64,000 nt of DNA from Terriglobia bacterium (GTDB taxonomy: Bacteria > Acidobacteriota > Terriglobia > Versatilivoradales > Versatilivoraceae), in the NCBI GenBank assembly GCA_022452285.1, contig JAKUNG010000002.1:21716-85715 (forward strand), written 5' to 3'. The notes beneath the pieces were generated by a model, which was not told where the DNA came from, did not search any database, and saw only the letters and a program-made list of their open reading frames with translations. A program made the translations under genes and the position numbers. Below are positions 1 through 64,000 of this stretch, in pieces; the stretch's first letter is position 1; each line of letters starts with the position of its first letter.

Positions 1-185
1 TGCAAGTTTTCTGCACTTGAATCGAATCCAGTAATTAAAGGCAGTGAGACCAAAAACCCAATTGCAGCAACAACATTTGAAAACCAACGAATAAGATTCG
101 TGTTATTTTTATTCACAAATAGCAGCAGCAATGCTCCTACCAGTGGCGTGTAAGCAACAATGGACAAAATATGGTTTTCAAACAT
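1..185 (-). CDS. nuoM: NADH-quinone oxidoreductase subunit M (partial, N-terminus)
   Basis: Only the first 61 codons lie in the window; the gene runs off the left edge. The translation starts MFENHILSIVAYTPLVGALL and continues as a hydrophobic helix, a short polar loop and a second helix, as in NuoM, an antiporter-like proton-pumping subunit of the complex I membrane arm. The ATG at 185 has an AGGAGT ribosome site on the minus strand at 193-198. It follows nuoL on the same strand after 112 bases, the usual L-then-M order. The fragment is short, so identity rests on this start plus the nuoL neighbour. Confidence 0.8.
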   Translation of the reverse strand, partial: MFENHILSIVAYTPLVGALLLLFVNKNNTNLIRWFSNVVAAIGFLVSLPLITGFDSSAENL

Positions 186-212
186 TAGAAAGACTCCTAA
201 TCTATTTTTCTA

Positions 213-234
213 TTAACAACCTTGTAGTTGTTAA
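213..234 (-). repeat. Perfect 8-bp inverted repeat between nuoL and nuoM
   Basis: TTAACAAC and GTTGTTAA face each other across a 6-base loop in the 112-base nuoL-nuoM gap. No T-run follows in the direction of transcription, so this looks like an intercistronic RNA hairpin (mRNA stability or processing) rather than a terminator. The role is inferred. Confidence 0.4.
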
Positions 235-297
235 CTGCGAAAACATTATTATCAAATGACACTATACAGCAGCCACTGAATCTTCAACTTATTAACA

Positions 298-2355
298 TTA
301 ATTAATAGCAAAATATCCGATAATAACCAGTATTCCTGCTATAGCTAAAGCCATATAGTTTTGGATCACACCTGTCTGAATCCGTCTTAATGGAAAGCTT
401 AAATAGTAAATCAAATCAGATCGTCGTACTGCAAAATCTACAAACCAATGATCAAAAAACCCAGACAATGAAGCTAAAGCCCTAGTTAACCAAGCTGATC
501 CATTTACTAAACCATCAACTATTCTTTGGTCAAAGCTTCCCAATTTTGTTCCTAAACCTTTCGTACGGTTAACAAATAGAAGATCATAAATTTCATCAAT
601 CCAATATTTATTTAACAATGTTGTATAGGTATGTTTGAACTGAATACTCAGTTTTTCAGGAAGTGTGGGATTAGTTATATAAAGGTGCCTAGCGAAAAGA
701 AGGCCCCCTGTGGCAATAGCAATTGATAAAATCATCAGGCCCCATTCCAAACTCTCTGACCCGTGAGATGCCTGCAAAGCAATTGAATTCTCAAAAACAG
801 GGGCAAGAAAATGTTCAAAATAGTTTTCTAAATGGAATAAATATTGACCAATAACATGGGGGATTCCAATCCAACCTGCACCAATTGCCCCTATGGCTAA
901 AATTACTAGAGGCATAGTCATTGTGGCGGGAGATTCATGAATATGACTCTCGATTTCTTTAGACGTTCGAGTTTTTCCATAAAATGTTAAAAACATCATT
1001 CGAAACATATAGAAAGCTGTAAGCCCCGCAGCTAAGATGCCCACGAACCAAAACAAAAAATGACCATACGGACTCGAGATAGCCTTCCACAAGATTTCGT
1101 CCTTACTGAAAAATCCAGCAAAAGGTGGAAATCCTGCAATTGCTATAGTTCCCGCCATCATAGTCCAGAATGTTATGGGTATCCTCCTTCTGAGGCCACC
1201 CATCTTTCGCATATCCTGTTCACCACTAACCGCATGGATCACACTACCAGCTCCTAAAAAGAGTAGGGCCTTAAAAAAAGCATGGGTCATTAAATGAAAA
1301 ACTGCAGCACCAAAGGCAGCAACACCGCAGGCCAAGAACATATAGCCTAGCTGGCTAACAGTGGAGTAAGCTAAAACTCTCTTAATATCATTTTGAACAA
1401 GACCAATAGAAGCTGCATAAATTGCTGTAAAAGCACCAACAAATGCAACCACAAACAAAGCCGTTGGTGAAAGGGCAAACAAGAGATTACTACGGGCAAC
1501 CATATAGACACCCGCTGTAACCATGGTAGCAGCATGAATTAAAGCACTGACCGGAGTTGGGCCCTCCATTGCATCGGGTAACCAAACATATAAAGGTACT
1601 TGCGCAGATTTTCCCGCAGCACCGACAAACAACAAGAGACAAATAACTGTAAAAACTAGATCGCCACTCTGAAATACCCCAGCCTTAACGTTGTTATCAA
1701 TAGAACCAAAAACCTCTGTAAAATCAAATGATCCAAAAGTAGTAAAGATTAAAAAGATTCCAAGGATAAACCCAAAATCGCCAATTCTGTTTACGACAAA
1801 AGCCTTCTTTCCTGCATCTGCGGCACTTTTCTTATGGAAGTAAAAACCAATTAATAAATAAGAGCATAGTCCGACACCTTCCCAACCTACAAACATCAAT
1901 ACAAAGTTGTTTGCCAAAACCAGCGTCAGCATGGAAAACATAAATAGATTTAAATAAGTAAAGAAACGATAATAACCCTCTTCATGCGCCATATAACCAA
2001 TTGAATAAAGATGAATTAAGAATCCAATTCCAGTTACGACTAAAATCATAACGGCTGAAAGTGGATCTAACTGGTAACCCCATTCAACATTGAAAGGTGC
2101 AATTTGTCCGGAGGTCAGTTCACCATTTCCAGCAAGGATCCATGTAAAAAGATTAGTTTCAAAGACTCGATTGTCAGGGGAAAGATTGATCAGTTGGAAA
2201 AATGCTCCTAGAGAAATCAGGAAGGCAACACCTACAACACCGCATGCAATAAGGTTAATTATCCAGCGTGGAAACATCCTTCCACAAAGCCCATTGATAA
2301 GCGCTCCCATAGCAGGAAGGAAGGGTATCAACCAAATTAATTCAAAAAAATTCAT
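298..2355 (-). CDS. nuoL: NADH-quinone oxidoreductase subunit L
   Basis: 685 residues, normal for NuoL, the distal antiporter-like subunit of complex I that pumps protons while NADH is oxidised by quinone. The protein is a chain of hydrophobic helices with the typical core around residues 130-360, including GWEGVGLCSYLLIGFY, LPDAMEGPTPVSALIHAA and the lysine- and histidine-bearing helices of the pump. The C-terminal part has the long amphipathic lateral helix and final anchor expected of subunit L. nuoM follows on the same strand. No nuoK or other nuo gene lies upstream: the next gene is a ROK kinase, so nuoL-nuoM seems separate from the rest of complex I. The start has no strong ribosome site. 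Confidence 0.95.
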   Translation of the reverse strand: MNFFELIWLIPFLPAMGALINGLCGRMFPRWIINLIACGVVGVAFLISLGAFFQLINLSPDNRVFETNLFTWILAGNGELTSGQIAPFNVEWGYQLDPLSAVMILVVTGIGFLIHLYSIGYMAHEEGYYRFFTYLNLFMFSMLTLVLANNFVLMFVGWEGVGLCSYLLIGFYFHKKSAADAGKKAFVVNRIGDFGFILGIFLIFTTFGSFDFTEVFGSIDNNVKAGVFQSGDLVFTVICLLLFVGAAGKSAQVPLYVWLPDAMEGPTPVSALIHAATMVTAGVYMVARSNLLFALSPTALFVVAFVGAFTAIYAASIGLVQNDIKRVLAYSTVSQLGYMFLACGVAAFGAAVFHLMTHAFFKALLFLGAGSVIHAVSGEQDMRKMGGLRRRIPITFWTMMAGTIAIAGFPPFAGFFSKDEILWKAISSPYGHFLFWFVGILAAGLTAFYMFRMMFLTFYGKTRTSKEIESHIHESPATMTMPLVILAIGAIGAGWIGIPHVIGQYLFHLENYFEHFLAPVFENSIALQASHGSESLEWGLMILSIAIATGGLLFARHLYITNPTLPEKLSIQFKHTYTTLLNKYWIDEIYDLLFVNRTKGLGTKLGSFDQRIVDGLVNGSAWLTRALASLSGFFDHWFVDFAVRRSDLIYYLSFPLRRIQTGVIQNYMALAIAGILVIIGYFAIN

Positions 2356-2644
2356 AAACTAGCTTTCGCAAGAAACCAGCGTATTGGCCTATCAAATAAC
2401 TTAAAACCAGAGTTGCAGTTAGGATTAAAAATAATCCTAATGATTCATCTAGAGGAGCTACTTTCGTCAGTTGACAGCAAACTTCAAAGAATTCACCGTG
2501 GTGTTTTTAGCATAGGTTCTTTTTCGAAGTCAATCAACCATTCGCAAAAAAGCTTCAGATCCATTCTATTTGCCAATGGAACATTACTGGAATGTTGCGA
2601 TACAATCAACTCATTAAATCGGACTTTATGAATCAACAAAAGAT

Positions 2645-3598
2645 TTAAAGAAATGAAAGACGGGCTGCTCCATAAATTCCTGCATTACTCCCCAGTTGAG
2701 ATTTATATATATTCCGAGGGTCTGCCCTTTGCACAAATGATCTAGTCTCGACCTCAAGAAACATAGAATCTTCAAAAACATCCCAGCTAGGAATTGCTCC
2801 ACCACCCAAAACAAATGTATCAATATCAAAAATATGAATTAATCCAGCGATTGCAATTCCCAGTGAAGTTCCCATCCTACTGAATAATTCAACTGAACTA
2901 GAGTCTCCTAATTTAGCCAATCGATAAATATCCTTAGCCTCTACTTCTTTACTGGAGACGAAAAGCTCTTTCATTTTAAGGCTTGCTTGTTTAGTTTTGA
3001 TCAGATGTCTTGCGCCTCTAACTATAGCGGTAGCTGATGCATAAGCCTCCAAACATCCGTAATTTCCACAATTACAAAGGTTGCCTTCTGGATAAACCGT
3101 AATATGACCTAATTCAGCTGCCATTCCTGAGATACCATGCCAAATTTGTCCATCTAAAATTAAACCCCCACCAATTCCTGTCCCTAATGTCATAAATGCC
3201 AGATGTTGAGAGTTTCGACCAGCCCCCATCCATTTTTCTCCTAAGGCTGCAACATTCCCGTCATTCTCTAACTTAAAAGTTCTTCCAATTCCTTCTTCAA
3301 TTCTTGAGCGGACTGGAAAACCCTCCCAACCAGGAAGGTTGGGAGCAGTAATTACCCTACCCTCTTCCAACTTCATTATTCCAGCAATTCCGGCTCCTAT
3401 ACCAGACAACTTATAAGTTTGTCCCCAGCGTTCATTAAGCTTCGATATATTTGCACAAATTTTCTTTATAACTTCACTAGGACCATCTTGGGTCTCAGCA
3501 TTAATTTCAATTTTTTCCAGAAGGGTACCTTTCTCGTCAATTGCACCGAGCTTAAGATTTGTACCTCCTAGGTCAACACCTATGGCGAATTTTGTCAT
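2645..3598 (-). CDS. ROK-family sugar kinase (glucokinase-like)
   Basis: 317-residue cytoplasmic ROK kinase, phosphorylating glucose or a related sugar with ATP. Visible features are the N-terminal phosphate-binding loop DLGGTNLKLG (residues 9-18), ENDGN at 111-115 whose Asp113 is the expected catalytic base, the second phosphate loop TLGTGIGGGL (137-146), and the ROK zinc site with His165 and CNCGNYGC at 175-182. A GGAG site sits 8 bases before the ATG. The next gene upstream on the same strand is an RbsA-type ATPase, then a sugar isomerase-like protein, which suggests a sugar-use group. No DNA-binding domain is present, so this is a kinase rather than a ROK repressor. Sugar specificity cannot be read from sequence. 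Confidence 0.88.
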   Translation of the reverse strand: MTKFAIGVDLGGTNLKLGAIDEKGTLLEKIEINAETQDGPSEVIKKICANISKLNERWGQTYKLSGIGAGIAGIMKLEEGRVITAPNLPGWEGFPVRSRIEEGIGRTFKLENDGNVAALGEKWMGAGRNSQHLAFMTLGTGIGGGLILDGQIWHGISGMAAELGHITVYPEGNLCNCGNYGCLEAYASATAIVRGARHLIKTKQASLKMKELFVSSKEVEAKDIYRLAKLGDSSSVELFSRMGTSLGIAIAGLIHIFDIDTFVLGGGAIPSWDVFEDSMFLEVETRSFVQRADPRNIYKSQLGSNAGIYGAARLSFL

Positions 3599-3664
3599 TA
3601 ATTAAACTCCAAAAACAAAAGTCATCATTTCTTCCGACCCTCAACCAACATCATCCAAATCTAT

Positions 3665-5167
3665 TCAACTCTCTTTTTTAAAACCCATAGCTAGTTCCAA
3701 TATCTTTTCTTGAGAAGCGTCATGATGCTTAAGTTCACCTTTAATCCGTCCGGCATTCATTACCAAAACTCGATTGCTCATTCGCAAAACCTCAGAAAGA
3801 TCAGAAGAAATCATAAGAATAGTTATACCCTGCCTAACTAAACTTTCCATTAACTGGTAAATTTCTACCTTGGCTCCAACATCTATACCACGTGTTGGTT
3901 CATCAAAAATTAAGATTCGACTTTTAGTGAATAACCACTTTGACAAAACTACTTTCTGTTGCGTACCGCCACTTAGATTAGCTACCCTCTCCTCAGTCGA
4001 AGGAGCCTTTATGGAGAGGGACTCTAGAAATTTCTCTGTCTTTTCCTTTTCAAGTTTATTATTAATTATGCCTAATTTTGAAAGACTAACTAACTTTGAA
4101 AGGGTAGTATTTTCCCTAATGTTCATTCCGAGAATGAGTCCTTTAGATTTTCGATCCTCTGTTAAAAATCCTATTCCACGATTAATGGCATCTTTAGGAC
4201 TTTTAAAATTGATTGGGTTTCCATCTAGAAAGATCTGACCTTCATCAGGAATGGAAGACCCAAAAATAAGTTCTGCAAGTTCTGTTCTTCCTGAACCAAC
4301 GAGGCCAGCAAGACTAACGATCTCACCCTCATATAGGGAAAGATTAATCTTAAACAACTTATCCTTTTTCCCTATGTCTACTAATCGAAGAACCTCTTCT
4401 CCTCTGTCAACATCAATCAATTGATCCCTAGTGGCAACTGTTCGTCCAACCATACAGCGAATAATTTCATCCTGACTTAGCTGTGAAGTTTTTTTAGTAA
4501 TAATATTTTTACCATCCCGTAGAACGGTTGTCCTATCACAGACTTTAAAAACTTCTTCAAGACGATGTGATATATAAACTATACCGACACCTCTTTCTTT
4601 TAACCTTCTAATAAGTTTAAATAACTCTGTTAACTCTACTTCAGATAAAATTGCCGACGGTTCATCCATGATTATAATTCTTGATTGCCTGGAAAGGGCC
4701 TTGGCGATTTCTACCATTTGCTGTTGGGCTAAACCTATTTCTTTAATTAATAGACGTGAATTAAAATTTTGTCCAAGACGAGCAAGCAGTTTTTCACTCT
4801 GCTTTTGCATCAAGTTTTGATCTAAAAAGCTAAATGGCCTTCTGGTCAACTCATGTCCCAAAAAAATATTTTCAGCAATCGTCATTTCAGGAACCAGATT
4901 TAACTCCTGATAAATCATACTGATCCCTAAATTGTTAGACTTAATTGGTGAATCAATTTTCTGATTTGTTCCTTCTATTTTTATAGATCCTGAATCTGGT
5001 TGATAGGCTCCGGACAGGATCTTCATTAATGTTGACTTCCCTGCACCATTTTCACCAACTAAGGCGTGACATTCGCCGGCTTCCACTGAGATATTTACAT
5101 TATCCAAAGCGAGAACACCAGGAAACCCTTTTGTAATATTTTTCATTTCAAGTAAAGGTATCTTCAT
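3665..5167 (-). CDS. Sugar ABC transporter ATP-binding protein, RbsA/XylG/MglA type
   Basis: 500 residues with two fused ATPase halves, typical of CUT2-family monosaccharide importers. The first half has Walker A GENGAGKST (38-46) and the QQQMVEIAKALS signature region; the second has a degenerate Walker A (GLVGSGRTE) and a good LSGGTQQKV signature, the normal asymmetry of the family. It would energise uptake of ribose, xylose, galactose or similar. No RbsC-type permease or periplasmic binding protein is adjacent: downstream is the ROK kinase and upstream a TIM-barrel sugar isomerase. The partners must be encoded elsewhere or lost. The start lacks a clear ribosome site. Confidence 0.9.
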   Translation of the reverse strand: MKIPLLEMKNITKGFPGVLALDNVNISVEAGECHALVGENGAGKSTLMKILSGAYQPDSGSIKIEGTNQKIDSPIKSNNLGISMIYQELNLVPEMTIAENIFLGHELTRRPFSFLDQNLMQKQSEKLLARLGQNFNSRLLIKEIGLAQQQMVEIAKALSRQSRIIIMDEPSAILSEVELTELFKLIRRLKERGVGIVYISHRLEEVFKVCDRTTVLRDGKNIITKKTSQLSQDEIIRCMVGRTVATRDQLIDVDRGEEVLRLVDIGKKDKLFKINLSLYEGEIVSLAGLVGSGRTELAELIFGSSIPDEGQIFLDGNPINFKSPKDAINRGIGFLTEDRKSKGLILGMNIRENTTLSKLVSLSKLGIINNKLEKEKTEKFLESLSIKAPSTEERVANLSGGTQQKVVLSKWLFTKSRILIFDEPTRGIDVGAKVEIYQLMESLVRQGITILMISSDLSEVLRMSNRVLVMNAGRIKGELKHHDASQEKILELAMGFKKES

Positions 5168-5334
5168 TACAAAAAGGCCAAAGGAAATATACTTTAATTA
5201 AATGGATTTTTGTTATAGGTAAATATCCAGCCTAAACATATCTTGATATAGAAAAGATTAAAGGAATTATACTTGCATGAGATTCTTCTTTATTTTTAAT
5301 AGAGGAAATAATAGCCCAATCAGAGAACCTCCTA

Positions 5335-6252
5335 TTATACTAATTCCCATGCCTCACGAAGAGTCCGTTTAGCATTAGCTATTACTATTTCACTCGCTTC
5401 TCCTTCAACAGGTTTAACTTCAAAACTTAGAATCCGTGGGTTATTTTCTTTTAAATAACCAATCTGAATCAACATTCTTATATAGTTAACTACTTCTTCG
5501 ACATCATTTTCTCCACCTTCAATTCCAAACCGGGGGTGTTGATCTCCATATGCAGAATGACTTCTATCCTTAACGACGCAATTCCCCATATGTGCATGGA
5601 CGATATGTTCTTTCGCTATACTCAAGGCACCCTCAATACTCTCACGCTGAAGGGGAAGATGACTCAAATCAAGCATTAGACCAAAATTGTCATGACTTTC
5701 ACGCATCCGTTTGGAAAATTCTACTGCCTCAGAGTTGGGTCCAATTAAGGCCTTCTTATCAATATCAAAATCAAAAGTTTCCAATACCACATTTAAGTTT
5801 TTATCCTGATCTGCAGCATGTGTACAAATTTTACTAAATGAATCAAATAAAAGGTCAGTTGCCTCAACAATTTTGGTCTCCCCTGGGTGAGAGCCGCTGA
5901 GAAAAGCGATACCAACTGCACCAATTTCAACTGCTTCATCAACGCAAGCAAGGCATCGTTCGACAGCATTACTTCGTTCCTGATCATTAAAACTATTTAG
6001 ATTAAGCTTATTTGCTAGCTGTACAGGTTGACTTCCATAGGCAACAGTAACTTTACTAGCAACAAACATTTCTCTTACTTTTTGACGAATCTTGGAATCA
6101 TTAATAGTTGTAATTTCTACCACATCAAAAAATTCATCGGTCAAGATTGATTCAAGAGTTTCTACAATAGGACCATCCCCCTTCTGAACTTCCGGAAAGG
6201 CCATAAAATGGACTAGTCCTACTTTCATATACTTTTTCCAAGAATGATTCAT
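5335..6252 (-). CDS. Sugar phosphate isomerase/epimerase-like TIM-barrel protein
   Basis: 305 residues resembling the xylose-isomerase-like TIM-barrel family (AP endonuclease 2 superfamily). Recognisable pieces are VLETFDFDID (strand with the metal-binding Glu), LMLDLSHLPLQ (Asp and His ligands), VHAHMGNC and a final LSFEVKPVEG strand carrying Glu. These fit a divalent-metal site for interconverting or cleaving a sugar or polyol. The first ATG (6252) is preferred because AAAGGAGA lies 8 bases upstream; a second ATG eight codons in has no such site. It heads the minus-strand group with the RbsA-type ATPase and ROK kinase. The substrate is unknown. Confidence 0.75.
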   Translation of the reverse strand: MNHSWKKYMKVGLVHFMAFPEVQKGDGPIVETLESILTDEFFDVVEITTINDSKIRQKVREMFVASKVTVAYGSQPVQLANKLNLNSFNDQERSNAVERCLACVDEAVEIGAVGIAFLSGSHPGETKIVEATDLLFDSFSKICTHAADQDKNLNVVLETFDFDIDKKALIGPNSEAVEFSKRMRESHDNFGLMLDLSHLPLQRESIEGALSIAKEHIVHAHMGNCVVKDRSHSAYGDQHPRFGIEGGENDVEEVVNYIRMLIQIGYLKENNPRILSFEVKPVEGEASEIVIANAKRTLREAWELV

Positions 6253-6726
6253 TAATTGGTTCTCCTTTAAATAAGACTAAATGATAATAAAGAATTAATA
6301 AATGAATGATAGCTCTAGGCCGCAAAATCAGTCAAAGACTAAAAGATTAAATAGTACATAACTCTATGATATTTTCGGCTATTTCACGAAAACTCTATCA
6401 AATCGACAACGATTCAATTTAAGAACTATTTTTATCAATTAAACTTTTGAAGTTTAATTGATCTCTTACTTTTCCTCTTTAGTTAATACACTCGAAAGAA
6501 TATTTTTCAGGACAATTCTCTTCTTTTAATCTACTAATCCTATTTAGGGTGCAATTATTGAATTGGTTAGAATACCTAGTAATTACATTTTATTTTATTC
6601 ATCCAAAAAAAACTAAAATATGTCGTAGAATAAAACGAGTGCGTTGTTCTTTATATCATTTATGAACAAGGAACTAGAATTTTCAAAAAGATAAATAACC
6701 TGATTCTTCCAAATGAAAAGCCCTTC
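6253..6726. other. 474-base divergent intergenic region
   Basis: Very AT-rich non-coding spacer between the minus-strand sugar isomerase and the plus-strand RND exporter. It should carry both promoters. The notable element is a 29-base near-perfect palindrome at 6434-6462. A possible sigma-70-like pair, TTGAAT at 6558-6563 and TAATTA at 6580-6585 with a 16-base spacer, faces the exporter but is weak. I see no RNA gene or small coding region. Confidence 0.6.
6434..6462. repeat. 13-bp perfect palindrome with 3-base loop
   Basis: Arms ATCAATTAAACTT (6434-6446) and AAGTTTAATTGAT (6450-6462) are exact reverse complements around TTG. It lies between divergent genes, where a terminator is not needed, so an operator for a dimeric regulator is plausible. 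The flanks are T-rich on both sides, so a weak bidirectional terminator cannot be excluded. Confidence 0.5.
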
Positions 6727-9072
6727 ATGCAAAAATACTGGGTTTGGCTCCTAAGTCATTCACATAAGTTAGTTATCTTACTAGGATTAGTTACTGCTTT
6801 ACTATTACCTACTCTTTTCAACTTGGATATCGACAGCTCTCCTTCTGCACTGATTCTTTCTAAATCGCCAGAAAATATTTTCCATGAAGAGACCTCCAAA
6901 ATTTTTGGTAATGATGAAGTTCTTTTTATAGGATTCACGCCTAAAACAACCGTCCTTGAGAATAAGCTACTTATTCAAATTCAGCAGGTAACAAAACAGA
7001 TTGAACAGATTTCTGGAGTAGATAGAGTAATAAGTTTAACTAACGCTCTTGATATAAGTGGAAAAAATAACGATGTTACAATTTCATCTCTCGTTCCTAA
7101 AGAGTTAGGAACTCTGAATTTAGAAGACCTAAAAACCAGGTTAGAAAATAATCCTTTTTACAAAGGCCAATTAATATCATCAGATTGGCAAACAACCGGC
7201 CTTTTAGTTTTTTTTGAAAACCAGGCAGCTAATTCAAACCAGAAAATCGTAAGGCAAGCCATTCCACTTATTCAGAGGGCTTTACGAACTCTAAACAACC
7301 ATGGAGAGGTATTTATCGGTGGCGTACCTGCTATGGAATTTGAGGGAATGGAGAGTATGGTTCGTGATCTCTGGGTTTTCACACCAGTTACAGCTGGATT
7401 CGTATTTATTATCCTTATCGTTCACTTTAAGTCACTTAGAGGCATTGTTTTACCTATATTATCTATAAGTATTACATTAGTATGGACACTTTCTGCAATG
7501 AGCATCACCAACCACCCATTAAAACCCACTACTCTAGTCCTTCCTTCGCTACTGATTGCTAATGGTAGTTCATACGTAATCCACTTGCTCAATCATTATT
7601 ATAGGGCTCTTAATATTATATATACCGAGATAAAAACCTCCGGTATCAATGAAATGAACTCTGATTTACATACTGAAGCTTTACTCCGTTGCGTTAGAAA
7701 TGCACAAAAACCAATTATCGTTTCAGCCATTACGACCATGGCTGGCTTTACAGCTCTTGTATTTACTGAAATATCTGCAATTCGGGATCTAGGACTATTT
7801 GCAGTTCTAGGGGTATTTCTTAGTTATTTGTTCTGTGTCCACTTAATTCCTATGATCCTTTTTATTCTCCCAGTGCCAAAACTAGGTGCTATTCGGCAGT
7901 CTAATTCCTCACAAAAAGCCTTTCTCAACTCCTTCACAAACTTCGTAACATCAAACAAAAAATTGATCTACTTAGTGTCCACTGCAGTGGCAATTATTGC
8001 AATAACTGGGGCCTTTCGAGTTAAGGTCCAGACTAACTATCTGGATCACTTCCGTAGCTCATCTCAAGTAGCTAGGGCAACCCAGCTATTTCAGGAACGT
8101 CTATCTGGATTATCAAGCTTTTCAATTATTATTCAAAAGCCTGATGAAACAATGATGACCTCAAGCTCCATGCTATCTGGTTTAAATTCAGCTCAAGAAC
8201 TAATTTCTAAACTCCCTGGTGTTGATCAAATTCTTTCTATTACAGATAGTCTAAAATTGTTAAATCAAGCCTTCCATGAAGACAATCAAAACTTCTTTAA
8301 ACTTCCTGCAGATCAGGAAATTTTGAACGAGATGCTTGAAATTCTAGAATCGGACCCTAGAGAGATATGTCGTGGTTTTTTATCAGAGGATCACACCATA
8401 GCTCGACTTTTAATTCGTTCTCCATATTTCGAATCAACTAAATTAAAACTTCTGATAAAACAAATTAAGGAAACAGTCGCAAAAGTACTACCTTCCCCAT
8501 ATGACCTCGAGGTAACGGGCACTTTAGTCCTAATGAATTTAACTTCTGACCAATTATCAGTCGAACAAATGAATAGTCTTTCATTATCAGTTTGTATCAT
8601 TAGCATGATTCTAATTTATGTATGTCGATCTTGGAGATTGGGTTTGATGTGTATGGTTACTGCAGGACTGCCAATATTAATTTTTTTCGGTTTCATTGGT
8701 TGGACAGGAATATCTTTAAATGTTAACACTAGTATGATTGCAGCGATTGCAATAGGAATTACCGTAGATAACTGTATTCAGTATATGGTAAGTTTCAAAC
8801 ATTATTATAAAGAGGGTTGTACTCCTGAAATTGCAATACGAAAAAGCATTCTCAGAATAGGAAAACCTATGATTTCTACAGCTAGTGTAGTAGCAATTGG
8901 CTTTCTTGTTTTTGGATTGTCACAGTTTGGACCTGTTTCTCAATTTGGTCTGCTTTCCGCCCTAATCATGGGATGTAATCTAATTACCAGTTTGATGCTT
9001 TTACCCTCATTGATCCTAATTTTAAAGAGAAATTCTTCTCTCACTGAAAAGCCTAATCAGATTGTTTTATAG
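6727..9072 (+). CDS. RND-superfamily exporter (MMPL/HpnN-like)
   Basis: 781-residue inner-membrane protein with the two-fold RND layout: one helix near residue 20, a periplasmic domain (about 35-215), five helices (about 220-380), a helix near 420, a second periplasmic domain (about 440-620) and five more helices. Sequences such as GGVPAMEFEGM, AITTMAGFTALVFTE and IAIGITVDNCIQYMVSFKHYY are typical of the MMPL/sterol-sensing-like exporters that move lipids or hydrophobic compounds, rather than the drug pumps of about 1030 residues. The next gene begins 10 bases past its stop and encodes a LolA-like periplasmic protein, a common partnership for lipid trafficking to the outer membrane. The cargo is unknown. 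Confidence 0.85.
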   Translation: MQKYWVWLLSHSHKLVILLGLVTALLLPTLFNLDIDSSPSALILSKSPENIFHEETSKIFGNDEVLFIGFTPKTTVLENKLLIQIQQVTKQIEQISGVDRVISLTNALDISGKNNDVTISSLVPKELGTLNLEDLKTRLENNPFYKGQLISSDWQTTGLLVFFENQAANSNQKIVRQAIPLIQRALRTLNNHGEVFIGGVPAMEFEGMESMVRDLWVFTPVTAGFVFIILIVHFKSLRGIVLPILSISITLVWTLSAMSITNHPLKPTTLVLPSLLIANGSSYVIHLLNHYYRALNIIYTEIKTSGINEMNSDLHTEALLRCVRNAQKPIIVSAITTMAGFTALVFTEISAIRDLGLFAVLGVFLSYLFCVHLIPMILFILPVPKLGAIRQSNSSQKAFLNSFTNFVTSNKKLIYLVSTAVAIIAITGAFRVKVQTNYLDHFRSSSQVARATQLFQERLSGLSSFSIIIQKPDETMMTSSSMLSGLNSAQELISKLPGVDQILSITDSLKLLNQAFHEDNQNFFKLPADQEILNEMLEILESDPREICRGFLSEDHTIARLLIRSPYFESTKLKLLIKQIKETVAKVLPSPYDLEVTGTLVLMNLTSDQLSVEQMNSLSLSVCIISMILIYVCRSWRLGLMCMVTAGLPILIFFGFIGWTGISLNVNTSMIAAIAIGITVDNCIQYMVSFKHYYKEGCTPEIAIRKSILRIGKPMISTASVVAIGFLVFGLSQFGPVSQFGLLSALIMGCNLITSLMLLPSLILILKRNSSLTEKPNQIVL

Positions 9073-9082
9073 GAAACCACTC

Positions 9083-9865
9083 ATGATAAAAACAACACCA
9101 ATCCTCATTTTATTTTTTCTTGCTAGTCTGATGCCAACATTAGCAGATCAAGATGCTAATCAACTCATTTCAAACTATTTAAATCAGATGGTAAAACATA
9201 CTGCAACTTTTTCTATTGGTGTCGAATATTATGTTAAGGACAAATCTCCAATTCGCCTGTCATTCTCCTGGAAAAGATGGGTTCAACAAACAAAAGTCTC
9301 ACATTTGATCGAAATGGAATACCCAAACTCTGAAGTAGGTAAACGCCTTTTAGTTCATGAATATCCTAACGGTTCGTCTGAGCGGTTTGCTTTTAGACCG
9401 AAGAGTGTATTAAAGAAAAACGTTCGCATTACTGGTCCTAGGCACTACAGATATAAGAAACTACGAATTTCAGTACAGGAATTAATTGGGGGAGAACTCG
9501 CTAAATATACTCACCATTTTTTAAAAAAGAAACGGTTAAATAACAAGAATTGCTATCTTATAGAAAACCGACTCAAGCCCTTATATCGAAATGAAAGTGA
9601 TTATCCCCGTTCAGTCATAGCACTCTCTGTCAATGAACAAGAACTTGTCCAGTGGGAGTTATATAATCGAGATAATCATCTAGCTAAAATTATCTTACCG
9701 GGCAAAATAAAAGATATTGATGGTGTCAGAACTATTCTCTCATTTCGAATTACCGAACCTCGTCGGGAGAGTACTCTTGTATTCAACGTTAAATCAGTCG
9801 ATTACCAGCCTCGTTTTGATCCAATTATTTTTAAAAAAGAAAATCTAACTGAATCAATTCAATAG
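9083..9865 (+). CDS. LolA-like outer membrane lipoprotein-sorting family protein
   Basis: 260 residues: a Sec signal peptide (MIKTTPILILFFLASLMPTLA, cut before DQD) followed by a beta-rich domain. It resembles the 'outer membrane lipoprotein-sorting protein' family with a LolA/LolB-like half-barrel, normally encoded beside RND/MMPL exporters. In line with that family, the middle contains RITGPRHYRYKKLRISVQELIGG and later short alternating strands. The ATG at 9083 is chosen over an in-frame TTG at 9062 because AGGAAA at 9071-9076 precedes it and the signal peptide then starts correctly. It probably accepts a lipid or lipid-linked cargo from the exporter in the periplasm. Confidence 0.78.
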   Translation: MIKTTPILILFFLASLMPTLADQDANQLISNYLNQMVKHTATFSIGVEYYVKDKSPIRLSFSWKRWVQQTKVSHLIEMEYPNSEVGKRLLVHEYPNGSSERFAFRPKSVLKKNVRITGPRHYRYKKLRISVQELIGGELAKYTHHFLKKKRLNNKNCYLIENRLKPLYRNESDYPRSVIALSVNEQELVQWELYNRDNHLAKIILPGKIKDIDGVRTILSFRITEPRRESTLVFNVKSVDYQPRFDPIIFKKENLTESIQ

Positions 9866-9878
9866 GAGTTATTCTTTT

Positions 9879-9895
9879 AGTTAGAAGATCTAACT
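9879..9895. repeat. Short inverted repeat after the RND/LolA-like pair
   Basis: AGTTAG and CTAACT pair across the 5-base loop AAGAT, 14 bases past the stop. There is no clear T-run after it, so it is at best a weak 3'-end hairpin. Confidence 0.25.
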
Positions 9896-10078
9896 CAAAT
9901 GATTGACAGTCTAAAAATATCGGTGAAATAATAGGTGGTGATTTTATAGGAATTATTGTTTTCTGCTAATTTCTACCTAACAATAATATTTATCTAGAAC
10001 CTTTTACTGGAATTAATTTGAATAGCAAGTCTAAATAATTTTAATAGGTCACTAACACTTTTACTGAAAGAGAAAGCA

Positions 10079-11110
10079 TTGTCTAAAAAACCCAAAATAG
10101 CTGTCATTGGTTCAACGGGATACTCCGGTGCTGAGATTGTTCGATTGCTTCTAAAACACGGTCAAATTGATCTTAATACCTTAATGACTTTAAATGAAGA
10201 ACGTATCTCTTCAGAATCGATTTCTATTAATCAAGCTCTTCCCTATTTTGTTAAGCAATGTAATCTTCCAATTGAGCCACTAAACTTCTCGTTACTAAAG
10301 GAACGAGGTGTTGATTTAGTTTTCTTGGCTACTCCAAATGAATCCTCTCACAGGGTTATTCCAGAACTATTAAAACACGACCTTAAAGTGATTGACTTGA
10401 GTGGAGCGTTTCGTTTGAAAGATATAAATCAATACTCCAAGTGGTATGGATTTAAACACTTATTCCCTAGTGAACTAAAGCGCAGCATCTATGGACTTAC
10501 TGAAGTTAATCGACTGGAAATTAAAGATGCTCAGTTATTGGCTAATCCCGGTTGTTATCCAACCTCGATACTTCTACCTCTAATCCCCTTGCATCAGGCT
10601 AAATTAATTGACTTTCACAGCACTATAATCTGCGATTCTAAATCAGGTGTTTCTGGTGCAGGAAAATCTCCAGCGACAGCCACACATTTTTCAGAAGTAA
10701 CTGAAAACTTTAATGCCTACAAGGTTAATCGACATCAACATTCTCCTGAAATTTGGCAGGAATTAGGTAATTCAGATGTGATCTTTACATCCCATCTTCT
10801 ACCTTTAAATAGAGGCATCCTTTCAACAATTTACGTTAAACTGTCTGACCCTGTTAATGCAAAAGATGTTTCAGACTGTTTAAATCTTAATTATTCTAAT
10901 GAATCAATGGTTCGTCTATTTAAAAGAGGCACCCTGCCACAGATAAAATATGTCGCACATACTAACTTTTGCGACATTGGCTGGGAAATAGCTGGAACAC
11001 ATTTAATCATTGTCTCAGCTATTGATAATTTGGGCAAAGGTGCAGCGGGACAAGCCGTCCAAAACATGAATGTAATGTTGGGTCTTGAAGAAACTTTAGG
11101 GCTTCTTTAA
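10079..11110 (+). CDS. argC: N-acetyl-gamma-glutamyl-phosphate reductase
   Basis: 343 residues, normal ArgC length. It reduces N-acetylglutamyl-5-phosphate to the semialdehyde with NADPH, the third step of arginine synthesis. The N-terminal Rossmann loop is GSTGYSGAE, and the active-site cysteine is Cys159 in ANPGCYPTS; the later VNRHQHSPEIWQEL carries the conserved histidine. The start is TTG at 10079, preceded by purine-rich GAAAGAGAAAG; no better upstream codon was found. It is the first gene of the arginine operon, 56 bases before argB. The 213 bases upstream probably contain the operon promoter, but I could not identify an ARG box. Confidence 0.95.
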   Translation: MSKKPKIAVIGSTGYSGAEIVRLLLKHGQIDLNTLMTLNEERISSESISINQALPYFVKQCNLPIEPLNFSLLKERGVDLVFLATPNESSHRVIPELLKHDLKVIDLSGAFRLKDINQYSKWYGFKHLFPSELKRSIYGLTEVNRLEIKDAQLLANPGCYPTSILLPLIPLHQAKLIDFHSTIICDSKSGVSGAGKSPATATHFSEVTENFNAYKVNRHQHSPEIWQELGNSDVIFTSHLLPLNRGILSTIYVKLSDPVNAKDVSDCLNLNYSNESMVRLFKRGTLPQIKYVAHTNFCDIGWEIAGTHLIIVSAIDNLGKGAAGQAVQNMNVMLGLEETLGLL

Positions 11111-11166
11111 AAGTCATCATAAAGAAGAAGCTAATATCTTTAACTTCTTACAATAACGAGGAACCT

Positions 11167-11961
11167 GTGCGTTTAATAGTAAAAATTGGGGGTAGCTTGC
11201 TAACCAGCCAAGAGTTACTTAACAAAATAGTTGGTCAACTTGTACAGCTTAAAAATGAGAATTTGGAATTTATCATTGTGCACGGTGGTGGAAAACAGAT
11301 TAAGTATTACCTGAATGAGTTACACCTTAAGTCCGAATTTAAAAATGGTTTAAGAGTGACTACTCCCCAAACTATGGAAGTAGTTCAGATGGTATTAGCA
11401 GGACTAGTAAACAAAAACATTGTTGCAGAATTTTCTAAATTTAATATACCTGCTGTTGGATTATGTGGTTCCGATGGTAAAAGTTTCATTGCACAAAAAT
11501 ATTGGGATTCAGCAGAAAATGAAACCGGCCTTGACTATGGTCAGGTTGGAGAAGTGGTTCAAGGTAATCCAACATTAATAAACCTACTAGTTAGCCATAA
11601 TTTCATCCCTGTTATTGCTTGTGTTGGACTAGGCGTAGATGGATCTCATTTCAATGTTAACGCCGATGAAATGGCTTCTGCCGTGGCAATTCTTTGTAAT
11701 GCTGATCGACTAATCTTCCTAACTGATGTTCCTGGAATTTTAGATTCAAATAAAAAAGTAATCCCAAATTTAAATAGCAGAAAACTTGATGAACTTCGAT
11801 CAAACAATGTTGTTACTGAAGGCATGCTCCCCAAAACACGTGCCTGCGATCGAGCCCTAAAAGAAGGCATCTCTAAAATTCATATTATTGGTGGCAGGGA
11901 AATTGATTGTCTGCTCCGACTAATATCATTTGAGGAGAAAATCGGTACCACAATCCACTAA
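11167..11961 (+). CDS. argB: Acetylglutamate kinase
   Basis: 264 residues of the amino-acid kinase fold, phosphorylating N-acetylglutamate with ATP. Visible motifs: VKIGGSLL at the N-terminus, VHGGGKQI (glycine-rich substrate loop), GLCGSDGKSF, NADEMASAVA and LTDVPGIL near the nucleotide site. The start is GTG at 11167 with GAGGAA ending 3 bases upstream. The protein begins directly at the first core strand and lacks the extra N-terminal helix that forms the arginine-sensitive hexamer in some bacteria. It may therefore be the arginine-insensitive dimeric kind; this is inference from length only. Confidence 0.94.
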   Translation: MRLIVKIGGSLLTSQELLNKIVGQLVQLKNENLEFIIVHGGGKQIKYYLNELHLKSEFKNGLRVTTPQTMEVVQMVLAGLVNKNIVAEFSKFNIPAVGLCGSDGKSFIAQKYWDSAENETGLDYGQVGEVVQGNPTLINLLVSHNFIPVIACVGLGVDGSHFNVNADEMASAVAILCNADRLIFLTDVPGILDSNKKVIPNLNSRKLDELRSNNVVTEGMLPKTRACDRALKEGISKIHIIGGREIDCLLRLISFEEKIGTTIH

Positions 11962-12084
11962 AGACTTAATAATCTTGTTTTCTATAATTAAGCTACACCA
12001 AACATCTGGTACAATTTCTATGATCTTAATCAACTACTTTTTTCTGTATTCAAGAATTCTGACTCGTGAACTGAGGACCTTCCT

Positions 12085-13290
12085 ATGAACTTGAAACAAA
12101 TTGTTCAATCTGAAGCTGATAATCTTTTTAGTAATTACAAGAAATATCCATTATTTATTGAAAAAGGTCGTAAGTGCGTCCTTTATGACTACGAAGGTAA
12201 ACGTTATATTGATTTTCTTTCTGGAATCGCTGTTAATGCTCTAGGATATAATCATCCAAAAATCAGTAATATAATCCGGAAACAGCTTAAAAAATCTCTA
12301 CATGTTTCTAATCTTTTTTATCATCCTTATCAGGCACTTTTGGCCAAAAAATTGCTGGAAATTTCTGGGATGGAAAGAGCTTTTTTTTGCAATAGTGGAA
12401 CAGAATCCATCGATGCGTCCTTTAAACTGGCAAGAGGTTATTTCTATAAAAATAATCTTGGCAAAGATAAGAATCAGATTCTCACTCTAAACAACTCATT
12501 TCATGGCAGAACATATGGAGCACTGTCTGCTACGGCTAATGACACTTATCGTAAACCTTTTGCTCCACTAGTACCTGGGTTCCACTTTGTAGAACAAAAT
12601 AATGTAGATGACCTAAAGAAAAAGTTTAATAAAAAGATTTGTGCTCTAATTATTGAACCACTCCAAGGAGAAGGTGGTGTCTATCCATGCACAGAAGAAT
12701 TTCTCCAAGCAGCACGCCAATTATGTGATGAGAATGGAGCCCTACTAATTTTTGACGAAATTCAGTGTGGTTTAGGACGGACTGGCCGCTATTTTTATTT
12801 TCAGAAATACGGCATTCGGCCAGACATTTTAACTCTTGCAAAACCCTTAGGCCTTGGAATGCCTCTTGGATCAGTGCTTACCTCTAAAAAAATCTCTGCA
12901 ACCTTTGGACCTGGCGATCATGGAACTACATTTGGAGGTGGTCCTTTAGCCTGCAGACTTGGGTTTGAATTTATCAAAATTTTACAAGAAGACAAAATGG
13001 TTGAAGACATTAAGACTAAAGGAAACTTTTTCAAACAAAAACTTTTAGACCTTAAGAAGAAGTATTCTTGCATTGTTGATGTCCGAGGAGAAGGCCTTAT
13101 GCTGGCAGCTGAACTTAATTTTCCAGGTCGAGATATTGTTGACCAGTGTCTTGCTGCTGGTTTCGTTATTAATGTAACAGCTAATACGGTCATACGCTTC
13201 CTTCCACCCTATATCATAAGCAAAAAGGAGATCAGCCAGTTGATCAAAACCCTAGACAAACTGTTAGCTCAATCATCTAAAAACCATTAG
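12085..13290 (+). CDS. argD: Acetylornithine aminotransferase
   Basis: 401 residues, fold-type I class III aminotransferase converting N-acetylglutamate semialdehyde to N-acetylornithine with glutamate as donor. FCNSGTESIDASFKLAR binds the PLP phosphate, IFDEIQCGLGRTGR holds the PLP-nitrogen aspartate, and Lys253 in LAKPLG is the Schiff-base lysine. The ATG has a GAGGA site 9 bases upstream. The position inside the arg cluster supports ArgD over the closely related GABA or ornithine aminotransferases. It could also serve as succinyl-DAP aminotransferase, as some ArgD enzymes do. Confidence 0.94.
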   Translation: MNLKQIVQSEADNLFSNYKKYPLFIEKGRKCVLYDYEGKRYIDFLSGIAVNALGYNHPKISNIIRKQLKKSLHVSNLFYHPYQALLAKKLLEISGMERAFFCNSGTESIDASFKLARGYFYKNNLGKDKNQILTLNNSFHGRTYGALSATANDTYRKPFAPLVPGFHFVEQNNVDDLKKKFNKKICALIIEPLQGEGGVYPCTEEFLQAARQLCDENGALLIFDEIQCGLGRTGRYFYFQKYGIRPDILTLAKPLGLGMPLGSVLTSKKISATFGPGDHGTTFGGGPLACRLGFEFIKILQEDKMVEDIKTKGNFFKQKLLDLKKKYSCIVDVRGEGLMLAAELNFPGRDIVDQCLAAGFVINVTANTVIRFLPPYIISKKEISQLIKTLDKLLAQSSKNH

Positions 13291-13370
13291 GAATGAATAC
13301 CACCAGTATAAAAAATATACCAGTCAGTCTTTTTTAAAAGTAACATTCTATTAAAACTTCAGAGTTCAAT

Positions 13371-14312
13371 ATGAGTAATCAAAAACTTAGTGTTAGCGAT
13401 CTAATTTCAATTCAGAACTTAACCACCAGTGACATTTCTTTAATTTTTAGTTCTGCAAAAATGTTAAAAGAAAAGCCCTTAAATTTTTCTGGTGTGTTAA
13501 ATAACAAAACTCTAGCTTTAATCTTTGAAAAACCTTCTTTGCGAACTCGAGTCACTTTTGACGTCGGCATGACCAGCATGGGAGGTAGTTCAGTCTTTCT
13601 TGACCATAGCAGTACTAAACTCGGTGAAAGGGAGTCTATTAAGGATGTTGCTCGCAATTTAGAGCGATGGGTCGATGGAATTGTAGCACGCACATATAAA
13701 AACAAATCTGTGATTGATTTAGCAGCACATGCTAAAATTCCAGTGATTAATGGCCTGACTGATCTCCTCCATCCCTGTCAGGCACTTGCAGATTTCTTTA
13801 CTATTTACGAGCGATTTGGGAGTACAAACAACCTGAAATTTTGTTTTGTTGGTGATGGAAACAATACTTGTCACTCTCTTATGCTAGCAGCAGGCTTACT
13901 TGGAGTTAGTTTTTTTGTGACTACTCCGCCAGGATTTGAACCTAATCCTGACATTGTAGAAACTGCATCGAAATCCGCAGCTTTGACTGGTGGTTCTATA
14001 AGAGTCATAACGAACCCTAATGAAGCTGTACAACAAGCTAACATTGTATATACAGATGTTTGGGCTAGTATGGGACAAGAAGCTGAGATTGAACAAAGGG
14101 CCTCCGTTTTTGTGGATTATCAAGTAAACGATTCCCTAATTAATCAAGCCGACAAAGATGCCTTGTTTATGCATTGCCTTCCAGCCCACCGTGGGTATGA
14201 GGTCGCAACTAGTGTTATAGATTCCACACGGTCGATTGTTTATGACCAGGCAGAAAATCGTCTTCACATTCAAAAAGCATTGTTATATTTATTAATGAGT
14301 GATCCCAGTTAA
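13371..14312 (+). CDS. argF: Ornithine carbamoyltransferase
   Basis: 313 residues, typical OTCase. It joins ornithine and carbamoyl phosphate to give citrulline. The carbamoyl-phosphate loop is SLRTR at 56-60, HPCQALADF supplies further substrate contacts, and the catalytic HCLP motif is at 268-271. Its stop lies just upstream of a strong AAAGGAG ribosome site that serves argG. ATCases and N-acetyl-OTCases share the fold, but ArgB, ArgD and ArgJ in the same operon make OTCase by far the most likely. Confidence 0.95.
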   Translation: MSNQKLSVSDLISIQNLTTSDISLIFSSAKMLKEKPLNFSGVLNNKTLALIFEKPSLRTRVTFDVGMTSMGGSSVFLDHSSTKLGERESIKDVARNLERWVDGIVARTYKNKSVIDLAAHAKIPVINGLTDLLHPCQALADFFTIYERFGSTNNLKFCFVGDGNNTCHSLMLAAGLLGVSFFVTTPPGFEPNPDIVETASKSAALTGGSIRVITNPNEAVQQANIVYTDVWASMGQEAEIEQRASVFVDYQVNDSLINQADKDALFMHCLPAHRGYEVATSVIDSTRSIVYDQAENRLHIQKALLYLLMSDPS

Positions 14313-14316
14313 TAAT

Positions 14317-14323
14317 AAAGGAG
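14317..14323 (+). promoter_or_regulatory. Ribosome binding site of argG, implying an ATC start
   Basis: AAAGGAG begins 5 bases past the argF stop. The codon at the ideal 7-base spacing is ATC at 14331, in frame with argG. The nearest conventional start in frame, TTG at 14349, is 25 bases away and would remove the first strand of the ATP site. Confidence 0.6.
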
Positions 14324-14330
14324 TTTTGTT

Positions 14331-15560
14331 ATCGTCAAAAAAATAGTTTTGGCCTATTCTGGAGGTCTAGACACCTCTGTAATAATTCCCTGGCTTAAAG
14401 AAAAATATAATTGTGAAGTTATCGCAATGGCAGGAGATGTAGGCCAGTCTGAAGAGCTTGAAGGCCTAGAAAAGAAAGCCCTCCAGACTGGAGCGAGTAA
14501 ATTGTATGTTGAAGACTTACGAAAAGACTTCGTTACAGACTTTATTTGGCCAACTTTAAAATCTGGCGCCATTTATGAACAACAGTACCTTTTAGGTACC
14601 TCGATGGCTCGCCCTATCTTGGCCAAACGTCAAGTAGAAATTGCTTTAAAAGAAGGCGCTGATGCAGTAGCACATGGCTGCACCGGAAAAGGTAATGATC
14701 AAGTTCGATTTGAACTCGCTTATAAGGCTCTTGCTCCCCATTTGAAAGTTATAGCTCCATGGAGAGAGTGGAACATACGGTCTAGAGAAGACGCTATAGA
14801 TTTCGCCCATAAACACCATATCCCAATCACAGCAAGTAAGGAAAAGATCTATAGTGAGGATCGAAACCTTTGGCACTTAAGCCATGAAGGGGGCATTTTA
14901 GAAGATCCTTCGTGCGAACCAGATGAATCAATGTGGCAACTTACTGTTTCTCCAGAGGATGCACCTAATAAACCTCAATTTATTGAAATTTCTTTTGAGG
15001 CAGGAACGCCTGTGGGTATTAATGGTGAAAATTTAGATGCTATTGAATTAATCAATTCAGCAAATGAAATTGGTGGAAAGCATGGAATTGGTCGAGTTGA
15101 CATGGTTGAAAACCGATTAGTTGGAATGAAATCAAGAGGGGCCTATGAGACGCCAGGGGGAACCCTTCTTGTTCAAGCACACAGAGAGCTTGAGTCAATA
15201 TGTCTAGATAGAGAAACACAGAGAATTAAAGACATTCTTTCAATCACCTATGCCGATATAGTTTATAACGGTCAGTGGTTTTCAGCTCTTAGGGAAGCAT
15301 TAGATCAATTTGTAATAAAAAGTCAGGAACATGTAACAGGAACTGTACGTTTAAAACTCTTTAAAGGAAGATCCTCCGTCGTAGGTCGATCTTCTCCCTA
15401 TTCACTATATCGTGAAGACTTAGCAACTTTTAGTGAAGGAACCACTTATCGTCAGCAGGACGCAGAGGGTTTTATAAATCTTTTTGGATTGCCAGCTCAT
15501 ATTCGGGCACTCATTAAATTAAATCAGAAAACTTCAAATTCCTTAAGCAATGAAGAATAA
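14331..15560 (+). CDS. argG: Argininosuccinate synthase (probable ATC start)
   Basis: 409 residues if translation starts at ATC (14331). Condenses citrulline and aspartate with ATP. The PP-loop SGGLDTSV lies at the N-terminus; [28 protein letters not shown] and SYADIV-type C-terminal regions match the family. ArgG proteins normally begin with a short strand ending in [11 protein letters not shown]; here [11 protein letters not shown] is present only if translation starts upstream of the first conventional codon (TTG 14349). No ATG, GTG or TTG in frame lies between the argF stop and that strand, while a strong ribosome site points to ATC. A sequencing error changing ATG to ATC is the main alternative. 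Confidence 0.93.
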
Positions 15561-15596
15561 TATTTGTAATCTGTCAATACGTATATTGGAGTTAAT

Positions 15597-16997
15597 GTGA
15601 GCATTTGGGACGGCCGATTCTCAGAAAAAATGAATCCTGATTTTGAAATTTTTAATAGAAGTTTTGAAACAGATCAACGTTTAGTGCTTGAAGATATCCA
15701 AGGATCTCTTGCATATGCTAAAGCTTTACAAAAAATCGATATCCTTACAATGAAAGAACTAAAGAATATTGTTGATGGTCTTAATGAAATTCGAACTGAA
15801 ATTACTAATCAGCCTGCCCTTCTAAAAGAATCTGTTGACGAAGACATCCATAGTTATGTTGAGAATAGCTTGGTAAAAAAGATTGGTCCAACAGGATTGA
15901 AACTTCATACTGGTCGTAGCCGAAATGAGCAGGTTTCTGTTGACACTCGTTTATTCGTTAAGAAAAAAATTAATGAAACAAAGCAACGATTAAAGGATTT
16001 AATGTCTGAACTTATAAAATCAGCTAGGGTACATGAAGAACTTGTAATACCTGGTTATACACATCTTCGAAAAGCACAACCCGTCCTTCTCAGTCATTAT
16101 TTTTTGGCCTATTTTGAGATGTTCTTGCGGGATTATCAACGATTTGATGAATCCTTCCAAAGAACTGATTCTTCGCCACTTGGATCAGGAGCCTTGGCGG
16201 GATGTAGTTTTCCAATTGATCGTAAGTTTTTAGCAGAAAAACTTGGATTTTCTGAGATTACTCACAATAGTCTTGATGCAGTTAGTGACCGTGATTATAT
16301 TCTTGACTTCCTTTTCTCAGCCTCAACTACATTAGTACACCTAAGTCGATTGGCAGAGGACCTAATCATTTTTTCCACTCCAGAATTTGGATGGATTATT
16401 CTCTCAGACAAAGTTACTACTGGAAGTAGTCTGCTACCTCAGAAAAAAAATCCTGACGCATTAGAGTTAATCCGGGGAAAATCAAGCCGTCTAATTGGTA
16501 ATCTTTCAACTCTACTAATCTTACTCAAAGGGACACCACTAACATATAACAAGGATTTACAAGACGACAAAGAACTTCTTTTTAATAGTTCTGATACTGT
16601 TCTTGAATGTCTTCATATTTCTAAAATTATAATTGAAACCATGGAGATTGATTCTAAAGCGGTTAAAAAAGCTCTAAATGACGATTCTATTTTTGCGACA
16701 GATATCGCTGACTATTTAGTACGAAAAGGAGTTCCATTTCGCTCAGCACATAAGATAACCGGTTCTATCGTATTAGAGTGTGAACAAAAAAAAATTAAAC
16801 TGTCTGAACTCTCTTTGGATCGGTATAAAACCTACTCATTGTTATTTGAGGATGATATTTTTAAACTCTTTACGCTTAATAATTCTATAAATTCTCATTC
16901 AGTGGTAGGTGGAACATCTCATGATAGGGTAAAGGGTGAGCTTGCTCGAGCTGAAAAGCGTCTTAAACACTTGATTATTCAAGAATTTAAAAAGTGA
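15597..16997 (+). CDS. argH: Argininosuccinate lyase
   Basis: 466 residues, fumarase/aspartase superfamily, splitting argininosuccinate into arginine and fumarate. WDGRFSEKMNPDFEIFNRS at the N-terminus, HTGRSRNEQVSVDTRLF (substrate loop) and the signature GSSLLPQKKNPDALELIRGK starting at Gly276 are all intact, with the flexible-loop serines at 277-278. The start is GTG (15597) with TTGGAG 5 bases upstream. The gene sits 36 bases after argG and is followed directly by argJ. Length and motifs match an active lyase rather than a crystallin-like relative. Confidence 0.95.
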   Translation: MSIWDGRFSEKMNPDFEIFNRSFETDQRLVLEDIQGSLAYAKALQKIDILTMKELKNIVDGLNEIRTEITNQPALLKESVDEDIHSYVENSLVKKIGPTGLKLHTGRSRNEQVSVDTRLFVKKKINETKQRLKDLMSELIKSARVHEELVIPGYTHLRKAQPVLLSHYFLAYFEMFLRDYQRFDESFQRTDSSPLGSGALAGCSFPIDRKFLAEKLGFSEITHNSLDAVSDRDYILDFLFSASTTLVHLSRLAEDLIIFSTPEFGWIILSDKVTTGSSLLPQKKNPDALELIRGKSSRLIGNLSTLLILLKGTPLTYNKDLQDDKELLFNSSDTVLECLHISKIIIETMEIDSKAVKKALNDDSIFATDIADYLVRKGVPFRSAHKITGSIVLECEQKKIKLSELSLDRYKTYSLLFEDDIFKLFTLNNSINSHSVVGGTSHDRVKGELARAEKRLKHLIIQEFKK

Positions 16998-17033
16998 AAC
17001 CTCCTATTGGGCATCCAAGAAAGGATTATTCTA

Positions 17034-18245
17034 TTGGGTTGGGAAATTAATGCTTCTGAAATAGATACCCCTTTAGGCTTTCAAGCATCTGGTATTCATT
17101 CTGGAATAAAAGAATCTGACTTAGACCTTGCACTTATTTTCTCTGAAACTCCCTCAATAGGTGCAGCCCTATTCACAGAAAATTCGTTCAAAGCTGCCCC
17201 AGTCCAAATTTCTCAAAAACACCTATCTCAAAATAACGGCGTGGTACGAGCGATAATAGTAAATTCGGGTAATGCTAATGCATGTACTGGAGAAACTGGT
17301 CTAACCACTGCTCTGCGTATGACTGAGATTGGAGCACAGCTTTTAAATATTTCGAGAGAACAAGTTCTCGTTTGTTCTACCGGAGTTATTGGTGTTCCGC
17401 TTCCATTGGATCCAATTGTCACTAACAGTAACTATCTTAAACAACAACTTTCACCTAGTGGATTTGGAAATGCAGCGCAAGCCATACTTACTACAGACAC
17501 CAGCCGAAAACTTTGTAGTGCTCTATCTAATTTAAAAGGTAAACAGATCAAGATATTCGGGATCACCAAAGGCGCTGGAATGATTCATCCGCAAATGGCT
17601 ACAACACTAGCTTTCATCGTCACAGATGTAGCCATCACTCAGAATTTACTCTATAAGGCTCTAAATGAAGCGTGTCGCCTTAGCTATAATAGTATTTCTG
17701 TAGATGGAGATACCTCAACCAATGACACCCTAGCAGTAATTGCTAATGGAGCCTCTAACTCACCTGTTATTAACGACGAAGGAGCAGATTATTCCAGCTT
17801 TTTAGAAGGACTGATTCAAGTTTGCCAAAGCCTGGCTCACCAAGTGACTCGCGATGGAGAGGGCGCCGGAAAGTTTCTAACTATAAAGGTTGTTGGTGCC
17901 TCCTCGGAAACTAATGCTACGAAAATTGCTCGTAAAGTTTCAAACTCCTTACTTGTTAAAACAGCAATAGCTGGAGAAGATGCTAATTGGGGTAGAATTT
18001 TAATGGCAATAGGCAATTCTGGAGTAAGCTTCAATAATCATGGTGTATCTATTTTCATTGGAGACATCCAAGTCTGTAGAAACGGGGAAGGTCTGCCTTT
18101 TGATGAGAGAAAGGCAAAAATGATTTTAAAAAAGAATGAAATAGATGTAACAATCCAATTTAATGATGGAAATGCAAGTGCTTATTTTTGGACCTGTGAT
18201 TTAACCAAAAAATATGTTGATATTAATGCATATTATCGAACCTGA
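17034..18245 (+). CDS. argJ: Glutamate N-acetyltransferase / amino-acid acetyltransferase
   Basis: 403 residues. ArgJ moves the acetyl group from N-acetylornithine to glutamate, making a cyclic pathway, and often also uses acetyl-CoA directly. The proenzyme cuts itself at the Ala-Thr bond in MIHPQMATTLAF; the new N-terminal Thr190 is the nucleophile. VNSGNANACTG and GDTSTNDT are further family motifs. The TTG at 17034 is preferred over TTG at 17007 because AAAGGA lies 8 bases before it and the shorter N-terminus fits the family. As last gene of the operon it explains why no argE or argA is needed here. Confidence 0.93.
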   Translation: MGWEINASEIDTPLGFQASGIHSGIKESDLDLALIFSETPSIGAALFTENSFKAAPVQISQKHLSQNNGVVRAIIVNSGNANACTGETGLTTALRMTEIGAQLLNISREQVLVCSTGVIGVPLPLDPIVTNSNYLKQQLSPSGFGNAAQAILTTDTSRKLCSALSNLKGKQIKIFGITKGAGMIHPQMATTLAFIVTDVAITQNLLYKALNEACRLSYNSISVDGDTSTNDTLAVIANGASNSPVINDEGADYSSFLEGLIQVCQSLAHQVTRDGEGAGKFLTIKVVGASSETNATKIARKVSNSLLVKTAIAGEDANWGRILMAIGNSGVSFNNHGVSIFIGDIQVCRNGEGLPFDERKAKMILKKNEIDVTIQFNDGNASAYFWTCDLTKKYVDINAYYRT

Positions 18246-18418
18246 AATGTTCAATAGAAGACTTGTTACTTCAGAAAAATTAACATTATTTTTTACTTGA
18301 AATTAACTTCAGTCTCTATTCAATAAACTGCAGTTTTCAGCAGGCCATACCTTAATATTTTTCAGTAAACAAAAGAGCATTCCATTAGAACAACCGACCC
18401 CACTAAGCAAAACAGCTT

Positions 18419-18967
18419 ATGAATTTTATTTATACTGCCGTTAAGTTCTACTCGGTATTCCTGATTGTAGCTCTTGGTGTTTTAATTCTCCAAAATCGAC
18501 TCTCTCTCTCCCTCTTTATTAATTTGGAATTATCACATTTTGCAACTGATTTGACTTTTGCCATTGCTGCAACGGCACTCATGGTTGGATTATCTCTTTA
18601 TGCTAATAAAAATTTCTTGTGGGCCCAAGTCCTGAACATTGAATTTAAAAAGCTATTCGTCCCTTTAAAGGATTGGCACATATTTTTAATTGCCTTTTGC
18701 AGCGGCATAACAGAAGAAACTGTGTTTCGCGGAATTATTCAGCCATTAATTGGTATTTTCCCTACCAGCTTTTTATTCGGACTACTTCACTTTATTCCTA
18801 ACAAGATTTTTATTCCATGGACGCTTTATACTATGTTTGGAGGATTCCTGTTTGGATGTTTATTTGAAATGACAGGAAATCTTTTCCCATCAATAATTTC
18901 ACATATATTGATTAATTTTATAATGATTTACCTACTTAATCATTCAGAGAACAGTCACATTAAATGA
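18419..18967 (+). CDS. CPBP-family intramembrane glutamic protease
   Basis: 182-residue membrane protein of the CPBP (CAAX protease and bacteriocin-processing, Abi) family. The three catalytic motifs are intact: EETVFR (Glu99, Glu100, Arg104), FGLLH (Phe120, His124) and HILIN (His162, Asn166). About five hydrophobic helices are visible. Bacterial members process lipidated or short membrane peptides, but most have no known substrate. It follows the arg operon by 173 bases on the same strand and may be read from its own promoter. No bacteriocin gene is nearby. The start lacks a clear ribosome site. Confidence 0.82.
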   Translation: MNFIYTAVKFYSVFLIVALGVLILQNRLSLSLFINLELSHFATDLTFAIAATALMVGLSLYANKNFLWAQVLNIEFKKLFVPLKDWHIFLIAFCSGITEETVFRGIIQPLIGIFPTSFLFGLLHFIPNKIFIPWTLYTMFGGFLFGCLFEMTGNLFPSIISHILINFIMIYLLNHSENSHIK

Positions 18968-19142
18968 GATTTTTCACCTAACATGAGTGTCCTATCATTG
19001 ATAATGGGTAACATCTGGTCTCTATTTTTCTGGCACATTTTCAACAAAAAAGATTTACCTAAATTTTTATGTGTAAAATTATTTGATAAATCTTATTTGA
19101 TCTAACCTTATTAATCGTTTATCAGAATTTATTATTATTATT

Positions 19143-20354
19143 GTGGAAAACAAATCGAGTTTTAAGTTTCAGTGGCGACGAAACCAATTCGCTGTAACCT
19201 TATCAGCAGCTTGTTACGGTGCTGGATTCACGTTGGCTATGCCATTACTACCACTATACATACAACAGCTTGGAGTGACCTCTCCCACAAAAATCGCTAT
19301 ATGGTCTGGAATTTTGATTGGTATTAGCCCTTTAATAGCATCATTTGTTGGACCTTTTTGGGGAAAGCTAGCTGATCAATATGGTTTGAAGATCAATGCT
19401 ATTCGAATTTCCACAGCTTTATTCATTCTCTGGGCTCTTATGGGTCTCTCAAGAAATGTATACGAGCTATTAATTTTGCGAATATTCTCTGGTCTATTTG
19501 GTGGTTTTGGATCACTTTCAGTATCTCTACTGACCCAATCCTGTCCTCCGAATAAAGTAAGTGGGGCAATTGGATCCCTGCAAGCTACACAAACGATTAG
19601 CTTAGCTTTAGGCCCATTAGCAGGAGGAATTTTGGCTGGATGGCTTGGAATTAGATATACATTTTTCGTTACATCTGGACTTTGTCTAATAACCCTACTA
19701 CTTTTTCAAATTCTATATAAAAATACGAAAGTGAGGCCCAACCTTCCAGTCGATCAATGGTCCCCAACATTTTTAAAAGGAATATTAAGATTATTTCAAT
19801 TACCTTATTTTAAGATTTTTGCTGTTCTCTTATTGACTACTTCTATAATTGAGAGAACCTTTCTTGCTGCAATTCCTTTATTGGTAAACACTTTAACCAA
19901 AAACCCTCTCCATATAGCTCCTATAGCTGGGCTGATTTTATCTTTAGCAGCGTGCGGTGAGGGCTTTGCCGCTTGGTATTCTGGCAAAAAAATTAGGGAA
20001 ATTCCGACCCGAATACTATTCTTAAGACGTCTTTTTTTTGGATTTATAATTTGTGTAGGCCTAATTTTTATTCAGACTAACTTACAACTACTTATCCTTC
20101 GTCTGCTTTTAGCTATTCTTGCTGGAGGAATTATTACAATTTCATATGGTAAGGCCAACCAAATCATACCTGATAATCAAAGAGCCACAGCCTTTGCTCT
20201 ACTTTCTAGTTTTATGATGTTTGGTAATGCTTTTGGCCCCTTTATTGCTGGAGTATCAGCATCCATCAATTTTCAGTTTGTGTTTCTTGTAGATGCCATT
20301 CTTTACACTGCTCTTTTTGTATTAGTTTATAAAACTATTAGAGAAGAAGACTAA
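19143..20354 (+). CDS. Major facilitator superfamily transporter
   Basis: 403 residues with about 12 hydrophobic helices in two halves separated by a polar loop near residues 195-215. FWGKLADQYGLK (about 75-86) is the conserved cytoplasmic loop motif of MFS proteins, and RIFSGLFGGFGS with the LGPLAGGILAGWLGIR region resembles the drug/proton antiporter groups. It probably exports a drug-like or metabolite substrate using the proton gradient. The start is taken as GTG at 19143 (MENKSSFKFQWRRN); the ribosome site is poor, with only TTA repeats upstream. It ends 20 bases from the convergent yjbQ-like gene. Confidence 0.83.
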   Translation: MENKSSFKFQWRRNQFAVTLSAACYGAGFTLAMPLLPLYIQQLGVTSPTKIAIWSGILIGISPLIASFVGPFWGKLADQYGLKINAIRISTALFILWALMGLSRNVYELLILRIFSGLFGGFGSLSVSLLTQSCPPNKVSGAIGSLQATQTISLALGPLAGGILAGWLGIRYTFFVTSGLCLITLLLFQILYKNTKVRPNLPVDQWSPTFLKGILRLFQLPYFKIFAVLLLTTSIIERTFLAAIPLLVNTLTKNPLHIAPIAGLILSLAACGEGFAAWYSGKKIREIPTRILFLRRLFFGFIICVGLIFIQTNLQLLILRLLLAILAGGIITISYGKANQIIPDNQRATAFALLSSFMMFGNAFGPFIAGVSASINFQFVFLVDAILYTALFVLVYKTIREED

Positions 20355-20373
20355 CATAAAGAAGATAGAGAGG

Positions 20374-20793
20374 TTACTCTCCAATGAATTGAAGAACAAC
20401 CTCTCTATTTCGAGGCTTATTGTCAAAATCAATAAGGATTACTTGCTGCCAAGTGCCCCTCATTAAATGTTTACTCCTAAAAGGAATCTGTAATGAAGGA
20501 CCGAGAAAAGCAGCTCGCATATGAGAAAATCCATTACCATCCCCCCAACGAGCATTATGAGCATACTGATCTGACTCGGGGAAAATCCTCTCAAGGGCAT
20601 TCTTCATATCCTGAACACACCCTGGTTCATATTCAATAGTTGTTAATCCGGCTGTTGATCCTGGAATAAACAGACTGACAATACCGGTATTAATATCCTG
20701 CTCAACTAGTATTTCCTCTACCTTGTTAGTCAAATCAACTACATCACTGTATCCATTGGTTGAAACAGTGATCGTTTTAGTTTGAACTGCCAT
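20374..20793 (-). CDS. YjbQ / UPF0047 family protein
   Basis: 139 residues of the secondary thiamine-phosphate synthase (YjbQ, UPF0047) family, a small trimeric protein found almost everywhere. It matches the core: FIPGSTAGLTTIEYEPG, then GDGNGFSHMRAAFLG and a C-terminal RGTWQQVILIDFDNKPRNR. Family members have weak thiamine-phosphate synthase activity in vitro, but the real role is unsettled. The start has GGGGAT 8 bases upstream. It lies 61 bases after the start of the dapF-like gene on the same strand, so it could be the last gene of that group. Confidence 0.88.
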   Translation of the reverse strand: MAVQTKTITVSTNGYSDVVDLTNKVEEILVEQDINTGIVSLFIPGSTAGLTTIEYEPGCVQDMKNALERIFPESDQYAHNARWGDGNGFSHMRAAFLGPSLQIPFRSKHLMRGTWQQVILIDFDNKPRNREVVLQFIGE

Positions 20794-20854
20794 ATTTAGA
20801 TCCCCTAACTAACCCTCAAGCATTAGAACTACATATTAAAGTTAAATACTAGGC

Positions 20855-21715
20855 TTACAAATTTTCTTTGTAATATTTTCCTTCAAAAACTAAATGTGCA
20901 GCACCAGTAAGTGATAAGTTATTTTCACTATTCCAACAAACCTCTGAAGCCCCTCCAGAGCTTTCAACCTGAACCTTCCGTTCCGTAAAACCAGCTAGTA
21001 CGCTAGCAACCAGAGCGGCACATGCTCCAGTTCCAGAGAAATTAGTTTGACCTACACCCCGTTCCCAAAAACGGACTTCAATTTTCTTTGGATTTTTAAC
21101 TTGAATAAATTCAACATTCGTCCGGCTAGCAAAACCTGGATGAGATTCTATTTTTTTTCCTAAGGACATCCAGTCTAAGGAATTTAAATCGTCGACAAAA
21201 AGCGAACAATGCGGATTTCCTATGGATGAAACAATAATCTTATAATTCGATTTACCAATCTTTATCTGATCATGATTATTTGTTAAACCAGCCTGACTTG
21301 GAGTATAACCCATTCTCTTGAGGTCTAAAATTGGCTCTCCCATCTCTTGATAAAACGAATATTTTGGAAAGTTTGACGAAATATACTGAAGCCGTTTAAG
21401 ACCAGCTTTTGTGTTTATATAGATACTTTTATTCGAGTCATGTCCTCTATGAATTAGGAGCGCTGCCAAACAACGTAATCCATTTCCCGACACCTCTGCC
21501 TCAGTACCATTGGAATTAAAAATTTGCATTGATGCTGTAATCTCTGAAGACAAACCTTCTTTATCAAAAAAAATCACACCATCTGCTCCAACGCTAAATC
21601 TACGTTTACAAAAGTTCTTAGCAAACAGGGAGTAATCATTTTTGGAAATTTGAGTCGAGTTTACCACCATAAAATCATTACCGAGCCCATGTAACTTTGC
21701 GAAACAAATAACCAT
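20855..21715 (-). CDS. Diaminopimelate epimerase homologue lacking both catalytic cysteines
   Basis: 286 residues of DapF fold. FAKLHGLGNDFMVVN, FNSNGTEAE, SIGNPHCSLFVDD and ERGVG are clear DapF landmarks. In DapF enzymes (for example Haemophilus influenzae Cys73 and Cys217) one catalytic thiol sits in CGNGxR and the other in CGSG or CGTG. Here these are Ser76 (EVSGNGLRC) and Ser227 (NFSGTGAC), and the usual substrate-binding Glu of GxGET is Gln223. Both serines and the glutamine are confirmed in the DNA (TCG, TCT, CAA). It probably does not racemise DAP by the two-thiol mechanism; a changed isomerase, like the cysteine-free PhzF relatives, is possible. No other lysine gene is adjacent. Confidence 0.8.
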   Translation of the reverse strand: MVICFAKLHGLGNDFMVVNSTQISKNDYSLFAKNFCKRRFSVGADGVIFFDKEGLSSEITASMQIFNSNGTEAEVSGNGLRCLAALLIHRGHDSNKSIYINTKAGLKRLQYISSNFPKYSFYQEMGEPILDLKRMGYTPSQAGLTNNHDQIKIGKSNYKIIVSSIGNPHCSLFVDDLNSLDWMSLGKKIESHPGFASRTNVEFIQVKNPKKIEVRFWERGVGQTNFSGTGACAALVASVLAGFTERKVQVESSGGASEVCWNSENNLSLTGAAHLVFEGKYYKENL

Positions 21716-21829
21716 TCTTAACTCAAATAGAAGGTATAGAAAGAGTTTAAATTTTTTTGATTTTCTAAACGGTGCAGGTCTTAAATCATCCTATTATATC
21801 TTGAAGATTTAAACAAAAATTTCTACCTT

Positions 21830-22729
21830 TTAAAATTCAGTCAATTGTTTAAATTGGAGAAAACGTTCTTCGATCTCTGAATACTTAAGGCTTATCAACC
21901 GATTCAGGCTAAATTCCTCTACATTAAAGGAAGCTAAAACTGAGCCATATATTACAGCTCTCCTTAACGTTTGATTATTTATTTCACCAGATTTCGCCAA
22001 GAATCCTACAAAACCTCCAGCAAAGCTGTCTCCAGCTCCTGTTGGATCAAGAACGGCACATAGAGGATAAGCTGGTGCACTAAAGATTGATTTAGAGTCA
22101 TACATTGAGACTCCATACTCACCCTTTTTTACCACTAGGACCCGCGGACCCCACTCAATAATTTTTTTTGCAGCCACATTTAAATTGTGTTCATCTGTAA
22201 GCATTCTTGCTTCGCCATCATTAATAATTAAAATGTCTACTAATTTAAGAACTTCTCGAAGTTCAGGCAGCCTAGATTCAATCCAATAATTCATCGTGTC
22301 ACAAATAACAAGTTTCGGCGATTTCATCTGGGCAACCACCTGTTTTTGCAATAAAGGATCAATATTTCCTAAGAAGACAAAGTCTGTATTTTGATAACTA
22401 TCAGGAATTTCAGGCCTGAAGTTTTCAAAAACGTTTAATTCAGTATTTAAAGTTTTCGCCTCATTAAGAGCAGTTCCATATTTTCCCTGCCATCGAAATG
22501 TTTTACCTTCAACTCTTTGAAGACCCTGAATATTAATATTGAATTTTCTAAACATATCCAAATTTTCTTCTGGAAAATCCTCCCCAACTACAGCTACCAT
22601 TTGGACCAGAGTGAAAAACCTTGCGGCCAAAGAAAAATAGGAGGCTGAACCTCCTAAAACCTCATTCACTCTTCCTAAAGGAGTTTCTACACTATCAAAA
22701 GCAACTGACCCTACAACCAAAACTGACAT
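21830..22729 (-). CDS. PfkB-family carbohydrate/nucleoside kinase
   Basis: 299 residues of ribokinase fold. The N-terminal VLGGSASYFSLAARFF corresponds to PfkB signature 1 and LDPTGAGDSFAGGF (Asp228 to Asp234) to signature 2, with Asp234 as the catalytic base. AAAGGAG precedes the ATG by about 11 bases. It lies 20 bases after the methylthioadenosine phosphorylase gene, so a role with the products adenine/adenosine or a sugar phosphate is likely. Adenosine-kinase-like activity is a reasonable guess. Ribose or another sugar is equally possible on sequence alone. Confidence 0.82.
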   Translation of the reverse strand: MSVLVVGSVAFDSVETPLGRVNEVLGGSASYFSLAARFFTLVQMVAVVGEDFPEENLDMFRKFNINIQGLQRVEGKTFRWQGKYGTALNEAKTLNTELNVFENFRPEIPDSYQNTDFVFLGNIDPLLQKQVVAQMKSPKLVICDTMNYWIESRLPELREVLKLVDILIINDGEARMLTDEHNLNVAAKKIIEWGPRVLVVKKGEYGVSMYDSKSIFSAPAYPLCAVLDPTGAGDSFAGGFVGFLAKSGEINNQTLRRAVIYGSVLASFNVEEFSLNRLISLKYSEIEERFLQFKQLTEF

Positions 22730-22748
22730 TTTTCGTCGTCTCCTTTAA

Positions 22749-23621
22749 TTAAACTGAATTTATATATTTTCCAACTAGTAATTGAAGTTTTTTAAGAGTC
22801 TCCTTCGGGATACTAGAGTGATCAGTCAGAATGGCAGATTTTAACGCTGATCGACATTTACATTCGGGCCCATCATCAGGTAGGGTTCCTATCGTTGCCC
22901 TAATTAAATTTTGGGCATTTTCACTATTCTTATTTAATACTTCAATAACTTGATCAACTGTTACAGCATCATGATCAGGATGCCAGCAATCATAATCTGT
23001 AACTAGTGCTATAGTCGAATAACAAATTTCAGCTTCTCGGGCTAATTTTGCCTCTTGAAGATTTGTCATTCCAATAATGTCCATATTCCAGCTGCGATAT
23101 AGATTTGATTCTGCAAGGGTTGAAAATGCGGGTCCTTCCATACATAAATAAGTTCCACCACGTTTAATTGAAATTGAAAGTGGTTTTGAAGCCTCCACTA
23201 TTTTTGTGCCCAAACTAGGGCAAACTGGCTCTGAAAAGCCAATATGAGCTACCAAGCCTTCTCCAAAAAAACTTGAAACTCTTCCTCGAGTTCTATCAAA
23301 AAACTGGTCTGGAAGAATTATATCCAGAGGTTTATGTTCATCTTTCAACGACCCAACAGCACTTGCAGAAATAATGCTTTCAACTCCTAACATTTTCATG
23401 CCATAAATATTGGCTCGAAAATTCAAATCCGAAGGAAGGATACTATGTCCACGTCCATGTCTCGCTAAAAAGACCACTGATTTCCCTTCAATCTCTCCAA
23501 TAACAAAAGCATCCGATGGTGATCCAAAAGGGGTTTTAAGTATAATTTCCCTAGTCTTTTGAAGACCTGCCATTTGATACAATCCACTCCCGCCTATGAC
23601 TCCAATCCTGATAGCTTCCAA
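22749..23621 (-). CDS. mtnP: S-methyl-5'-thioadenosine phosphorylase
   Basis: 290 residues, trimeric purine phosphorylase family. Splits methylthioadenosine (from polyamine or homoserine-lactone synthesis) into adenine and methylthioribose-1-phosphate. [11 protein letters not shown] and [21 protein letters not shown] bind phosphate; [19 protein letters not shown] and [17 protein letters not shown] follow the family order, and the TDYDCW segment with its aspartates indicates preference for 6-amino purines (MTAP rather than guanosine/inosine phosphorylase). The start is TTG at 23621 with GGAGG 7 bases upstream. Other methionine-salvage genes (mtnA and so on) are not visible here. Confidence 0.9.
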
Positions 23622-23658
23622 GGAAATACCTCCAAAATTTTATCTTGAAAATAGGTTT

Positions 23659-24060
23659 TCAACTAATACCCTCTTCAACCAATTCAATCAAAACTCCATT
23701 AGTAGATTTAGGATGAAGAAATACAACTTTCTGTCCCTTATATCCTGACTTAGACACCTCTTCTAATACCTCAAGACCAACTTTCTTTAATGCTTTTATT
23801 TTTTTTTCTATATTTTCGACCCTAAAACAAATATGGTGAACCCCTTCCCCACGTTTATCCAAAAATTTACTGATTGGCGATGATTTTTCTGTTGGTTCCA
23901 ACAGCTCAATTTTACTTTCTCCTATCGGCAACATAACCATTCGCACCTTATGTTCCTTAATAATAGTAGGTTTTTCTATTTTAAGACCCATACCTGCATG
24001 GTATTTCACTGCTGCATTCTCTAGGGATTTAACTGCAATACCAATGTGATCAATTATCAT
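23659..24060 (-). CDS. mce: Methylmalonyl-CoA epimerase
   Basis: 133 residues, VOC-fold protein with two beta-alpha-beta-beta-beta modules. It inverts (R)- and (S)-methylmalonyl-CoA in propionate or branched-chain amino-acid breakdown. The metal ligands are visible as His5 (DHIGIAV), His75 or His76 (VHHICFRV) and Glu126 (LIELVEEG), plus a mid-protein ELLEP strand. The length and the VEN-K pattern match short bacterial epimerases closely. It leads the minus-strand group mce-mtnP-pfkB-dapF-like. No methylmalonyl-CoA mutase or propionyl-CoA carboxylase is in the window. The AGGGG site is very close (about 4 bases) to the ATG. Confidence 0.9.
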   Translation of the reverse strand: MIIDHIGIAVKSLENAAVKYHAGMGLKIEKPTIIKEHKVRMVMLPIGESKIELLEPTEKSSPISKFLDKRGEGVHHICFRVENIEKKIKALKKVGLEVLEEVSKSGYKGQKVVFLHPKSTNGVLIELVEEGIS

Positions 24061-24353
24061 TTTTCCCCTGATCTTTAAAATGAATCCTTAGTATTGTCTA
24101 TTTATTAAATATTTTTTTTAGTTAATATTCATAATAGAAATAAGAGGTGAATTTTAACCAAATATTATTTTTCTTAATAGCTATTTCAAAAATTTATAAT
24201 CACAAAAACTCTGTAAATGATATTTTGACCTTTACATAAATATCACTAAAGATTTTATTTCAATAGAAGAATTTTGATTTTTTAGTGATTCATTAACAAA
24301 CTATGCTAGGATTCAGATTTATCGAAATAAGACTAGCAAGTTTTACAAACATA

Positions 24354-26339
24354 ATGCTTTATTCCTTAACTGAAACTATTAAAGATATCCTTTCTAACCA
24401 TATAAAAGCTCGCTATGATTATGCCATATCTAAGGTTATAGTCGAACAACCCCCTAGAGCAGAACTAGGTGATTTAGCATTCCCATTAGCTTTTGAACTA
24501 GCTAAAAAACTAAGAAATTCACCCAAACTAATAGCTACAGAAATCTCACAGGAAATTGGAGAAATTCCTGGTGTTACTAAAGTAACCGTTGCTGGAGGAG
24601 GTTACCTTAATTTTTTCTTTAAACGTGGAATATTTCTTCAGGAATTATTTAATTCTCCCAACCTCCCACCTTCAAGGGGAAAATCTCACAAAATTATTTT
24701 AGAACATACTAATATTAACCCTAATAAAGCTGCACATATCGGACACCTTCGAAATGCTATTTTAGGAGACACCTTTGCCCGTTTGCTTCGATATATAGGT
24801 GAAAACGTTGAAGTGCAGAATTACATTGATGATACAGGTGTGCAAGTTGCCGATGTTGTTGTTGGCTTTCAATGTTTAGAAAAAATGAATTTACATGACC
24901 TTAAATCAATTACAACAAACTTTGACTACTATTGCTGGGATCTCTATGCAAAAGTTTCAAGATTTTACGAAGAGAACCCTACAAATAAGTCTCTCCGTTA
25001 TAATGCCCTAAAGGATATTGAACAAGGTCATGGTGAAACATCCAGAATGGCTGATTTTATTTCCACAACTATTGTGCATTGTCACATAAAAACGATGGAA
25101 CGTATTGGTGTTCAATATGATCTACTTCCTAAAGAAAGTGATATCATCCGACTTAATTTTTGGCAGCATGCCTTCCGATTATTGAAGGATTCAGGGGCAC
25201 TTAATTATGAAACCACCGGAAGAAATAAGGGTTGCTGGATAATGAAGCTTAAATCTCCAAATAATAATCAAAAGCCTGATTCAAAAGATGTTTCAGATTA
25301 CGACGAAGATAAAATCATTGTCCGATCAAATGGCACAGTCACATATGTTGGTAAAGACATAGCCTATCAATTGTGGAAATTTGGTCTTCTGGGTATGGAT
25401 TTTTCTTACCACAATTTCTATACGTATTCAGATGGAAAAAGAATTGCCATGACTAACTCTACCCCCTCAAAAGACTCTGCTTCTCCTTATGGGAAAGGAT
25501 TCCAAGTTTATAATGTGATCGATACCAGACAATCTTATCTACAAAATATTGTCAAACTTGGACTTCAAGCTCTATCCTTTAATGAACAAGCTGACAACTC
25601 GACACACTTCTCATATGAAGTAGTCGGTCTCTCTCCAAAGTGTTGTAAAACCCTTGGGATATCCTTATCAGACGAAGACAAAAAGAAGACATTTTTAGAG
25701 GTGTCTGGCAGAAGAGGTCTTGGAGTGAAAGCTGACGATCTAATTGATATTCTCTCAGAAAAATCACAAGAGGAGGTTGCTCAACGAAATCCAGATTTAT
25801 CAGAAGAAGAAACTCAGAAGATCGCTGATTCCATTGCAATTAGTGCTCTTCGGTATTTTTTACTCAAATTCACTCGCAACTCAGTAATTGCCTTTGATTT
25901 TGATGACGCTTTAAATTTTGAAGGAGAAACGGGACCTTATCTTCAATACACTGTAGTTCGAACAAAAAGTGTCTTTCGGAAGGTTGCAGCAGATAACCCT
26001 ACTTTTAACATAAGTACCCTTTCAGATTTTGTGAATAGTGAAGAAGGGGTTAAGTTTCTCAATCGAGAACTTAATGATGACTATTGGCGGTTGATTTATC
26101 TTTCTGCCCAACTTGAATCTACAGTCAGAATTTCAGTCAAAACCTGTGAGCCTGCCGCTGTTGCAAAATATTTATTTACTATGGCACAAGAGCTAAACCA
26201 CTTTTATCACCGCTATAAAATTAAAGACGAAGCAAGTCAAATGAAAAAATCTTTTCTTCTAGTTCTGATGACCATTATTTGTAACCAGTTGGAATTAGGG
26301 CTTAACCTTATGGGAATCTCTGTTCCACCTAGAATGTAA
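24354..26339 (+). CDS. argS: Arginyl-tRNA synthetase
   Basis: 661 residues from the ATG at 24354 (678 from an ATG at 24303; neither has a clear ribosome site, and the shorter form begins at the usual N-terminal tRNA-contact domain). Class I synthetase charging tRNA-Arg. The HIGH motif is AHIGHLRNA; the KMSKS-like loop is SGRRGLGVKADD, as in many ArgS enzymes; the C-terminal DALR anticodon-binding domain starts near FEGETGPYLQYTVVR. It is longer than the Escherichia coli enzyme, with extra sequence in the catalytic half. The gene stands alone between two minus-strand groups. Confidence 0.93.
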   Translation: MLYSLTETIKDILSNHIKARYDYAISKVIVEQPPRAELGDLAFPLAFELAKKLRNSPKLIATEISQEIGEIPGVTKVTVAGGGYLNFFFKRGIFLQELFNSPNLPPSRGKSHKIILEHTNINPNKAAHIGHLRNAILGDTFARLLRYIGENVEVQNYIDDTGVQVADVVVGFQCLEKMNLHDLKSITTNFDYYCWDLYAKVSRFYEENPTNKSLRYNALKDIEQGHGETSRMADFISTTIVHCHIKTMERIGVQYDLLPKESDIIRLNFWQHAFRLLKDSGALNYETTGRNKGCWIMKLKSPNNNQKPDSKDVSDYDEDKIIVRSNGTVTYVGKDIAYQLWKFGLLGMDFSYHNFYTYSDGKRIAMTNSTPSKDSASPYGKGFQVYNVIDTRQSYLQNIVKLGLQALSFNEQADNSTHFSYEVVGLSPKCCKTLGISLSDEDKKKTFLEVSGRRGLGVKADDLIDILSEKSQEEVAQRNPDLSEEETQKIADSIAISALRYFLLKFTRNSVIAFDFDDALNFEGETGPYLQYTVVRTKSVFRKVAADNPTFNISTLSDFVNSEEGVKFLNRELNDDYWRLIYLSAQLESTVRISVKTCEPAAVAKYLFTMAQELNHFYHRYKIKDEASQMKKSFLLVLMTIICNQLELGLNLMGISVPPRM

Positions 26340-26437
26340 TTCTTTAAAACTATGATCAACCCAGTTCAAAAGAAGTTATATTATGACCTCTTGAATACAA
26401 ATGATGTAAAACACTATTCCTCAACTTAATGTTCAAC

Positions 26438-27226
26438 CTAACTACCTGTACTCTGGTAGCCCCTAACACCACAATTCCATATAATTAGAGCCAGTATTAA
26501 AAAACAAAAAGAAACTAAAGGTACAATTGCAAAAAACAATCCAAATTCATTCCTTCCCAAAAAATAGGTTGTCGGATAAAAAGAGGCAAAAGCAAAGGGA
26601 ATGATCCAGCTAAGGAGAAATTGTAAAAAAGAGTTGTAAATAGTAATAGGGTAGCGACCAAAAGGAATCATATTGAAGACAGGTGGGCTCACTCCTACAC
26701 GGTCTTCAAACCAAAAACTTAAACTACTTAGTATTACAAAGACTGATAAATATATAACCACGCCACAAGTAACCATTATCGGAAACAGAATTAAATCAAT
26801 TAAGGTTACTGACAACTGAAGTTTATACCAGGCATAGCCAACCACTATTAATCCTGTAAAAACTTCCTGTAAAGATTCAATTCTAAACGCCTCAAACAAC
26901 ACCTGAAACAAGGAATGAAGTGGTCGTAGTAGGATTTGATCAAACCGACCTTCCATAATGTATCTTTCACCGAATTCATATAAATTCATACTAAGAACAT
27001 TAAAAACCCCTAAGCAGGTTAGGGCAAAGCCATAAATAAAAAGTAATTCCTCAAAACTCCATCCCTGTAAAGAACTAACTCGATAAAACAAGACATAGAG
27101 GAATCCAAAACTAGCAATAGTGGCAATAAAACTTGTAAACAGGGCAATAAAAAAGTCTCCCTGATAAGCTAACCTCGCTTTCAAATATTGGGCAAAATAA
27201 TAAGCTAGAATTTTCAGATGTTTCAT
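26438..27226 (-). CDS. ABC-2 type permease, second subunit
   Basis: 262 residues with six hydrophobic helices, resembling the ABC-2 permease subfamily (ABC2_membrane_6-like) that usually occurs as two permeases plus one ATPase. The N-terminus MKHLKILAYYFAQYLKARL is a positively charged lead into helix 1, and the segment near residue 90 (FGERYIMEGRFDQILLRPL) is a cytoplasmic loop typical of this subfamily. An ATG at 27226 is preferred over an in-frame TTG at 27235. It forms a transporter with the two genes upstream. Exported substrate unknown. Confidence 0.8.
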   Translation of the reverse strand: MKHLKILAYYFAQYLKARLAYQGDFFIALFTSFIATIASFGFLYVLFYRVSSLQGWSFEELLFIYGFALTCLGVFNVLSMNLYEFGERYIMEGRFDQILLRPLHSLFQVLFEAFRIESLQEVFTGLIVVGYAWYKLQLSVTLIDLILFPIMVTCGVVIYLSVFVILSSLSFWFEDRVGVSPPVFNMIPFGRYPITIYNSFLQFLLSWIIPFAFASFYPTTYFLGRNEFGLFFAIVPLVSFCFLILALIIWNCGVRGYQSTGS

Positions 27227-27349
27227 AGAAATCAACTTTTTCTATATTTTTTACTTGTTAGATTAAACTACCATTTCTACTTGGGCTAACATCCTAAAAC
27301 CATTGATCTTAGATGGACTATTTTAATTCAATAAAATGAACTAAGTATC

Positions 27350-28153
27350 TTAGCCTCCTTGTACGGTTAATTTAAGTAGGGCTCTTTTCCAAAAAATCTG
27401 ACCCAAAACTAATAAAATAAAGGTCCATCCCAATCCCATCAAAAGATTTATTTTAAGTTCATCATCACTAAACTTTCCCATATAGATCATTAAAGGGGTA
27501 AAACTAATTAAGTGAAATGGTAACCATTGCGAAATTTTTGCCATTGATTCAGGGAAGAAAGTAATTGGAATTACCAGTCCTGAAAGAATCTCAACCAAAA
27601 CATACTTAGCACGTATCAGACCTAGTATAGAATGCAGATATACAGCACAGGTACCGATCAAAAAGTTAAGTCCAGCAAATATAAGAAAGGAGAAAACTAA
27701 CGCACATAAAAAAGCTATCATCGAAAAAATGGAGGCTGGTGCTTGTAAGGGATAGATGGCAATAATCACCAATGCAGTAGGAACTGTAAACATGAACATT
27801 CTGAAAAAAGATTCTCCCCCTGCAAGAGCAATGTTCATCCACTGATAGTTAACTGGACGGGTCATTTTTCCTGCAATGTGACCTAATAAAATATCATTTG
27901 CTATCTCCCTATCAATATTATTGAAATAAAAAGTACGAATAATAAATCCAACTGAAACATAGGTAATCATTTCTTCAAATGTAAATTGATTCAGGACTCC
28001 TTTGTTCTGGTATACAGCCCTCCAAATAAAATAATATACCGATACATTTACCAAATACGTAACAATTCCGGTGTAATACCTTAATCGATAAGTCAGTATT
28101 TTTAGAAAGGCAATCCGAGCAAACGCTAGATAGGGACGGATCATAAGTTTCAT
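27350..28153 (-). CDS. ABC-2 type permease, first subunit
   Basis: 267 residues, six predicted helices. RPYLAFARIAFLKILTYR leads into helix 1, and a GHIAGKMTRPVNYQW cytoplasmic loop lies near residue 90, matching the paired partner downstream in layout but not closely in sequence. Its ATG overlaps the stop of the ATPase gene by 4 bases (ATGA), so the two are translationally coupled. Two different permeases plus one ATPase imply a heterodimeric ABC-2 exporter. Substrate unknown. Confidence 0.82.
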   Translation of the reverse strand: MKLMIRPYLAFARIAFLKILTYRLRYYTGIVTYLVNVSVYYFIWRAVYQNKGVLNQFTFEEMITYVSVGFIIRTFYFNNIDREIANDILLGHIAGKMTRPVNYQWMNIALAGGESFFRMFMFTVPTALVIIAIYPLQAPASIFSMIAFLCALVFSFLIFAGLNFLIGTCAVYLHSILGLIRAKYVLVEILSGLVIPITFFPESMAKISQWLPFHLISFTPLMIYMGKFSDDELKINLLMGLGWTFILLVLGQIFWKRALLKLTVQGG

Positions 28154-29151
28154 TCTATTCCCCCACGGGTATAAATTTCTCGAACAATCTCCTCTATCGT
28201 AGTGTCATCAAGAGCTATGTCTCTAACAGAAAGGGAGTTAACGATCGTTTTTATTAATTCAGCAGAAGAAACCTTCTCTTTATTAAACACCGCTTGGAAA
28301 TGAAGAGGATCAATTTCTCTAAAGTCAACTGATGATGGGAACCCTAGTGAATCAAACTTAAATTTAGTAGGTTCTCTTAATTCAAATAACACTTGGGACT
28401 TACACTCAAACCGTTTTCGAAGAGATTCCAAAGTCCCATCAAAAAGCAGGCGACCTCCATCAATAATCATTACACGCTGGCAAAGCTCTTCGATATCTGA
28501 CAAATCATGGGTTGTTAATAGAACAGTTACCTTAAGTTCATGGTTGATTCGTTTTAAAAACTGTCTAATATTCTCTTTTGCTACTAAATCAAGCCCTATA
28601 GTAGGTTCATCCAAAAATACAATTTTTGGATTATGAAGAAACGCAGCAGCCAGATCACACCGCATCCTTTGTCCTAGACTTAGTTTTCTAACAGGAACCC
28701 CTAAGAGGGGTTTCAGATCTAAAACTGAGTTAAAAGTTTCTAATTGTTCTTGAAATTTTCGTTCTGGAATCTGATATATTCTTTTTAATAACTGAAATGA
28801 TTCAACTACTGCGATATCCCACCAAAGCTGGGTCCTTTGACCAAAAACAACTCCAATTCCTTGAGTATATCGGTGTCTATCCCGATAGGGTATAAAACCA
28901 TTTGCCTCAATTGTTCCATGTGAAGGCACTAAGATCCCGGTTAGCATTTTAATCGTAGTTGACTTCCCTGCACCATTAGCACCAATATAACCAACCATTT
29001 CACCTTCATTTATCGAGAAAGTTATGTTATCCACTGCTCTTATTTCTCGGGACTTACGGACAAATAAATTTTGAATTCCTCCCCAAACACCCTCTTTCCG
29101 ATGGTATGTTTTAAAAACTTTTGTTAATCCACTAACCTTAATCAATGGCAT
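28150..29151 (-). CDS. ABC transporter ATP-binding protein (exporter type)
   Basis: 333 residues. Walker A GANGAGKST (57-65), signature LSLGQRMRCDLAA, Walker B IVFLDEPTIGLD and the TTHD switch are all present, followed by a C-terminal extension of about 90 residues usual in DrrA-like drug and lipid exporters. An FGQRTQLWWD Q-loop segment is characteristic of ATPases that partner the ABC2_membrane_6-like permeases. Coupled by overlap to the first permease. It drives export of an unknown compound; the biosynthetic genes 0.8 kb upstream on the same strand are a possible source. Confidence 0.87.
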   Translation of the reverse strand: MPLIKVSGLTKVFKTYHRKEGVWGGIQNLFVRKSREIRAVDNITFSINEGEMVGYIGANGAGKSTTIKMLTGILVPSHGTIEANGFIPYRDRHRYTQGIGVVFGQRTQLWWDIAVVESFQLLKRIYQIPERKFQEQLETFNSVLDLKPLLGVPVRKLSLGQRMRCDLAAAFLHNPKIVFLDEPTIGLDLVAKENIRQFLKRINHELKVTVLLTTHDLSDIEELCQRVMIIDGGRLLFDGTLESLRKRFECKSQVLFELREPTKFKFDSLGFPSSVDFREIDPLHFQAVFNKEKVSSAELIKTIVNSLSVRDIALDDTTIEEIVREIYTRGGIE

Positions 29152-29350
29152 AAAACACTCAATTACTTCCTCAACAAATAGCTAAATATAAAAATGAAAG
29201 CACTACATAAGCCATAAATTATGAACTTCTCTTTAAAACACAAATTCCCTTTTAAAAATCGAGCTCCACCTATTGATCACAGAACATAGCTTCGACTCAA
29301 ATCAAACCGAGGCATAATTCCCCCTAAAAGAAGGTTCACCTCTTCGTTAT

Positions 29351-29800
29351 TCAAGATGAAGGTTTAAAATATAAGACTAAAGAAGCCCCTACTGCTACAA
29401 AGAGAAAACCAATGAATAGTAATGGATTAGGTGCAGTCTTAGGTGGATGCAGCACCATCGATGCAATAACATTAATTAAGGGTGCTCCACCAAATACTAA
29501 TGGCATTACGTAAACTGGTCGGCCACCTGTTTTAAAGGCCCATATAATACAAATAGCTCCTATCGCCCCCAAAGCACCTGCTAAGATAGCAGTGCCTGTC
29601 CCTTTGCTATTAAAATCTTGAAGCTGCCCCTGAGACCACAAACTTCCAAGTGGAACCAAAACAGCAATCAGAAAATATGCTATGCCTACACAAAGTAGCG
29701 CTCGTAAAGGACTACCCAACTGTATTTGACCTAGATGGAGAATGACTCCATACATTCCCCATGCACAAATCGCTCCAAACACAAAAATTAACCATGTCAT
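29351..29800 (-). CDS. Small EamA/DMT-like membrane protein
   Basis: 149 residues, about five hydrophobic helices. MTWLIFVFGAICAWGMYGV and LAGALGAIGAICIIWAFKTGG resemble drug/metabolite transporter (EamA-like) helices, but the length is half that of a full EamA protein, so it would act as a dimer or is a shortened relative. It lies between the CoA-ligase gene (162 bases upstream) and the ABC exporter (199 bases downstream), all on one strand. Function is unknown; the family resemblance is moderate. Confidence 0.6.
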   Translation of the reverse strand: MTWLIFVFGAICAWGMYGVILHLGQIQLGSPLRALLCVGIAYFLIAVLVPLGSLWSQGQLQDFNSKGTGTAILAGALGAIGAICIIWAFKTGGRPVYVMPLVFGGAPLINVIASMVLHPPKTAPNPLLFIGFLFVAVGASLVLYFKPSS

Positions 29801-29962
29801 TGGTTTATCTATCCTTTCTTTTCCTAAATGGAGGTCATAAAAAATTAAATCCGATATAGTAAAATGATTATTCTGTTACTCAAAAGCAAATAAACCGATC
29901 ATCAACAGGTTCTTAATTTCCAATTTATCAAAAAAACATGAACTGATTTATACAATCATTTT

Positions 29963-31258
29963 TTATAGATGAACCCATCTCTGCGACTTAAATTCAAACC
30001 GGGGCAGTGAACCTTTTGAAACTACCTCAACTAAAATATGTATACCAAAAGTTGATCGTAATTTTTCCTCTAGCTGCCTTTGAATAATATAAGAATCATT
30101 CTTTACGTCTGAAATCATTTCAATCCGAACCTTAATTTCTATCAAAGTTACCCTAGTGTCTATCCTAACTTGATATTCTTCAATATGGTCAAATGTTCGA
30201 ATTACTTCCTCCAGGGCACTTGGATAAAGATTAACTCCTCGAATTACCACCATATCATCGGCACGACTCAGGATTCCTCCTTTTAACGAAAGGTCATAAC
30301 TGCCACAGGAACATTGAACCGAAGTTCCAGTCCTTACAAGATCTCCTGTTCGGTAACGAACTAGTGGAGATCCTACTCGCCCTAATGTAGTTAATACTAA
30401 TTCGCCCACCTCTCCCCGAGAAACAGCCATTCCATTCTCAGGGTTAATTACTTCAGCAATAAAAGCCGATTCCATGACATGCAAAACCTCATTGCCTTTC
30501 GGGCACCCATAAGTTACTGGGCCAGTTTCAGTCATTCCATGATGATCTAATACCGTTACCTCACCCCAAAACTCTTGGATTTTTTTTATGGTAGCAGGAA
30601 TGCTACCACCAGGTTCTCCAGCAACGATAATTTTTTTTACCTGTCCAGAACTGAGCCTAATTTTATTCATTTGCGCTATTTCGCCTAAACGGATGGCGTA
30701 GGTAGGGGTACAACAGAGTACTGTCACTTTGTTATCAATGATAGTCTTCAATCTCCCTAGACTAGTCATTCCTCCACCAGGAATTGAGAGAAAACCCGAA
30801 CGTGTTGCAGATTCAAAAGCGGTCCAGAATCCCAAAAAGGGTCCAAACGAAAAAGCAAAAAATATTCGGTCATCAAGAGAGATGTTTACAGCACTATAGA
30901 CGCGATCCCAGTTGTCCAACATCCAATTCCAAGTTTCTGGAGTATCTAGCCAGGTCATCGGCTGGCCTGTTGTAGCACTAGTTTGATTAAACCGAGTGTA
31001 TTCCTCTATAGGAAAGGTTAGATTTGATCCGAAAGGAGGATTATTTCGTTGATCTTCAATCAGTTCATTTTTAAAAGTAAAGGGCACTTCAGAACAAAAT
31101 TCCCTTAAAGTAAGCGTATCAAATGAGAAGGCCGTCTCCTGGAATTTAAGTGAATAAAAAGGGTTGCTAGATTTTAATTTAGCCAGTAACGAGCGAAGCC
31201 TATCAACCTGATCAGCTTCAATCGACTTACGAAAATCAACTTTAGGGGATCCATTCAC
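29963..31258 (-). CDS. PaaK-like acyl/aryl-CoA ligase (adenylate-forming)
   Basis: 431 residues, the length of phenylacetate-CoA ligases. Adenylation motifs: TSATTGQP at 93-100 (a variant of TSGTTGKP, Gly to Ala and Lys to Gln), LDHHGMTETGP, RTGDLVRTG and GVNLYPSALEEVI, and a C-terminal PRFEFKSQRW carrying the catalytic lysine of the second conformation. A CSCG pair precedes the hinge. It would activate a carboxylic acid as AMP ester, then transfer it to CoA or another thiol. The start is GTG. It lies 91 bases after the thioesterase in a run with a radical SAM enzyme and a halogenase-like flavoenzyme. The acid is unknown. Confidence 0.82.
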   Translation of the reverse strand: MNGSPKVDFRKSIEADQVDRLRSLLAKLKSSNPFYSLKFQETAFSFDTLTLREFCSEVPFTFKNELIEDQRNNPPFGSNLTFPIEEYTRFNQTSATTGQPMTWLDTPETWNWMLDNWDRVYSAVNISLDDRIFFAFSFGPFLGFWTAFESATRSGFLSIPGGGMTSLGRLKTIIDNKVTVLCCTPTYAIRLGEIAQMNKIRLSSGQVKKIIVAGEPGGSIPATIKKIQEFWGEVTVLDHHGMTETGPVTYGCPKGNEVLHVMESAFIAEVINPENGMAVSRGEVGELVLTTLGRVGSPLVRYRTGDLVRTGTSVQCSCGSYDLSLKGGILSRADDMVVIRGVNLYPSALEEVIRTFDHIEEYQVRIDTRVTLIEIKVRIEMISDVKNDSYIIQRQLEEKLRSTFGIHILVEVVSKGSLPRFEFKSQRWVHL

Positions 31259-31349
31259 AGGTACTACCTAGCGTTATTTCTTTAAAAAGATCTACCTAAA
31301 TCCTGAATATTTTTAAGACTGCTTAAGTTATAAAACTCAGGATAAATCT

Positions 31350-31790
31350 TCACGGTGCCACATTAATCTCACGGAATATTCTCTCTGGTATTGGTATTGA
31401 GGTCATTGATCCATTAGATTTATTTCGAGAAACACAGGCAACAATTAATTCACCCTTAGCAACTTCATTCTTTAAATCTTCATTTACCAAATAAAACTTA
31501 AAAGAATAGGCCAATGTTTTCTCTTTTTTTTCCTTTACCTTCAGGTGAATTTCAACAAGATCTTCAAACCTTAAAGGATGGCTAAAATTACAAGTGGCAT
31601 GAACCCGCGGCCAGCCAATGTTTTCATATTGATCTACTTCATGAATAGAAAAACCTAATGAACGAAAAAAAGCATGTTCCGCAGCTTCCATAAATCGAAA
31701 AAAATTCGAATAGTGCATAATTCCAGCCAAATCAGTTTCAGCAAACTCTACCTGTCGAATTAATTTAAATTCAAAACTTTTTTGATTCAT
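31350..31790 (-). CDS. Hotdog-fold acyl-CoA thioesterase (4HBT/YbgC-like)
   Basis: 146 residues. VEFAETDLAGIMHYSNFFRF holds the 4-hydroxybenzoyl-CoA-thioesterase-type active-site aspartate (ETDLAGIMHY) and the long central helix; HATCNFSHPLRFEDLVEIHL follows as the second strand pair. It hydrolyses or accepts an acyl- or aryl-CoA thioester. Its ATG shares one base with the stop of the flavoenzyme gene (TAATG), indicating translational coupling and joint function. Which thioester is used is not shown by sequence. Confidence 0.85.
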   Translation of the reverse strand: MNQKSFEFKLIRQVEFAETDLAGIMHYSNFFRFMEAAEHAFFRSLGFSIHEVDQYENIGWPRVHATCNFSHPLRFEDLVEIHLKVKEKKEKTLAYSFKFYLVNEDLKNEVAKGELIVACVSRNKSNGSMTSIPIPERIFREINVAP

Positions 31791-33064
31791 TAAAGCTCCA
31801 CTTGTGGTCGTCCATAAGAAACAGGTCTGGGAAGTTGCGCGAATTCTGATACTCCTTCAAACAAGGGCTCCATATTTCGGAATAAATTTCCAATCAGACA
31901 GTCGGTTAAATCCCCACGCAACTCAGGAAAACGCTGAACGAAACCTCGAAAACTAAATTCATGATTATAAAATGCATATACTAACTTACGCATTGATTCA
32001 ATACCTTGAACCATCTCCTGACTATAATCTAAAAATTGTTTGGCCGAACAGTCCCCGATAGATAACGCCTTATGAACTGCATCAGCAGCAAGTTCTCCAC
32101 TCCGCAGTGCCAAAAAAACTCCAGACGAAAATACTGGATCCAAGAATGCAAAAGCATCACCAACCAGTAATAATCCATTTGAAGCACAGAACTTAGAGCG
32201 ATATGAATACTCTCCTGTCACCCAGTATTGACCCACTTGCTGACTCCCTTTAAGGTGATTCTCAATCCATGGATTATTTGGTATTTCTCTAAAAAAAATC
32301 TTTGCTAATTCTTTTTCTCCACGATATAGATATTTTTTGTCGGCTACAATACCTACACTAACCAAATCACCAGACAAGGGGATATACCAAAACCAACCCT
32401 TTTCAGGCAAATATGCTACTGTTGTTGCACCATAATCTAATCCTTGATCGCGTTGACCACCTTTAAAATAGGTCCAGATTGAAATTTTGTTCAGTTCTGG
32501 ATCCCGCATTCTCCAGCGGTTCTGTGTCATACTCACACCATCTCGACCTGTTGCATCTAATGTTATTGGGGCAATGAATTTATATTTCTTCCCACTTTTA
32601 TGGATGGCTTCAACACCTTCTACATTTTCATTTGATTTTACTAAACGGTTAACTAGTGTCTCTTCTTTCACCTCAACACCTTTAGCTCGGGCATTATCAA
32701 GTAATATTTGATCAAAGTCACTACGCATCACCTGCCATGTTGTTGAAGCCTCATGATCTAAGTGTTGAAAAAAATAGAATGGTTGAGAAAGCTTCCCTTC
32801 AGTCGTAACAAACTGCACACTATATTTTCGAGGAAAGTTAGAGGCCTTTATCTGATCAATCACACCAAGTCGTTCGAGAGTGAAGTAGCAGTAAGGCATT
32901 AATGACTCTCCAACATGATATCGGGGAAACTTTTCCTTTTCTAGCAGTAGAACTCGATGGCCCCTCATTCCAAGCAAAGCTGCAGCAGTTGAGCCAGCGG
33001 GTCCCCCGCCTATGACGATAACGTCAAATTCCCTATCTCCTTGATTACTGAAGGCACGTTTCAT
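31790..33064 (-). CDS. Flavin-dependent halogenase-like oxidoreductase
   Basis: 424 residues. The FAD Rossmann motif GGGPAGS starts at residue 19 and FPRYHVGESLMP follows, as in class B flavin halogenases. Three halogenase marks are present: Lys80 in FPRKYSVQF, where these enzymes carry the chloramine-forming lysine; WFWYIP at 224-229 (WxWxIP); and Phe307, Pro310, Ser313, Gly315 in FLDPVFSSGV (FxxPxxSxG). I therefore read it as a halogenase or close relative acting on a carrier- or CoA-bound substrate. A geranylgeranyl-reductase-like or hydroxylating monooxygenase is the alternative. Starts 2 bases after the radical SAM stop and overlaps the thioesterase. Confidence 0.78.
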   Translation of the reverse strand: MKRAFSNQGDREFDVIVIGGGPAGSTAAALLGMRGHRVLLLEKEKFPRYHVGESLMPYCYFTLERLGVIDQIKASNFPRKYSVQFVTTEGKLSQPFYFFQHLDHEASTTWQVMRSDFDQILLDNARAKGVEVKEETLVNRLVKSNENVEGVEAIHKSGKKYKFIAPITLDATGRDGVSMTQNRWRMRDPELNKISIWTYFKGGQRDQGLDYGATTVAYLPEKGWFWYIPLSGDLVSVGIVADKKYLYRGEKELAKIFFREIPNNPWIENHLKGSQQVGQYWVTGEYSYRSKFCASNGLLLVGDAFAFLDPVFSSGVFLALRSGELAADAVHKALSIGDCSAKQFLDYSQEMVQGIESMRKLVYAFYNHEFSFRGFVQRFPELRGDLTDCLIGNLFRNMEPLFEGVSEFAQLPRPVSYGRPQVEL

Positions 33065-33066
33065 AG

Positions 33067-34395
33067 TTACGTGTATCGACTATTTTGATGTTTCTCTAGA
33101 AAGAATTCTGCTAACAAATTATCAACTTGTAACAATCCTTCACGTCGCAGACTCCAGTTATCATTTCCAACATCAATATAATTTTGGCTTTGTAAATAAG
33201 ACAGAGCACTGGAAAACCGTTTATTTACATCAATTTTAAACTTTTTTAAAAAGTAACTAGGCTGGACCTCTCCAAGTTTAAGCTGGAGAATGAGTTCTCT
33301 AATTAAGCGTTCTTCTATAGATGGTGTAAGCGCTCGATAAATAGGAAGTCTCCCAGCTGAAAGGGAATCTTTATATTCTGATAGTTCCTGCTGATTTTGG
33401 TAATTAGTTCCCCCAACATGCGAAAACGAGGCTACACCTAATCCAATTAAATCTGCACCAGTCCATAAAAAGTCTCTGTACAAAAATCTTGTTTCTGCAG
33501 GATTCTTAACAGCTGTATAGGCACTTGTTATAGTATATCCCGATGCTTCTAGTCTTTCGAAAGCTTCGTTTACCCACCGACGTTTTGTCTGCCAGTCAGC
33601 AACAGGAGCCACCTCTTGACCTGCCACCTTCATCTCTTGGAACACTGTAGTATTAAAGGGAATTTCCATTTGGTAAATAGTTACACTATCGGGTTCTAAA
33701 TCAATTGTTTTTTCAATACATTTCTTCCAATTCTCGTTTGTTTCTCCCACCATACCTGCAATTAGATCAATGTTGACTTGAGGAAAACCAATCAAACGGG
33801 CAAGACGATAAGCTTTGTCAATTTCTTTAGAACCGTGAGCCCTACCATTCCCTTTCAATAGTTCATCATTAAAGTTTTCCACTCCTAAGCTGAGTCTTGT
33901 AACACCAATATTCCTAATTCCGTCCAATTTGTTTTCTGTAAGCGTGCCTGGCTCGCACTCAAAGGTGATTTCGTCAGCGTCATCCCATGAAACCTTATCC
34001 TTCAGTGCTTCTGTCAAACTAATAAGCTGCCTTGAAGATAAATAGGAAGGAGTTCCACCTCCAAAGTAAACGAATTTAGGAGTTCGGCCAGTAATAGAAG
34101 TTTTTTTGGAGTAAAGAGTCATTTCCGTAATCATTGATGAAATGTAATTCTCCAACATAGCTGCGTCATTATTTGTGTAAACCTTAAAATAACAAAAGTG
34201 ACATCGCTTACGACAAAATGGAATGTGAAGATAAATTCCAAGAGGAGTATCCACAGCCGACTGCTTCTCTAAAGCATCAAAGGCCTCACTTATCCGATTT
34301 GTCTTCCAAAAGGAATAGGGAGGGTAATTTGAGACGAAATAGTTACCTGCTGTTGTCTGATTTTTATAATTTTCTACAGGATCAACCGAGTTCAC
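33067..34395 (-). CDS. HemN/HemW-like radical SAM enzyme
   Basis: 442 residues. GIYLHIPFCRKRCHFC holds the iron-sulfur cysteines Cys61, Cys65 and Cys68 (CxxxCxxC); YFGGGTPSYLS, FECEPGTLT and RLSLGVENFND match the HemN superfamily, and the C-terminal third matches the HemN_C domain. True HemW and HemN differ after the third cysteine, and no haem genes are near. The superfamily also includes class C radical SAM methylases and cyclopropanases of natural-product pathways, so a role in modifying the substrate of the coupled genes is plausible. GTG start with AAGGG upstream. It is the first gene of the run. Confidence 0.8.
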   Translation of the reverse strand: MNSVDPVENYKNQTTAGNYFVSNYPPYSFWKTNRISEAFDALEKQSAVDTPLGIYLHIPFCRKRCHFCYFKVYTNNDAAMLENYISSMITEMTLYSKKTSITGRTPKFVYFGGGTPSYLSSRQLISLTEALKDKVSWDDADEITFECEPGTLTENKLDGIRNIGVTRLSLGVENFNDELLKGNGRAHGSKEIDKAYRLARLIGFPQVNIDLIAGMVGETNENWKKCIEKTIDLEPDSVTIYQMEIPFNTTVFQEMKVAGQEVAPVADWQTKRRWVNEAFERLEASGYTITSAYTAVKNPAETRFLYRDFLWTGADLIGLGVASFSHVGGTNYQNQQELSEYKDSLSAGRLPIYRALTPSIEERLIRELILQLKLGEVQPSYFLKKFKIDVNKRFSSALSYLQSQNYIDVGNDNWSLRREGLLQVDNLLAEFFLEKHQNSRYT

Positions 34396-34674
34396 TAGAA
34401 TCCCTTCCTATGTTAATTGAATCAACTTTAACCAAGACTAAACTCAATTTATAAATCAAAATATTAGCATGTTACTAGCTATTTTAAGTTTTACAAACTA
34501 AGGAACTTAATAGTCTAAAGACATTAATTCTAAATGCACTATTTTTCTCCTAATGCCCGAACAGGACTTCCAACCTTTTAACGTATTTTCAAGCTAAGCA
34601 ATTCTGATATAAGTAGAATAAGAGACCTTTACCTGTAATATTTATCCAATCTATTTTTTCTTTAGGAAGCTTAA

Positions 34675-36885
34675 CTATATCTCTTTTTCGACTAGTCCTC
34701 TTTCATAAGCCCTATAGATCCAAAACCCCATAAAAATTAATCCTCCAACCAAATTAACATAAGGAGCAATATCTATGTTATTAAAGGGTAAATAGGGTAG
34801 CAATAGCGTTATCCCACAAATAAATAAAACTAACCTATAGGACCTTGTTAATGAACCTTTAAAGTAACCTGCAATAGCCGAAGAAATTGCAACAATACCC
34901 AACACAGCACTTCCAAGACCGACAAATAACTCAAAAAGACTAGCATTGCTTGTGAAATCGAGTGGCATATTAGTCGTCGCTCGGTTCAACGCTACTGTAC
35001 TGGTATCACGAGGTTCCAATAGAAGTAATTCTGGTCGGTAAACAAACATGAAAGGAAGGGTGAACCCCACCAGCGTAAAACAAAATGAGGCTACAGCTGT
35101 TTTCATAACTTTAGCTCCAGCAATTGAAGCACTAGCATATGCTGCTAATGCTACTGGCGGAGTAACCATTGACATCATGCCAAAATAAAAAATAAAAAGA
35201 TGGGCGGCTAGCGGTTGAACTCCCATCTCATGCAATAAAGACCCCATCAGTGTTGCCATTAGGAGATAACAAACAACCGAAGGAACACCCATACCAAGGA
35301 TAATAGAACAAATCATAATTCCCAGTAATGCCAAAAATAAATTAGATTCCACAACATCCTTGATGATACTACTAAAATCACTAGCTATACCTGTTGCCTG
35401 AACAACTCCAATAATTATTCCAACGCAAGCACTTGCAGCAATCAGTGGTACCCCATTTTTAGCAGCTTTAATAAACACATCAGTAAACATTTTCCGCAAC
35501 TTAGAATGAGCTAGTCCAAACATAATTAACACTAAAACACCTACTAAACAGGAATTAATATAAGACTCAACGTACAATCGAAAAGAAGACTCAGCGGGCA
35601 TTACAGATAAAAAAGTTTGATGAAAAACCAAACCGAGGAAGAATATTCCTAAAGCCCACTGTCTAGCTCGACCATTATCAGTTTTGCCTTTGCCAATTAT
35701 TGAAAATATTAAAATGACTACCAGCGATCCACTTACTGCTTTAAATGGAGTAAATCCCAAAATTAAAATAATTATAAGCGTAGTCAGGGCACTAAAAAAA
35801 ACTAACCCTTGGAATCGTGAAATTGGCGCAGGATCCTTTTTTTCACCTTCGAGTTTAGTTCCAATTCGACCAGCATAAAAATGAACAATCAAGAATATTG
35901 AAAGATAGTAGAGAATAGCTGGGATTAAAGCTGATCTAGCCACTTGAAGAAATGTGACTCGTGGCTGAACTAATTCAAGCATCATGTATGCACCTGCACC
36001 CATTACCGGCGGCACCAATGCTCCGCCTGCAGCAGCAGCTGCAGTTATTCCAGCAGCAACATGTTTTTTAAAACCAGAATTTCGCATCATTGGAATAGTA
36101 AATGCACCAGTAGTCACAGCATTAGCTACTGCGCTACCCGACAAAGATCCCATCAAGCCACTTCCTAACACTGAAACTTTTGCCGGACCACCAGGAGTTT
36201 TTCCAAATAATTTTTCTGCAAAACTAATAATAAATTTTGTAGCTCCTGACATCTCTAAAAAAGCCCCAAAAACCACAAACAAGAATACATATTTCATCAT
36301 CACACTAGCTGCTGGGCCGAACACACCTAATGATTGTGCAAATGTGGTACTAACCATGTAGCCAAACCCCTGCCCAGCATGTGGCAACAACCACATTGGT
36401 AAAGGGTTTACGATGCCCTGAGCTGCTAAAAAACAATAATAAGTATGGAACAAAAAGATACTTGCTAAAATTGGAACAGCCCATCCAATGGCCCGTCTAG
36501 TAGCCTCAATTACCAACAGTAGACCTATCACTCCAATGAAGATATCTACTCTATTTTCAATCCCAGCACGGTCACCAAGAGATTTGGCATAGGGCCAAAG
36601 TGTGGGAAACCAATCTCTAAAAACTGGTTCAGTAGTTATAACAACATATAGACATGTAACTATACTGCCCAAGGCCAAACTAGCACTAACCAGTCTGTCC
36701 ACTTTGGATTGCTCATATTTTTTACTAGAGGGGAACAATAGAAAACATAGTATTAGACCCAGCATTACAAATAGTGCTAATTCAGATTGTGGTTGTAGTC
36801 GAGGAAAATTGACTTCGAGCAGAGTAAATAAACAAAGAATTACACTCAAACTCGAAATTAGACTATTACGTATTGTCTGGAGCAT
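34675..36885 (-). CDS. TRAP transporter fused permease (4TM/12TM, TAXI type)
   Basis: 736 residues, largely hydrophobic, with the small DctQ-like and large DctM-like permease parts fused. VFGAFLEMSGATKFII, FGKTPGGPAKVSVLGSGLMG and SGSAVANAVTTGAFTIPMM are characteristic of the fused TRAP permeases that pair with TAXI receptors. Takes up an organic acid with sodium or protons. The receptor gene is just upstream on the same strand, 89 bases apart, so the pair forms a complete system. The ATG has GAGGG about 10 bases upstream. Confidence 0.92.
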   Translation of the reverse strand: MLQTIRNSLISSLSVILCLFTLLEVNFPRLQPQSELALFVMLGLILCFLLFPSSKKYEQSKVDRLVSASLALGSIVTCLYVVITTEPVFRDWFPTLWPYAKSLGDRAGIENRVDIFIGVIGLLLVIEATRRAIGWAVPILASIFLFHTYYCFLAAQGIVNPLPMWLLPHAGQGFGYMVSTTFAQSLGVFGPAASVMMKYVFLFVVFGAFLEMSGATKFIISFAEKLFGKTPGGPAKVSVLGSGLMGSLSGSAVANAVTTGAFTIPMMRNSGFKKHVAAGITAAAAAGGALVPPVMGAGAYMMLELVQPRVTFLQVARSALIPAILYYLSIFLIVHFYAGRIGTKLEGEKKDPAPISRFQGLVFFSALTTLIIILILGFTPFKAVSGSLVVILIFSIIGKGKTDNGRARQWALGIFFLGLVFHQTFLSVMPAESSFRLYVESYINSCLVGVLVLIMFGLAHSKLRKMFTDVFIKAAKNGVPLIAASACVGIIIGVVQATGIASDFSSIIKDVVESNLFLALLGIMICSIILGMGVPSVVCYLLMATLMGSLLHEMGVQPLAAHLFIFYFGMMSMVTPPVALAAYASASIAGAKVMKTAVASFCFTLVGFTLPFMFVYRPELLLLEPRDTSTVALNRATTNMPLDFTSNASLFELFVGLGSAVLGIVAISSAIAGYFKGSLTRSYRLVLFICGITLLLPYLPFNNIDIAPYVNLVGGLIFMGFWIYRAYERGLVEKEI

Positions 36886-36974
36886 ACAACATTACCCTCA
36901 GGAGAAACTACTCAGCTCATCTAAATTCGTAATGAGGATAGCCTGGCAATAAAGAAGGACTCTTGCTTTCCTCA

Positions 36975-38198
36975 TTAAAGCCCCTTTAAAAGGGTATCAG
37001 CAAATACATTCCTTCGATTAGGCCGAACTCTGATTTCAGAATTTTCATTAAAAAATTCGATGGCTCCATCATGAAACTGAATACCGGTGAAAAAAAATGC
37101 ACCCTGCACAAGTCGCTTCTGACTACCTAAACTAATGGTTTTCGGATTTAAAAATCCCAAAGCAGGATGTCTTTTGGCCAATTCAAAACGATTAACCCAA
37201 AACACTTTTAGAATCTGCTTAATCAAATTTTTATCTACATTCTCATGGGTAATAACCTGCATAGAACCAACATTTAGCCAACCAAATCTAGCGCTAATTA
37301 TTGCCTTTCTTAATGCCTTGACTTTTAGGGTTTCAATCTCTTTAACAGTTAATTTTTCTTGTTGAACAAAAGAGAGTAGCTCTTCTCTCGTCATCTTATT
37401 TATTCTATCTTCTTCCTCGTAATGAAGAATTTCTCCATATCTTGACTTAACCAATGCGTGAGGTATGGGTTTGAAAAAATCATATTCTTGAATCAGTTTA
37501 TTTCGTACATTAGGTTCATATGGTACAACAAAAACATCAAAAGACGCTGTAGCTTGGATGATTGCTTGCGCTGGCAAAGCTCCTCCCAAAAATGCTGCAT
37601 CGGCAGAACCATCCCTAAGCATATCAACTGCAGAACTTTGGGGTGAAAACAAAGGTGTAAAATCATTCCTTCCGACCCCATGGGCTTCAAGAATTGGGAT
37701 AACAAACATTTCGAAACCGGCACCAGCTGGTCCAATAACCACTCTCTTGTCTCTTAATTGGTCAATTGAGCGAATACCTGCTTCCCTTTTCGTAACAAAC
37801 ATTGCCACCAATGGTGCCAACGTACAAACCGCTCTAATATCATATGCTCCTTCATCTTTCCAACTAGACTCTCCTCGACTAGCAAAGTAACTAATAGCTG
37901 AATTACACATGCCTAATTGAAATTCACCCGAGTTAAGTCGACGAATATTTTCCTGACTGCCTTTACTACCCTTGATTTGGAGTTTCCACTGATTCATTCC
38001 TCGGTGTGAGTTAAGCATGTCTGCAAGGGCACCGCCGACCACAGGAAACGTGCCTCCAACTGGGGAAGTACCAAAACTAAGAAAGCGCGTGTCTTGTTCT
38101 TTTTGACAACTAACAGACAGCATACAAATCACAACTAAAGAAAAACTGAACAAGTTCCACCCTAATTTTTGACCATGATACATAATTTTAGATTCCAT
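36975..38198 (-). CDS. TAXI-family TRAP solute-binding lipoprotein
   Basis: 407 residues. A lipoprotein signal ends in LSVSC (lipid-anchored Cys31). The mature part begins FGTSPVGGTFPVVGGALADML, the standard TAXI start, and includes NSGEFQLGMCNSAISYFA and VVIGPAGAGFEMFV. It captures the solute in the periplasm and hands it to the fused permease downstream; known TAXI ligands include glutamate-like and other carboxylates. An ATG at 38183 with GGA 10 bases upstream is an equally good start and would leave the signal intact. It faces a divergent symporter operon. Confidence 0.9.
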   Translation of the reverse strand: MESKIMYHGQKLGWNLFSFSLVVICMLSVSCQKEQDTRFLSFGTSPVGGTFPVVGGALADMLNSHRGMNQWKLQIKGSKGSQENIRRLNSGEFQLGMCNSAISYFASRGESSWKDEGAYDIRAVCTLAPLVAMFVTKREAGIRSIDQLRDKRVVIGPAGAGFEMFVIPILEAHGVGRNDFTPLFSPQSSAVDMLRDGSADAAFLGGALPAQAIIQATASFDVFVVPYEPNVRNKLIQEYDFFKPIPHALVKSRYGEILHYEEEDRINKMTREELLSFVQQEKLTVKEIETLKVKALRKAIISARFGWLNVGSMQVITHENVDKNLIKQILKVFWVNRFELAKRHPALGFLNPKTISLGSQKRLVQGAFFFTGIQFHDGAIEFFNENSEIRVRPNRRNVFADTLLKGL

Positions 38199-38463
38199 CT
38201 TCTATTTACTAAAGGTAACTAAAGATATCTGAAATTTACCATAACTTACTAGGCAGAGCTATGTTATCTGTTACGAATAGTACTACAGCCAAAAAGCCTA
38301 ATAAAACTAATCTTGTTGCAGCAGGACCTAAGCAGGGCAACAGATTCTCTACTAAACACAAAATATATTCAAATTTTCCCTGTTTAAACTGTATGTGATA
38401 CCCTATAAGTCAAATAATTACTTACTAAGTTTTATAATGTCTATCACCTACCTTGATTAAGTA

Positions 38464-38724
38464 ATGCTAAAAAAATCAGAAAATTTTCTAGTCATTGCTG
38501 TTTTACTAGTCTACATTTTGCATCAGGACATATGGTTTTGGAATACAGCGAAACCGTTCTTCTTTGGGTTCATGCCGATTGGACTTTTTTATCACGTTTG
38601 TTTCTCCCTTGTTGCTTCAGTAATTATGTGCTTATTAGTTAAACATTGTTGGCCAGAATACCTTGAAAAAGAAGTGGATGATATAGAACATAACCACTTA
38701 CCTGATTCTAAACCTCAGGATTAG
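38464..38724 (+). CDS. DUF3311-like small membrane protein
   Basis: 86 residues, two hydrophobic helices (about 8-26 and 34-62) and an acidic tail. The pattern of a first helix, a short [21 protein letters not shown] stretch and a second helix fits DUF3311, which is regularly encoded just before sodium:solute symporters. The symporter starts 8 bases after its stop. It may be an accessory subunit of the symporter; this is inferred from gene order. Confidence 0.72.
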
Positions 38725-38732
38725 TCTTAATC

Positions 38733-40376
38733 ATGATCCCTACTATTGTTATCTTCTCCTACCTCGCTTTGGTTCTATATATCGGAATTTTTGCATTTAA
38801 GCGATCCTCAAAAAGATCGGGTGCAGAAGACTTTTTTCTAGCTAGTCGCTCTCTTGGTCCCTATGTATTTCTATTTTCATTATTCGGTACAAACATGACG
38901 GCATTTACGATTTTAGGAGCATCAGGACATGCCTTTAACCACGGGATTGTAACTTATGGACTTATGGCTTCATCTTCTGCTCTTATTATTCCCTTAACTC
39001 TTTTTTTTATTGGTACTCGGACATGGTTTCTAGGTAAAAAATATGGTTTTATGACCCCAGTACAGATGTTTCGAGATCGCTGGGAATGTCGACATATTGG
39101 TACAGTTATCTTTGTCGCACAAGCTTGTTTCCTAATTCCCTACATTATAATTGCTGTAATGGGAGGAGGAGCTACCTTCTACTCTATCAGTGGAGGAATA
39201 ATTCCATTCTGGCTAGGCGGAGGAATTGTTGCAGTAGTGGTAACAAGTTATGTCTTCTTTGGAGGGATGAGGGGTACGGCCTGGGTAAATACCTTTCAAA
39301 CGACCCTTTTCCTTGGTTTTGGAGGGCTGGCCCTTTATGTTATTTCTTTAGGAATAGGTGGCTTTGACAATGTAATAAATAATATTGCTGATTCTCCAAC
39401 TCTATCATCCTTACTGACAAGGGAAAATGTTTCTCCTTTGATCTTTTTTAGTTATACATTTATCCCTCTTTCATCGATAGCTTTCCCTCACATTGGCATT
39501 TTTTGTTTGACCGCCAAAAAGGTTACTCAATTCAAAAAAACAGTCATCTTTTATCCCTTATGTATTTTAGCAATCTGGTTGCCTTGCGTTTTACTTGGAG
39601 TTGTAGCAAATGGTTTAACTGATTCACCAAAGATTCAGGAAAAACAACAAGCCCGTGAATTTTTGTCCAGTTCAGAAATGCCACTTTCTATTAATGATCA
39701 AAAAAAATTTCAACAACAAATGGCAGCTGATGACATTATTCCGATCCTTTTAAAGCGTTATGCACCACTTTGGTTAGCAGGAATTTTGGGAGCAGGAATT
39801 TTGGCAGCAGTTATGGCTAGTGACTCACAAATACTTGCACTTTCTACAATGTTTACAGAAGACATCTTTGCTTTCTATGGAGGTAAATTACGTTTTGGAG
39901 AGGTCGTCCAAGTCCAAACCGGTCGCCTTTTTATTGCCTTAATCACTCTAGTTGCTTATGTTGTTGCCTTGAATTTACCTGCCTCAATTTTTGGACTGGC
40001 AGTTCAATATGCCTTTTCTGGGTATGCTGCTCTTTTTCCCTTACTCGTAGGAGCACTTTTTTGGAAAGGTAGCACCTCCTGGGGTGCACTAGCGAGCACC
40101 GTATGGGCGATTTCCTCAGTAATAGCACTGGCTATCTTTCAATCGGTTTTCCCTGCTCCAGTTAGCTCTCCTTACATAATTTGGTCGGTAGAGGGATTAG
40201 ACGTCATTGTTAGAACTCCTGGAGGAACCACAATTTTAGGATTTCTGCCCGTGGTTCCAATGACTCTAATTTCTGCAGGTTTAATGGCTGGAGTATCTTT
40301 ACTAACAAAAAAACCTAGCCTGAATACCATTAATCGCTATTTTTTCAATGAATCTAGCATGCAAAAGACTACCTAA
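38733..40376 (+). CDS. Sodium:solute symporter (SSS family)
   Basis: 547 residues with about 13 helices. The SSS signature is recognisable in residues 28-75 ([20 protein letters not shown]) and in [29 protein letters not shown], which holds the sodium-site serines. SSS carriers bring in amino acids, carboxylates, sugars or urea with sodium. Operon with the DUF3311-like gene and divergent from the TRAP/TAXI system, suggesting a nutrient-uptake zone. The substrate is not predictable; monocarboxylates are common for DUF3311-linked members. Confidence 0.87.
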
Positions 40377-40408
40377 AAATAACTTAATAACTTTCAATTA
40401 GACCCTTA

Positions 40409-41686
40409 CTACCAAGCTACCAACGCATCTTCAAAAATTTCAGCAAGGTCATCGCTGGAGGCAGGTCTAGGTGAGAGTTTAGTTACACGGTGTTGAGGAA
40501 GGGTTCCTTGAACTAGTTGTGGAATGTCTTCATAATCATAACCCAAAGCTTTTAACCCATTTGGCAACCTTAGTTCTTGGATTAAACTTACAATTTGATC
40601 GGAAAGGATTTCACCGGCGTCTGCTAATAATTTATTCGAAACATTAGCACCAAGAATTTTAGCTGCCGTAAGATGTCTTTCAGGACATGCAGAACCGGTA
40701 AACCGAAAAACGGAGGGCGCATTTAAGATAACTGAGATACCGTGTGGAACCATTGCATGATCAACATCATACCCATCAGGATGAAAGGTCTTCACCATAC
40801 CCGAAACAGGATAGGACATACCATGTGGCAAGTGAACACCAGCATTCCCAAAACCGACTCCTGCATAAGATGCGGCTAATAACATTTTCGAACGGGCTAA
40901 ATCATCAGAAGGGTCGTCTACAGCTCTAAATAAAAACTGGGAAACCAGCCGTAAAGCTTCCAGCGACCACACATCGCTAATAGGATTAGAACCCTGATAT
41001 GCAGGTCTAATCATAGGAGTTTCAGGATAACTACGTTGTTCAAATGGAATTGCTGTATACGATTCAAGAGCATGGCTCAGAACATCCAAACCAGTAGAGG
41101 CACCCACCGCTGGAGGCATAGTTCTTGTGTTCTCAGGATCCAACAGGCCTAAGGTTGGTTTTAACCGTCTATGAGCGATTCCCGTTTTAGCTTTCATTGT
41201 TTTTAAATCAAAAATTGCAACTCCAGTTGTCTCACTGCCAGTCCCAGCGGTAGTAGGAATAGCAATCAAAGGCTTCAAGATCCCTGGAACAGGCACTCCT
41301 TTGCCTATAGGAGCGTTAACGTAGTCGAGAAAATCTGCAGGATAACTAGAATATAAATTTGCGGCTTTTGCTGTATCAATTGTCGAACCCCCACCAATAG
41401 CCAAGAATCCATCAACTCTATTCTCAACAGCAACTGAAACAGCCTCTTGAATTGATTCATCCGTCGGTTCAATTTTTATAGCATCAAATAATAAAAAGGA
41501 CACCTTTGCATCTTCTAGAGCCTGCAACGCTACTGTAACTGGAGGTAATTCTCGTAATGCTGGATCAACTACAACCATCAGCTTATCGAGATTCAAATCT
41601 TTACAATCCATACCAACTTCCTGGGTCACTCCACAGCCAAACCGGATGTTAGAGGTAGCCATATTAAAAGCAATTTCTTGGGGCAT
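40409..41686 (-). CDS. Iron-containing alcohol dehydrogenase, hydroxyacid-oxoacid transhydrogenase-like
   Basis: 425 residues, group III Fe-alcohol dehydrogenase. GGGSTIDTAKA binds NAD; LDVLSHALES, HLPHGMSYP and MVPHGISVI carry the metal-binding aspartate and histidines. The longer-than-usual insert with RPAYQGSNPISDVWSLEA is the mark of the ADHFE1/hydroxyacid-oxoacid transhydrogenase group, which oxidises 4-hydroxybutyrate while reducing 2-oxoglutarate to D-2-hydroxyglutarate. TAGGAG precedes the ATG by about 6 bases. It is the last of four minus-strand genes. The link to L-2-hydroxyglutarate oxidase at 49.0 kb is suggestive. Confidence 0.8.
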   Translation of the reverse strand: MPQEIAFNMATSNIRFGCGVTQEVGMDCKDLNLDKLMVVVDPALRELPPVTVALQALEDAKVSFLLFDAIKIEPTDESIQEAVSVAVENRVDGFLAIGGGSTIDTAKAANLYSSYPADFLDYVNAPIGKGVPVPGILKPLIAIPTTAGTGSETTGVAIFDLKTMKAKTGIAHRRLKPTLGLLDPENTRTMPPAVGASTGLDVLSHALESYTAIPFEQRSYPETPMIRPAYQGSNPISDVWSLEALRLVSQFLFRAVDDPSDDLARSKMLLAASYAGVGFGNAGVHLPHGMSYPVSGMVKTFHPDGYDVDHAMVPHGISVILNAPSVFRFTGSACPERHLTAAKILGANVSNKLLADAGEILSDQIVSLIQELRLPNGLKALGYDYEDIPQLVQGTLPQHRVTKLSPRPASSDDLAEIFEDALVAW

Positions 41687-41744
41687 CTACACTCCTATAT
41701 TAGGGGAAACTTCCATCGTGTTTTAGTTCTAACCGCTTGGTTGA

Positions 41745-42938
41745 TCATTTGGAACCGAAACAGAAAAGCTGCCCATCATGGGACCCTATAACAATCTTCC
41801 CATATGCTATTGCTGGTGAAGCTGACAATGGACTGCCTGTGTCAAAATTCCACAGTTCTTTACCGGAATCTAAGCTTAACATGTAAAACCGACCATCGTA
41901 AGATCCAACATAAACTTGATTACCAGAAATTACAGGAGAAGAATCAACTCTGCCACCAGTCAAAAAGGTCCAAAGTATTTCTCCTGAACTTGCCTGCAAA
42001 CAATAAACTCTTTTATCTCTGCCACCTAGAATGACTCTACCTTCTTTTACTGCAGCTGAAGAATAAAAAGGAAGCTGACTTTTTTCAGACTGATATCGCC
42101 AAGAGATTTTTTGTGTCCTGTAGTTGATTGCGATCACTTCATTACTAAATGTTCCAAAAAAGGCTTGGTCTCCTGACAGGGCTGAAGAAGCACCTGAATA
42201 TCCAACGCTTGGAATATGAAAAAGCTCTCTACCATCAGAAACTCTAATAGCTCTAAAAGTTTCATCACAGCCTGAAATATAGGTTACTTCTTTCATAACA
42301 CTAGGGGTTGCGTGGACAAAACCATCTGTTGCGATCTTCCAAATAAGGGTTCCCGATTTAGCTGTCAACGAGTATAGATGACTATCATAAGATCCAACTA
42401 AGACTTGGTCTCCTACTATCACTGGAGAGGATTTTATTTCTCCATCGGTGCGAAAACTCCAAACCTTCTCACCAGTTGACCTATTGACAGCATGCAAAAC
42501 TCCATCTAAATCTCCAATGTAAACTAACTCCTTACCAACACTGGGAGATGATTCTCCTATACCGAACTTTGTCGCAGAATACCTCCATATTTCTTGCCCT
42601 GAATCTAAACTTATTGCTAATAAATTTCCAGACTGGGATCCAACATATACCATACCATCTGAAATAGCAGCAGAAGACTCTATGGAATCACCAACATCAA
42701 AGGTCCAGCGGAGATCAGTTAATTCTGGGTTGTCAGAAATAGTTAAACCCGTTAGGTTTGGGTTTCCTCGGAATTGCGGCCAAGCCTCGTTACTAAAGGA
42801 TTTTGCCTGCGAACGGTTCTGAACATTCGAAGAAATTAGGTAATTAGAGCAAACAAAAATTGAAACTAAGAAAAAGAACTTTGTAAATGCTTGGAATTTG
42901 ATAACACTCATCGAAATAAATTTTTCACTCCGGAACAT
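41745..42938 (-). CDS. Secreted PQQ-like beta-propeller repeat protein
   Basis: 397 residues: an N-terminal hydrophobic signal or anchor (about 15-35), then WPQFRGNPNLTGL and seven or so repeats with the blade pattern VYVGSxxGxLxALxxxSGxxxW. At this size it lacks the catalytic insertions of PQQ alcohol dehydrogenases (about 600 residues), so it is more like BamB-type or binding propellers. Placed 22 bases after one Fe-alcohol dehydrogenase and 58 before another. It probably acts in the periplasm; what it binds is unknown. Confidence 0.8.
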   Translation of the reverse strand: MFRSEKFISMSVIKFQAFTKFFFLVSIFVCSNYLISSNVQNRSQAKSFSNEAWPQFRGNPNLTGLTISDNPELTDLRWTFDVGDSIESSAAISDGMVYVGSQSGNLLAISLDSGQEIWRYSATKFGIGESSPSVGKELVYIGDLDGVLHAVNRSTGEKVWSFRTDGEIKSSPVIVGDQVLVGSYDSHLYSLTAKSGTLIWKIATDGFVHATPSVMKEVTYISGCDETFRAIRVSDGRELFHIPSVGYSGASSALSGDQAFFGTFSNEVIAINYRTQKISWRYQSEKSQLPFYSSAAVKEGRVILGGRDKRVYCLQASSGEILWTFLTGGRVDSSPVISGNQVYVGSYDGRFYMLSLDSGKELWNFDTGSPLSASPAIAYGKIVIGSHDGQLFCFGSK

Positions 42939-42960
42939 CTTTTATAATTCAAGAAAGTCT

Positions 42961-44109
42961 TTACAAACTCGACCGGTAAACCTCAAGGGCACCAGATCTA
43001 TCAAATGCTCTGGGATTAAATTGCCCCGTCCACTGTTTAGCTGCAGCATTAGCTAGCCTACTAAGGTCATCTTCAAAAATATCGAAGTGTCCTAGTGTTG
43101 AAGGCATATTACCCAAACGTACCATTTCTTCCAATTGACAAGCTAATTCTTCAGGATTATCTTCATCTAGGTTTCCACTCTCTACGATTTGAATAAGTTC
43201 ATGATAACGGTCTCCAACAACTGGCATGTTCCATCGAACTACCTTTGGAAGTAAAATTCCTATGGCAACTCCATGGGTAATTCCATGAAAACACGTAAGA
43301 GGGTTAGCACAAGCATGACTAGCACCCAGCATTGAATTCTCAATTGCCACTCCTGCAAAATGAGCTCCTAACAGCATACCCGCTCGGGCATTGAGGTTAT
43401 TTGAATTCTCTAACATTCTTGTGTAACTATTTTGTAAAATTCGCCAAGCTTCACAGGAGTACTCTTCTGAAAAGGAATTTCTCTGTGTTGAAACATAACT
43501 TTCAATAGCATGGGAGATGGCATCGAAACCAGCAGCAACTGAAACTTGAATTGGTTGAGACAGTGTTAGAACTGGATCCAGTATGACAGCATTAAAAATT
43601 GCCTTAGGGTCTCCACAAGCCATCTTCATATTAGTATTATTGTCAGTAATAAGAGCATAACTTTGTGCTTCACTACCAGTACCAGCAGTCGTCGGCACTC
43701 CTATCATAGGCAGAAAATTTTCGGAAGCCTTACCGTAGCCCCTGTAGTCCTGCATGCATCCACCATTAGTCAAAAGAAAATTGATTCCTTTAGCACAATC
43801 CAAGGAACTTCCTCCACCCAAACCAATGATAGAATCAATATTAAATTGTCCTGCAAATTCTTTACCTTTACTCACCATTAAGGAATCTGGATTTTCCTTA
43901 AAATCATCAAAGACAATTGGGTCACAGCCCGTCTTTTCTAAATGACCAATTGCCTTCTGAACGTGACCTGAGTTCACTAAGCCTCGATCAGCTACTAACA
44001 GGGGGCGTTTAAATCCAAAGTCATTAGCTAATTCGCCCAATTTGTTAAGTGTCCCATCACCAAAAAACACAGTATCTTTTAGTTTAGCTTTGAAAGGAAT
44101 TAGATTCAT
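42961..44109 (-). CDS. Iron-containing alcohol dehydrogenase
   Basis: 382 residues, standard length. GLGGGSSLDCAKG binds the dinucleotide; FDAISHAIES, SHACANPLT and HGITHGVAI supply the Asp and His metal ligands. It oxidises an alcohol or hydroxyacid with NAD. It differs from the downstream paralogue in lacking the transhydrogenase insert. It sits 66 bases after the gamma-glutamyltransferase gene in the same run. Alcohol specificity cannot be read from sequence. Confidence 0.88.
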   Translation of the reverse strand: MNLIPFKAKLKDTVFFGDGTLNKLGELANDFGFKRPLLVADRGLVNSGHVQKAIGHLEKTGCDPIVFDDFKENPDSLMVSKGKEFAGQFNIDSIIGLGGGSSLDCAKGINFLLTNGGCMQDYRGYGKASENFLPMIGVPTTAGTGSEAQSYALITDNNTNMKMACGDPKAIFNAVILDPVLTLSQPIQVSVAAGFDAISHAIESYVSTQRNSFSEEYSCEAWRILQNSYTRMLENSNNLNARAGMLLGAHFAGVAIENSMLGASHACANPLTCFHGITHGVAIGILLPKVVRWNMPVVGDRYHELIQIVESGNLDEDNPEELACQLEEMVRLGNMPSTLGHFDIFEDDLSRLANAAAKQWTGQFNPRAFDRSGALEVYRSSL

Positions 44110-44175
44110 TGAAATCGAATTTTGTTGTTTTATTTACTCACATCAAAGATGGTGTACTTAAGGTCCAAATAGTAA

Positions 44176-45813
44176 TTAAAAACCTGCAGCATGCCCATCT
44201 TTTCTAGATTCAGAGGCACCATGGTACACTTGGTTAAATGCATCAAAGCCAATCGCTTGATACCCACCAAAAGGTCCCCCATTAAGATTAATTCTGTGTC
44301 CCATTTTTTGGAGTTCATTCACTTGTTCTATACTGAAACCTGGTTCCAGTTCTATTATGCCTGCTGTCCTCATCTTACCACCTGTTGGGTCAGATGACCC
44401 ATCGTGGTTAATTCTTGGCGCATCCCCAGCTTCTTGGAGATTCATATTAAAATCAATTAAATTAATAACCACCTGAACCTGTCCCAAAGGTTGAAAATCT
44501 CCTCCCATTACCCCAAAGCTCAAAAAAGGTTCTTCATCCTTGGTTATAAAACCAGGAATAATGGTGTGAAATGGCCTCTTATGCGGAGCATATGTATTAA
44601 ATTGTCCTTCTTCTAATGTGAAAAGTTCTCCTCTATTCTGCATCATAAAACCAAGTCCCTCTGGAGTCATTCCAGATCCCATTCCTCGAAAATTACTTTG
44701 AATTAGTGAGACCATACACCCTGATTCATCTGCAACTGTAAGATACACTGTATCAGACACCTTCAAAACAGGATTCCCTGCCTCGTATCGTTTCCCCGCC
44801 TTTTTGGAATCTAATAGGTTTCTGCGTTGACGGGCATATTCTTTGGATATCAAATCACTAACTGGGATTCGATTGAACTCTGGATCTGCATAAAATCGAG
44901 CTCGATCCTCAAAAACTATTTTTTTTGCTTCTACGAAATGATGGATGTATTCGGCAGCGCCAAATCCCATATTTCGAATATCGTAATCTTCCAAAATATT
45001 TAACATCTGTAGCACGGCAATACCCTGACTATTAGGAGGAAGTTCCCACACCTGATACCCCCTATAGTTAGTGGATACAGGTTCAATCCAATTTGACTGA
45101 TGGTCTGATAAATCCTTCTCCTTAATAAATCCACCTAATTTACTGAGATAGCTCTCTATCTTTTTTGCAATTTCTCCTTCATAAAAAGCTTCTCTTCCCC
45201 AATCACCTATCTTCTCAAGAGTGTCTGCAAGTCCGGGATTTCTAAATATCTCTCCCTCCAAAGGAGCTCTACCATTTATAGTAAAAGTTTCTTTGAATCC
45301 TGGCCATCTATCGTGAATTGGCACACTATTTTCCCAGCTTTCGGAAATTACTTCTGATACTGGAAACCCTTTTCTTGCGTAGTAAACAGCTGGAGCCAAT
45401 AGACGTTTCATTGGAAGCTTACCAAACCGTTTATGCAGTTTAAACCAACCATCGACACAGCCGGGTACCGAAACAGAGAGTGGCCCGTATGAAGGAATCT
45501 TCTTTAAACCCTGATTTTTTAAGTGCTCTAAAGAAAGTGCATAGGGAGAGCGACCGCTAGCGTTGAGTCCGATCAACTTTCGGGATCCAGGCTCCCAAAT
45601 CATACCAAAGAGATCTCCGCCAATACCATTCGACACAGGCTCAACAACTCCTAACATTGCATTTGAAGCAATCGCTGCATCAACTGCAGAACCCCCACTT
45701 TTGAGTATGTCAATTGCTACTTGAGTTGCCAACGGCTGACTAGTAGCAGCCATCCCATTTTGGGATAACACTTCTGAACGAGTAGCCCACCTCCCACTAG
45801 ATCTTTTAATCAC
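44176..45813 (-). CDS. ggt: Gamma-glutamyltransferase family protein (Ntn hydrolase)
   Basis: 545 residues from GTG at 45813, chosen because AAGGAG lies 4 bases upstream and family members begin near RSEVLSQNGMAATSQPLA; an upstream ATG (45897) would add an unusual basic tail. The self-cleaving proenzyme uses the first threonine of the small subunit, here Thr355 in SDTVYLTVADESG. PVSNGIGGDLFGMIW and the C-terminal FSFGVMGGDFQPLG match the cytoplasmic-type (YwrD-like) GGT group. No signal peptide is seen. It hydrolyses or transfers gamma-glutamyl groups, for example from glutathione. First gene of a four-gene run. Confidence 0.88.
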   Translation of the reverse strand: MIKRSSGRWATRSEVLSQNGMAATSQPLATQVAIDILKSGGSAVDAAIASNAMLGVVEPVSNGIGGDLFGMIWEPGSRKLIGLNASGRSPYALSLEHLKNQGLKKIPSYGPLSVSVPGCVDGWFKLHKRFGKLPMKRLLAPAVYYARKGFPVSEVISESWENSVPIHDRWPGFKETFTINGRAPLEGEIFRNPGLADTLEKIGDWGREAFYEGEIAKKIESYLSKLGGFIKEKDLSDHQSNWIEPVSTNYRGYQVWELPPNSQGIAVLQMLNILEDYDIRNMGFGAAEYIHHFVEAKKIVFEDRARFYADPEFNRIPVSDLISKEYARQRRNLLDSKKAGKRYEAGNPVLKVSDTVYLTVADESGCMVSLIQSNFRGMGSGMTPEGLGFMMQNRGELFTLEEGQFNTYAPHKRPFHTIIPGFITKDEEPFLSFGVMGGDFQPLGQVQVVINLIDFNMNLQEAGDAPRINHDGSSDPTGGKMRTAGIIELEPGFSIEQVNELQKMGHRINLNGGPFGGYQAIGFDAFNQVYHGASESRKDGHAAGF

Positions 45814-45817
45814 TTGT

Positions 45818-45822
45818 CTCCT
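45818..45822 (-). promoter_or_regulatory. Ribosome binding site deciding the gamma-glutamyltransferase start
   Basis: AGGAG within TAAGGAG on the minus strand, 4 bases before GTG at 45813. No comparable site precedes the ATG at 45897. Confidence 0.5.
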
Positions 45823-46333
45823 TAAAGAGATTGTTTTCAATGCAGATTTTTTCACTCTTGAAGGGACAAGAAAATCTGCATTTATATATAAGGTCACTAA
45901 ATAGACATTTTCTTTGTGTTGCTCTAGATATATTCATCGAACCCCATTTAATGATTGAAAGCTAATAATCAATAAGGTCTTCGCACTCTGCTAGTTCTAG
46001 TTATTTACATCCATAAAATTATCAGAAGCATCTATTTTTGAGAAAACCTTTTTGAATTCTAGTCATGCCAGTTTATAGGCAGAACTTTCTATTACTATCA
46101 TCGATTAGTAGGATAATAGATGCTATTAAACGATTTTCCCAGTTTAAATTTAAACTCCGGCTAACTCCAGGAACTCTCCTTACTTCAGTTTTTGCATTAA
46201 TCAATAATAAATCATTTTCTTTGTTTAAATTAAAAGAAGAAAAACTAGCCTATTTTCATCAATTAAGCCTAAGTCTTGAATATGACTTTTTCTTTTTAAC
46301 AAAGCTCTTAGGATCTTAATTTATTGGTATTCC

Positions 46334-46342
46334 TGCTATAAT
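46334..46342 (+). promoter_or_regulatory. Extended -10 promoter upstream of the PBP gene
   Basis: TGCTATAAT: a consensus TATAAT at 46337-46342 preceded by the TGn extension at 46334-46336, so a good -35 box is not needed (none is seen at 17 bases). Transcription would start near 46349, giving a leader of about 90 bases. Confidence 0.5.
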
Positions 46343-46389
46343 TGCCTCCTAGTTATTTTTTTACTTGAGGATAATTAGAAGGTTTTATT

Positions 46390-46425
46390 CAACCAGCTCC
46401 CAGCTGGGTTGTCATTTTTTGTTTT
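46390..46425 (+). terminator. Terminator-like hairpin in the PBP leader
   Basis: CAACCAGCT, loop CCC and AGCTGGGTTG form a 9-bp stem with one bulged G (46390-46411), followed by a T-rich tail TCATTTTTTGTTTT. It lies between the extended -10 promoter and the ATG at 46439, only 14 bases from the start. It could be an attenuator of the downstream gene or the end of a short leader RNA. Confidence 0.6.
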
Positions 46426-46438
46426 AAAAAGTTAAAAG

Positions 46439-48961
46439 ATGATCAGACTAAAAATAAGAAAAAGACCCAGACGTAAAGGACTAAACAAAAAAAATAGTCG
46501 CTGGTATTGGTCAGGTGTTCGTTCGTCTTGGTTTAAAATATTTTTTGCAATATTTACTTTTTCATTTGTTGTCATCAGTTTTGTATTAATTGACACTTAC
46601 ATCAAATTTTCTCGTCAAATTGACAAGAAGATCAGTGGTGAAATTTTTTTAAATACTGCTAAAATTTATGGTTCTCCCCTACTCATTTATCCAGGTCAAA
46701 CCATTGACCCACTTTACATTAAAAACTATTTAAAAAGGGCTGGCTACTCGTCAAAAGAATCAGAGGACAATCTTTTAGGTTTTTATAACTACTCAGAGGA
46801 ACGTTTAGAGATTTTCCCAGGCAACGATTCATATTTTTCTGAAACTCCTGATGTCAGTGTTGATTTCGACCAGGATAATGAAAAGAATGAAATTAAAAGT
46901 ATTCATTCATTGGCAACAGAACTCCCCTTAGAATCCTATCATCTTGAACCTCATCTCATAACTCACCTTTTCGACAAAACTCGGGAAAAACGTCGATTAA
47001 TCAAATATTCTGAAATTCCTTCAATCCTAATTCAGGCAGTATTGGCAATTGAAGACCGAAGATTTTTTTCACATTATGGGTTTGACCCGATAGCTTTAAT
47101 TAGAGTGGCGATTGGGGGATTTGAACGTGGAGCCAGCACCATAACTCAGCAGTTGGTTAGATCTTCAAGTTTTTGGTTGACTAGAGAGAGACGAATTATC
47201 AGAAAAGCTAAAGAAATTTATATGTCAGCTATTTTAGAAACTCGACTCTCTAAACAAGACATTCTCACTCTTTATTCTAATGACATTTATTTAGGACAGC
47301 GGGGATCGTTTAGTATTAATGGTTTTGGAGAGGCAAGCACAAACTATTTCGACAAGGATATCCGAAATATTAATCTTCCTGAAGCAGCTTTATTAGCTGG
47401 TTTGATTCAGTCACCTAACCGTTATAGCCCGATTAAATACCCTGAAAGAGCAATTAAACGGAGAGACACCGTTTTGTTGTCTATGCTTGAGGTCGGCAAC
47501 ATTACCGAAGAGCAATATCAAGCAGCAACAGAAGCACCACTGAAGGTAGCTGCTCATAGTACAGATCTTAATGATGCGCCTTATTTTGTTGATATGTTAA
47601 AAGATAAACTCCTGGAGACCTACTCAGAAAAAGAACTTCTCACTGAAAAATTAAAGGTTTATACCACATTGGATCCCGACTTGCAGTCCTTTGCATTTCA
47701 AGCAGTTCGGAGAGGAGCAGAAGAAGTAGATGAACTTTTATTTAAACGTAGACAACGAAAGATTAAAAAGAAAACTGACTCCTCCACAAATAAAAATACG
47801 ATTCCTTTAAACGACCGTGTTCAAGTCTCCTTAATCGCTTTGGATCCTAAAAATGGAGAAATTAAAGCCTTGGTCGGTGGTAGAGACTACGGAATGAGCC
47901 AATTGAATCGAGTTACTCATGCTAAAAGGCAACCTGGTTCAATTTTCAAACCTTTCGTTTTTGCAGCAGCCATTAATTCAGCTATAGAACAAACCCCACC
48001 AATCATAACGACCTCAACCCTAGTTGATGATGTCAAAACAGTATTTGAATTCAATGAAGAGCCCTATGAACCAAACAACTATGGAGAAAAATTTTATGGG
48101 CCAATTACTCTTCGAATGGCCTTAACTAAATCCCTGAATGTAGCGACGGTTAAATTCGCAGAAATGATTGGTTGGGAAAAAGTTGTTGACCTAGCGCTTT
48201 CTGCTGGTCTAAACGAAAAAATATTAGCTACACCAGCAGTTGCCTTAGGTGCGTATGAGGTCACACCTTTAGAAATGGCAGGCGCTTTCACTATCTTTGC
48301 TAACAGGGGCACTATGGTAGAGCCTCAGTTTATCAAACAAGTTGTAGACCGCAACGACGCCATCTTGTTCGAATCAGAAGTTTTGGCTAACAATGTCCTT
48401 GACCCCCGAATTGCTTATATGATGACCAATCTCATGTCTGGAGTCATGAACCGTGGCACTGGTGTTCGGGCCCGGAGATTAGGTTTTCAGTTGCCAGCCG
48501 CAGGAAAAACTGGCACTTCTCATGACGGATGGTTCTCAGGCTACACCCAAGGGTTGCTCTGCATCGTCTGGGTTGGTTTTGATGATTACCGAGAATTAAA
48601 TCTAGAGGGTGCAGCCTCGGCGTTACCAATTTGGACAGAGTTTATGAAAAAAGCAACTAAACTTCATCCTTGGCTAGCTGATGATGAGTTTGAAGAACCA
48701 AATGAAGGTATGATTCGAGTGCATATCGACGAAGAAACTGGCCTACTAGCAGCCCCTGATTGCCCAAGCGTTATCTATGAGTACTATATCCCAGGTACAG
48801 AACCATCTCAGCCTTGTGGTTTTTCTGCCCACGAATGGCTTTATGATCAAAGGGAGATGCGCAAAGATTCGCAAATTTCTCCAATTTGGCAATCTGAAGT
48901 TAACGAGGAAACTCGCAAAAAACCGACAATTTTTAAAAAGATTTTTTCAAAAATCTTTTAG
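46439..48961 (+). CDS. Bifunctional penicillin-binding protein (class A, PBP1B-like)
   Basis: 840 residues anchored by one helix (about 33-51). Then a UB2H-like region (70-130), a GT51 glycosyltransferase (AIEDRRFFSHYGFDPIAL and GASTITQQL near 210-240; LALAGLIQSP-like ending) and a transpeptidase with SxxK in RQPGSIFKPF, SxN in TKSLNVA and KTGT in AAGKTGTSHDGWFSGY. Polymerises and cross-links peptidoglycan in the periplasm. The UB2H-like N-terminus makes PBP1B (MrcB) more likely than PBP1A. A cytoplasmic basic head RKRPRRKG precedes the anchor. Ribosome site weak; a terminator-like hairpin lies just upstream, so expression may be attenuated. Confidence 0.9.
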   Translation: MIRLKIRKRPRRKGLNKKNSRWYWSGVRSSWFKIFFAIFTFSFVVISFVLIDTYIKFSRQIDKKISGEIFLNTAKIYGSPLLIYPGQTIDPLYIKNYLKRAGYSSKESEDNLLGFYNYSEERLEIFPGNDSYFSETPDVSVDFDQDNEKNEIKSIHSLATELPLESYHLEPHLITHLFDKTREKRRLIKYSEIPSILIQAVLAIEDRRFFSHYGFDPIALIRVAIGGFERGASTITQQLVRSSSFWLTRERRIIRKAKEIYMSAILETRLSKQDILTLYSNDIYLGQRGSFSINGFGEASTNYFDKDIRNINLPEAALLAGLIQSPNRYSPIKYPERAIKRRDTVLLSMLEVGNITEEQYQAATEAPLKVAAHSTDLNDAPYFVDMLKDKLLETYSEKELLTEKLKVYTTLDPDLQSFAFQAVRRGAEEVDELLFKRRQRKIKKKTDSSTNKNTIPLNDRVQVSLIALDPKNGEIKALVGGRDYGMSQLNRVTHAKRQPGSIFKPFVFAAAINSAIEQTPPIITTSTLVDDVKTVFEFNEEPYEPNNYGEKFYGPITLRMALTKSLNVATVKFAEMIGWEKVVDLALSAGLNEKILATPAVALGAYEVTPLEMAGAFTIFANRGTMVEPQFIKQVVDRNDAILFESEVLANNVLDPRIAYMMTNLMSGVMNRGTGVRARRLGFQLPAAGKTGTSHDGWFSGYTQGLLCIVWVGFDDYRELNLEGAASALPIWTEFMKKATKLHPWLADDEFEEPNEGMIRVHIDEETGLLAAPDCPSVIYEYYIPGTEPSQPCGFSAHEWLYDQREMRKDSQISPIWQSEVNEETRKKPTIFKKIFSKIF

Positions 48962-48991
48962 AAGATAAGCTTTTAACAAAACTATCTTCTA
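48959..48991. terminator. Inverted repeat between convergent genes
   Basis: TAGAAGATA and TATCTTCTA, exact 9-bp arms with a 15-base loop, overlapping the stop of the PBP gene and facing the convergent lhgO-like gene. No T-run follows, so termination is uncertain. Confidence 0.35.
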
Positions 48992-49037
48992 GGTATCCAT
49001 TAGGGAACTAGGAGGCCCCCGTTCGAGCCGAAAATCC

Positions 49038-50237
49038 TTATTCTAATTGATTATTTAGTTTATCAACAATTAAACGACCAACATTTAAAGCTGCTGTAGC
49101 CGCAGGTGAAGGAGCATTACAAACATTTAGGATACGATGGCTTTCTTTTATATCAAAATCATATACTAAGCTTCCCAGGGGATTTAGTGCCTGTGCTCTT
49201 ATTCCAGAAGGAGCCGCCTCTAGATCAGAAGAAGTGATTTCTGGTACAAGCTTCTGAAGTGCTCGAACGAATGCCTCCTTACTCAATGAACGCCACATTT
49301 CTTCAAGTCCCACTCGCCAATATTTCCTGGCAAGCCTCAGGAATCCAGGATAGGTTATTGATTCAAAAAAATCTCGAAAATTAATATCTGTTTTACGATA
49401 TCCTTCCCTAGCTAGAGCAAGTACTGCATTGGGTCCGCATTCGACACCCCCACTAACCATTCGAGTAAAGTGTACACCTAAAAATGGAAATTCAGGATCA
49501 GGCACGGGATAGATAAGTCCTCGACAAAGATGGTGCACTCTGGATTTTAACTCGTAATACTCCCCCCGAAATGGAACAATCTTTGCCTCTGGTTTGCTAC
49601 CACTTAATCGGGCTACTCTGTCAGAATGCAACCCTGCACAATTAATAAGATAATCAGATTCAAGGACACTACTTTGACAAGTTACTCGCACTATTTGGCC
49701 CTGTGTTTCTATAGCTTTAACCTGACATTTAGTGATAACCTCTCCTCCCTTACTTATGATGCACTTAACTAACCGTTGACAAACCTCTTTATAGTCTACA
49801 ATGCCCGCTTCAGGAACATGTATTGCTTGGATTCCAGCAACCCATGGCTCTAACTCTTTTAACTGCTCGGGACCAATCATCGTACAAGCAACTCCGTTAG
49901 CTTGTCCCCGCTGGTAAATTGAATTTAGACGAGGCATTTCCTCTTTATTAGTTGCCACAATTACCTTGCCACAAATTTTGTAAGGAATGTCTTGTTCATC
50001 ACAAAATGCTTGCATTGCTATCTTGCCTTCTTGGCAATTTCGTGCCTTTAGGGAACCGGGCTCATAATAAATTCCTGAATGTAAAACTCCAGAATTTCGC
50101 CCAGTTTGATGAAATGCAACCTCAGCTTCTTTCTCTAGGACTATAACCTTTTTTGTTTGATGACGTTGAAGTAGGTTGTAGGCCGTAGACAATCCAACAA
50201 TTCCACCACCAACAATGACTACATTAACCTTTTTCAT
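49038..50237 (-). CDS. lhgO: L-2-hydroxyglutarate oxidase
   Basis: 399 residues, FAD-dependent DAO-fold enzyme. VVIVGGGIVGLSTAYNLL binds FAD; HQTGRNSGVLHSGIYYEPGS is the hallmark segment of LhgO/L2HGDH, and the C-terminal SGIRAQALNP and NAPSPAATAALNVG match too. It oxidises L-2-hydroxyglutarate to 2-oxoglutarate and passes electrons to quinone or oxygen. Last gene of a minus-strand run with an aminotransferase and a D-2-hydroxyacid dehydrogenase. It may clear side-reaction product or feed glutarate/lysine breakdown; no glutarate hydroxylase (csiD) is nearby. Confidence 0.92.
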   Translation of the reverse strand: MKKVNVVIVGGGIVGLSTAYNLLQRHQTKKVIVLEKEAEVAFHQTGRNSGVLHSGIYYEPGSLKARNCQEGKIAMQAFCDEQDIPYKICGKVIVATNKEEMPRLNSIYQRGQANGVACTMIGPEQLKELEPWVAGIQAIHVPEAGIVDYKEVCQRLVKCIISKGGEVITKCQVKAIETQGQIVRVTCQSSVLESDYLINCAGLHSDRVARLSGSKPEAKIVPFRGEYYELKSRVHHLCRGLIYPVPDPEFPFLGVHFTRMVSGGVECGPNAVLALAREGYRKTDINFRDFFESITYPGFLRLARKYWRVGLEEMWRSLSKEAFVRALQKLVPEITSSDLEAAPSGIRAQALNPLGSLVYDFDIKESHRILNVCNAPSPAATAALNVGRLIVDKLNNQLE

Positions 50238-50291
50238 TTGTTTTTGTTCTGTAGATGAAGATTTCTAATTAGCAAAATTACCTAAAACTCT

Positions 50292-51653
50292 TTAAGCCGC
50301 ATTTTTTAGCTCATCACTAACTCCCTCAACAAAAATTTTTACCATCTCATCTGCTTGAGAAATGGTAGTGATCAGCGGAGGAGCAAAACCAATCCAATGA
50401 GGATCACATCTAAGAATTAAACCCTTTTTTAAAAGCCGTTTTTCAACTCTTTTGCCAAAGTTTCTGGAATTCGGAAATGATCTCTTTGATTCCATGTCCT
50501 CCACGAACTCAACACAACTTAATGCACCACGCCCCCTAACCTCTCCCAAAATACCTAGGGCTGTCATTTCTTTCTGTAACTGGCTACGAATGTATTCTCC
50601 AACCTTTACCCCTTGAGATATCAACTTTTCTTTTTCCATAACCTCAATTACAGCTAATCCTGCAGCTGCTGAAATGGGATTACCACCAAATGTATGACCA
50701 TGTGCAAAATTAATATTTTCAGATTCGTCACCCCAGAATGCAGAAAAATGCAACTGATCTTTTACAATCATACCTGCCAAAGGCGCATAACCACTTGCCA
50801 GTCCTTTGCCTATACACAAAATATCTGGATCTACACCAAAGGTTTGGGCAGCAAACCAATTCCCCGTCCGACCCATACCAGTAATGATTTCGTCATAGAT
50901 TAACAATACGTTATGCTTATCGCAAATATCCCTAATTTCTTGGAAGTATTCAGTCGGAGGAACCAAAATGCCTCCTGTATTACTCATTGGCTCGACAATA
51001 AAAGCAGCTACAGATTCAGATCCTTCTCGTTCTAACATATATTCGAGCATTTTTGCACACAGAATGTTACAAGAGGGGTACTGAAGATTGTATGGACACT
51101 GGAAACATGAAGGTGGAGGCAGGTGTTCAAATCCAGGAAGAAATGGTCCAAAAACTGCCTTTCTCGGCCCCCCTAAACCCGAGGCTGACATAGCTCCTAG
51201 TGTTCCCCCATGATAACCGGTATAGTTCGCAATTATTTTGTATTTAGACGGATTTCCACTTTGATTGTGGTACTGGCGTGCAAATTTCATGGCTGATTCA
51301 GTTGCTTCTGAGCCTCCACTTATTAATTTAATTGTATTTAGATCACTAGGTGTGATTTCAGTCAGCTTTTTAGCAAATTGAATAGTTGTGTCCGAAACAG
51401 CATGCAAAGGAGCAACAAAACTAACTCTTTCCTGCTGTCTTCTTATTGCCTCAATCACATATTCATTTCCATGTCCTACATTAACAACATATATGCCAGA
51501 GACACCATCAAGATAGCGTTTACCATGAATATCAGTAAGATAAATACCCTTGGCTTCTTGGATGATCAGTGGATCCTGACAGAACACTTTCATCTGCTGT
51601 AAGTCAAGCATCAAGTGTTGAACGTTTTTAGTTAAATCATTAATCAGTTTCAT
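50292..51653 (-). CDS. Class III aminotransferase with a cysteine cluster
   Basis: 453 residues, PLP fold-type I. SGGSEATESAMKFAR binds the phosphate, YDEIITGMGRTGNW holds Asp254, and Lys283 in IGKGLASGYAPL is the Schiff-base lysine. Unusual is Cys183, Cys186, Cys195 and Cys199 (CxxC then x8-C-xxx-C), a possible metal or iron-sulfur site between the small and large domains. It uses an omega-amino acid or amine with pyruvate or 2-oxoglutarate. AAGGAG precedes the ATG by 5 bases; 54 bases separate it from lhgO. The amine substrate is unknown. Confidence 0.85.
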   Translation of the reverse strand: MKLINDLTKNVQHLMLDLQQMKVFCQDPLIIQEAKGIYLTDIHGKRYLDGVSGIYVVNVGHGNEYVIEAIRRQQERVSFVAPLHAVSDTTIQFAKKLTEITPSDLNTIKLISGGSEATESAMKFARQYHNQSGNPSKYKIIANYTGYHGGTLGAMSASGLGGPRKAVFGPFLPGFEHLPPPSCFQCPYNLQYPSCNILCAKMLEYMLEREGSESVAAFIVEPMSNTGGILVPPTEYFQEIRDICDKHNVLLIYDEIITGMGRTGNWFAAQTFGVDPDILCIGKGLASGYAPLAGMIVKDQLHFSAFWGDESENINFAHGHTFGGNPISAAAGLAVIEVMEKEKLISQGVKVGEYIRSQLQKEMTALGILGEVRGRGALSCVEFVEDMESKRSFPNSRNFGKRVEKRLLKKGLILRCDPHWIGFAPPLITTISQADEMVKIFVEGVSDELKNAA

Positions 51654-51696
51654 AAAAACTCCTTATTTAAAGGAATAATGTTCGTCTTCATAACTA

Positions 51697-52701
51697 TTAA
51701 CTGTCCACTAGGAATGAACAGTTAGAGTGTTTTAGTACTTGAGGATTCATAATATGCTTAGGTATCTTTTTATCATTTAAGAGGATAAAGTCGTCTACTA
51801 GACTACGAAATACCCCATTAAACGCATCTGCTGAATCGCTGGCAATGTGCGGAGTAATAATAACATTATCAAAATCTAATAACTGCAGGTCCATGGGAGG
51901 GGGTTCTTCTACTAAGACATCTAGTGCTGCTCCTGCAATCCTGCCCTCTTTTAGTGCTCTTACCAGCGATAATTCATCAATGACTGCTCCTCGAGAAGTA
52001 TTAATCAGGTAGGATCCTGCTTTCATCATGAAAAATGATCGAGAATCTAACATCCCTCTAGTCTCTTCAGTCAGAGGGACATGTATTGAAAGAATGTCTG
52101 AGGCTTTTAATAGTTCTTCATAACCAACAAGATTTACATCTAATTTCTTAGCGATCTTAGTATCTGGATTTCGACTGTGGGCTAAAATGTTAAACCCAAA
52201 TGCCTTAGCTTTTTTTGCAACATTTTTAGCAGCTCGTCCAAATCCCAATAAGCCAAGAACTTTTCCTGCTAAACCCATACCAACAAAACGATCTCGTTGG
52301 TTCCAAAGATCAGCTCGCAAGTCTCTATCCGAAAAAACAATTTTTCTAACCAGGGATATGATTAAACCTAATGTAAAATCACCATTAGCCTCGTGTACCT
52401 CTGGTGCATTCACCACGATAATACCCTTGTTGGTGGCTGCACTTAAATCAACCGAATCAACACCTACACCGTCACAACCAATCATACGCAGGGAGTTTGC
52501 AGAACGAATAACGTCTGAATCCATTGCATCATCGGACATTATGACAAAATAAACTCCAGATAAATAACCGATCATCTCTTTAACGGTAGCTTTACGACCT
52601 AGAGATGTTCTTTTGATCTCTGCCAATCCATTAAGACGATCTAATTCAGATTTGATATTTTTTTCTGCGTAGTAGCTGGTTACAAGAATTTTCTTTTTCA
52701 T
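51697..52701 (-). CDS. D-isomer-specific 2-hydroxyacid dehydrogenase
   Basis: 334 residues from ATG at 52701 (an upstream TTG at 52719 is less likely). NAD-binding GLLGFGRAAKNVAK, catalytic Arg in INTSRGAVIDE, Glu in LVEEPP and His in ITPHIASDSADAF are all present, so the enzyme should be active. It reduces a 2-oxoacid to a D-2-hydroxyacid or the reverse; phosphoglycerate-like, hydroxypyruvate or glyoxylate substrates are all possible. 43 bases upstream of the aminotransferase on the same strand, which suggests the two act in sequence on an amino acid and its oxoacid. Confidence 0.87.
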   Translation of the reverse strand: MKKKILVTSYYAEKNIKSELDRLNGLAEIKRTSLGRKATVKEMIGYLSGVYFVIMSDDAMDSDVIRSANSLRMIGCDGVGVDSVDLSAATNKGIIVVNAPEVHEANGDFTLGLIISLVRKIVFSDRDLRADLWNQRDRFVGMGLAGKVLGLLGFGRAAKNVAKKAKAFGFNILAHSRNPDTKIAKKLDVNLVGYEELLKASDILSIHVPLTEETRGMLDSRSFFMMKAGSYLINTSRGAVIDELSLVRALKEGRIAGAALDVLVEEPPPMDLQLLDFDNVIITPHIASDSADAFNGVFRSLVDDFILLNDKKIPKHIMNPQVLKHSNCSFLVDS

Positions 52702-52811
52702 TGAAGAATTATTTCTCAAGGGATTACAGTACCGATCTCCTATTTCTGGCCATAATTTAAATTGAAAATCATTTAGGTTTTAGTTTTTATTTTCTGCTGA
52801 CAAACTCTTAT

Positions 52812-53231
52812 TCAGCTTAATTCGTCAAATCCTTGCCAGGTAATTTTTGAACAGATGGCTTCTATCTTTGGCCATGCTTCTTGATGTTCACTAGAAATCG
52901 CCCAAGAGGCTCTTTGTTTTTCACTATTGAAAGATATGTCAATCTCATAATTAGATCTCGATTCATATTGTCGAAGAAGTTTAGTCCTTAAAAATCCATT
53001 CTGTACCTCAATAGCAGGAACATAGGCATCTTTGTAAAGCTTTTCGAGTTCTGTTCCCATCCCATTTTTAACCTCAAGATAAATGTGTAGCTGCACATCA
53101 TTCTTTGATTTTTTCATAGCAGAGAGGCCTTGCTTAAAAACAATAAGACCACTTACCAAAAATCCCAAATTTTTAAGGATTCCTCTTCGATCTGTAGAAT
53201 GAGCACGCAGAGAACTAATCAAAAGTTTCAT
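52812..53231 (-). CDS. Tat-exported ABM-like (dimeric alpha/beta barrel) protein
   Basis: 139 residues. The first 40 carry a twin-arginine-like signal: TDRRGILKNLG, a hydrophobic stretch FLVSGLIVF, then KQGLSAMKK. The mature part VQLHIYLEVKNGMGTELE ... VQNGFLRTKLLRQYES resembles the antibiotic-biosynthesis-monooxygenase fold. A perfect AAGGAGG at 53242-53248 precedes the ATG by 10 bases, so the full N-terminus including the signal is real. It may fold in the cytoplasm with a cofactor and be exported, or be membrane anchored. First gene of the run ending in lhgO; function unknown. Confidence 0.65.
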   Translation of the reverse strand: MKLLISSLRAHSTDRRGILKNLGFLVSGLIVFKQGLSAMKKSKNDVQLHIYLEVKNGMGTELEKLYKDAYVPAIEVQNGFLRTKLLRQYESRSNYEIDISFNSEKQRASWAISSEHQEAWPKIEAICSKITWQGFDELS

Positions 53232-53271
53232 TATTTCTAATCCTCCTTGATTTAATTGTGGGAATAAAAGG

Positions 53272-53301
53272 ATAGTGAATACACTACCAGATATTCACTA
53301 T
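53272..53301. repeat. 10-bp perfect inverted repeat near the ABM-like gene
   Basis: ATAGTGAATA and TATTCACTAT with a 10-base spacer, 40 bases upstream of the minus-strand start. The spacing of half-sites fits a dimeric regulator on one face of the helix; operator function is inferred. Confidence 0.45.
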
Positions 53302-53394
53302 TAGATGTTTTCATTAAAATCTCAATGTTGCAACGAAGTATCACCTGATATCTTCTCAGCAACAATTATTATAATGTAAACTCTCATATCACAA

Positions 53395-53412
53395 GGGGAT
53401 AATTACATCCCC
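53395..53412. repeat. GGGGAT/ATCCCC inverted repeat
   Basis: 6-bp GC-rich arms around AATTAC in otherwise AT-rich DNA, about 185 bases before the aldolase start. It could be an operator; the evidence is modest. Confidence 0.35.
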
Positions 53413-53597
53413 AAAATGGCTTACACAAGTAGTTTAAATAAATATTTTTATTCCGACATAAGAGAACAAACTCTTGTCTGAATGATTAGACTGATTATAA
53501 ACTGATATTGATTTAACCTATTATTTCAGTTTATATTTCCTTTTTTAGAACCTGAACTAATAACAAACTGCTTAGAATATATTATTTAGGAGGTAAC

Positions 53598-54614
53598 ATG
53601 GACACTGTCAAACTTGAATCTATTGCGCGAGCACTTGTTAAAAAAGGTAAAGGTATTCTAGCTGCTGATGAGAGTTCTGGTACGATAAAGAAACGATTTG
53701 ACGCTATTTCTGTTAGTTCTACAGAAGAGAATAGATTTTTTTATCGCCACTTACTATTGACTACTAATGGCATTGAAGATTTTATTAGCGGTGTTATTTT
53801 ATTTGATGAAACTATTCGACAATCTGACAAAACAGGACTTTCCCTGCCAGAGATTATAAACAAAAAGGGAATCCTGCCCGGGATTAAAGTTGATAAAGGT
53901 GCAAAAGACATGCCTGGATTCCCTGAAGAAAAATATACTGAAGGTCTGGATGATCTTCGTCCTCGATTAGTCGAATATCGAAAACTTGGAGCACAGTTTG
54001 CTAAATGGAGGTCAGTTATCACTATCGGAGAGAATATTCCTAGTATCCAATGCATTAAAACAAATGCCCATGGACTTGCTCTCTATGCTGCGCAGTGTCA
54101 AGATATTGGTCTCGTCCCGATAGTTGAACCAGAAGTTTTAATGGATGGGAACCATTCCATCAAACAGTGTGAAGAAGCGACAGCAGAAACCCTTAAGTCT
54201 GTTTTTTATGAACTTAAAAACCATAAAGTTCACCTTGAGGGTATCCTCCTTAAACCTAACATGATTCTTCCAGGCAAAACCTGCCCAGAACAGGCAACTA
54301 CTCAAGACGTTGCGATGGCAACATTGCGTTGTTTTCAACGTAACGTTCCAGGCTCTGTACCGGGAATTGTTTTTCTCTCTGGTGGCCAAACACCTCAGCA
54401 AGCAACTCAAAATCTAAATACAATGAATGTGCTAAGTAACGCCCCTTGGCAACTTAGTTTTTCCTATGGTAGAGCCCTTCAAGAATCAACTTTAAAAACC
54501 TGGAGTGGAAATAATTCAAATGCTGAAAAAGCTCAACAGGAGTTCTATCATCGGGCAAAATGCACTGGTGCTGCTCGAAATGGCCAGTACAATGAAAACA
54601 TGGAGATTAAATGA
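53598..54614 (+). CDS. Class I fructose-bisphosphate aldolase
   Basis: 338 residues, class I (Schiff-base) aldolase of the eukaryote-like type. GILAADESSGTIKKRF, then the Schiff-base Lys219 in GILLKPNMI and VFLSGGQTPQQA match this family closely. It splits or forms fructose-1,6-bisphosphate without metal. The start has a perfect AGGAGG 4 bases upstream. Paired with pckA 69 bases downstream, which points to gluconeogenesis. The eukaryote-like class I form is less common in bacteria than the metal-dependent class II form. Confidence 0.93.
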   Translation: MDTVKLESIARALVKKGKGILAADESSGTIKKRFDAISVSSTEENRFFYRHLLLTTNGIEDFISGVILFDETIRQSDKTGLSLPEIINKKGILPGIKVDKGAKDMPGFPEEKYTEGLDDLRPRLVEYRKLGAQFAKWRSVITIGENIPSIQCIKTNAHGLALYAAQCQDIGLVPIVEPEVLMDGNHSIKQCEEATAETLKSVFYELKNHKVHLEGILLKPNMILPGKTCPEQATTQDVAMATLRCFQRNVPGSVPGIVFLSGGQTPQQATQNLNTMNVLSNAPWQLSFSYGRALQESTLKTWSGNNSNAEKAQQEFYHRAKCTGAARNGQYNENMEIK

Positions 54615-54641
54615 TTTCCGTTAATTTTCTCTAATGGAAAT
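54614..54641 (+). other. Hairpin between aldolase and pckA genes
   Basis: ATTTCCGTTA and TAATGGAAAT pair over 10 bp (one G-U) around an 8-base loop, starting on the last base of the aldolase stop. No T-run follows, so partial termination or mRNA processing is more likely than full termination. Confidence 0.35.
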
Positions 54642-54683
54642 TATAAAATTATTCAAATAATTTGGAAAAGATAACCTAAATTA

Positions 54684-56267
54684 ATGCGTGGTTTTAGTTT
54701 AAAAGAACATGGCATTACAGTTAAAGACATTTTGAGAAATGCATCACCTGCTGTCCTCTATGAACAAGCCATATTAAATGAAGTGGATAGTAAAATTTCT
54801 AGTTCTGGAGCTTTGTTAGCTTATTCAGGTCTAAAAACTGGCCGATCTCCTAAAGCCAAACACATTGTAAAAAACACGAATTCAGAAAAAGACGTATGGT
54901 GGGGTAATGTAAATGCCCCCATTTCCCAAGAAGTCTTTCAGTCTAATCTCAAGTGTGTTCTTGAATATCTAAACAGCTGTCAACGACTATATTGTGTTGA
55001 TGGATTTATTGGCTGGGATCAGAAATACCGGATAAAAGTTAGAATTATTGCCTCTCGACCTTATCATGCCCTATTAATGTGGAATATGATGATTCGTCCT
55101 ACTCCTGAAGAACTGTCGGATTTTGATTCTCCTGACTTAACAGTCTTTAACGCAGGCGTCTCCTCTGCCGACCCTGAACTAGATGGAATAACCTCCAAAA
55201 CTAGCGTTGATTTAAATCTTGAAAGCCAAGAAGTAACAATCCTTGGCACGGAGTATGCAGGAGAAATGAAAAAAGCAATCTTCTCCTATATGAATTATTT
55301 AATGCCCAAACAGAATATCCTTTCTATGCATTGCTCCGCTACTTCAGATAAAAAAAATAAACATTCTTCAATCCTATTTGGTCTTTCAGGAACTGGTAAA
55401 ACAACCTTGTCAGCAGATCCTCAACGACCTTTAGTAGGTGATGACGAACACTGCTGGACAGATGAAGGTATCTTCAATATTGAAGGTGGGTGCTACGCTA
55501 AAATAATTAATCTTACCCATGAAGCCGAACCGGAAATTTACGATGCCCTCGTATATGGAGCTTTACTTGAAAACGTTAAATACAACGAAGAAACCCGACA
55601 GATAGCATTCGATGATGATACCATCACTGAAAATACCCGCGCGTCGTACCCAATAGAATTTATTGATAATGCTAAAATACCCTGTATTGCTGGGCATCCT
55701 TCGGATGTGATTTTTTTAACCTGTGATGCATTTGGCGTCTTACCTCCTTTGAGTCGTTTAACTCCAGATCAGGCTGAGTATTATTTTATTAGCGGCTATA
55801 CAGCTAAAGTTGCGGGGACCGAGATGGGAGTTAAATCTCCACAAGCTACCTTTTCTCCTTGTTTTGGGGGACCATTTTTAGTGTGGCATCCCAGCAAGTA
55901 TGCCCAAATGTTAAGTACACAAATTCGTTCCCATAAAGCTAAAGTCTGGCTAATCAATACAGGTTGGTCTGGAGGGTCATACGGAACTGGATCACGTATT
56001 AAACTGAGCTTTACTAGAGCAATGTTAGATGCAGTCTACTCTGGATCTCTTGAAGAAACTCCAACGGTGATTGATCCAGTGTTTGGCTTAGAAGTAATTG
56101 TTAACTGCCCTAATGTTCCCAGTGAATTATTAGTGCCCCGAGAATCCTGGACAGATAAGAATTCTTTTGATCAAACTGCTTCTAAACTAGGGAATCTTTT
56201 CAAAGAGAACTTCAAGCAGTATGAAAATGAGGTAACCGATTCAGTCAAACTGGCTGGCCCAAGATAA
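54684..56267 (+). CDS. pckA: ATP-dependent phosphoenolpyruvate carboxykinase
   Basis: 527 residues. Decarboxylates oxaloacetate to PEP, the first committed step of gluconeogenesis. GRSPKAKHIV, the P-loop GLSGTGKTTLSADP (from residue 233), then DDEHCWTDEGIFNIEGGCYAK and NTGWSGGSYGTGSR are diagnostic of the ATP type rather than the GTP type. Intact and of normal length. Its start has no strong ribosome site, and it may depend on read-through from the aldolase gene, past the hairpin at 54614-54641. Confidence 0.95.
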   Translation: MRGFSLKEHGITVKDILRNASPAVLYEQAILNEVDSKISSSGALLAYSGLKTGRSPKAKHIVKNTNSEKDVWWGNVNAPISQEVFQSNLKCVLEYLNSCQRLYCVDGFIGWDQKYRIKVRIIASRPYHALLMWNMMIRPTPEELSDFDSPDLTVFNAGVSSADPELDGITSKTSVDLNLESQEVTILGTEYAGEMKKAIFSYMNYLMPKQNILSMHCSATSDKKNKHSSILFGLSGTGKTTLSADPQRPLVGDDEHCWTDEGIFNIEGGCYAKIINLTHEAEPEIYDALVYGALLENVKYNEETRQIAFDDDTITENTRASYPIEFIDNAKIPCIAGHPSDVIFLTCDAFGVLPPLSRLTPDQAEYYFISGYTAKVAGTEMGVKSPQATFSPCFGGPFLVWHPSKYAQMLSTQIRSHKAKVWLINTGWSGGSYGTGSRIKLSFTRAMLDAVYSGSLEETPTVIDPVFGLEVIVNCPNVPSELLVPRESWTDKNSFDQTASKLGNLFKENFKQYENEVTDSVKLAGPR

Positions 56268-56332
56268 TTTGAAGTAAATTCAGAAATGGTCGATTAAAAT
56301 TATCAGCACTCCATTAAAGCTAGATCTGAAAA

Positions 56333-57589
56333 TCAAAAACCATTCAAATTTCCAGAATGGTCGAACTCTAAATCCCTAACTGGACCTAGAATACTTAGTT
56401 CCTCTTTTTTCTCAATCTCAGAGGAATAAGCTTCTGAAACAAGGATTTCTCCAAGGTCGAGGGTGTCATGAATTCGAACCACCTTAGAATCAGCTGGTTC
56501 AATCAGGCCAACCGTTTTAAGGGCAGCATCTAATGCCTTACGGTCATTGTCAAATGTAATAGGAATAGCAGCCCCAGAAGGTGCATTACCAGTCATGCAA
56601 TTTATGTAAGTGGCTTCTCTGTTCATTTTATCGATAGCTTTCTTGTGCACATACTCAGCCATTCCAACACCAGAAGCATTCCCATGGGTTTCATCGGTTA
56701 AATCTCTAACATAAATACGAGTGATCCTAGGATACTCACCATCAACAGCAGAATGGTCATTAAATTTTCTCCCAATAACATTTGTATCCATTCCAGCACC
56801 ACTTATATTTTTTCCAATTTTGTCTACAATTAGTAAATCAATGTCTTCAAAAGGCAATCGTGGCATCCACTTTTTTGCCATTTTTAACAGTTCTTTTTCT
56901 CGTTCAACAAACTTATCTGGTGCTACAGCTTCTATTCTAGCAGTTTGATCATATTGATTTTCAACAATGCCCAACCCTAAAAGGACTCCGCATTTCTCTA
57001 TAACTGCTCTCCCCACTGACCGCACAATCCGATCCCAGTTATAATGAACAATTGCCCCATGGTACAGTGAGGCCCCTTTATGCTTTCCTAATCCAATTAA
57101 CATCATCTTATGCAGTCCACTTTCTATCTCACCAACAAAGCCCGTGTGCGGTTTAACCCGTCCAACAACGGCAACATGTTTAGCTTCAAAAGCAAACTTA
57201 TCAAACAAAACTGGCACTCCATCTTCAGTTTGGCCTACTTCAACGGTTTCCATACTGGCCTTTATAGGAGCTTCAGTATATTCCTCCGTCACACCATAAC
57301 TCTCAATTATTTTTCGCTGATTTTCCGCAACCCCTCCACCATGACTGCCCATGGCCGGAACCAGAAACGGTGCAGCACCTAGTGTTTTAAGTTCAGCGAC
57401 AAGTGACTTTACAATTAATGCAATATTAGCGATTCCACGGCTTCCCACAGAAATAGCAACACTATCTCCTGACTTAACCTTTGAAGCTAAATTAAGTCTC
57501 GCTACCTGTTCATGCACGGTTCCTGTAATATCATCTACAGTTGGTGCTTCAAAATTTTGACGTACTCGCATCATTCGGGGGTAAGACAT
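56333..57589 (-). CDS. LarA-like (DUF2088, lactate racemase domain) protein
   Basis: 418 residues resembling the N-terminal domain of the nickel-pincer lactate racemase superfamily. SVGSRGIANIALIVKSLVAEL, FLVPAMGSHGGGVAENQRKII and VGRVKPHTGFVGEIESGLHKMM are shared with these proteins. Members isomerise various 2-hydroxyacids; many have no known substrate. No larB, larC or larE cofactor genes are visible, so nickel-pincer use is unproven here. GGGAG precedes the ATG. Next on the same strand upstream is a DHDPS-family gene, 198 bases away. Confidence 0.75.
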   Translation of the reverse strand: MSYPRMMRVRQNFEAPTVDDITGTVHEQVARLNLASKVKSGDSVAISVGSRGIANIALIVKSLVAELKTLGAAPFLVPAMGSHGGGVAENQRKIIESYGVTEEYTEAPIKASMETVEVGQTEDGVPVLFDKFAFEAKHVAVVGRVKPHTGFVGEIESGLHKMMLIGLGKHKGASLYHGAIVHYNWDRIVRSVGRAVIEKCGVLLGLGIVENQYDQTARIEAVAPDKFVEREKELLKMAKKWMPRLPFEDIDLLIVDKIGKNISGAGMDTNVIGRKFNDHSAVDGEYPRITRIYVRDLTDETHGNASGVGMAEYVHKKAIDKMNREATYINCMTGNAPSGAAIPITFDNDRKALDAALKTVGLIEPADSKVVRIHDTLDLGEILVSEAYSSEIEKKEELSILGPVRDLEFDHSGNLNGF

Positions 57590-57787
57590 TTTTTTCTCCC
57601 TTCTGAATTACAGAGTTCCTATTTAACACTAATAATAGCTCACAAGGTTAGAGAAACTTCAATAATATAAGCAACCCTAAAAGATTTAATTAATAAGTTG
57701 TAATTTTTGACAAATCAATCTACAAAGATGTTAATTCTTCACTTACAAAAATCATTGCTTAAAAAACTCCAATCATTCTCGAGTTTT

Positions 57788-58699
57788 TCAAGTGAGTCTT
57801 GTTTCGCACGAGATGATGTTTCTGATCAATTCTTCACTGCATCTATCATGATACTGATCAAAAGGGAGTATCGGTTGTCTCACATTGAAAGTTGAGAAAA
57901 TCCCTTTTGTATAACAATAACGCTTTAAAAATTGAATTGAGATATCAATATGCTGATGAGTCCAAGCCAAAAAAGGAACTATTTCTTCGAATAGTTTTAT
58001 TGCTTTAAATCTATTTCCTCCAGTATGTAAGCGATATATATGAACGAAAGGTTTATTAATGGCAGTAGTATTGAAGCCATGAATGCCTCTATCTAATGCC
58101 TCAATCATTTCTGGAAGAGACCACCCACTAGAAACATTCAATTCCCCTTTCGTTTCTGCCAATACTTGGCTGGACTTAAACCCTGCTGGAATTGTTTCAA
58201 TCTTGATACACTTAAAAGCAGAAATTTTCTTAAACATCTCAAAAATTGTTTTCAATGACATTCCATAACCGTTCCAAGATAGATCCTGAATCATTAACAT
58301 TTCCATACCAACACTGGAAAGCTCCTGAAAAAATCGAACTATGCCCTGATGATCAGCCTCTAACTTGTCAGGCACTCTGCACAGGATTCCATCGCATCCC
58401 AAATGCAATGCATTTTCAGCCAATCCGATAGCATCTTTTATCTCTTCAGAACTTACTCCTGCTATAACCTTAATACGCCTACCAGCAATTGATGCTACCT
58501 GTTCAACTAAAAACTTTCTCTCCCTTAATGATAGTTTTTCAACCTCACTTGCTACAGCTGGCACGATACATCCTACAATCCCATCAGTAATTGATTGTTC
58601 TATTAACCTCTCTAAAGAAGGGACATCAATATTCAATTTTTCATCAAAAGGCGTATTAATTATTGGGACAATCCCATGTAAATCATAACAACCTGTCAT
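57788..58699 (-). CDS. DHDPS/NAL-family aldolase lacking the catalytic Tyr motif
   Basis: 303 residues of the dihydrodipicolinate synthase TIM-barrel family. HGIVPIINTPFDE at the N-terminus and the Schiff-base lysine in FKCIKIE are kept. The GTTGE substrate loop is replaced by PAVASEVEKLS, and the YNxP motif that carries the proton-relay tyrosine is replaced by MIQDLSW. It therefore belongs to a divergent subgroup and is not DapA. Possibly cleaves or forms a 2-oxoacid adduct. AGGAG lies about 10 bases before the ATG. Substrate unknown. Confidence 0.8.
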   Translation of the reverse strand: MTGCYDLHGIVPIINTPFDEKLNIDVPSLERLIEQSITDGIVGCIVPAVASEVEKLSLRERKFLVEQVASIAGRRIKVIAGVSSEEIKDAIGLAENALHLGCDGILCRVPDKLEADHQGIVRFFQELSSVGMEMLMIQDLSWNGYGMSLKTIFEMFKKISAFKCIKIETIPAGFKSSQVLAETKGELNVSSGWSLPEMIEALDRGIHGFNTTAINKPFVHIYRLHTGGNRFKAIKLFEEIVPFLAWTHQHIDISIQFLKRYCYTKGIFSTFNVRQPILPFDQYHDRCSEELIRNIISCETRLT

Positions 58700-58836
58700 T
58701 ATTTAAATTCTCCTAATTTCAAATTGAAAACAATCTCGTTAAAAAAATCATTTCAATCTATGATAACCTAGCTTGTCTAACATTGATCGAGTTATCATAT
58801 CAATTCTATTTCGTAACAGTAATTTTCATAGCAAAC

Positions 58837-58841
58837 AGGAG
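58837..58841 (+). promoter_or_regulatory. Ribosome binding site deciding the FG-GAP protein start
   Basis: AGGAG 6 bases before GTG at 58848. The upstream in-frame ATG at 58773 has no such site and would put a polar 25-residue stretch before the signal peptide. Confidence 0.6.
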
Positions 58842-58847
58842 AAAACA

Positions 58848-61754
58848 GTGAATAGACTGAGGCATTTATCCAAGTGGCCTTTATTACTTCAGTGTGCAGC
58901 CTTCCTAATAATGGGCACCTTATCCGGGTTTTACTTAATGGCAACTGATGATCTATGGATACAGCACAATGATTTCCACAACCTTCGATCTGGCAAAGCT
59001 GATGATTCTGGAGCTAATCTCTATGTTTCGGCAAAGGGACGTATTCAAACAATCAACCGCTGGGATTTAAACTTAGATGGAGAACTTGACCTTCTATTCA
59101 CCCAGGATCATAACAACGTCTATGCACCTGACAGTCTTCTATACTGGGGTGGACCAAATGGTTTTCAGTCATTACTGCCAGAAAACTGGAAGTTGCGGGC
59201 GCCATTTTCAATCTTAACTCATATTGAATCTGCCAGTAAAAAGATTACTCGATTCCCAACATCCGGAGGCGGCCGCAGTAAGATCGCTGATTTAAACCTA
59301 GATGGATTTCCTGAAATTGTGATTTGCAACTCCCAACACAACTATAGAACAGATCAACCTGCCTATATATATTGGGGTGGTCCGAACGGTTATGACCTAA
59401 CCAAGAGAACTGAGCTGCCCGCTCTTTTGGCTGTTGGAATAGCAATAGGAGATTTAGATAATGACAACCTTCCTGACATTGTTCTGGCTAATAATGGAAG
59501 TGAACGTGGGGAAAGTGTCGAGTTCAAGGAACATTTAGAGTCATATATCTATTGGGGTAACCTTAATGGGTATAGCCCTGAACATCGCAGTTCAATCCCG
59601 ACTATTAGTGCCACAGATGTAGCAATTGGTGACTACAATGGAGACAAACAGTTAGATCTTGCATTTCTTAACCATAATAGTCAGGAAGAAAGTGTCTTTC
59701 TTTATTGGGGCACCGGCACAAGAGGTTTTAACAAACAAAACCGACAGGTTCTAAATAATCAGGATTTAAAGACTGGAGAGAGACCTAAAGGATCAAAAGG
59801 GGCACTACAGGGAATGAAAACTCTCCTGACAATCCAAGTCAACCAAGATAACATTTCCGATCTGATAGTGGCTGGATCTAATAAAGCAATTCTTTTTTAT
59901 GGATCAAATAACGGCTTACTCCTTGACAATACCATGACCCTCCCCACAAATTATTGCCAAGATTTGAAAGCAGCAGATCTGAATAACGATAAACAAATTG
60001 ATCTTGTAGTTGCCAATTCAGGTGACTACGATAATTTGTCAACTAACTCTACAATTTATTGGGGTACTGACAACGGTTTTAGCCAAAATCGGAAGACGGA
60101 TTTACCCAGTCTAGGAGCTACTACTGTATCAATAGCTGACCTTAACAAAGACAACATTCTCGACATTCTAATTGGCAACTCGCGCAATGCTTTCGGCAAT
60201 GATGTTCCAAGCTATATCTATTGGGGCAGAAATAGTGGTTTCGCTTCTCACCGGCGTAGTGAACTCACTGGTTTTGGAACAATTAGTTCCGGTATCGCTG
60301 ATCTTAATCAAGACAAAAATCCTGACATCTTATTGGTCTCTCATTTAAGTGGAAAAAGCGGTGTGCTTTCCTCAGTTGTTTACTGGGGGACTTCTGATCA
60401 CTATTACTCTAATGCTGCATCTACTGAGCTTGATTTAGGGGCCTATATGGAATTCAGCATTGCGGATCTAGACGACGACAATTTTCCAGATATTATTTTT
60501 AACAGAGGTGATACCGCCTATATCCAATGGGGTTCTTCTGCCGGCTATCAACAAAAAGGTGAGGAAACTGTCCTGCCTTTAAAGAAGACTATTGCTAGCA
60601 GTGTGGCAGATTTAAATAAAGATGGCTTTCTTGATATTGTTTTTTCCCTCCAAAGCTCTCCTGGAGGTAATGCTGGAGCTGCCATAGTCTGGGGAAATCC
60701 TAATCGTTTTAAAGATCCTAAGGTGAACAAATGGGCTTTAAATTTTCCAGGTATCGAATCAAACGCTATTGCTGATCTTAACAAGGATGGATTCTTAGAC
60801 CTTGTTTTTCCGGGAGGTAATGCAGCGATCTCTGAAATTTTTTGGGGAAGCCCCCAGTCCTATAGCCCGGACAACGTTCTCCGTTTAAAAACTAATGGCT
60901 CACCACATGTCGTGCCGGCAGATCTCGACAATGATGGCTGGTTAGATCTTATTTTTACAAGTGGATTTTCAAAAGCTAATTATACTACGCATACCAACAC
61001 CCAAATCTATTGGGGGGGATCCCAGGGTTTTTCATCTTCCGCCACAGAATTTGAAGGATTCACTACTCTAGACGCTTCCGTTGCTGATTTCAATAAAGAT
61101 GGGCATTTAGATATTGCTACTACTAACTACCGTTCTGATACTAATAGAGAACTTCCCGCATTTATATACTGGGGAGGAATGAACCGAAACTTTAGTGAAA
61201 AACGGCGACAATTGTTGGACGCCCACTCTTCTTCGGCAGTCGACTCTCTCGATCTTAATCGGGATGGCTGGATAGATTTAATTATATCTAATCACCAAAT
61301 ACACTTTGACCATGCTGCTGGAACAAACATTTACTGGGGGGGACCCAAAGGATTTTCAAACCAAAACAGACAGCATATTCCTACCATTGGAGTTCATTTA
61401 GACGCAATGATTGATGCTGGTCACGTCTATGATCGGAGTTATGCCTGGTCTTATTTTTCAGCACCAGTGCAAGCATCTGAAGGAACTATCTTTTCTAAAC
61501 TTCATTGGGATGCCATCACGAAATATGGTACAAGTGTGAAATTTCAAGTGCGTTCGGCAAAATCTAAAGAAGAGCTCAACAATGCACCCTGGACCGGCCC
61601 TTCTGGACCTGATTCCTTTCACCTAGAATCAGGGGAATCATTATCGTCTATCTCAATAACACACCGTTGGTTACAGTACCGTGCAATTTTAGGTTCTCCA
61701 GATGGTGGAAACTCTCCTATATTGACGGAAGTCGCTATTGAATGCAGTTATTAG
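58848..61754 (+). CDS. Secreted FG-GAP/VCBS repeat protein, 14 modules
   Basis: 968 residues from GTG 58848. N-terminal signal or anchor (LLLQCAAFLIMGTLSGFYLM), then 14 modules, each with a calcium-type loop of the DxNxDGxxDLxF kind and a following YWGGxxGF strand. Loops include DLNLDGELD, DLDNDNLPD, DLNKDGFLD and DLNRDGWID. Such repeats build integrin-like beta-propellers, usually seven blades each, so 14 modules could form two propellers. The last 130 residues form a separate domain ending in SPILTEVAIECSY. It probably sits on the surface or is released, binding a polymer or partner. Followed 53 bases later by a Tat-exported protein. Confidence 0.88.
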   Translation: MNRLRHLSKWPLLLQCAAFLIMGTLSGFYLMATDDLWIQHNDFHNLRSGKADDSGANLYVSAKGRIQTINRWDLNLDGELDLLFTQDHNNVYAPDSLLYWGGPNGFQSLLPENWKLRAPFSILTHIESASKKITRFPTSGGGRSKIADLNLDGFPEIVICNSQHNYRTDQPAYIYWGGPNGYDLTKRTELPALLAVGIAIGDLDNDNLPDIVLANNGSERGESVEFKEHLESYIYWGNLNGYSPEHRSSIPTISATDVAIGDYNGDKQLDLAFLNHNSQEESVFLYWGTGTRGFNKQNRQVLNNQDLKTGERPKGSKGALQGMKTLLTIQVNQDNISDLIVAGSNKAILFYGSNNGLLLDNTMTLPTNYCQDLKAADLNNDKQIDLVVANSGDYDNLSTNSTIYWGTDNGFSQNRKTDLPSLGATTVSIADLNKDNILDILIGNSRNAFGNDVPSYIYWGRNSGFASHRRSELTGFGTISSGIADLNQDKNPDILLVSHLSGKSGVLSSVVYWGTSDHYYSNAASTELDLGAYMEFSIADLDDDNFPDIIFNRGDTAYIQWGSSAGYQQKGEETVLPLKKTIASSVADLNKDGFLDIVFSLQSSPGGNAGAAIVWGNPNRFKDPKVNKWALNFPGIESNAIADLNKDGFLDLVFPGGNAAISEIFWGSPQSYSPDNVLRLKTNGSPHVVPADLDNDGWLDLIFTSGFSKANYTTHTNTQIYWGGSQGFSSSATEFEGFTTLDASVADFNKDGHLDIATTNYRSDTNRELPAFIYWGGMNRNFSEKRRQLLDAHSSSAVDSLDLNRDGWIDLIISNHQIHFDHAAGTNIYWGGPKGFSNQNRQHIPTIGVHLDAMIDAGHVYDRSYAWSYFSAPVQASEGTIFSKLHWDAITKYGTSVKFQVRSAKSKEELNNAPWTGPSGPDSFHLESGESLSSISITHRWLQYRAILGSPDGGNSPILTEVAIECSY

Positions 61755-61807
61755 ATTCAAGATATTAGATTAGTATTTTTTCACAGGTAAGGAGACTATA
61801 AAAAATT

Positions 61808-63520
61808 ATGAAACGTAGATCCTTCTTTAAAACCATCGGAAGTATTGCCCCCAGTGCGCTGGCTGTCCCTCTGGTCCACGCTGCTTCTTCTAAAAAACAT
61901 AATTCAAAAGATCTAATCAAACAGAAAGAACCCCGTGTAGCTATGTTTGATGACGGCAGACATGCTGGTGGCCTCTATCAAATGGAGCCGCCCCTTACCC
62001 CTGAAGATCATGCTTACAATGTAAGCCAACTTGCTAGTAGTGGAGTGGATACTTTAGTTTATTTTGCAAGTGTTGAGGGTGGGAGTGCCCTCTACGATAG
62101 TAAGGCTGTCCAAGTATGGGGTGATGAAGTTAAGAAATGGACTCACTATGTTTGGTACAGGGCAGGACGAATTTTACGGCAACTCATTGACGATGGACAT
62201 GACCCTCTTAAAATTTTATGTGATCGTTGCCACAAGACGGATATTTTAATGATTGCTAGCGGTTGGGTTAGTCTTCATGGAGGACCCCGAGAAAAGGTAG
62301 AAGGCCTGGGACGATCAACTGCGTTTACCATGGATAATCCACAGTTTCAGGTCGGTGATGATCCAGACCCCAAAGCTAAAGGAATATCAACTAGTCGCTT
62401 TAGCTTCTTACATGAAGAAGTACGTCAAGAACGATTACGGTTATTTGAGGAAATGTTAGCTGCTTATGAAACTGATGGGATTGAATTAAACCTTACCTCT
62501 GCAATGCCATACTGTAAATTTTCTGAAGCTGACAGGCTAGCTCCAATTATGACCCAGTGGCTTCGGAAGTTAAGAGCAATAGCAGACAATGCACAGGAAA
62601 AGCAAGGTCGAAAAAAACGTATTTATGCCAGAATTCCAGCTCATCCAGATGCTTGGAAACTCGTTGGATATGAGGTGCCTACCTGGATCTCAGAAAATCT
62701 AGTGGATGGATTCTTCTGTGAAAGCAGCTACTCCGAAGATGAAGGTATGGATCAATTTCCTGACCTTAAAACCATTATTCAATTAACTCGAGGTACTAAC
62801 TCCCGTGTCCTATATGCTTTTTATAATGGGTTAGGTCGACAGCTGGCACGCTATGCCACTCCTCCTATGATATGGGCTGCCGCAGCAAATTCATATGCTC
62901 AGGGAGCGGACGGTTTTGGAGTTGCAGGCCATCACTGGACACCGAATGGATGGCCCTGGACAGCCCAGGAATATGATACATTGCGATTATTAGGGCATTC
63001 GGATTTGCTAGCTACAGCTGACAAACATTACCACGTTCGTTCAAGTAACCGGCAAGTGGAGTCCTGGAGTTGGCTTCCTGGAAGATACACCCCGTTACCT
63101 AGAACATTAACTGAAGGAAAATCTGAAACTATATTGTTTAAATTAGCTGATAATCTATCTCACTGGGAAGATTTAGGTCGTGTTGAATCAGTTATTCTTC
63201 GAGTGAGATTTACAAATTTTCAACCTCATTACGACAAAATCAAGATCAAGCTGAACGGTCAAGAGCTTCCAGAATCAATTCTTAAGAAAGTTGATATGAC
63301 CTATCGATTGCTACGAATGGGACCTGTTAATCCCTATGGCTATGCTTTTGATTATCACCTCACCCCAGATCACTTTCCTAAACAGGGACTTAATCAAGTG
63401 ACAGTTGTTCTACTTAAACGTGATCCTAACGTTACATTTAAGATGGACTTATATGATGTTGACTGCTCAATAAAATATCGCTTGCATCGACATTTTGAAG
63501 ACAAACCGATTGAATACTAG
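61808..63520 (+). CDS. Tat-exported TIM-barrel-like protein of unknown function
   Basis: 570 residues. MKRRSFFKTIGSIAPSALAVPLVHA is a good twin-arginine signal. The body has a glycoside-hydrolase-like TIM-barrel look: SQLASSGVDTLVYFA, LLAAYETDGIELNLTS, IYARIPAHPDAW and NLVDGFFCESS are successive strand-like pieces with acidic residues at their ends. A beta-rich C-terminal domain (about 430-560, with LKLNGQELP-like strands) follows. I do not recognise an exact family; family-10-like glycoside hydrolase relatives are the nearest idea. AAGGAG lies upstream. The next gene overlaps its end by 11 bases. Confidence 0.7.
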   Translation: MKRRSFFKTIGSIAPSALAVPLVHAASSKKHNSKDLIKQKEPRVAMFDDGRHAGGLYQMEPPLTPEDHAYNVSQLASSGVDTLVYFASVEGGSALYDSKAVQVWGDEVKKWTHYVWYRAGRILRQLIDDGHDPLKILCDRCHKTDILMIASGWVSLHGGPREKVEGLGRSTAFTMDNPQFQVGDDPDPKAKGISTSRFSFLHEEVRQERLRLFEEMLAAYETDGIELNLTSAMPYCKFSEADRLAPIMTQWLRKLRAIADNAQEKQGRKKRIYARIPAHPDAWKLVGYEVPTWISENLVDGFFCESSYSEDEGMDQFPDLKTIIQLTRGTNSRVLYAFYNGLGRQLARYATPPMIWAAAANSYAQGADGFGVAGHHWTPNGWPWTAQEYDTLRLLGHSDLLATADKHYHVRSSNRQVESWSWLPGRYTPLPRTLTEGKSETILFKLADNLSHWEDLGRVESVILRVRFTNFQPHYDKIKIKLNGQELPESILKKVDMTYRLLRMGPVNPYGYAFDYHLTPDHFPKQGLNQVTVVLLKRDPNVTFKMDLYDVDCSIKYRLHRHFEDKPIEY

Positions 63521-64000
63521 AAAACTACCTAGATTGTTGGCTAAAGCCTGTAGTATTTTCATCTCAACTACAATGTTCTGGGGACTCTCTCTTTCTAGCC
63601 GGGCTGATTCAAATAATGGAGATCGTTTCCCCACCTCGACTCCTCCTCTCAATGACATTCAAGTCGAAAACCGCGTACCTGTCCCTATGAGAGATGGCAC
63701 CATTCTTTACGCAGATATCTTTCGTCCTGTCAACGAAGGTCGTTATCCTGTTCTCGTCTGTCGAACACCCTATGGCGTGGAAGGAAGAGCTGAACCTGCA
63801 TTCTTTTCCAAACGAGGCTATGTTTTTCTAATTCAGGACGTGAGAGGACGTTATGAATCTGAAGGTAGATGGGATCCCTTTCGGAACGAGGCAAATGATG
63901 GTTATGATACGGTGGAATGGGCAGCTAAACAACCATGGTCTAATGGTAAGATCGGGATGCAGGGTAAATCCTATCTAGGCCTCGTCCAATGGCAAGCGGC
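63510..64000 (+). CDS. CocE/NonD-family hydrolase (partial, 3' end missing)
   Basis: The first 163 codons are present; the rest lies beyond the window. TTG at 63510 starts a signal peptide (MNTRKLPRLLAKACSIFIS ... SSRADS), overlapping the previous gene by 11 bases. The mature part VPVPMRDGTILYADIFRP, RTPYG, IQDVRGRYESEG and GMQGKSYLG is the standard opening of X-Pro dipeptidyl-peptidase/cocaine-esterase-like hydrolases, with the nucleophile serine in GKSYLG. It acts on esters or amides outside the cytoplasm. Overlap suggests co-expression with the Tat-exported protein. Confidence 0.85.
   Translation, partial: MNTRKLPRLLAKACSIFISTTMFWGLSLSSRADSNNGDRFPTSTPPLNDIQVENRVPVPMRDGTILYADIFRPVNEGRYPVLVCRTPYGVEGRAEPAFFSKRGYVFLIQDVRGRYESEGRWDPFRNEANDGYDTVEWAAKQPWSNGKIGMQGKSYLGLVQWQA

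Follow-up and report, generated by a model that had tools for sequence, protein, structure and literature searches.

According to our analysis, the window (the whole stretch of 64,000 nucleotides analysed here) encodes on its reverse strand a homologue of the DAP epimerase DapF in which serine stands at both catalytic cysteine positions. The protein is a DapF by sequence, fold and contacts, but not by the defining two-cysteine mechanism. On balance, we lean towards the view that it is a DAP epimerase ortholog with a hydroxyl pair in place of the thiol pair. It occupies the same pathway slot as canonical DapF, and we infer that catalysis would be by serine. A wider proposal, which we advance more tentatively, is that the Ser/Ser pair may epimerise an unactivated amino acid alpha-carbon without a cofactor, that it may be the usual DAP epimerase in a large part of the phylum, and that it may have had at least two origins, one of them with Cys/Ser relatives. 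The literature searched, with few subscription papers among it, contained no description of a natural Ser/Ser DapF. The gene and the codons discussed below are as follows.

20855..21715, minus strand: Ser/Ser DapF homologue, 286 aa (profile matches, AlphaFold model, PDB match)
21677..21679, minus strand: codon 13, Asn, proximal amine contact (Anabaena Asn13; alignment, PMC12039745)
21515..21517, minus strand: codon 67, Asn, distal contact (Anabaena Asn66; alignment, PMC12039745)
21488..21490, minus strand: codon 76, TCG, Ser at catalytic Cys73 (H. influenzae) or Cys75 (Anabaena); alignment, Ser invariant in 125 Ser/Ser rows
21215..21217, minus strand: codon 167, Asn, distal contact (Anabaena Asn164; alignment, PMC12039745)
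21116..21118, minus strand: codon 200, Asn, distal contact (Anabaena Asn197; alignment, PMC12039745)
21059..21064, minus strand: codons 218-219, Glu-Arg, the kept distal substrate-binding pair (Anabaena E215/R216; alignment, PMC12039745)
21047..21049, minus strand: codon 223, CAA, Gln, a variable site and not the substrate Glu (alignment)
21035..21037, minus strand: codon 227, TCT, Ser at catalytic Cys217 (H. influenzae) or Cys224 (Anabaena); alignment of 125 rows

The assignment to DapF with an intact fold, already made in a sequence-only reading of this DNA, is borne out by the profile matches, which lie well above the cut-offs for both TIGR00652 (226.6 bits, cut-off 114.65, E 3.7e-67) and PF01678 (165.5 bits, cut-off 34.7, E 6.4e-49), and by an AlphaFold model (pLDDT 95.5) in which the two-domain fold of DapF is present. 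The top PDB match of the model is Anabaena DapF 9mro (TM 0.90), and the nearest structures are the liganded Anabaena and Arabidopsis enzymes, at a TM of about 0.9. PF01678 is the sole family matched by the protein, which gives no profile match to PF05544 (proline racemase / hydroxyproline epimerase) or to PhzF; the fold match to PhzF is distant, at 12-16% identity.

At the catalytic sites, the CGNG of canonical DapF is replaced by SGNGLRC, and its CGSG or CGTG by FSGTGAC. The positions of Cys73 and Cys217 are thus held by Ser76 and Ser227, as that reading had claimed from the codons TCG and TCT; codons and alignment agree, and every homologue read from the same class carries the same residues, which puts the pair far beyond chance. 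In the AlphaFold model, the two serines directly precede the helices 77-89 and 228-240, and as a rule the catalytic residues of the DapF fold sit where its two central helices begin, at their N-termini (PMC11602996). Ser76 is encoded by TCN in most rows and by AGC in 19 rows from several families, and the use of both at this site suggests either that serine is selected for or that it arose separately. The dN/dS among close relatives (0.15-0.29) indicates purifying selection. The alignment revealed no Lys or His newly fixed near the active site of the Ser/Ser group as an obvious activator of serine. The His of the NPH motif is replaced by Gln in many Ser/Ser members, Ala is found at position 85 in place of a conserved Arg, and a Trp usually stands ahead of the Glu-Arg pair.

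The substrate contacts are retained. In the inhibitor-bound structure of the Anabaena enzyme, Asn66, Glu215, Arg216, Asn164 and Asn197 hold the amine and the carboxylate at the distal end (PMC12039745), and every one of these residues has its equivalent in the window protein, as do the further Anabaena contacts G76, N77, G225 and T226 (here G77, N78, G228 and T229), so that the DAP-contact set is complete. Conservation of N13, N67, N167, N200, E218 and R219 amounts to 98-100% in the 125 Ser/Ser rows. In these rows N67, G77, N200 and E218 never vary, and N13, N167, R219 and G228 hardly ever do. The proposal that Gln223 replaces the substrate-binding Glu does not stand, since the true Glu-Arg pair is E218/R219, which nearly all homologues keep; at position 223, the active Anabaena enzyme has Ile and the Ser/Ser group has E, P, Y, K, H or R.

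The genome from which the window derives (3.24 Mb, completeness score 100%, contamination 7%) is a fragmented assembly. A search of it for a second, canonical dapF, as the sequence-only reading had advised, found none, the window gene being its sole PF01678 gene. The genes dapB, dapA and dapD lie adjacent on contig C10, and the MurE of this genome passes the DAP-ligase model and carries the DNPR motif. No Ddh was detected in the class (61 genomes), and a Ddh bypass of DapF was rejected on this ground; the window gene is the sole dapF of a DAP-making genome without Ddh. LysA is absent from this genome and from all seven genomes of genus g2 and is present in most others. Given that its own genome has no LysA, meso-DAP would here serve the wall and not lysine.

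Some further observations concern these genomes. In the window's genome (G000) and in genus g2 (G001, G004, G007-G011), the best LysA match scores about 100 bits and falls mostly on ORFs of about 670 aa that resemble arginine decarboxylase, yet DapB is present in all of them except G011. The MurE proteins of genus g2 (L317, L323, L328) have DNAR in place of the DAP-type DNPR. Separate from DapF, G000 encodes a PF05544 proline racemase-family protein with both cysteines (contig C34, 52090-53034; L342), whose nearest model is trans-3-hydroxyproline dehydratase, below the cut-off; this type of protein occurs in genera g1 and g2, which have no LysA, but not in g3 and g4.

We identified DapF in 52 of the 61 genomes of the class; motifs were read for nearly all of the 52, and every one read was Ser/Ser. 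In the phylum as a whole, a DapF match was obtained for 280 of 297 genomes, almost always a single one. Among 164 typed genomes of the phylum, a set biased to high-scoring matches whose proportions are no census, 113 have Ser/Ser only, 42 Cys/Cys only, 2 Cys/Ser only and 4 both, the rest being fragments. Ser/Ser and Cys/Cys DapF are mutually exclusive in distribution with the exception of these four genomes, all of one genus. The exchange is visible within single families: in f36, genus g77 is Cys/Cys and genera g152, g161 and g164 are Ser/Ser, and in f35, genus g194 is Cys/Cys and genus g76 Ser/Ser. A plasmid collection yielded 115 records with a DapF match at less than 60% identity, counted by similarity irrespective of the catalytic residues.

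A tree of 166 DapF proteins, built by a quick method with the two catalytic sites masked and with SH-aLRT as its only support, groups most Ser/Ser proteins together, across well-supported branches from a phylum-specific Cys/Cys group characterised by the motifs GVPH and ERGVEGET. Nested in the Cys/Cys clade are two Cys/Ser proteins (L197, L237) and one Ser/Ser protein (L243), each the sole DapF found in its genome; because of this nesting, the sequences suggest that the change from Cys to Ser probably occurred more than once. A Ser/Ser subtype with the motif SGSS (L175, L187-L191 and the protein of genome G035) forms a separate branch. In genus g71 of family f31 (L175, L187-L191, L267-L272), some species have two DapF homologues, a divergent Cys/Cys copy (CSNG, CCGTG) and a Ser/Ser copy of the SGSS subtype.

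The window gene has the following neighbours.

20374..20793, minus strand: YjbQ / UPF0047 protein, downstream neighbour (TIGR00149, 91.7 bits)
21830..22729, minus strand: PfkB-family kinase, conserved upstream neighbour (PF00294; same order in several families)
22749..23621, minus strand: mtnP, S-methyl-5'-thioadenosine phosphorylase (NF005657, 458.5 bits; order conserved)
23659..24060, minus strand: mce, methylmalonyl-CoA epimerase (TIGR03081, 155.3 bits; order conserved)

Profile matches confirm the three neighbours mtnP, PfkB kinase and mce that had been named before. The order mce-mtnP-PfkB-DapF (20855-24060 in the window) is kept in family f1; families f3, f4 and f8 have it too, interrupted by insertions. 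A membrane glycosyltransferase-like protein or MgtC is often inserted ahead of DapF. This conserved arrangement says little about function. The earlier argument from the neighbours therefore stands as to the conserved order and is weak as to what follows from it, since in other members of the group DapF lies beside ldcA and mpl or between murE and dapL. In families f7 and f9, a Ser/Ser DapF adjoins ldcA and mpl, and the f9 mpl tested is the meso-DAP tripeptide ligase. In G035, the sole DapF is a divergent Ser/Ser copy between murE and LL-DAP aminotransferase (TIGR03542, 614 bits); the cluster (locus L135, 9423-16428) comprises a lysA-like gene, murE, the SGSS Ser/Ser DapF-like gene, the plant-type LL-DAP aminotransferase, dapB and an ArgE/DapE-like gene. 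Clear DapL was found in G035 only; an LL-DAP aminotransferase proposed for f9 from TIGR03540 matches was rejected, the f9 protein being alanine transaminase.

The sequence-only reading had left a choice between a non-DAP isomerase and a changed mechanism. The latter is favoured by the lack of a second dapF, by the presence of dapA, dapB, dapD and a DAP-type MurE, by the kept DAP contacts and by the same one-per-genome slot as canonical DapF; the non-DAP isomerase is less supported. Besides the lack of a newly fixed Lys or His and the laboratory mutants described below, two observations count against a Ser/Ser DAP epimerase: the SGSS Ser/Ser copy beside a divergent Cys/Cys copy in four genomes of one genus, and family f6, where six of seven genomes have no DapF. 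In six of the seven f6 genomes (G016, G024, G031, G038, G044, G050), LysA and a DAP-type MurE are present, and dapA, dapD, dapE and dapB occur in those examined (loci L129-L131, L136, L146); the same six gave no DapF even at a PF01678 threshold of E <= 1, and no Ddh. Since f6 has the DAP pathway without DapF, some unknown DAP epimerase exists at least in this family, and it might be more widespread. A divergent protein of DapF fold was considered for this role and rejected, as the weak PF05544 matches read in f6 resemble the PhzF type (EDPATGSA motif, by eye); such a protein is also carried by G056, a genome with DapF.

The alternative that survives best is that the Ser/Ser protein has DAP, or a peptide containing it, as its ligand and performs other chemistry, such as a slow elimination or a step of peptidoglycan recycling, and that an unknown, non-homologous enzyme epimerises LL-DAP throughout the phylum. 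Family f6 gets by without DapF, the usual neighbours of DapF are not lysine genes, and in f7 and f9 it adjoins ldcA and mpl. Laboratory mutants also speak for it: single Cys-to-Ser changes strongly lower the activity of HisR (PMC11602996), and Cys-to-Ser mutants of PddB lost most activity, for which the hydroxyl pKa of about 16 was named as the reason (PMC8225329). These mutants, together with the lack of an evident compensating basic residue, are a serious chemical objection to catalysis by serine. We nevertheless consider this alternative unlikely, because it sits poorly with the mutual exclusion between Ser/Ser and Cys/Cys DapF, seen even within one family, with the retention of the complete DAP-contact set and with the one Ser/Ser copy located inside a murE-dapL cluster.

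Improbable in our view is a catalytically dead protein that senses DAP or binds a partner protein, much as E. coli DapF also binds the RNA pyrophosphohydrolase RppH. Both catalytic thiols are indeed gone and structures of the RppH-DapF complex exist (6d13, 6vck), but 125 sequences retain Ser at both sites and draw on both families of serine codons, which would not be expected of a dead protein, nor would a swap with the active form. It is also quite improbable that the protein is a DapF-derived racemase for another substrate, of the histidine, diaminobutyrate, O-ureidoserine or glutamate type. A number of DapF homologues do act specifically on other amino acids (PMC11602996, PMC8225329); the known ones, however, keep two cysteines, whereas here the distal DAP contacts are what is kept, so that neither the two cysteines nor the histidine-type pocket of HisR/CntK is found. 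Moreover, the equivalog TIGR00652 is passed by a wide margin, and DcsC (7vdy) matches the protein less well than DapF does in both the sequence alignment and the fold search. The fragmented assembly and its contamination might suggest an artefact (of sequencing, assembly or contamination) or a pseudogene in decay, but the relatives refute this, as family members and the phylum share residues and synteny and dN/dS is well below 1.

Returning to the Ser/Ser epimerase, the enzyme would convert LL-DAP to meso-DAP without a cofactor, for peptidoglycan in this organism and also for lysine in relatives with LysA. Ser76 and Ser227 would serve as base and acid, made more acidic by the helix dipoles and the NH groups of the backbone, and the same carboxylate cradle as in DapF would hold the carbanion.

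In PLP-independent amino acid racemases, the removal of a proton of pKa about 29 is explained by a thiolate. If the Ser/Ser proteins are epimerases, the reaction depends mostly on the scaffold rather than on the thiol, and there are DapF enzymes beyond the reach of thiol-reactive inhibitors; if they are not, much of the phylum relies on an unknown DAP epimerase. Annotation pipelines mask this question, since the Ser/Ser proteins score above the equivalog cut-off for DapF.

Among known systems, DapF itself (TIGR00652; Anabaena 9mro, Arabidopsis 3ejx, H. influenzae 1gqz) shares with the window protein the family, the fold, the DAP contacts, the single copy and a genome that makes DAP and peptidoglycan; the window protein differs in the two serines, in Ala85 for Arg and in the usual Trp before Glu-Arg. 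Laboratory Cys-to-Ser mutants of DapF and HisR (2q9h, 2q9j, 9cr1, 9cr6) share the fold and carry Ser at one of the catalytic positions, but they are single mutants, those of HisR strongly impaired, whereas both serines of the window protein are natural and conserved. The proline racemase superfamily, with its trans-3-hydroxyproline dehydratases and hydroxyproline epimerases, has a related two-domain fold, with the difference already given that the window protein does not match PF05544. Some PF05544 members are said to have only one of the two catalytic cysteines. Finally, the racemases DcsC, HisR/CntK and PddB have the DapF fold and are cofactor-independent in the same way, but they are Cys/Cys enzymes with other substrates and weaker similarity to the window protein.
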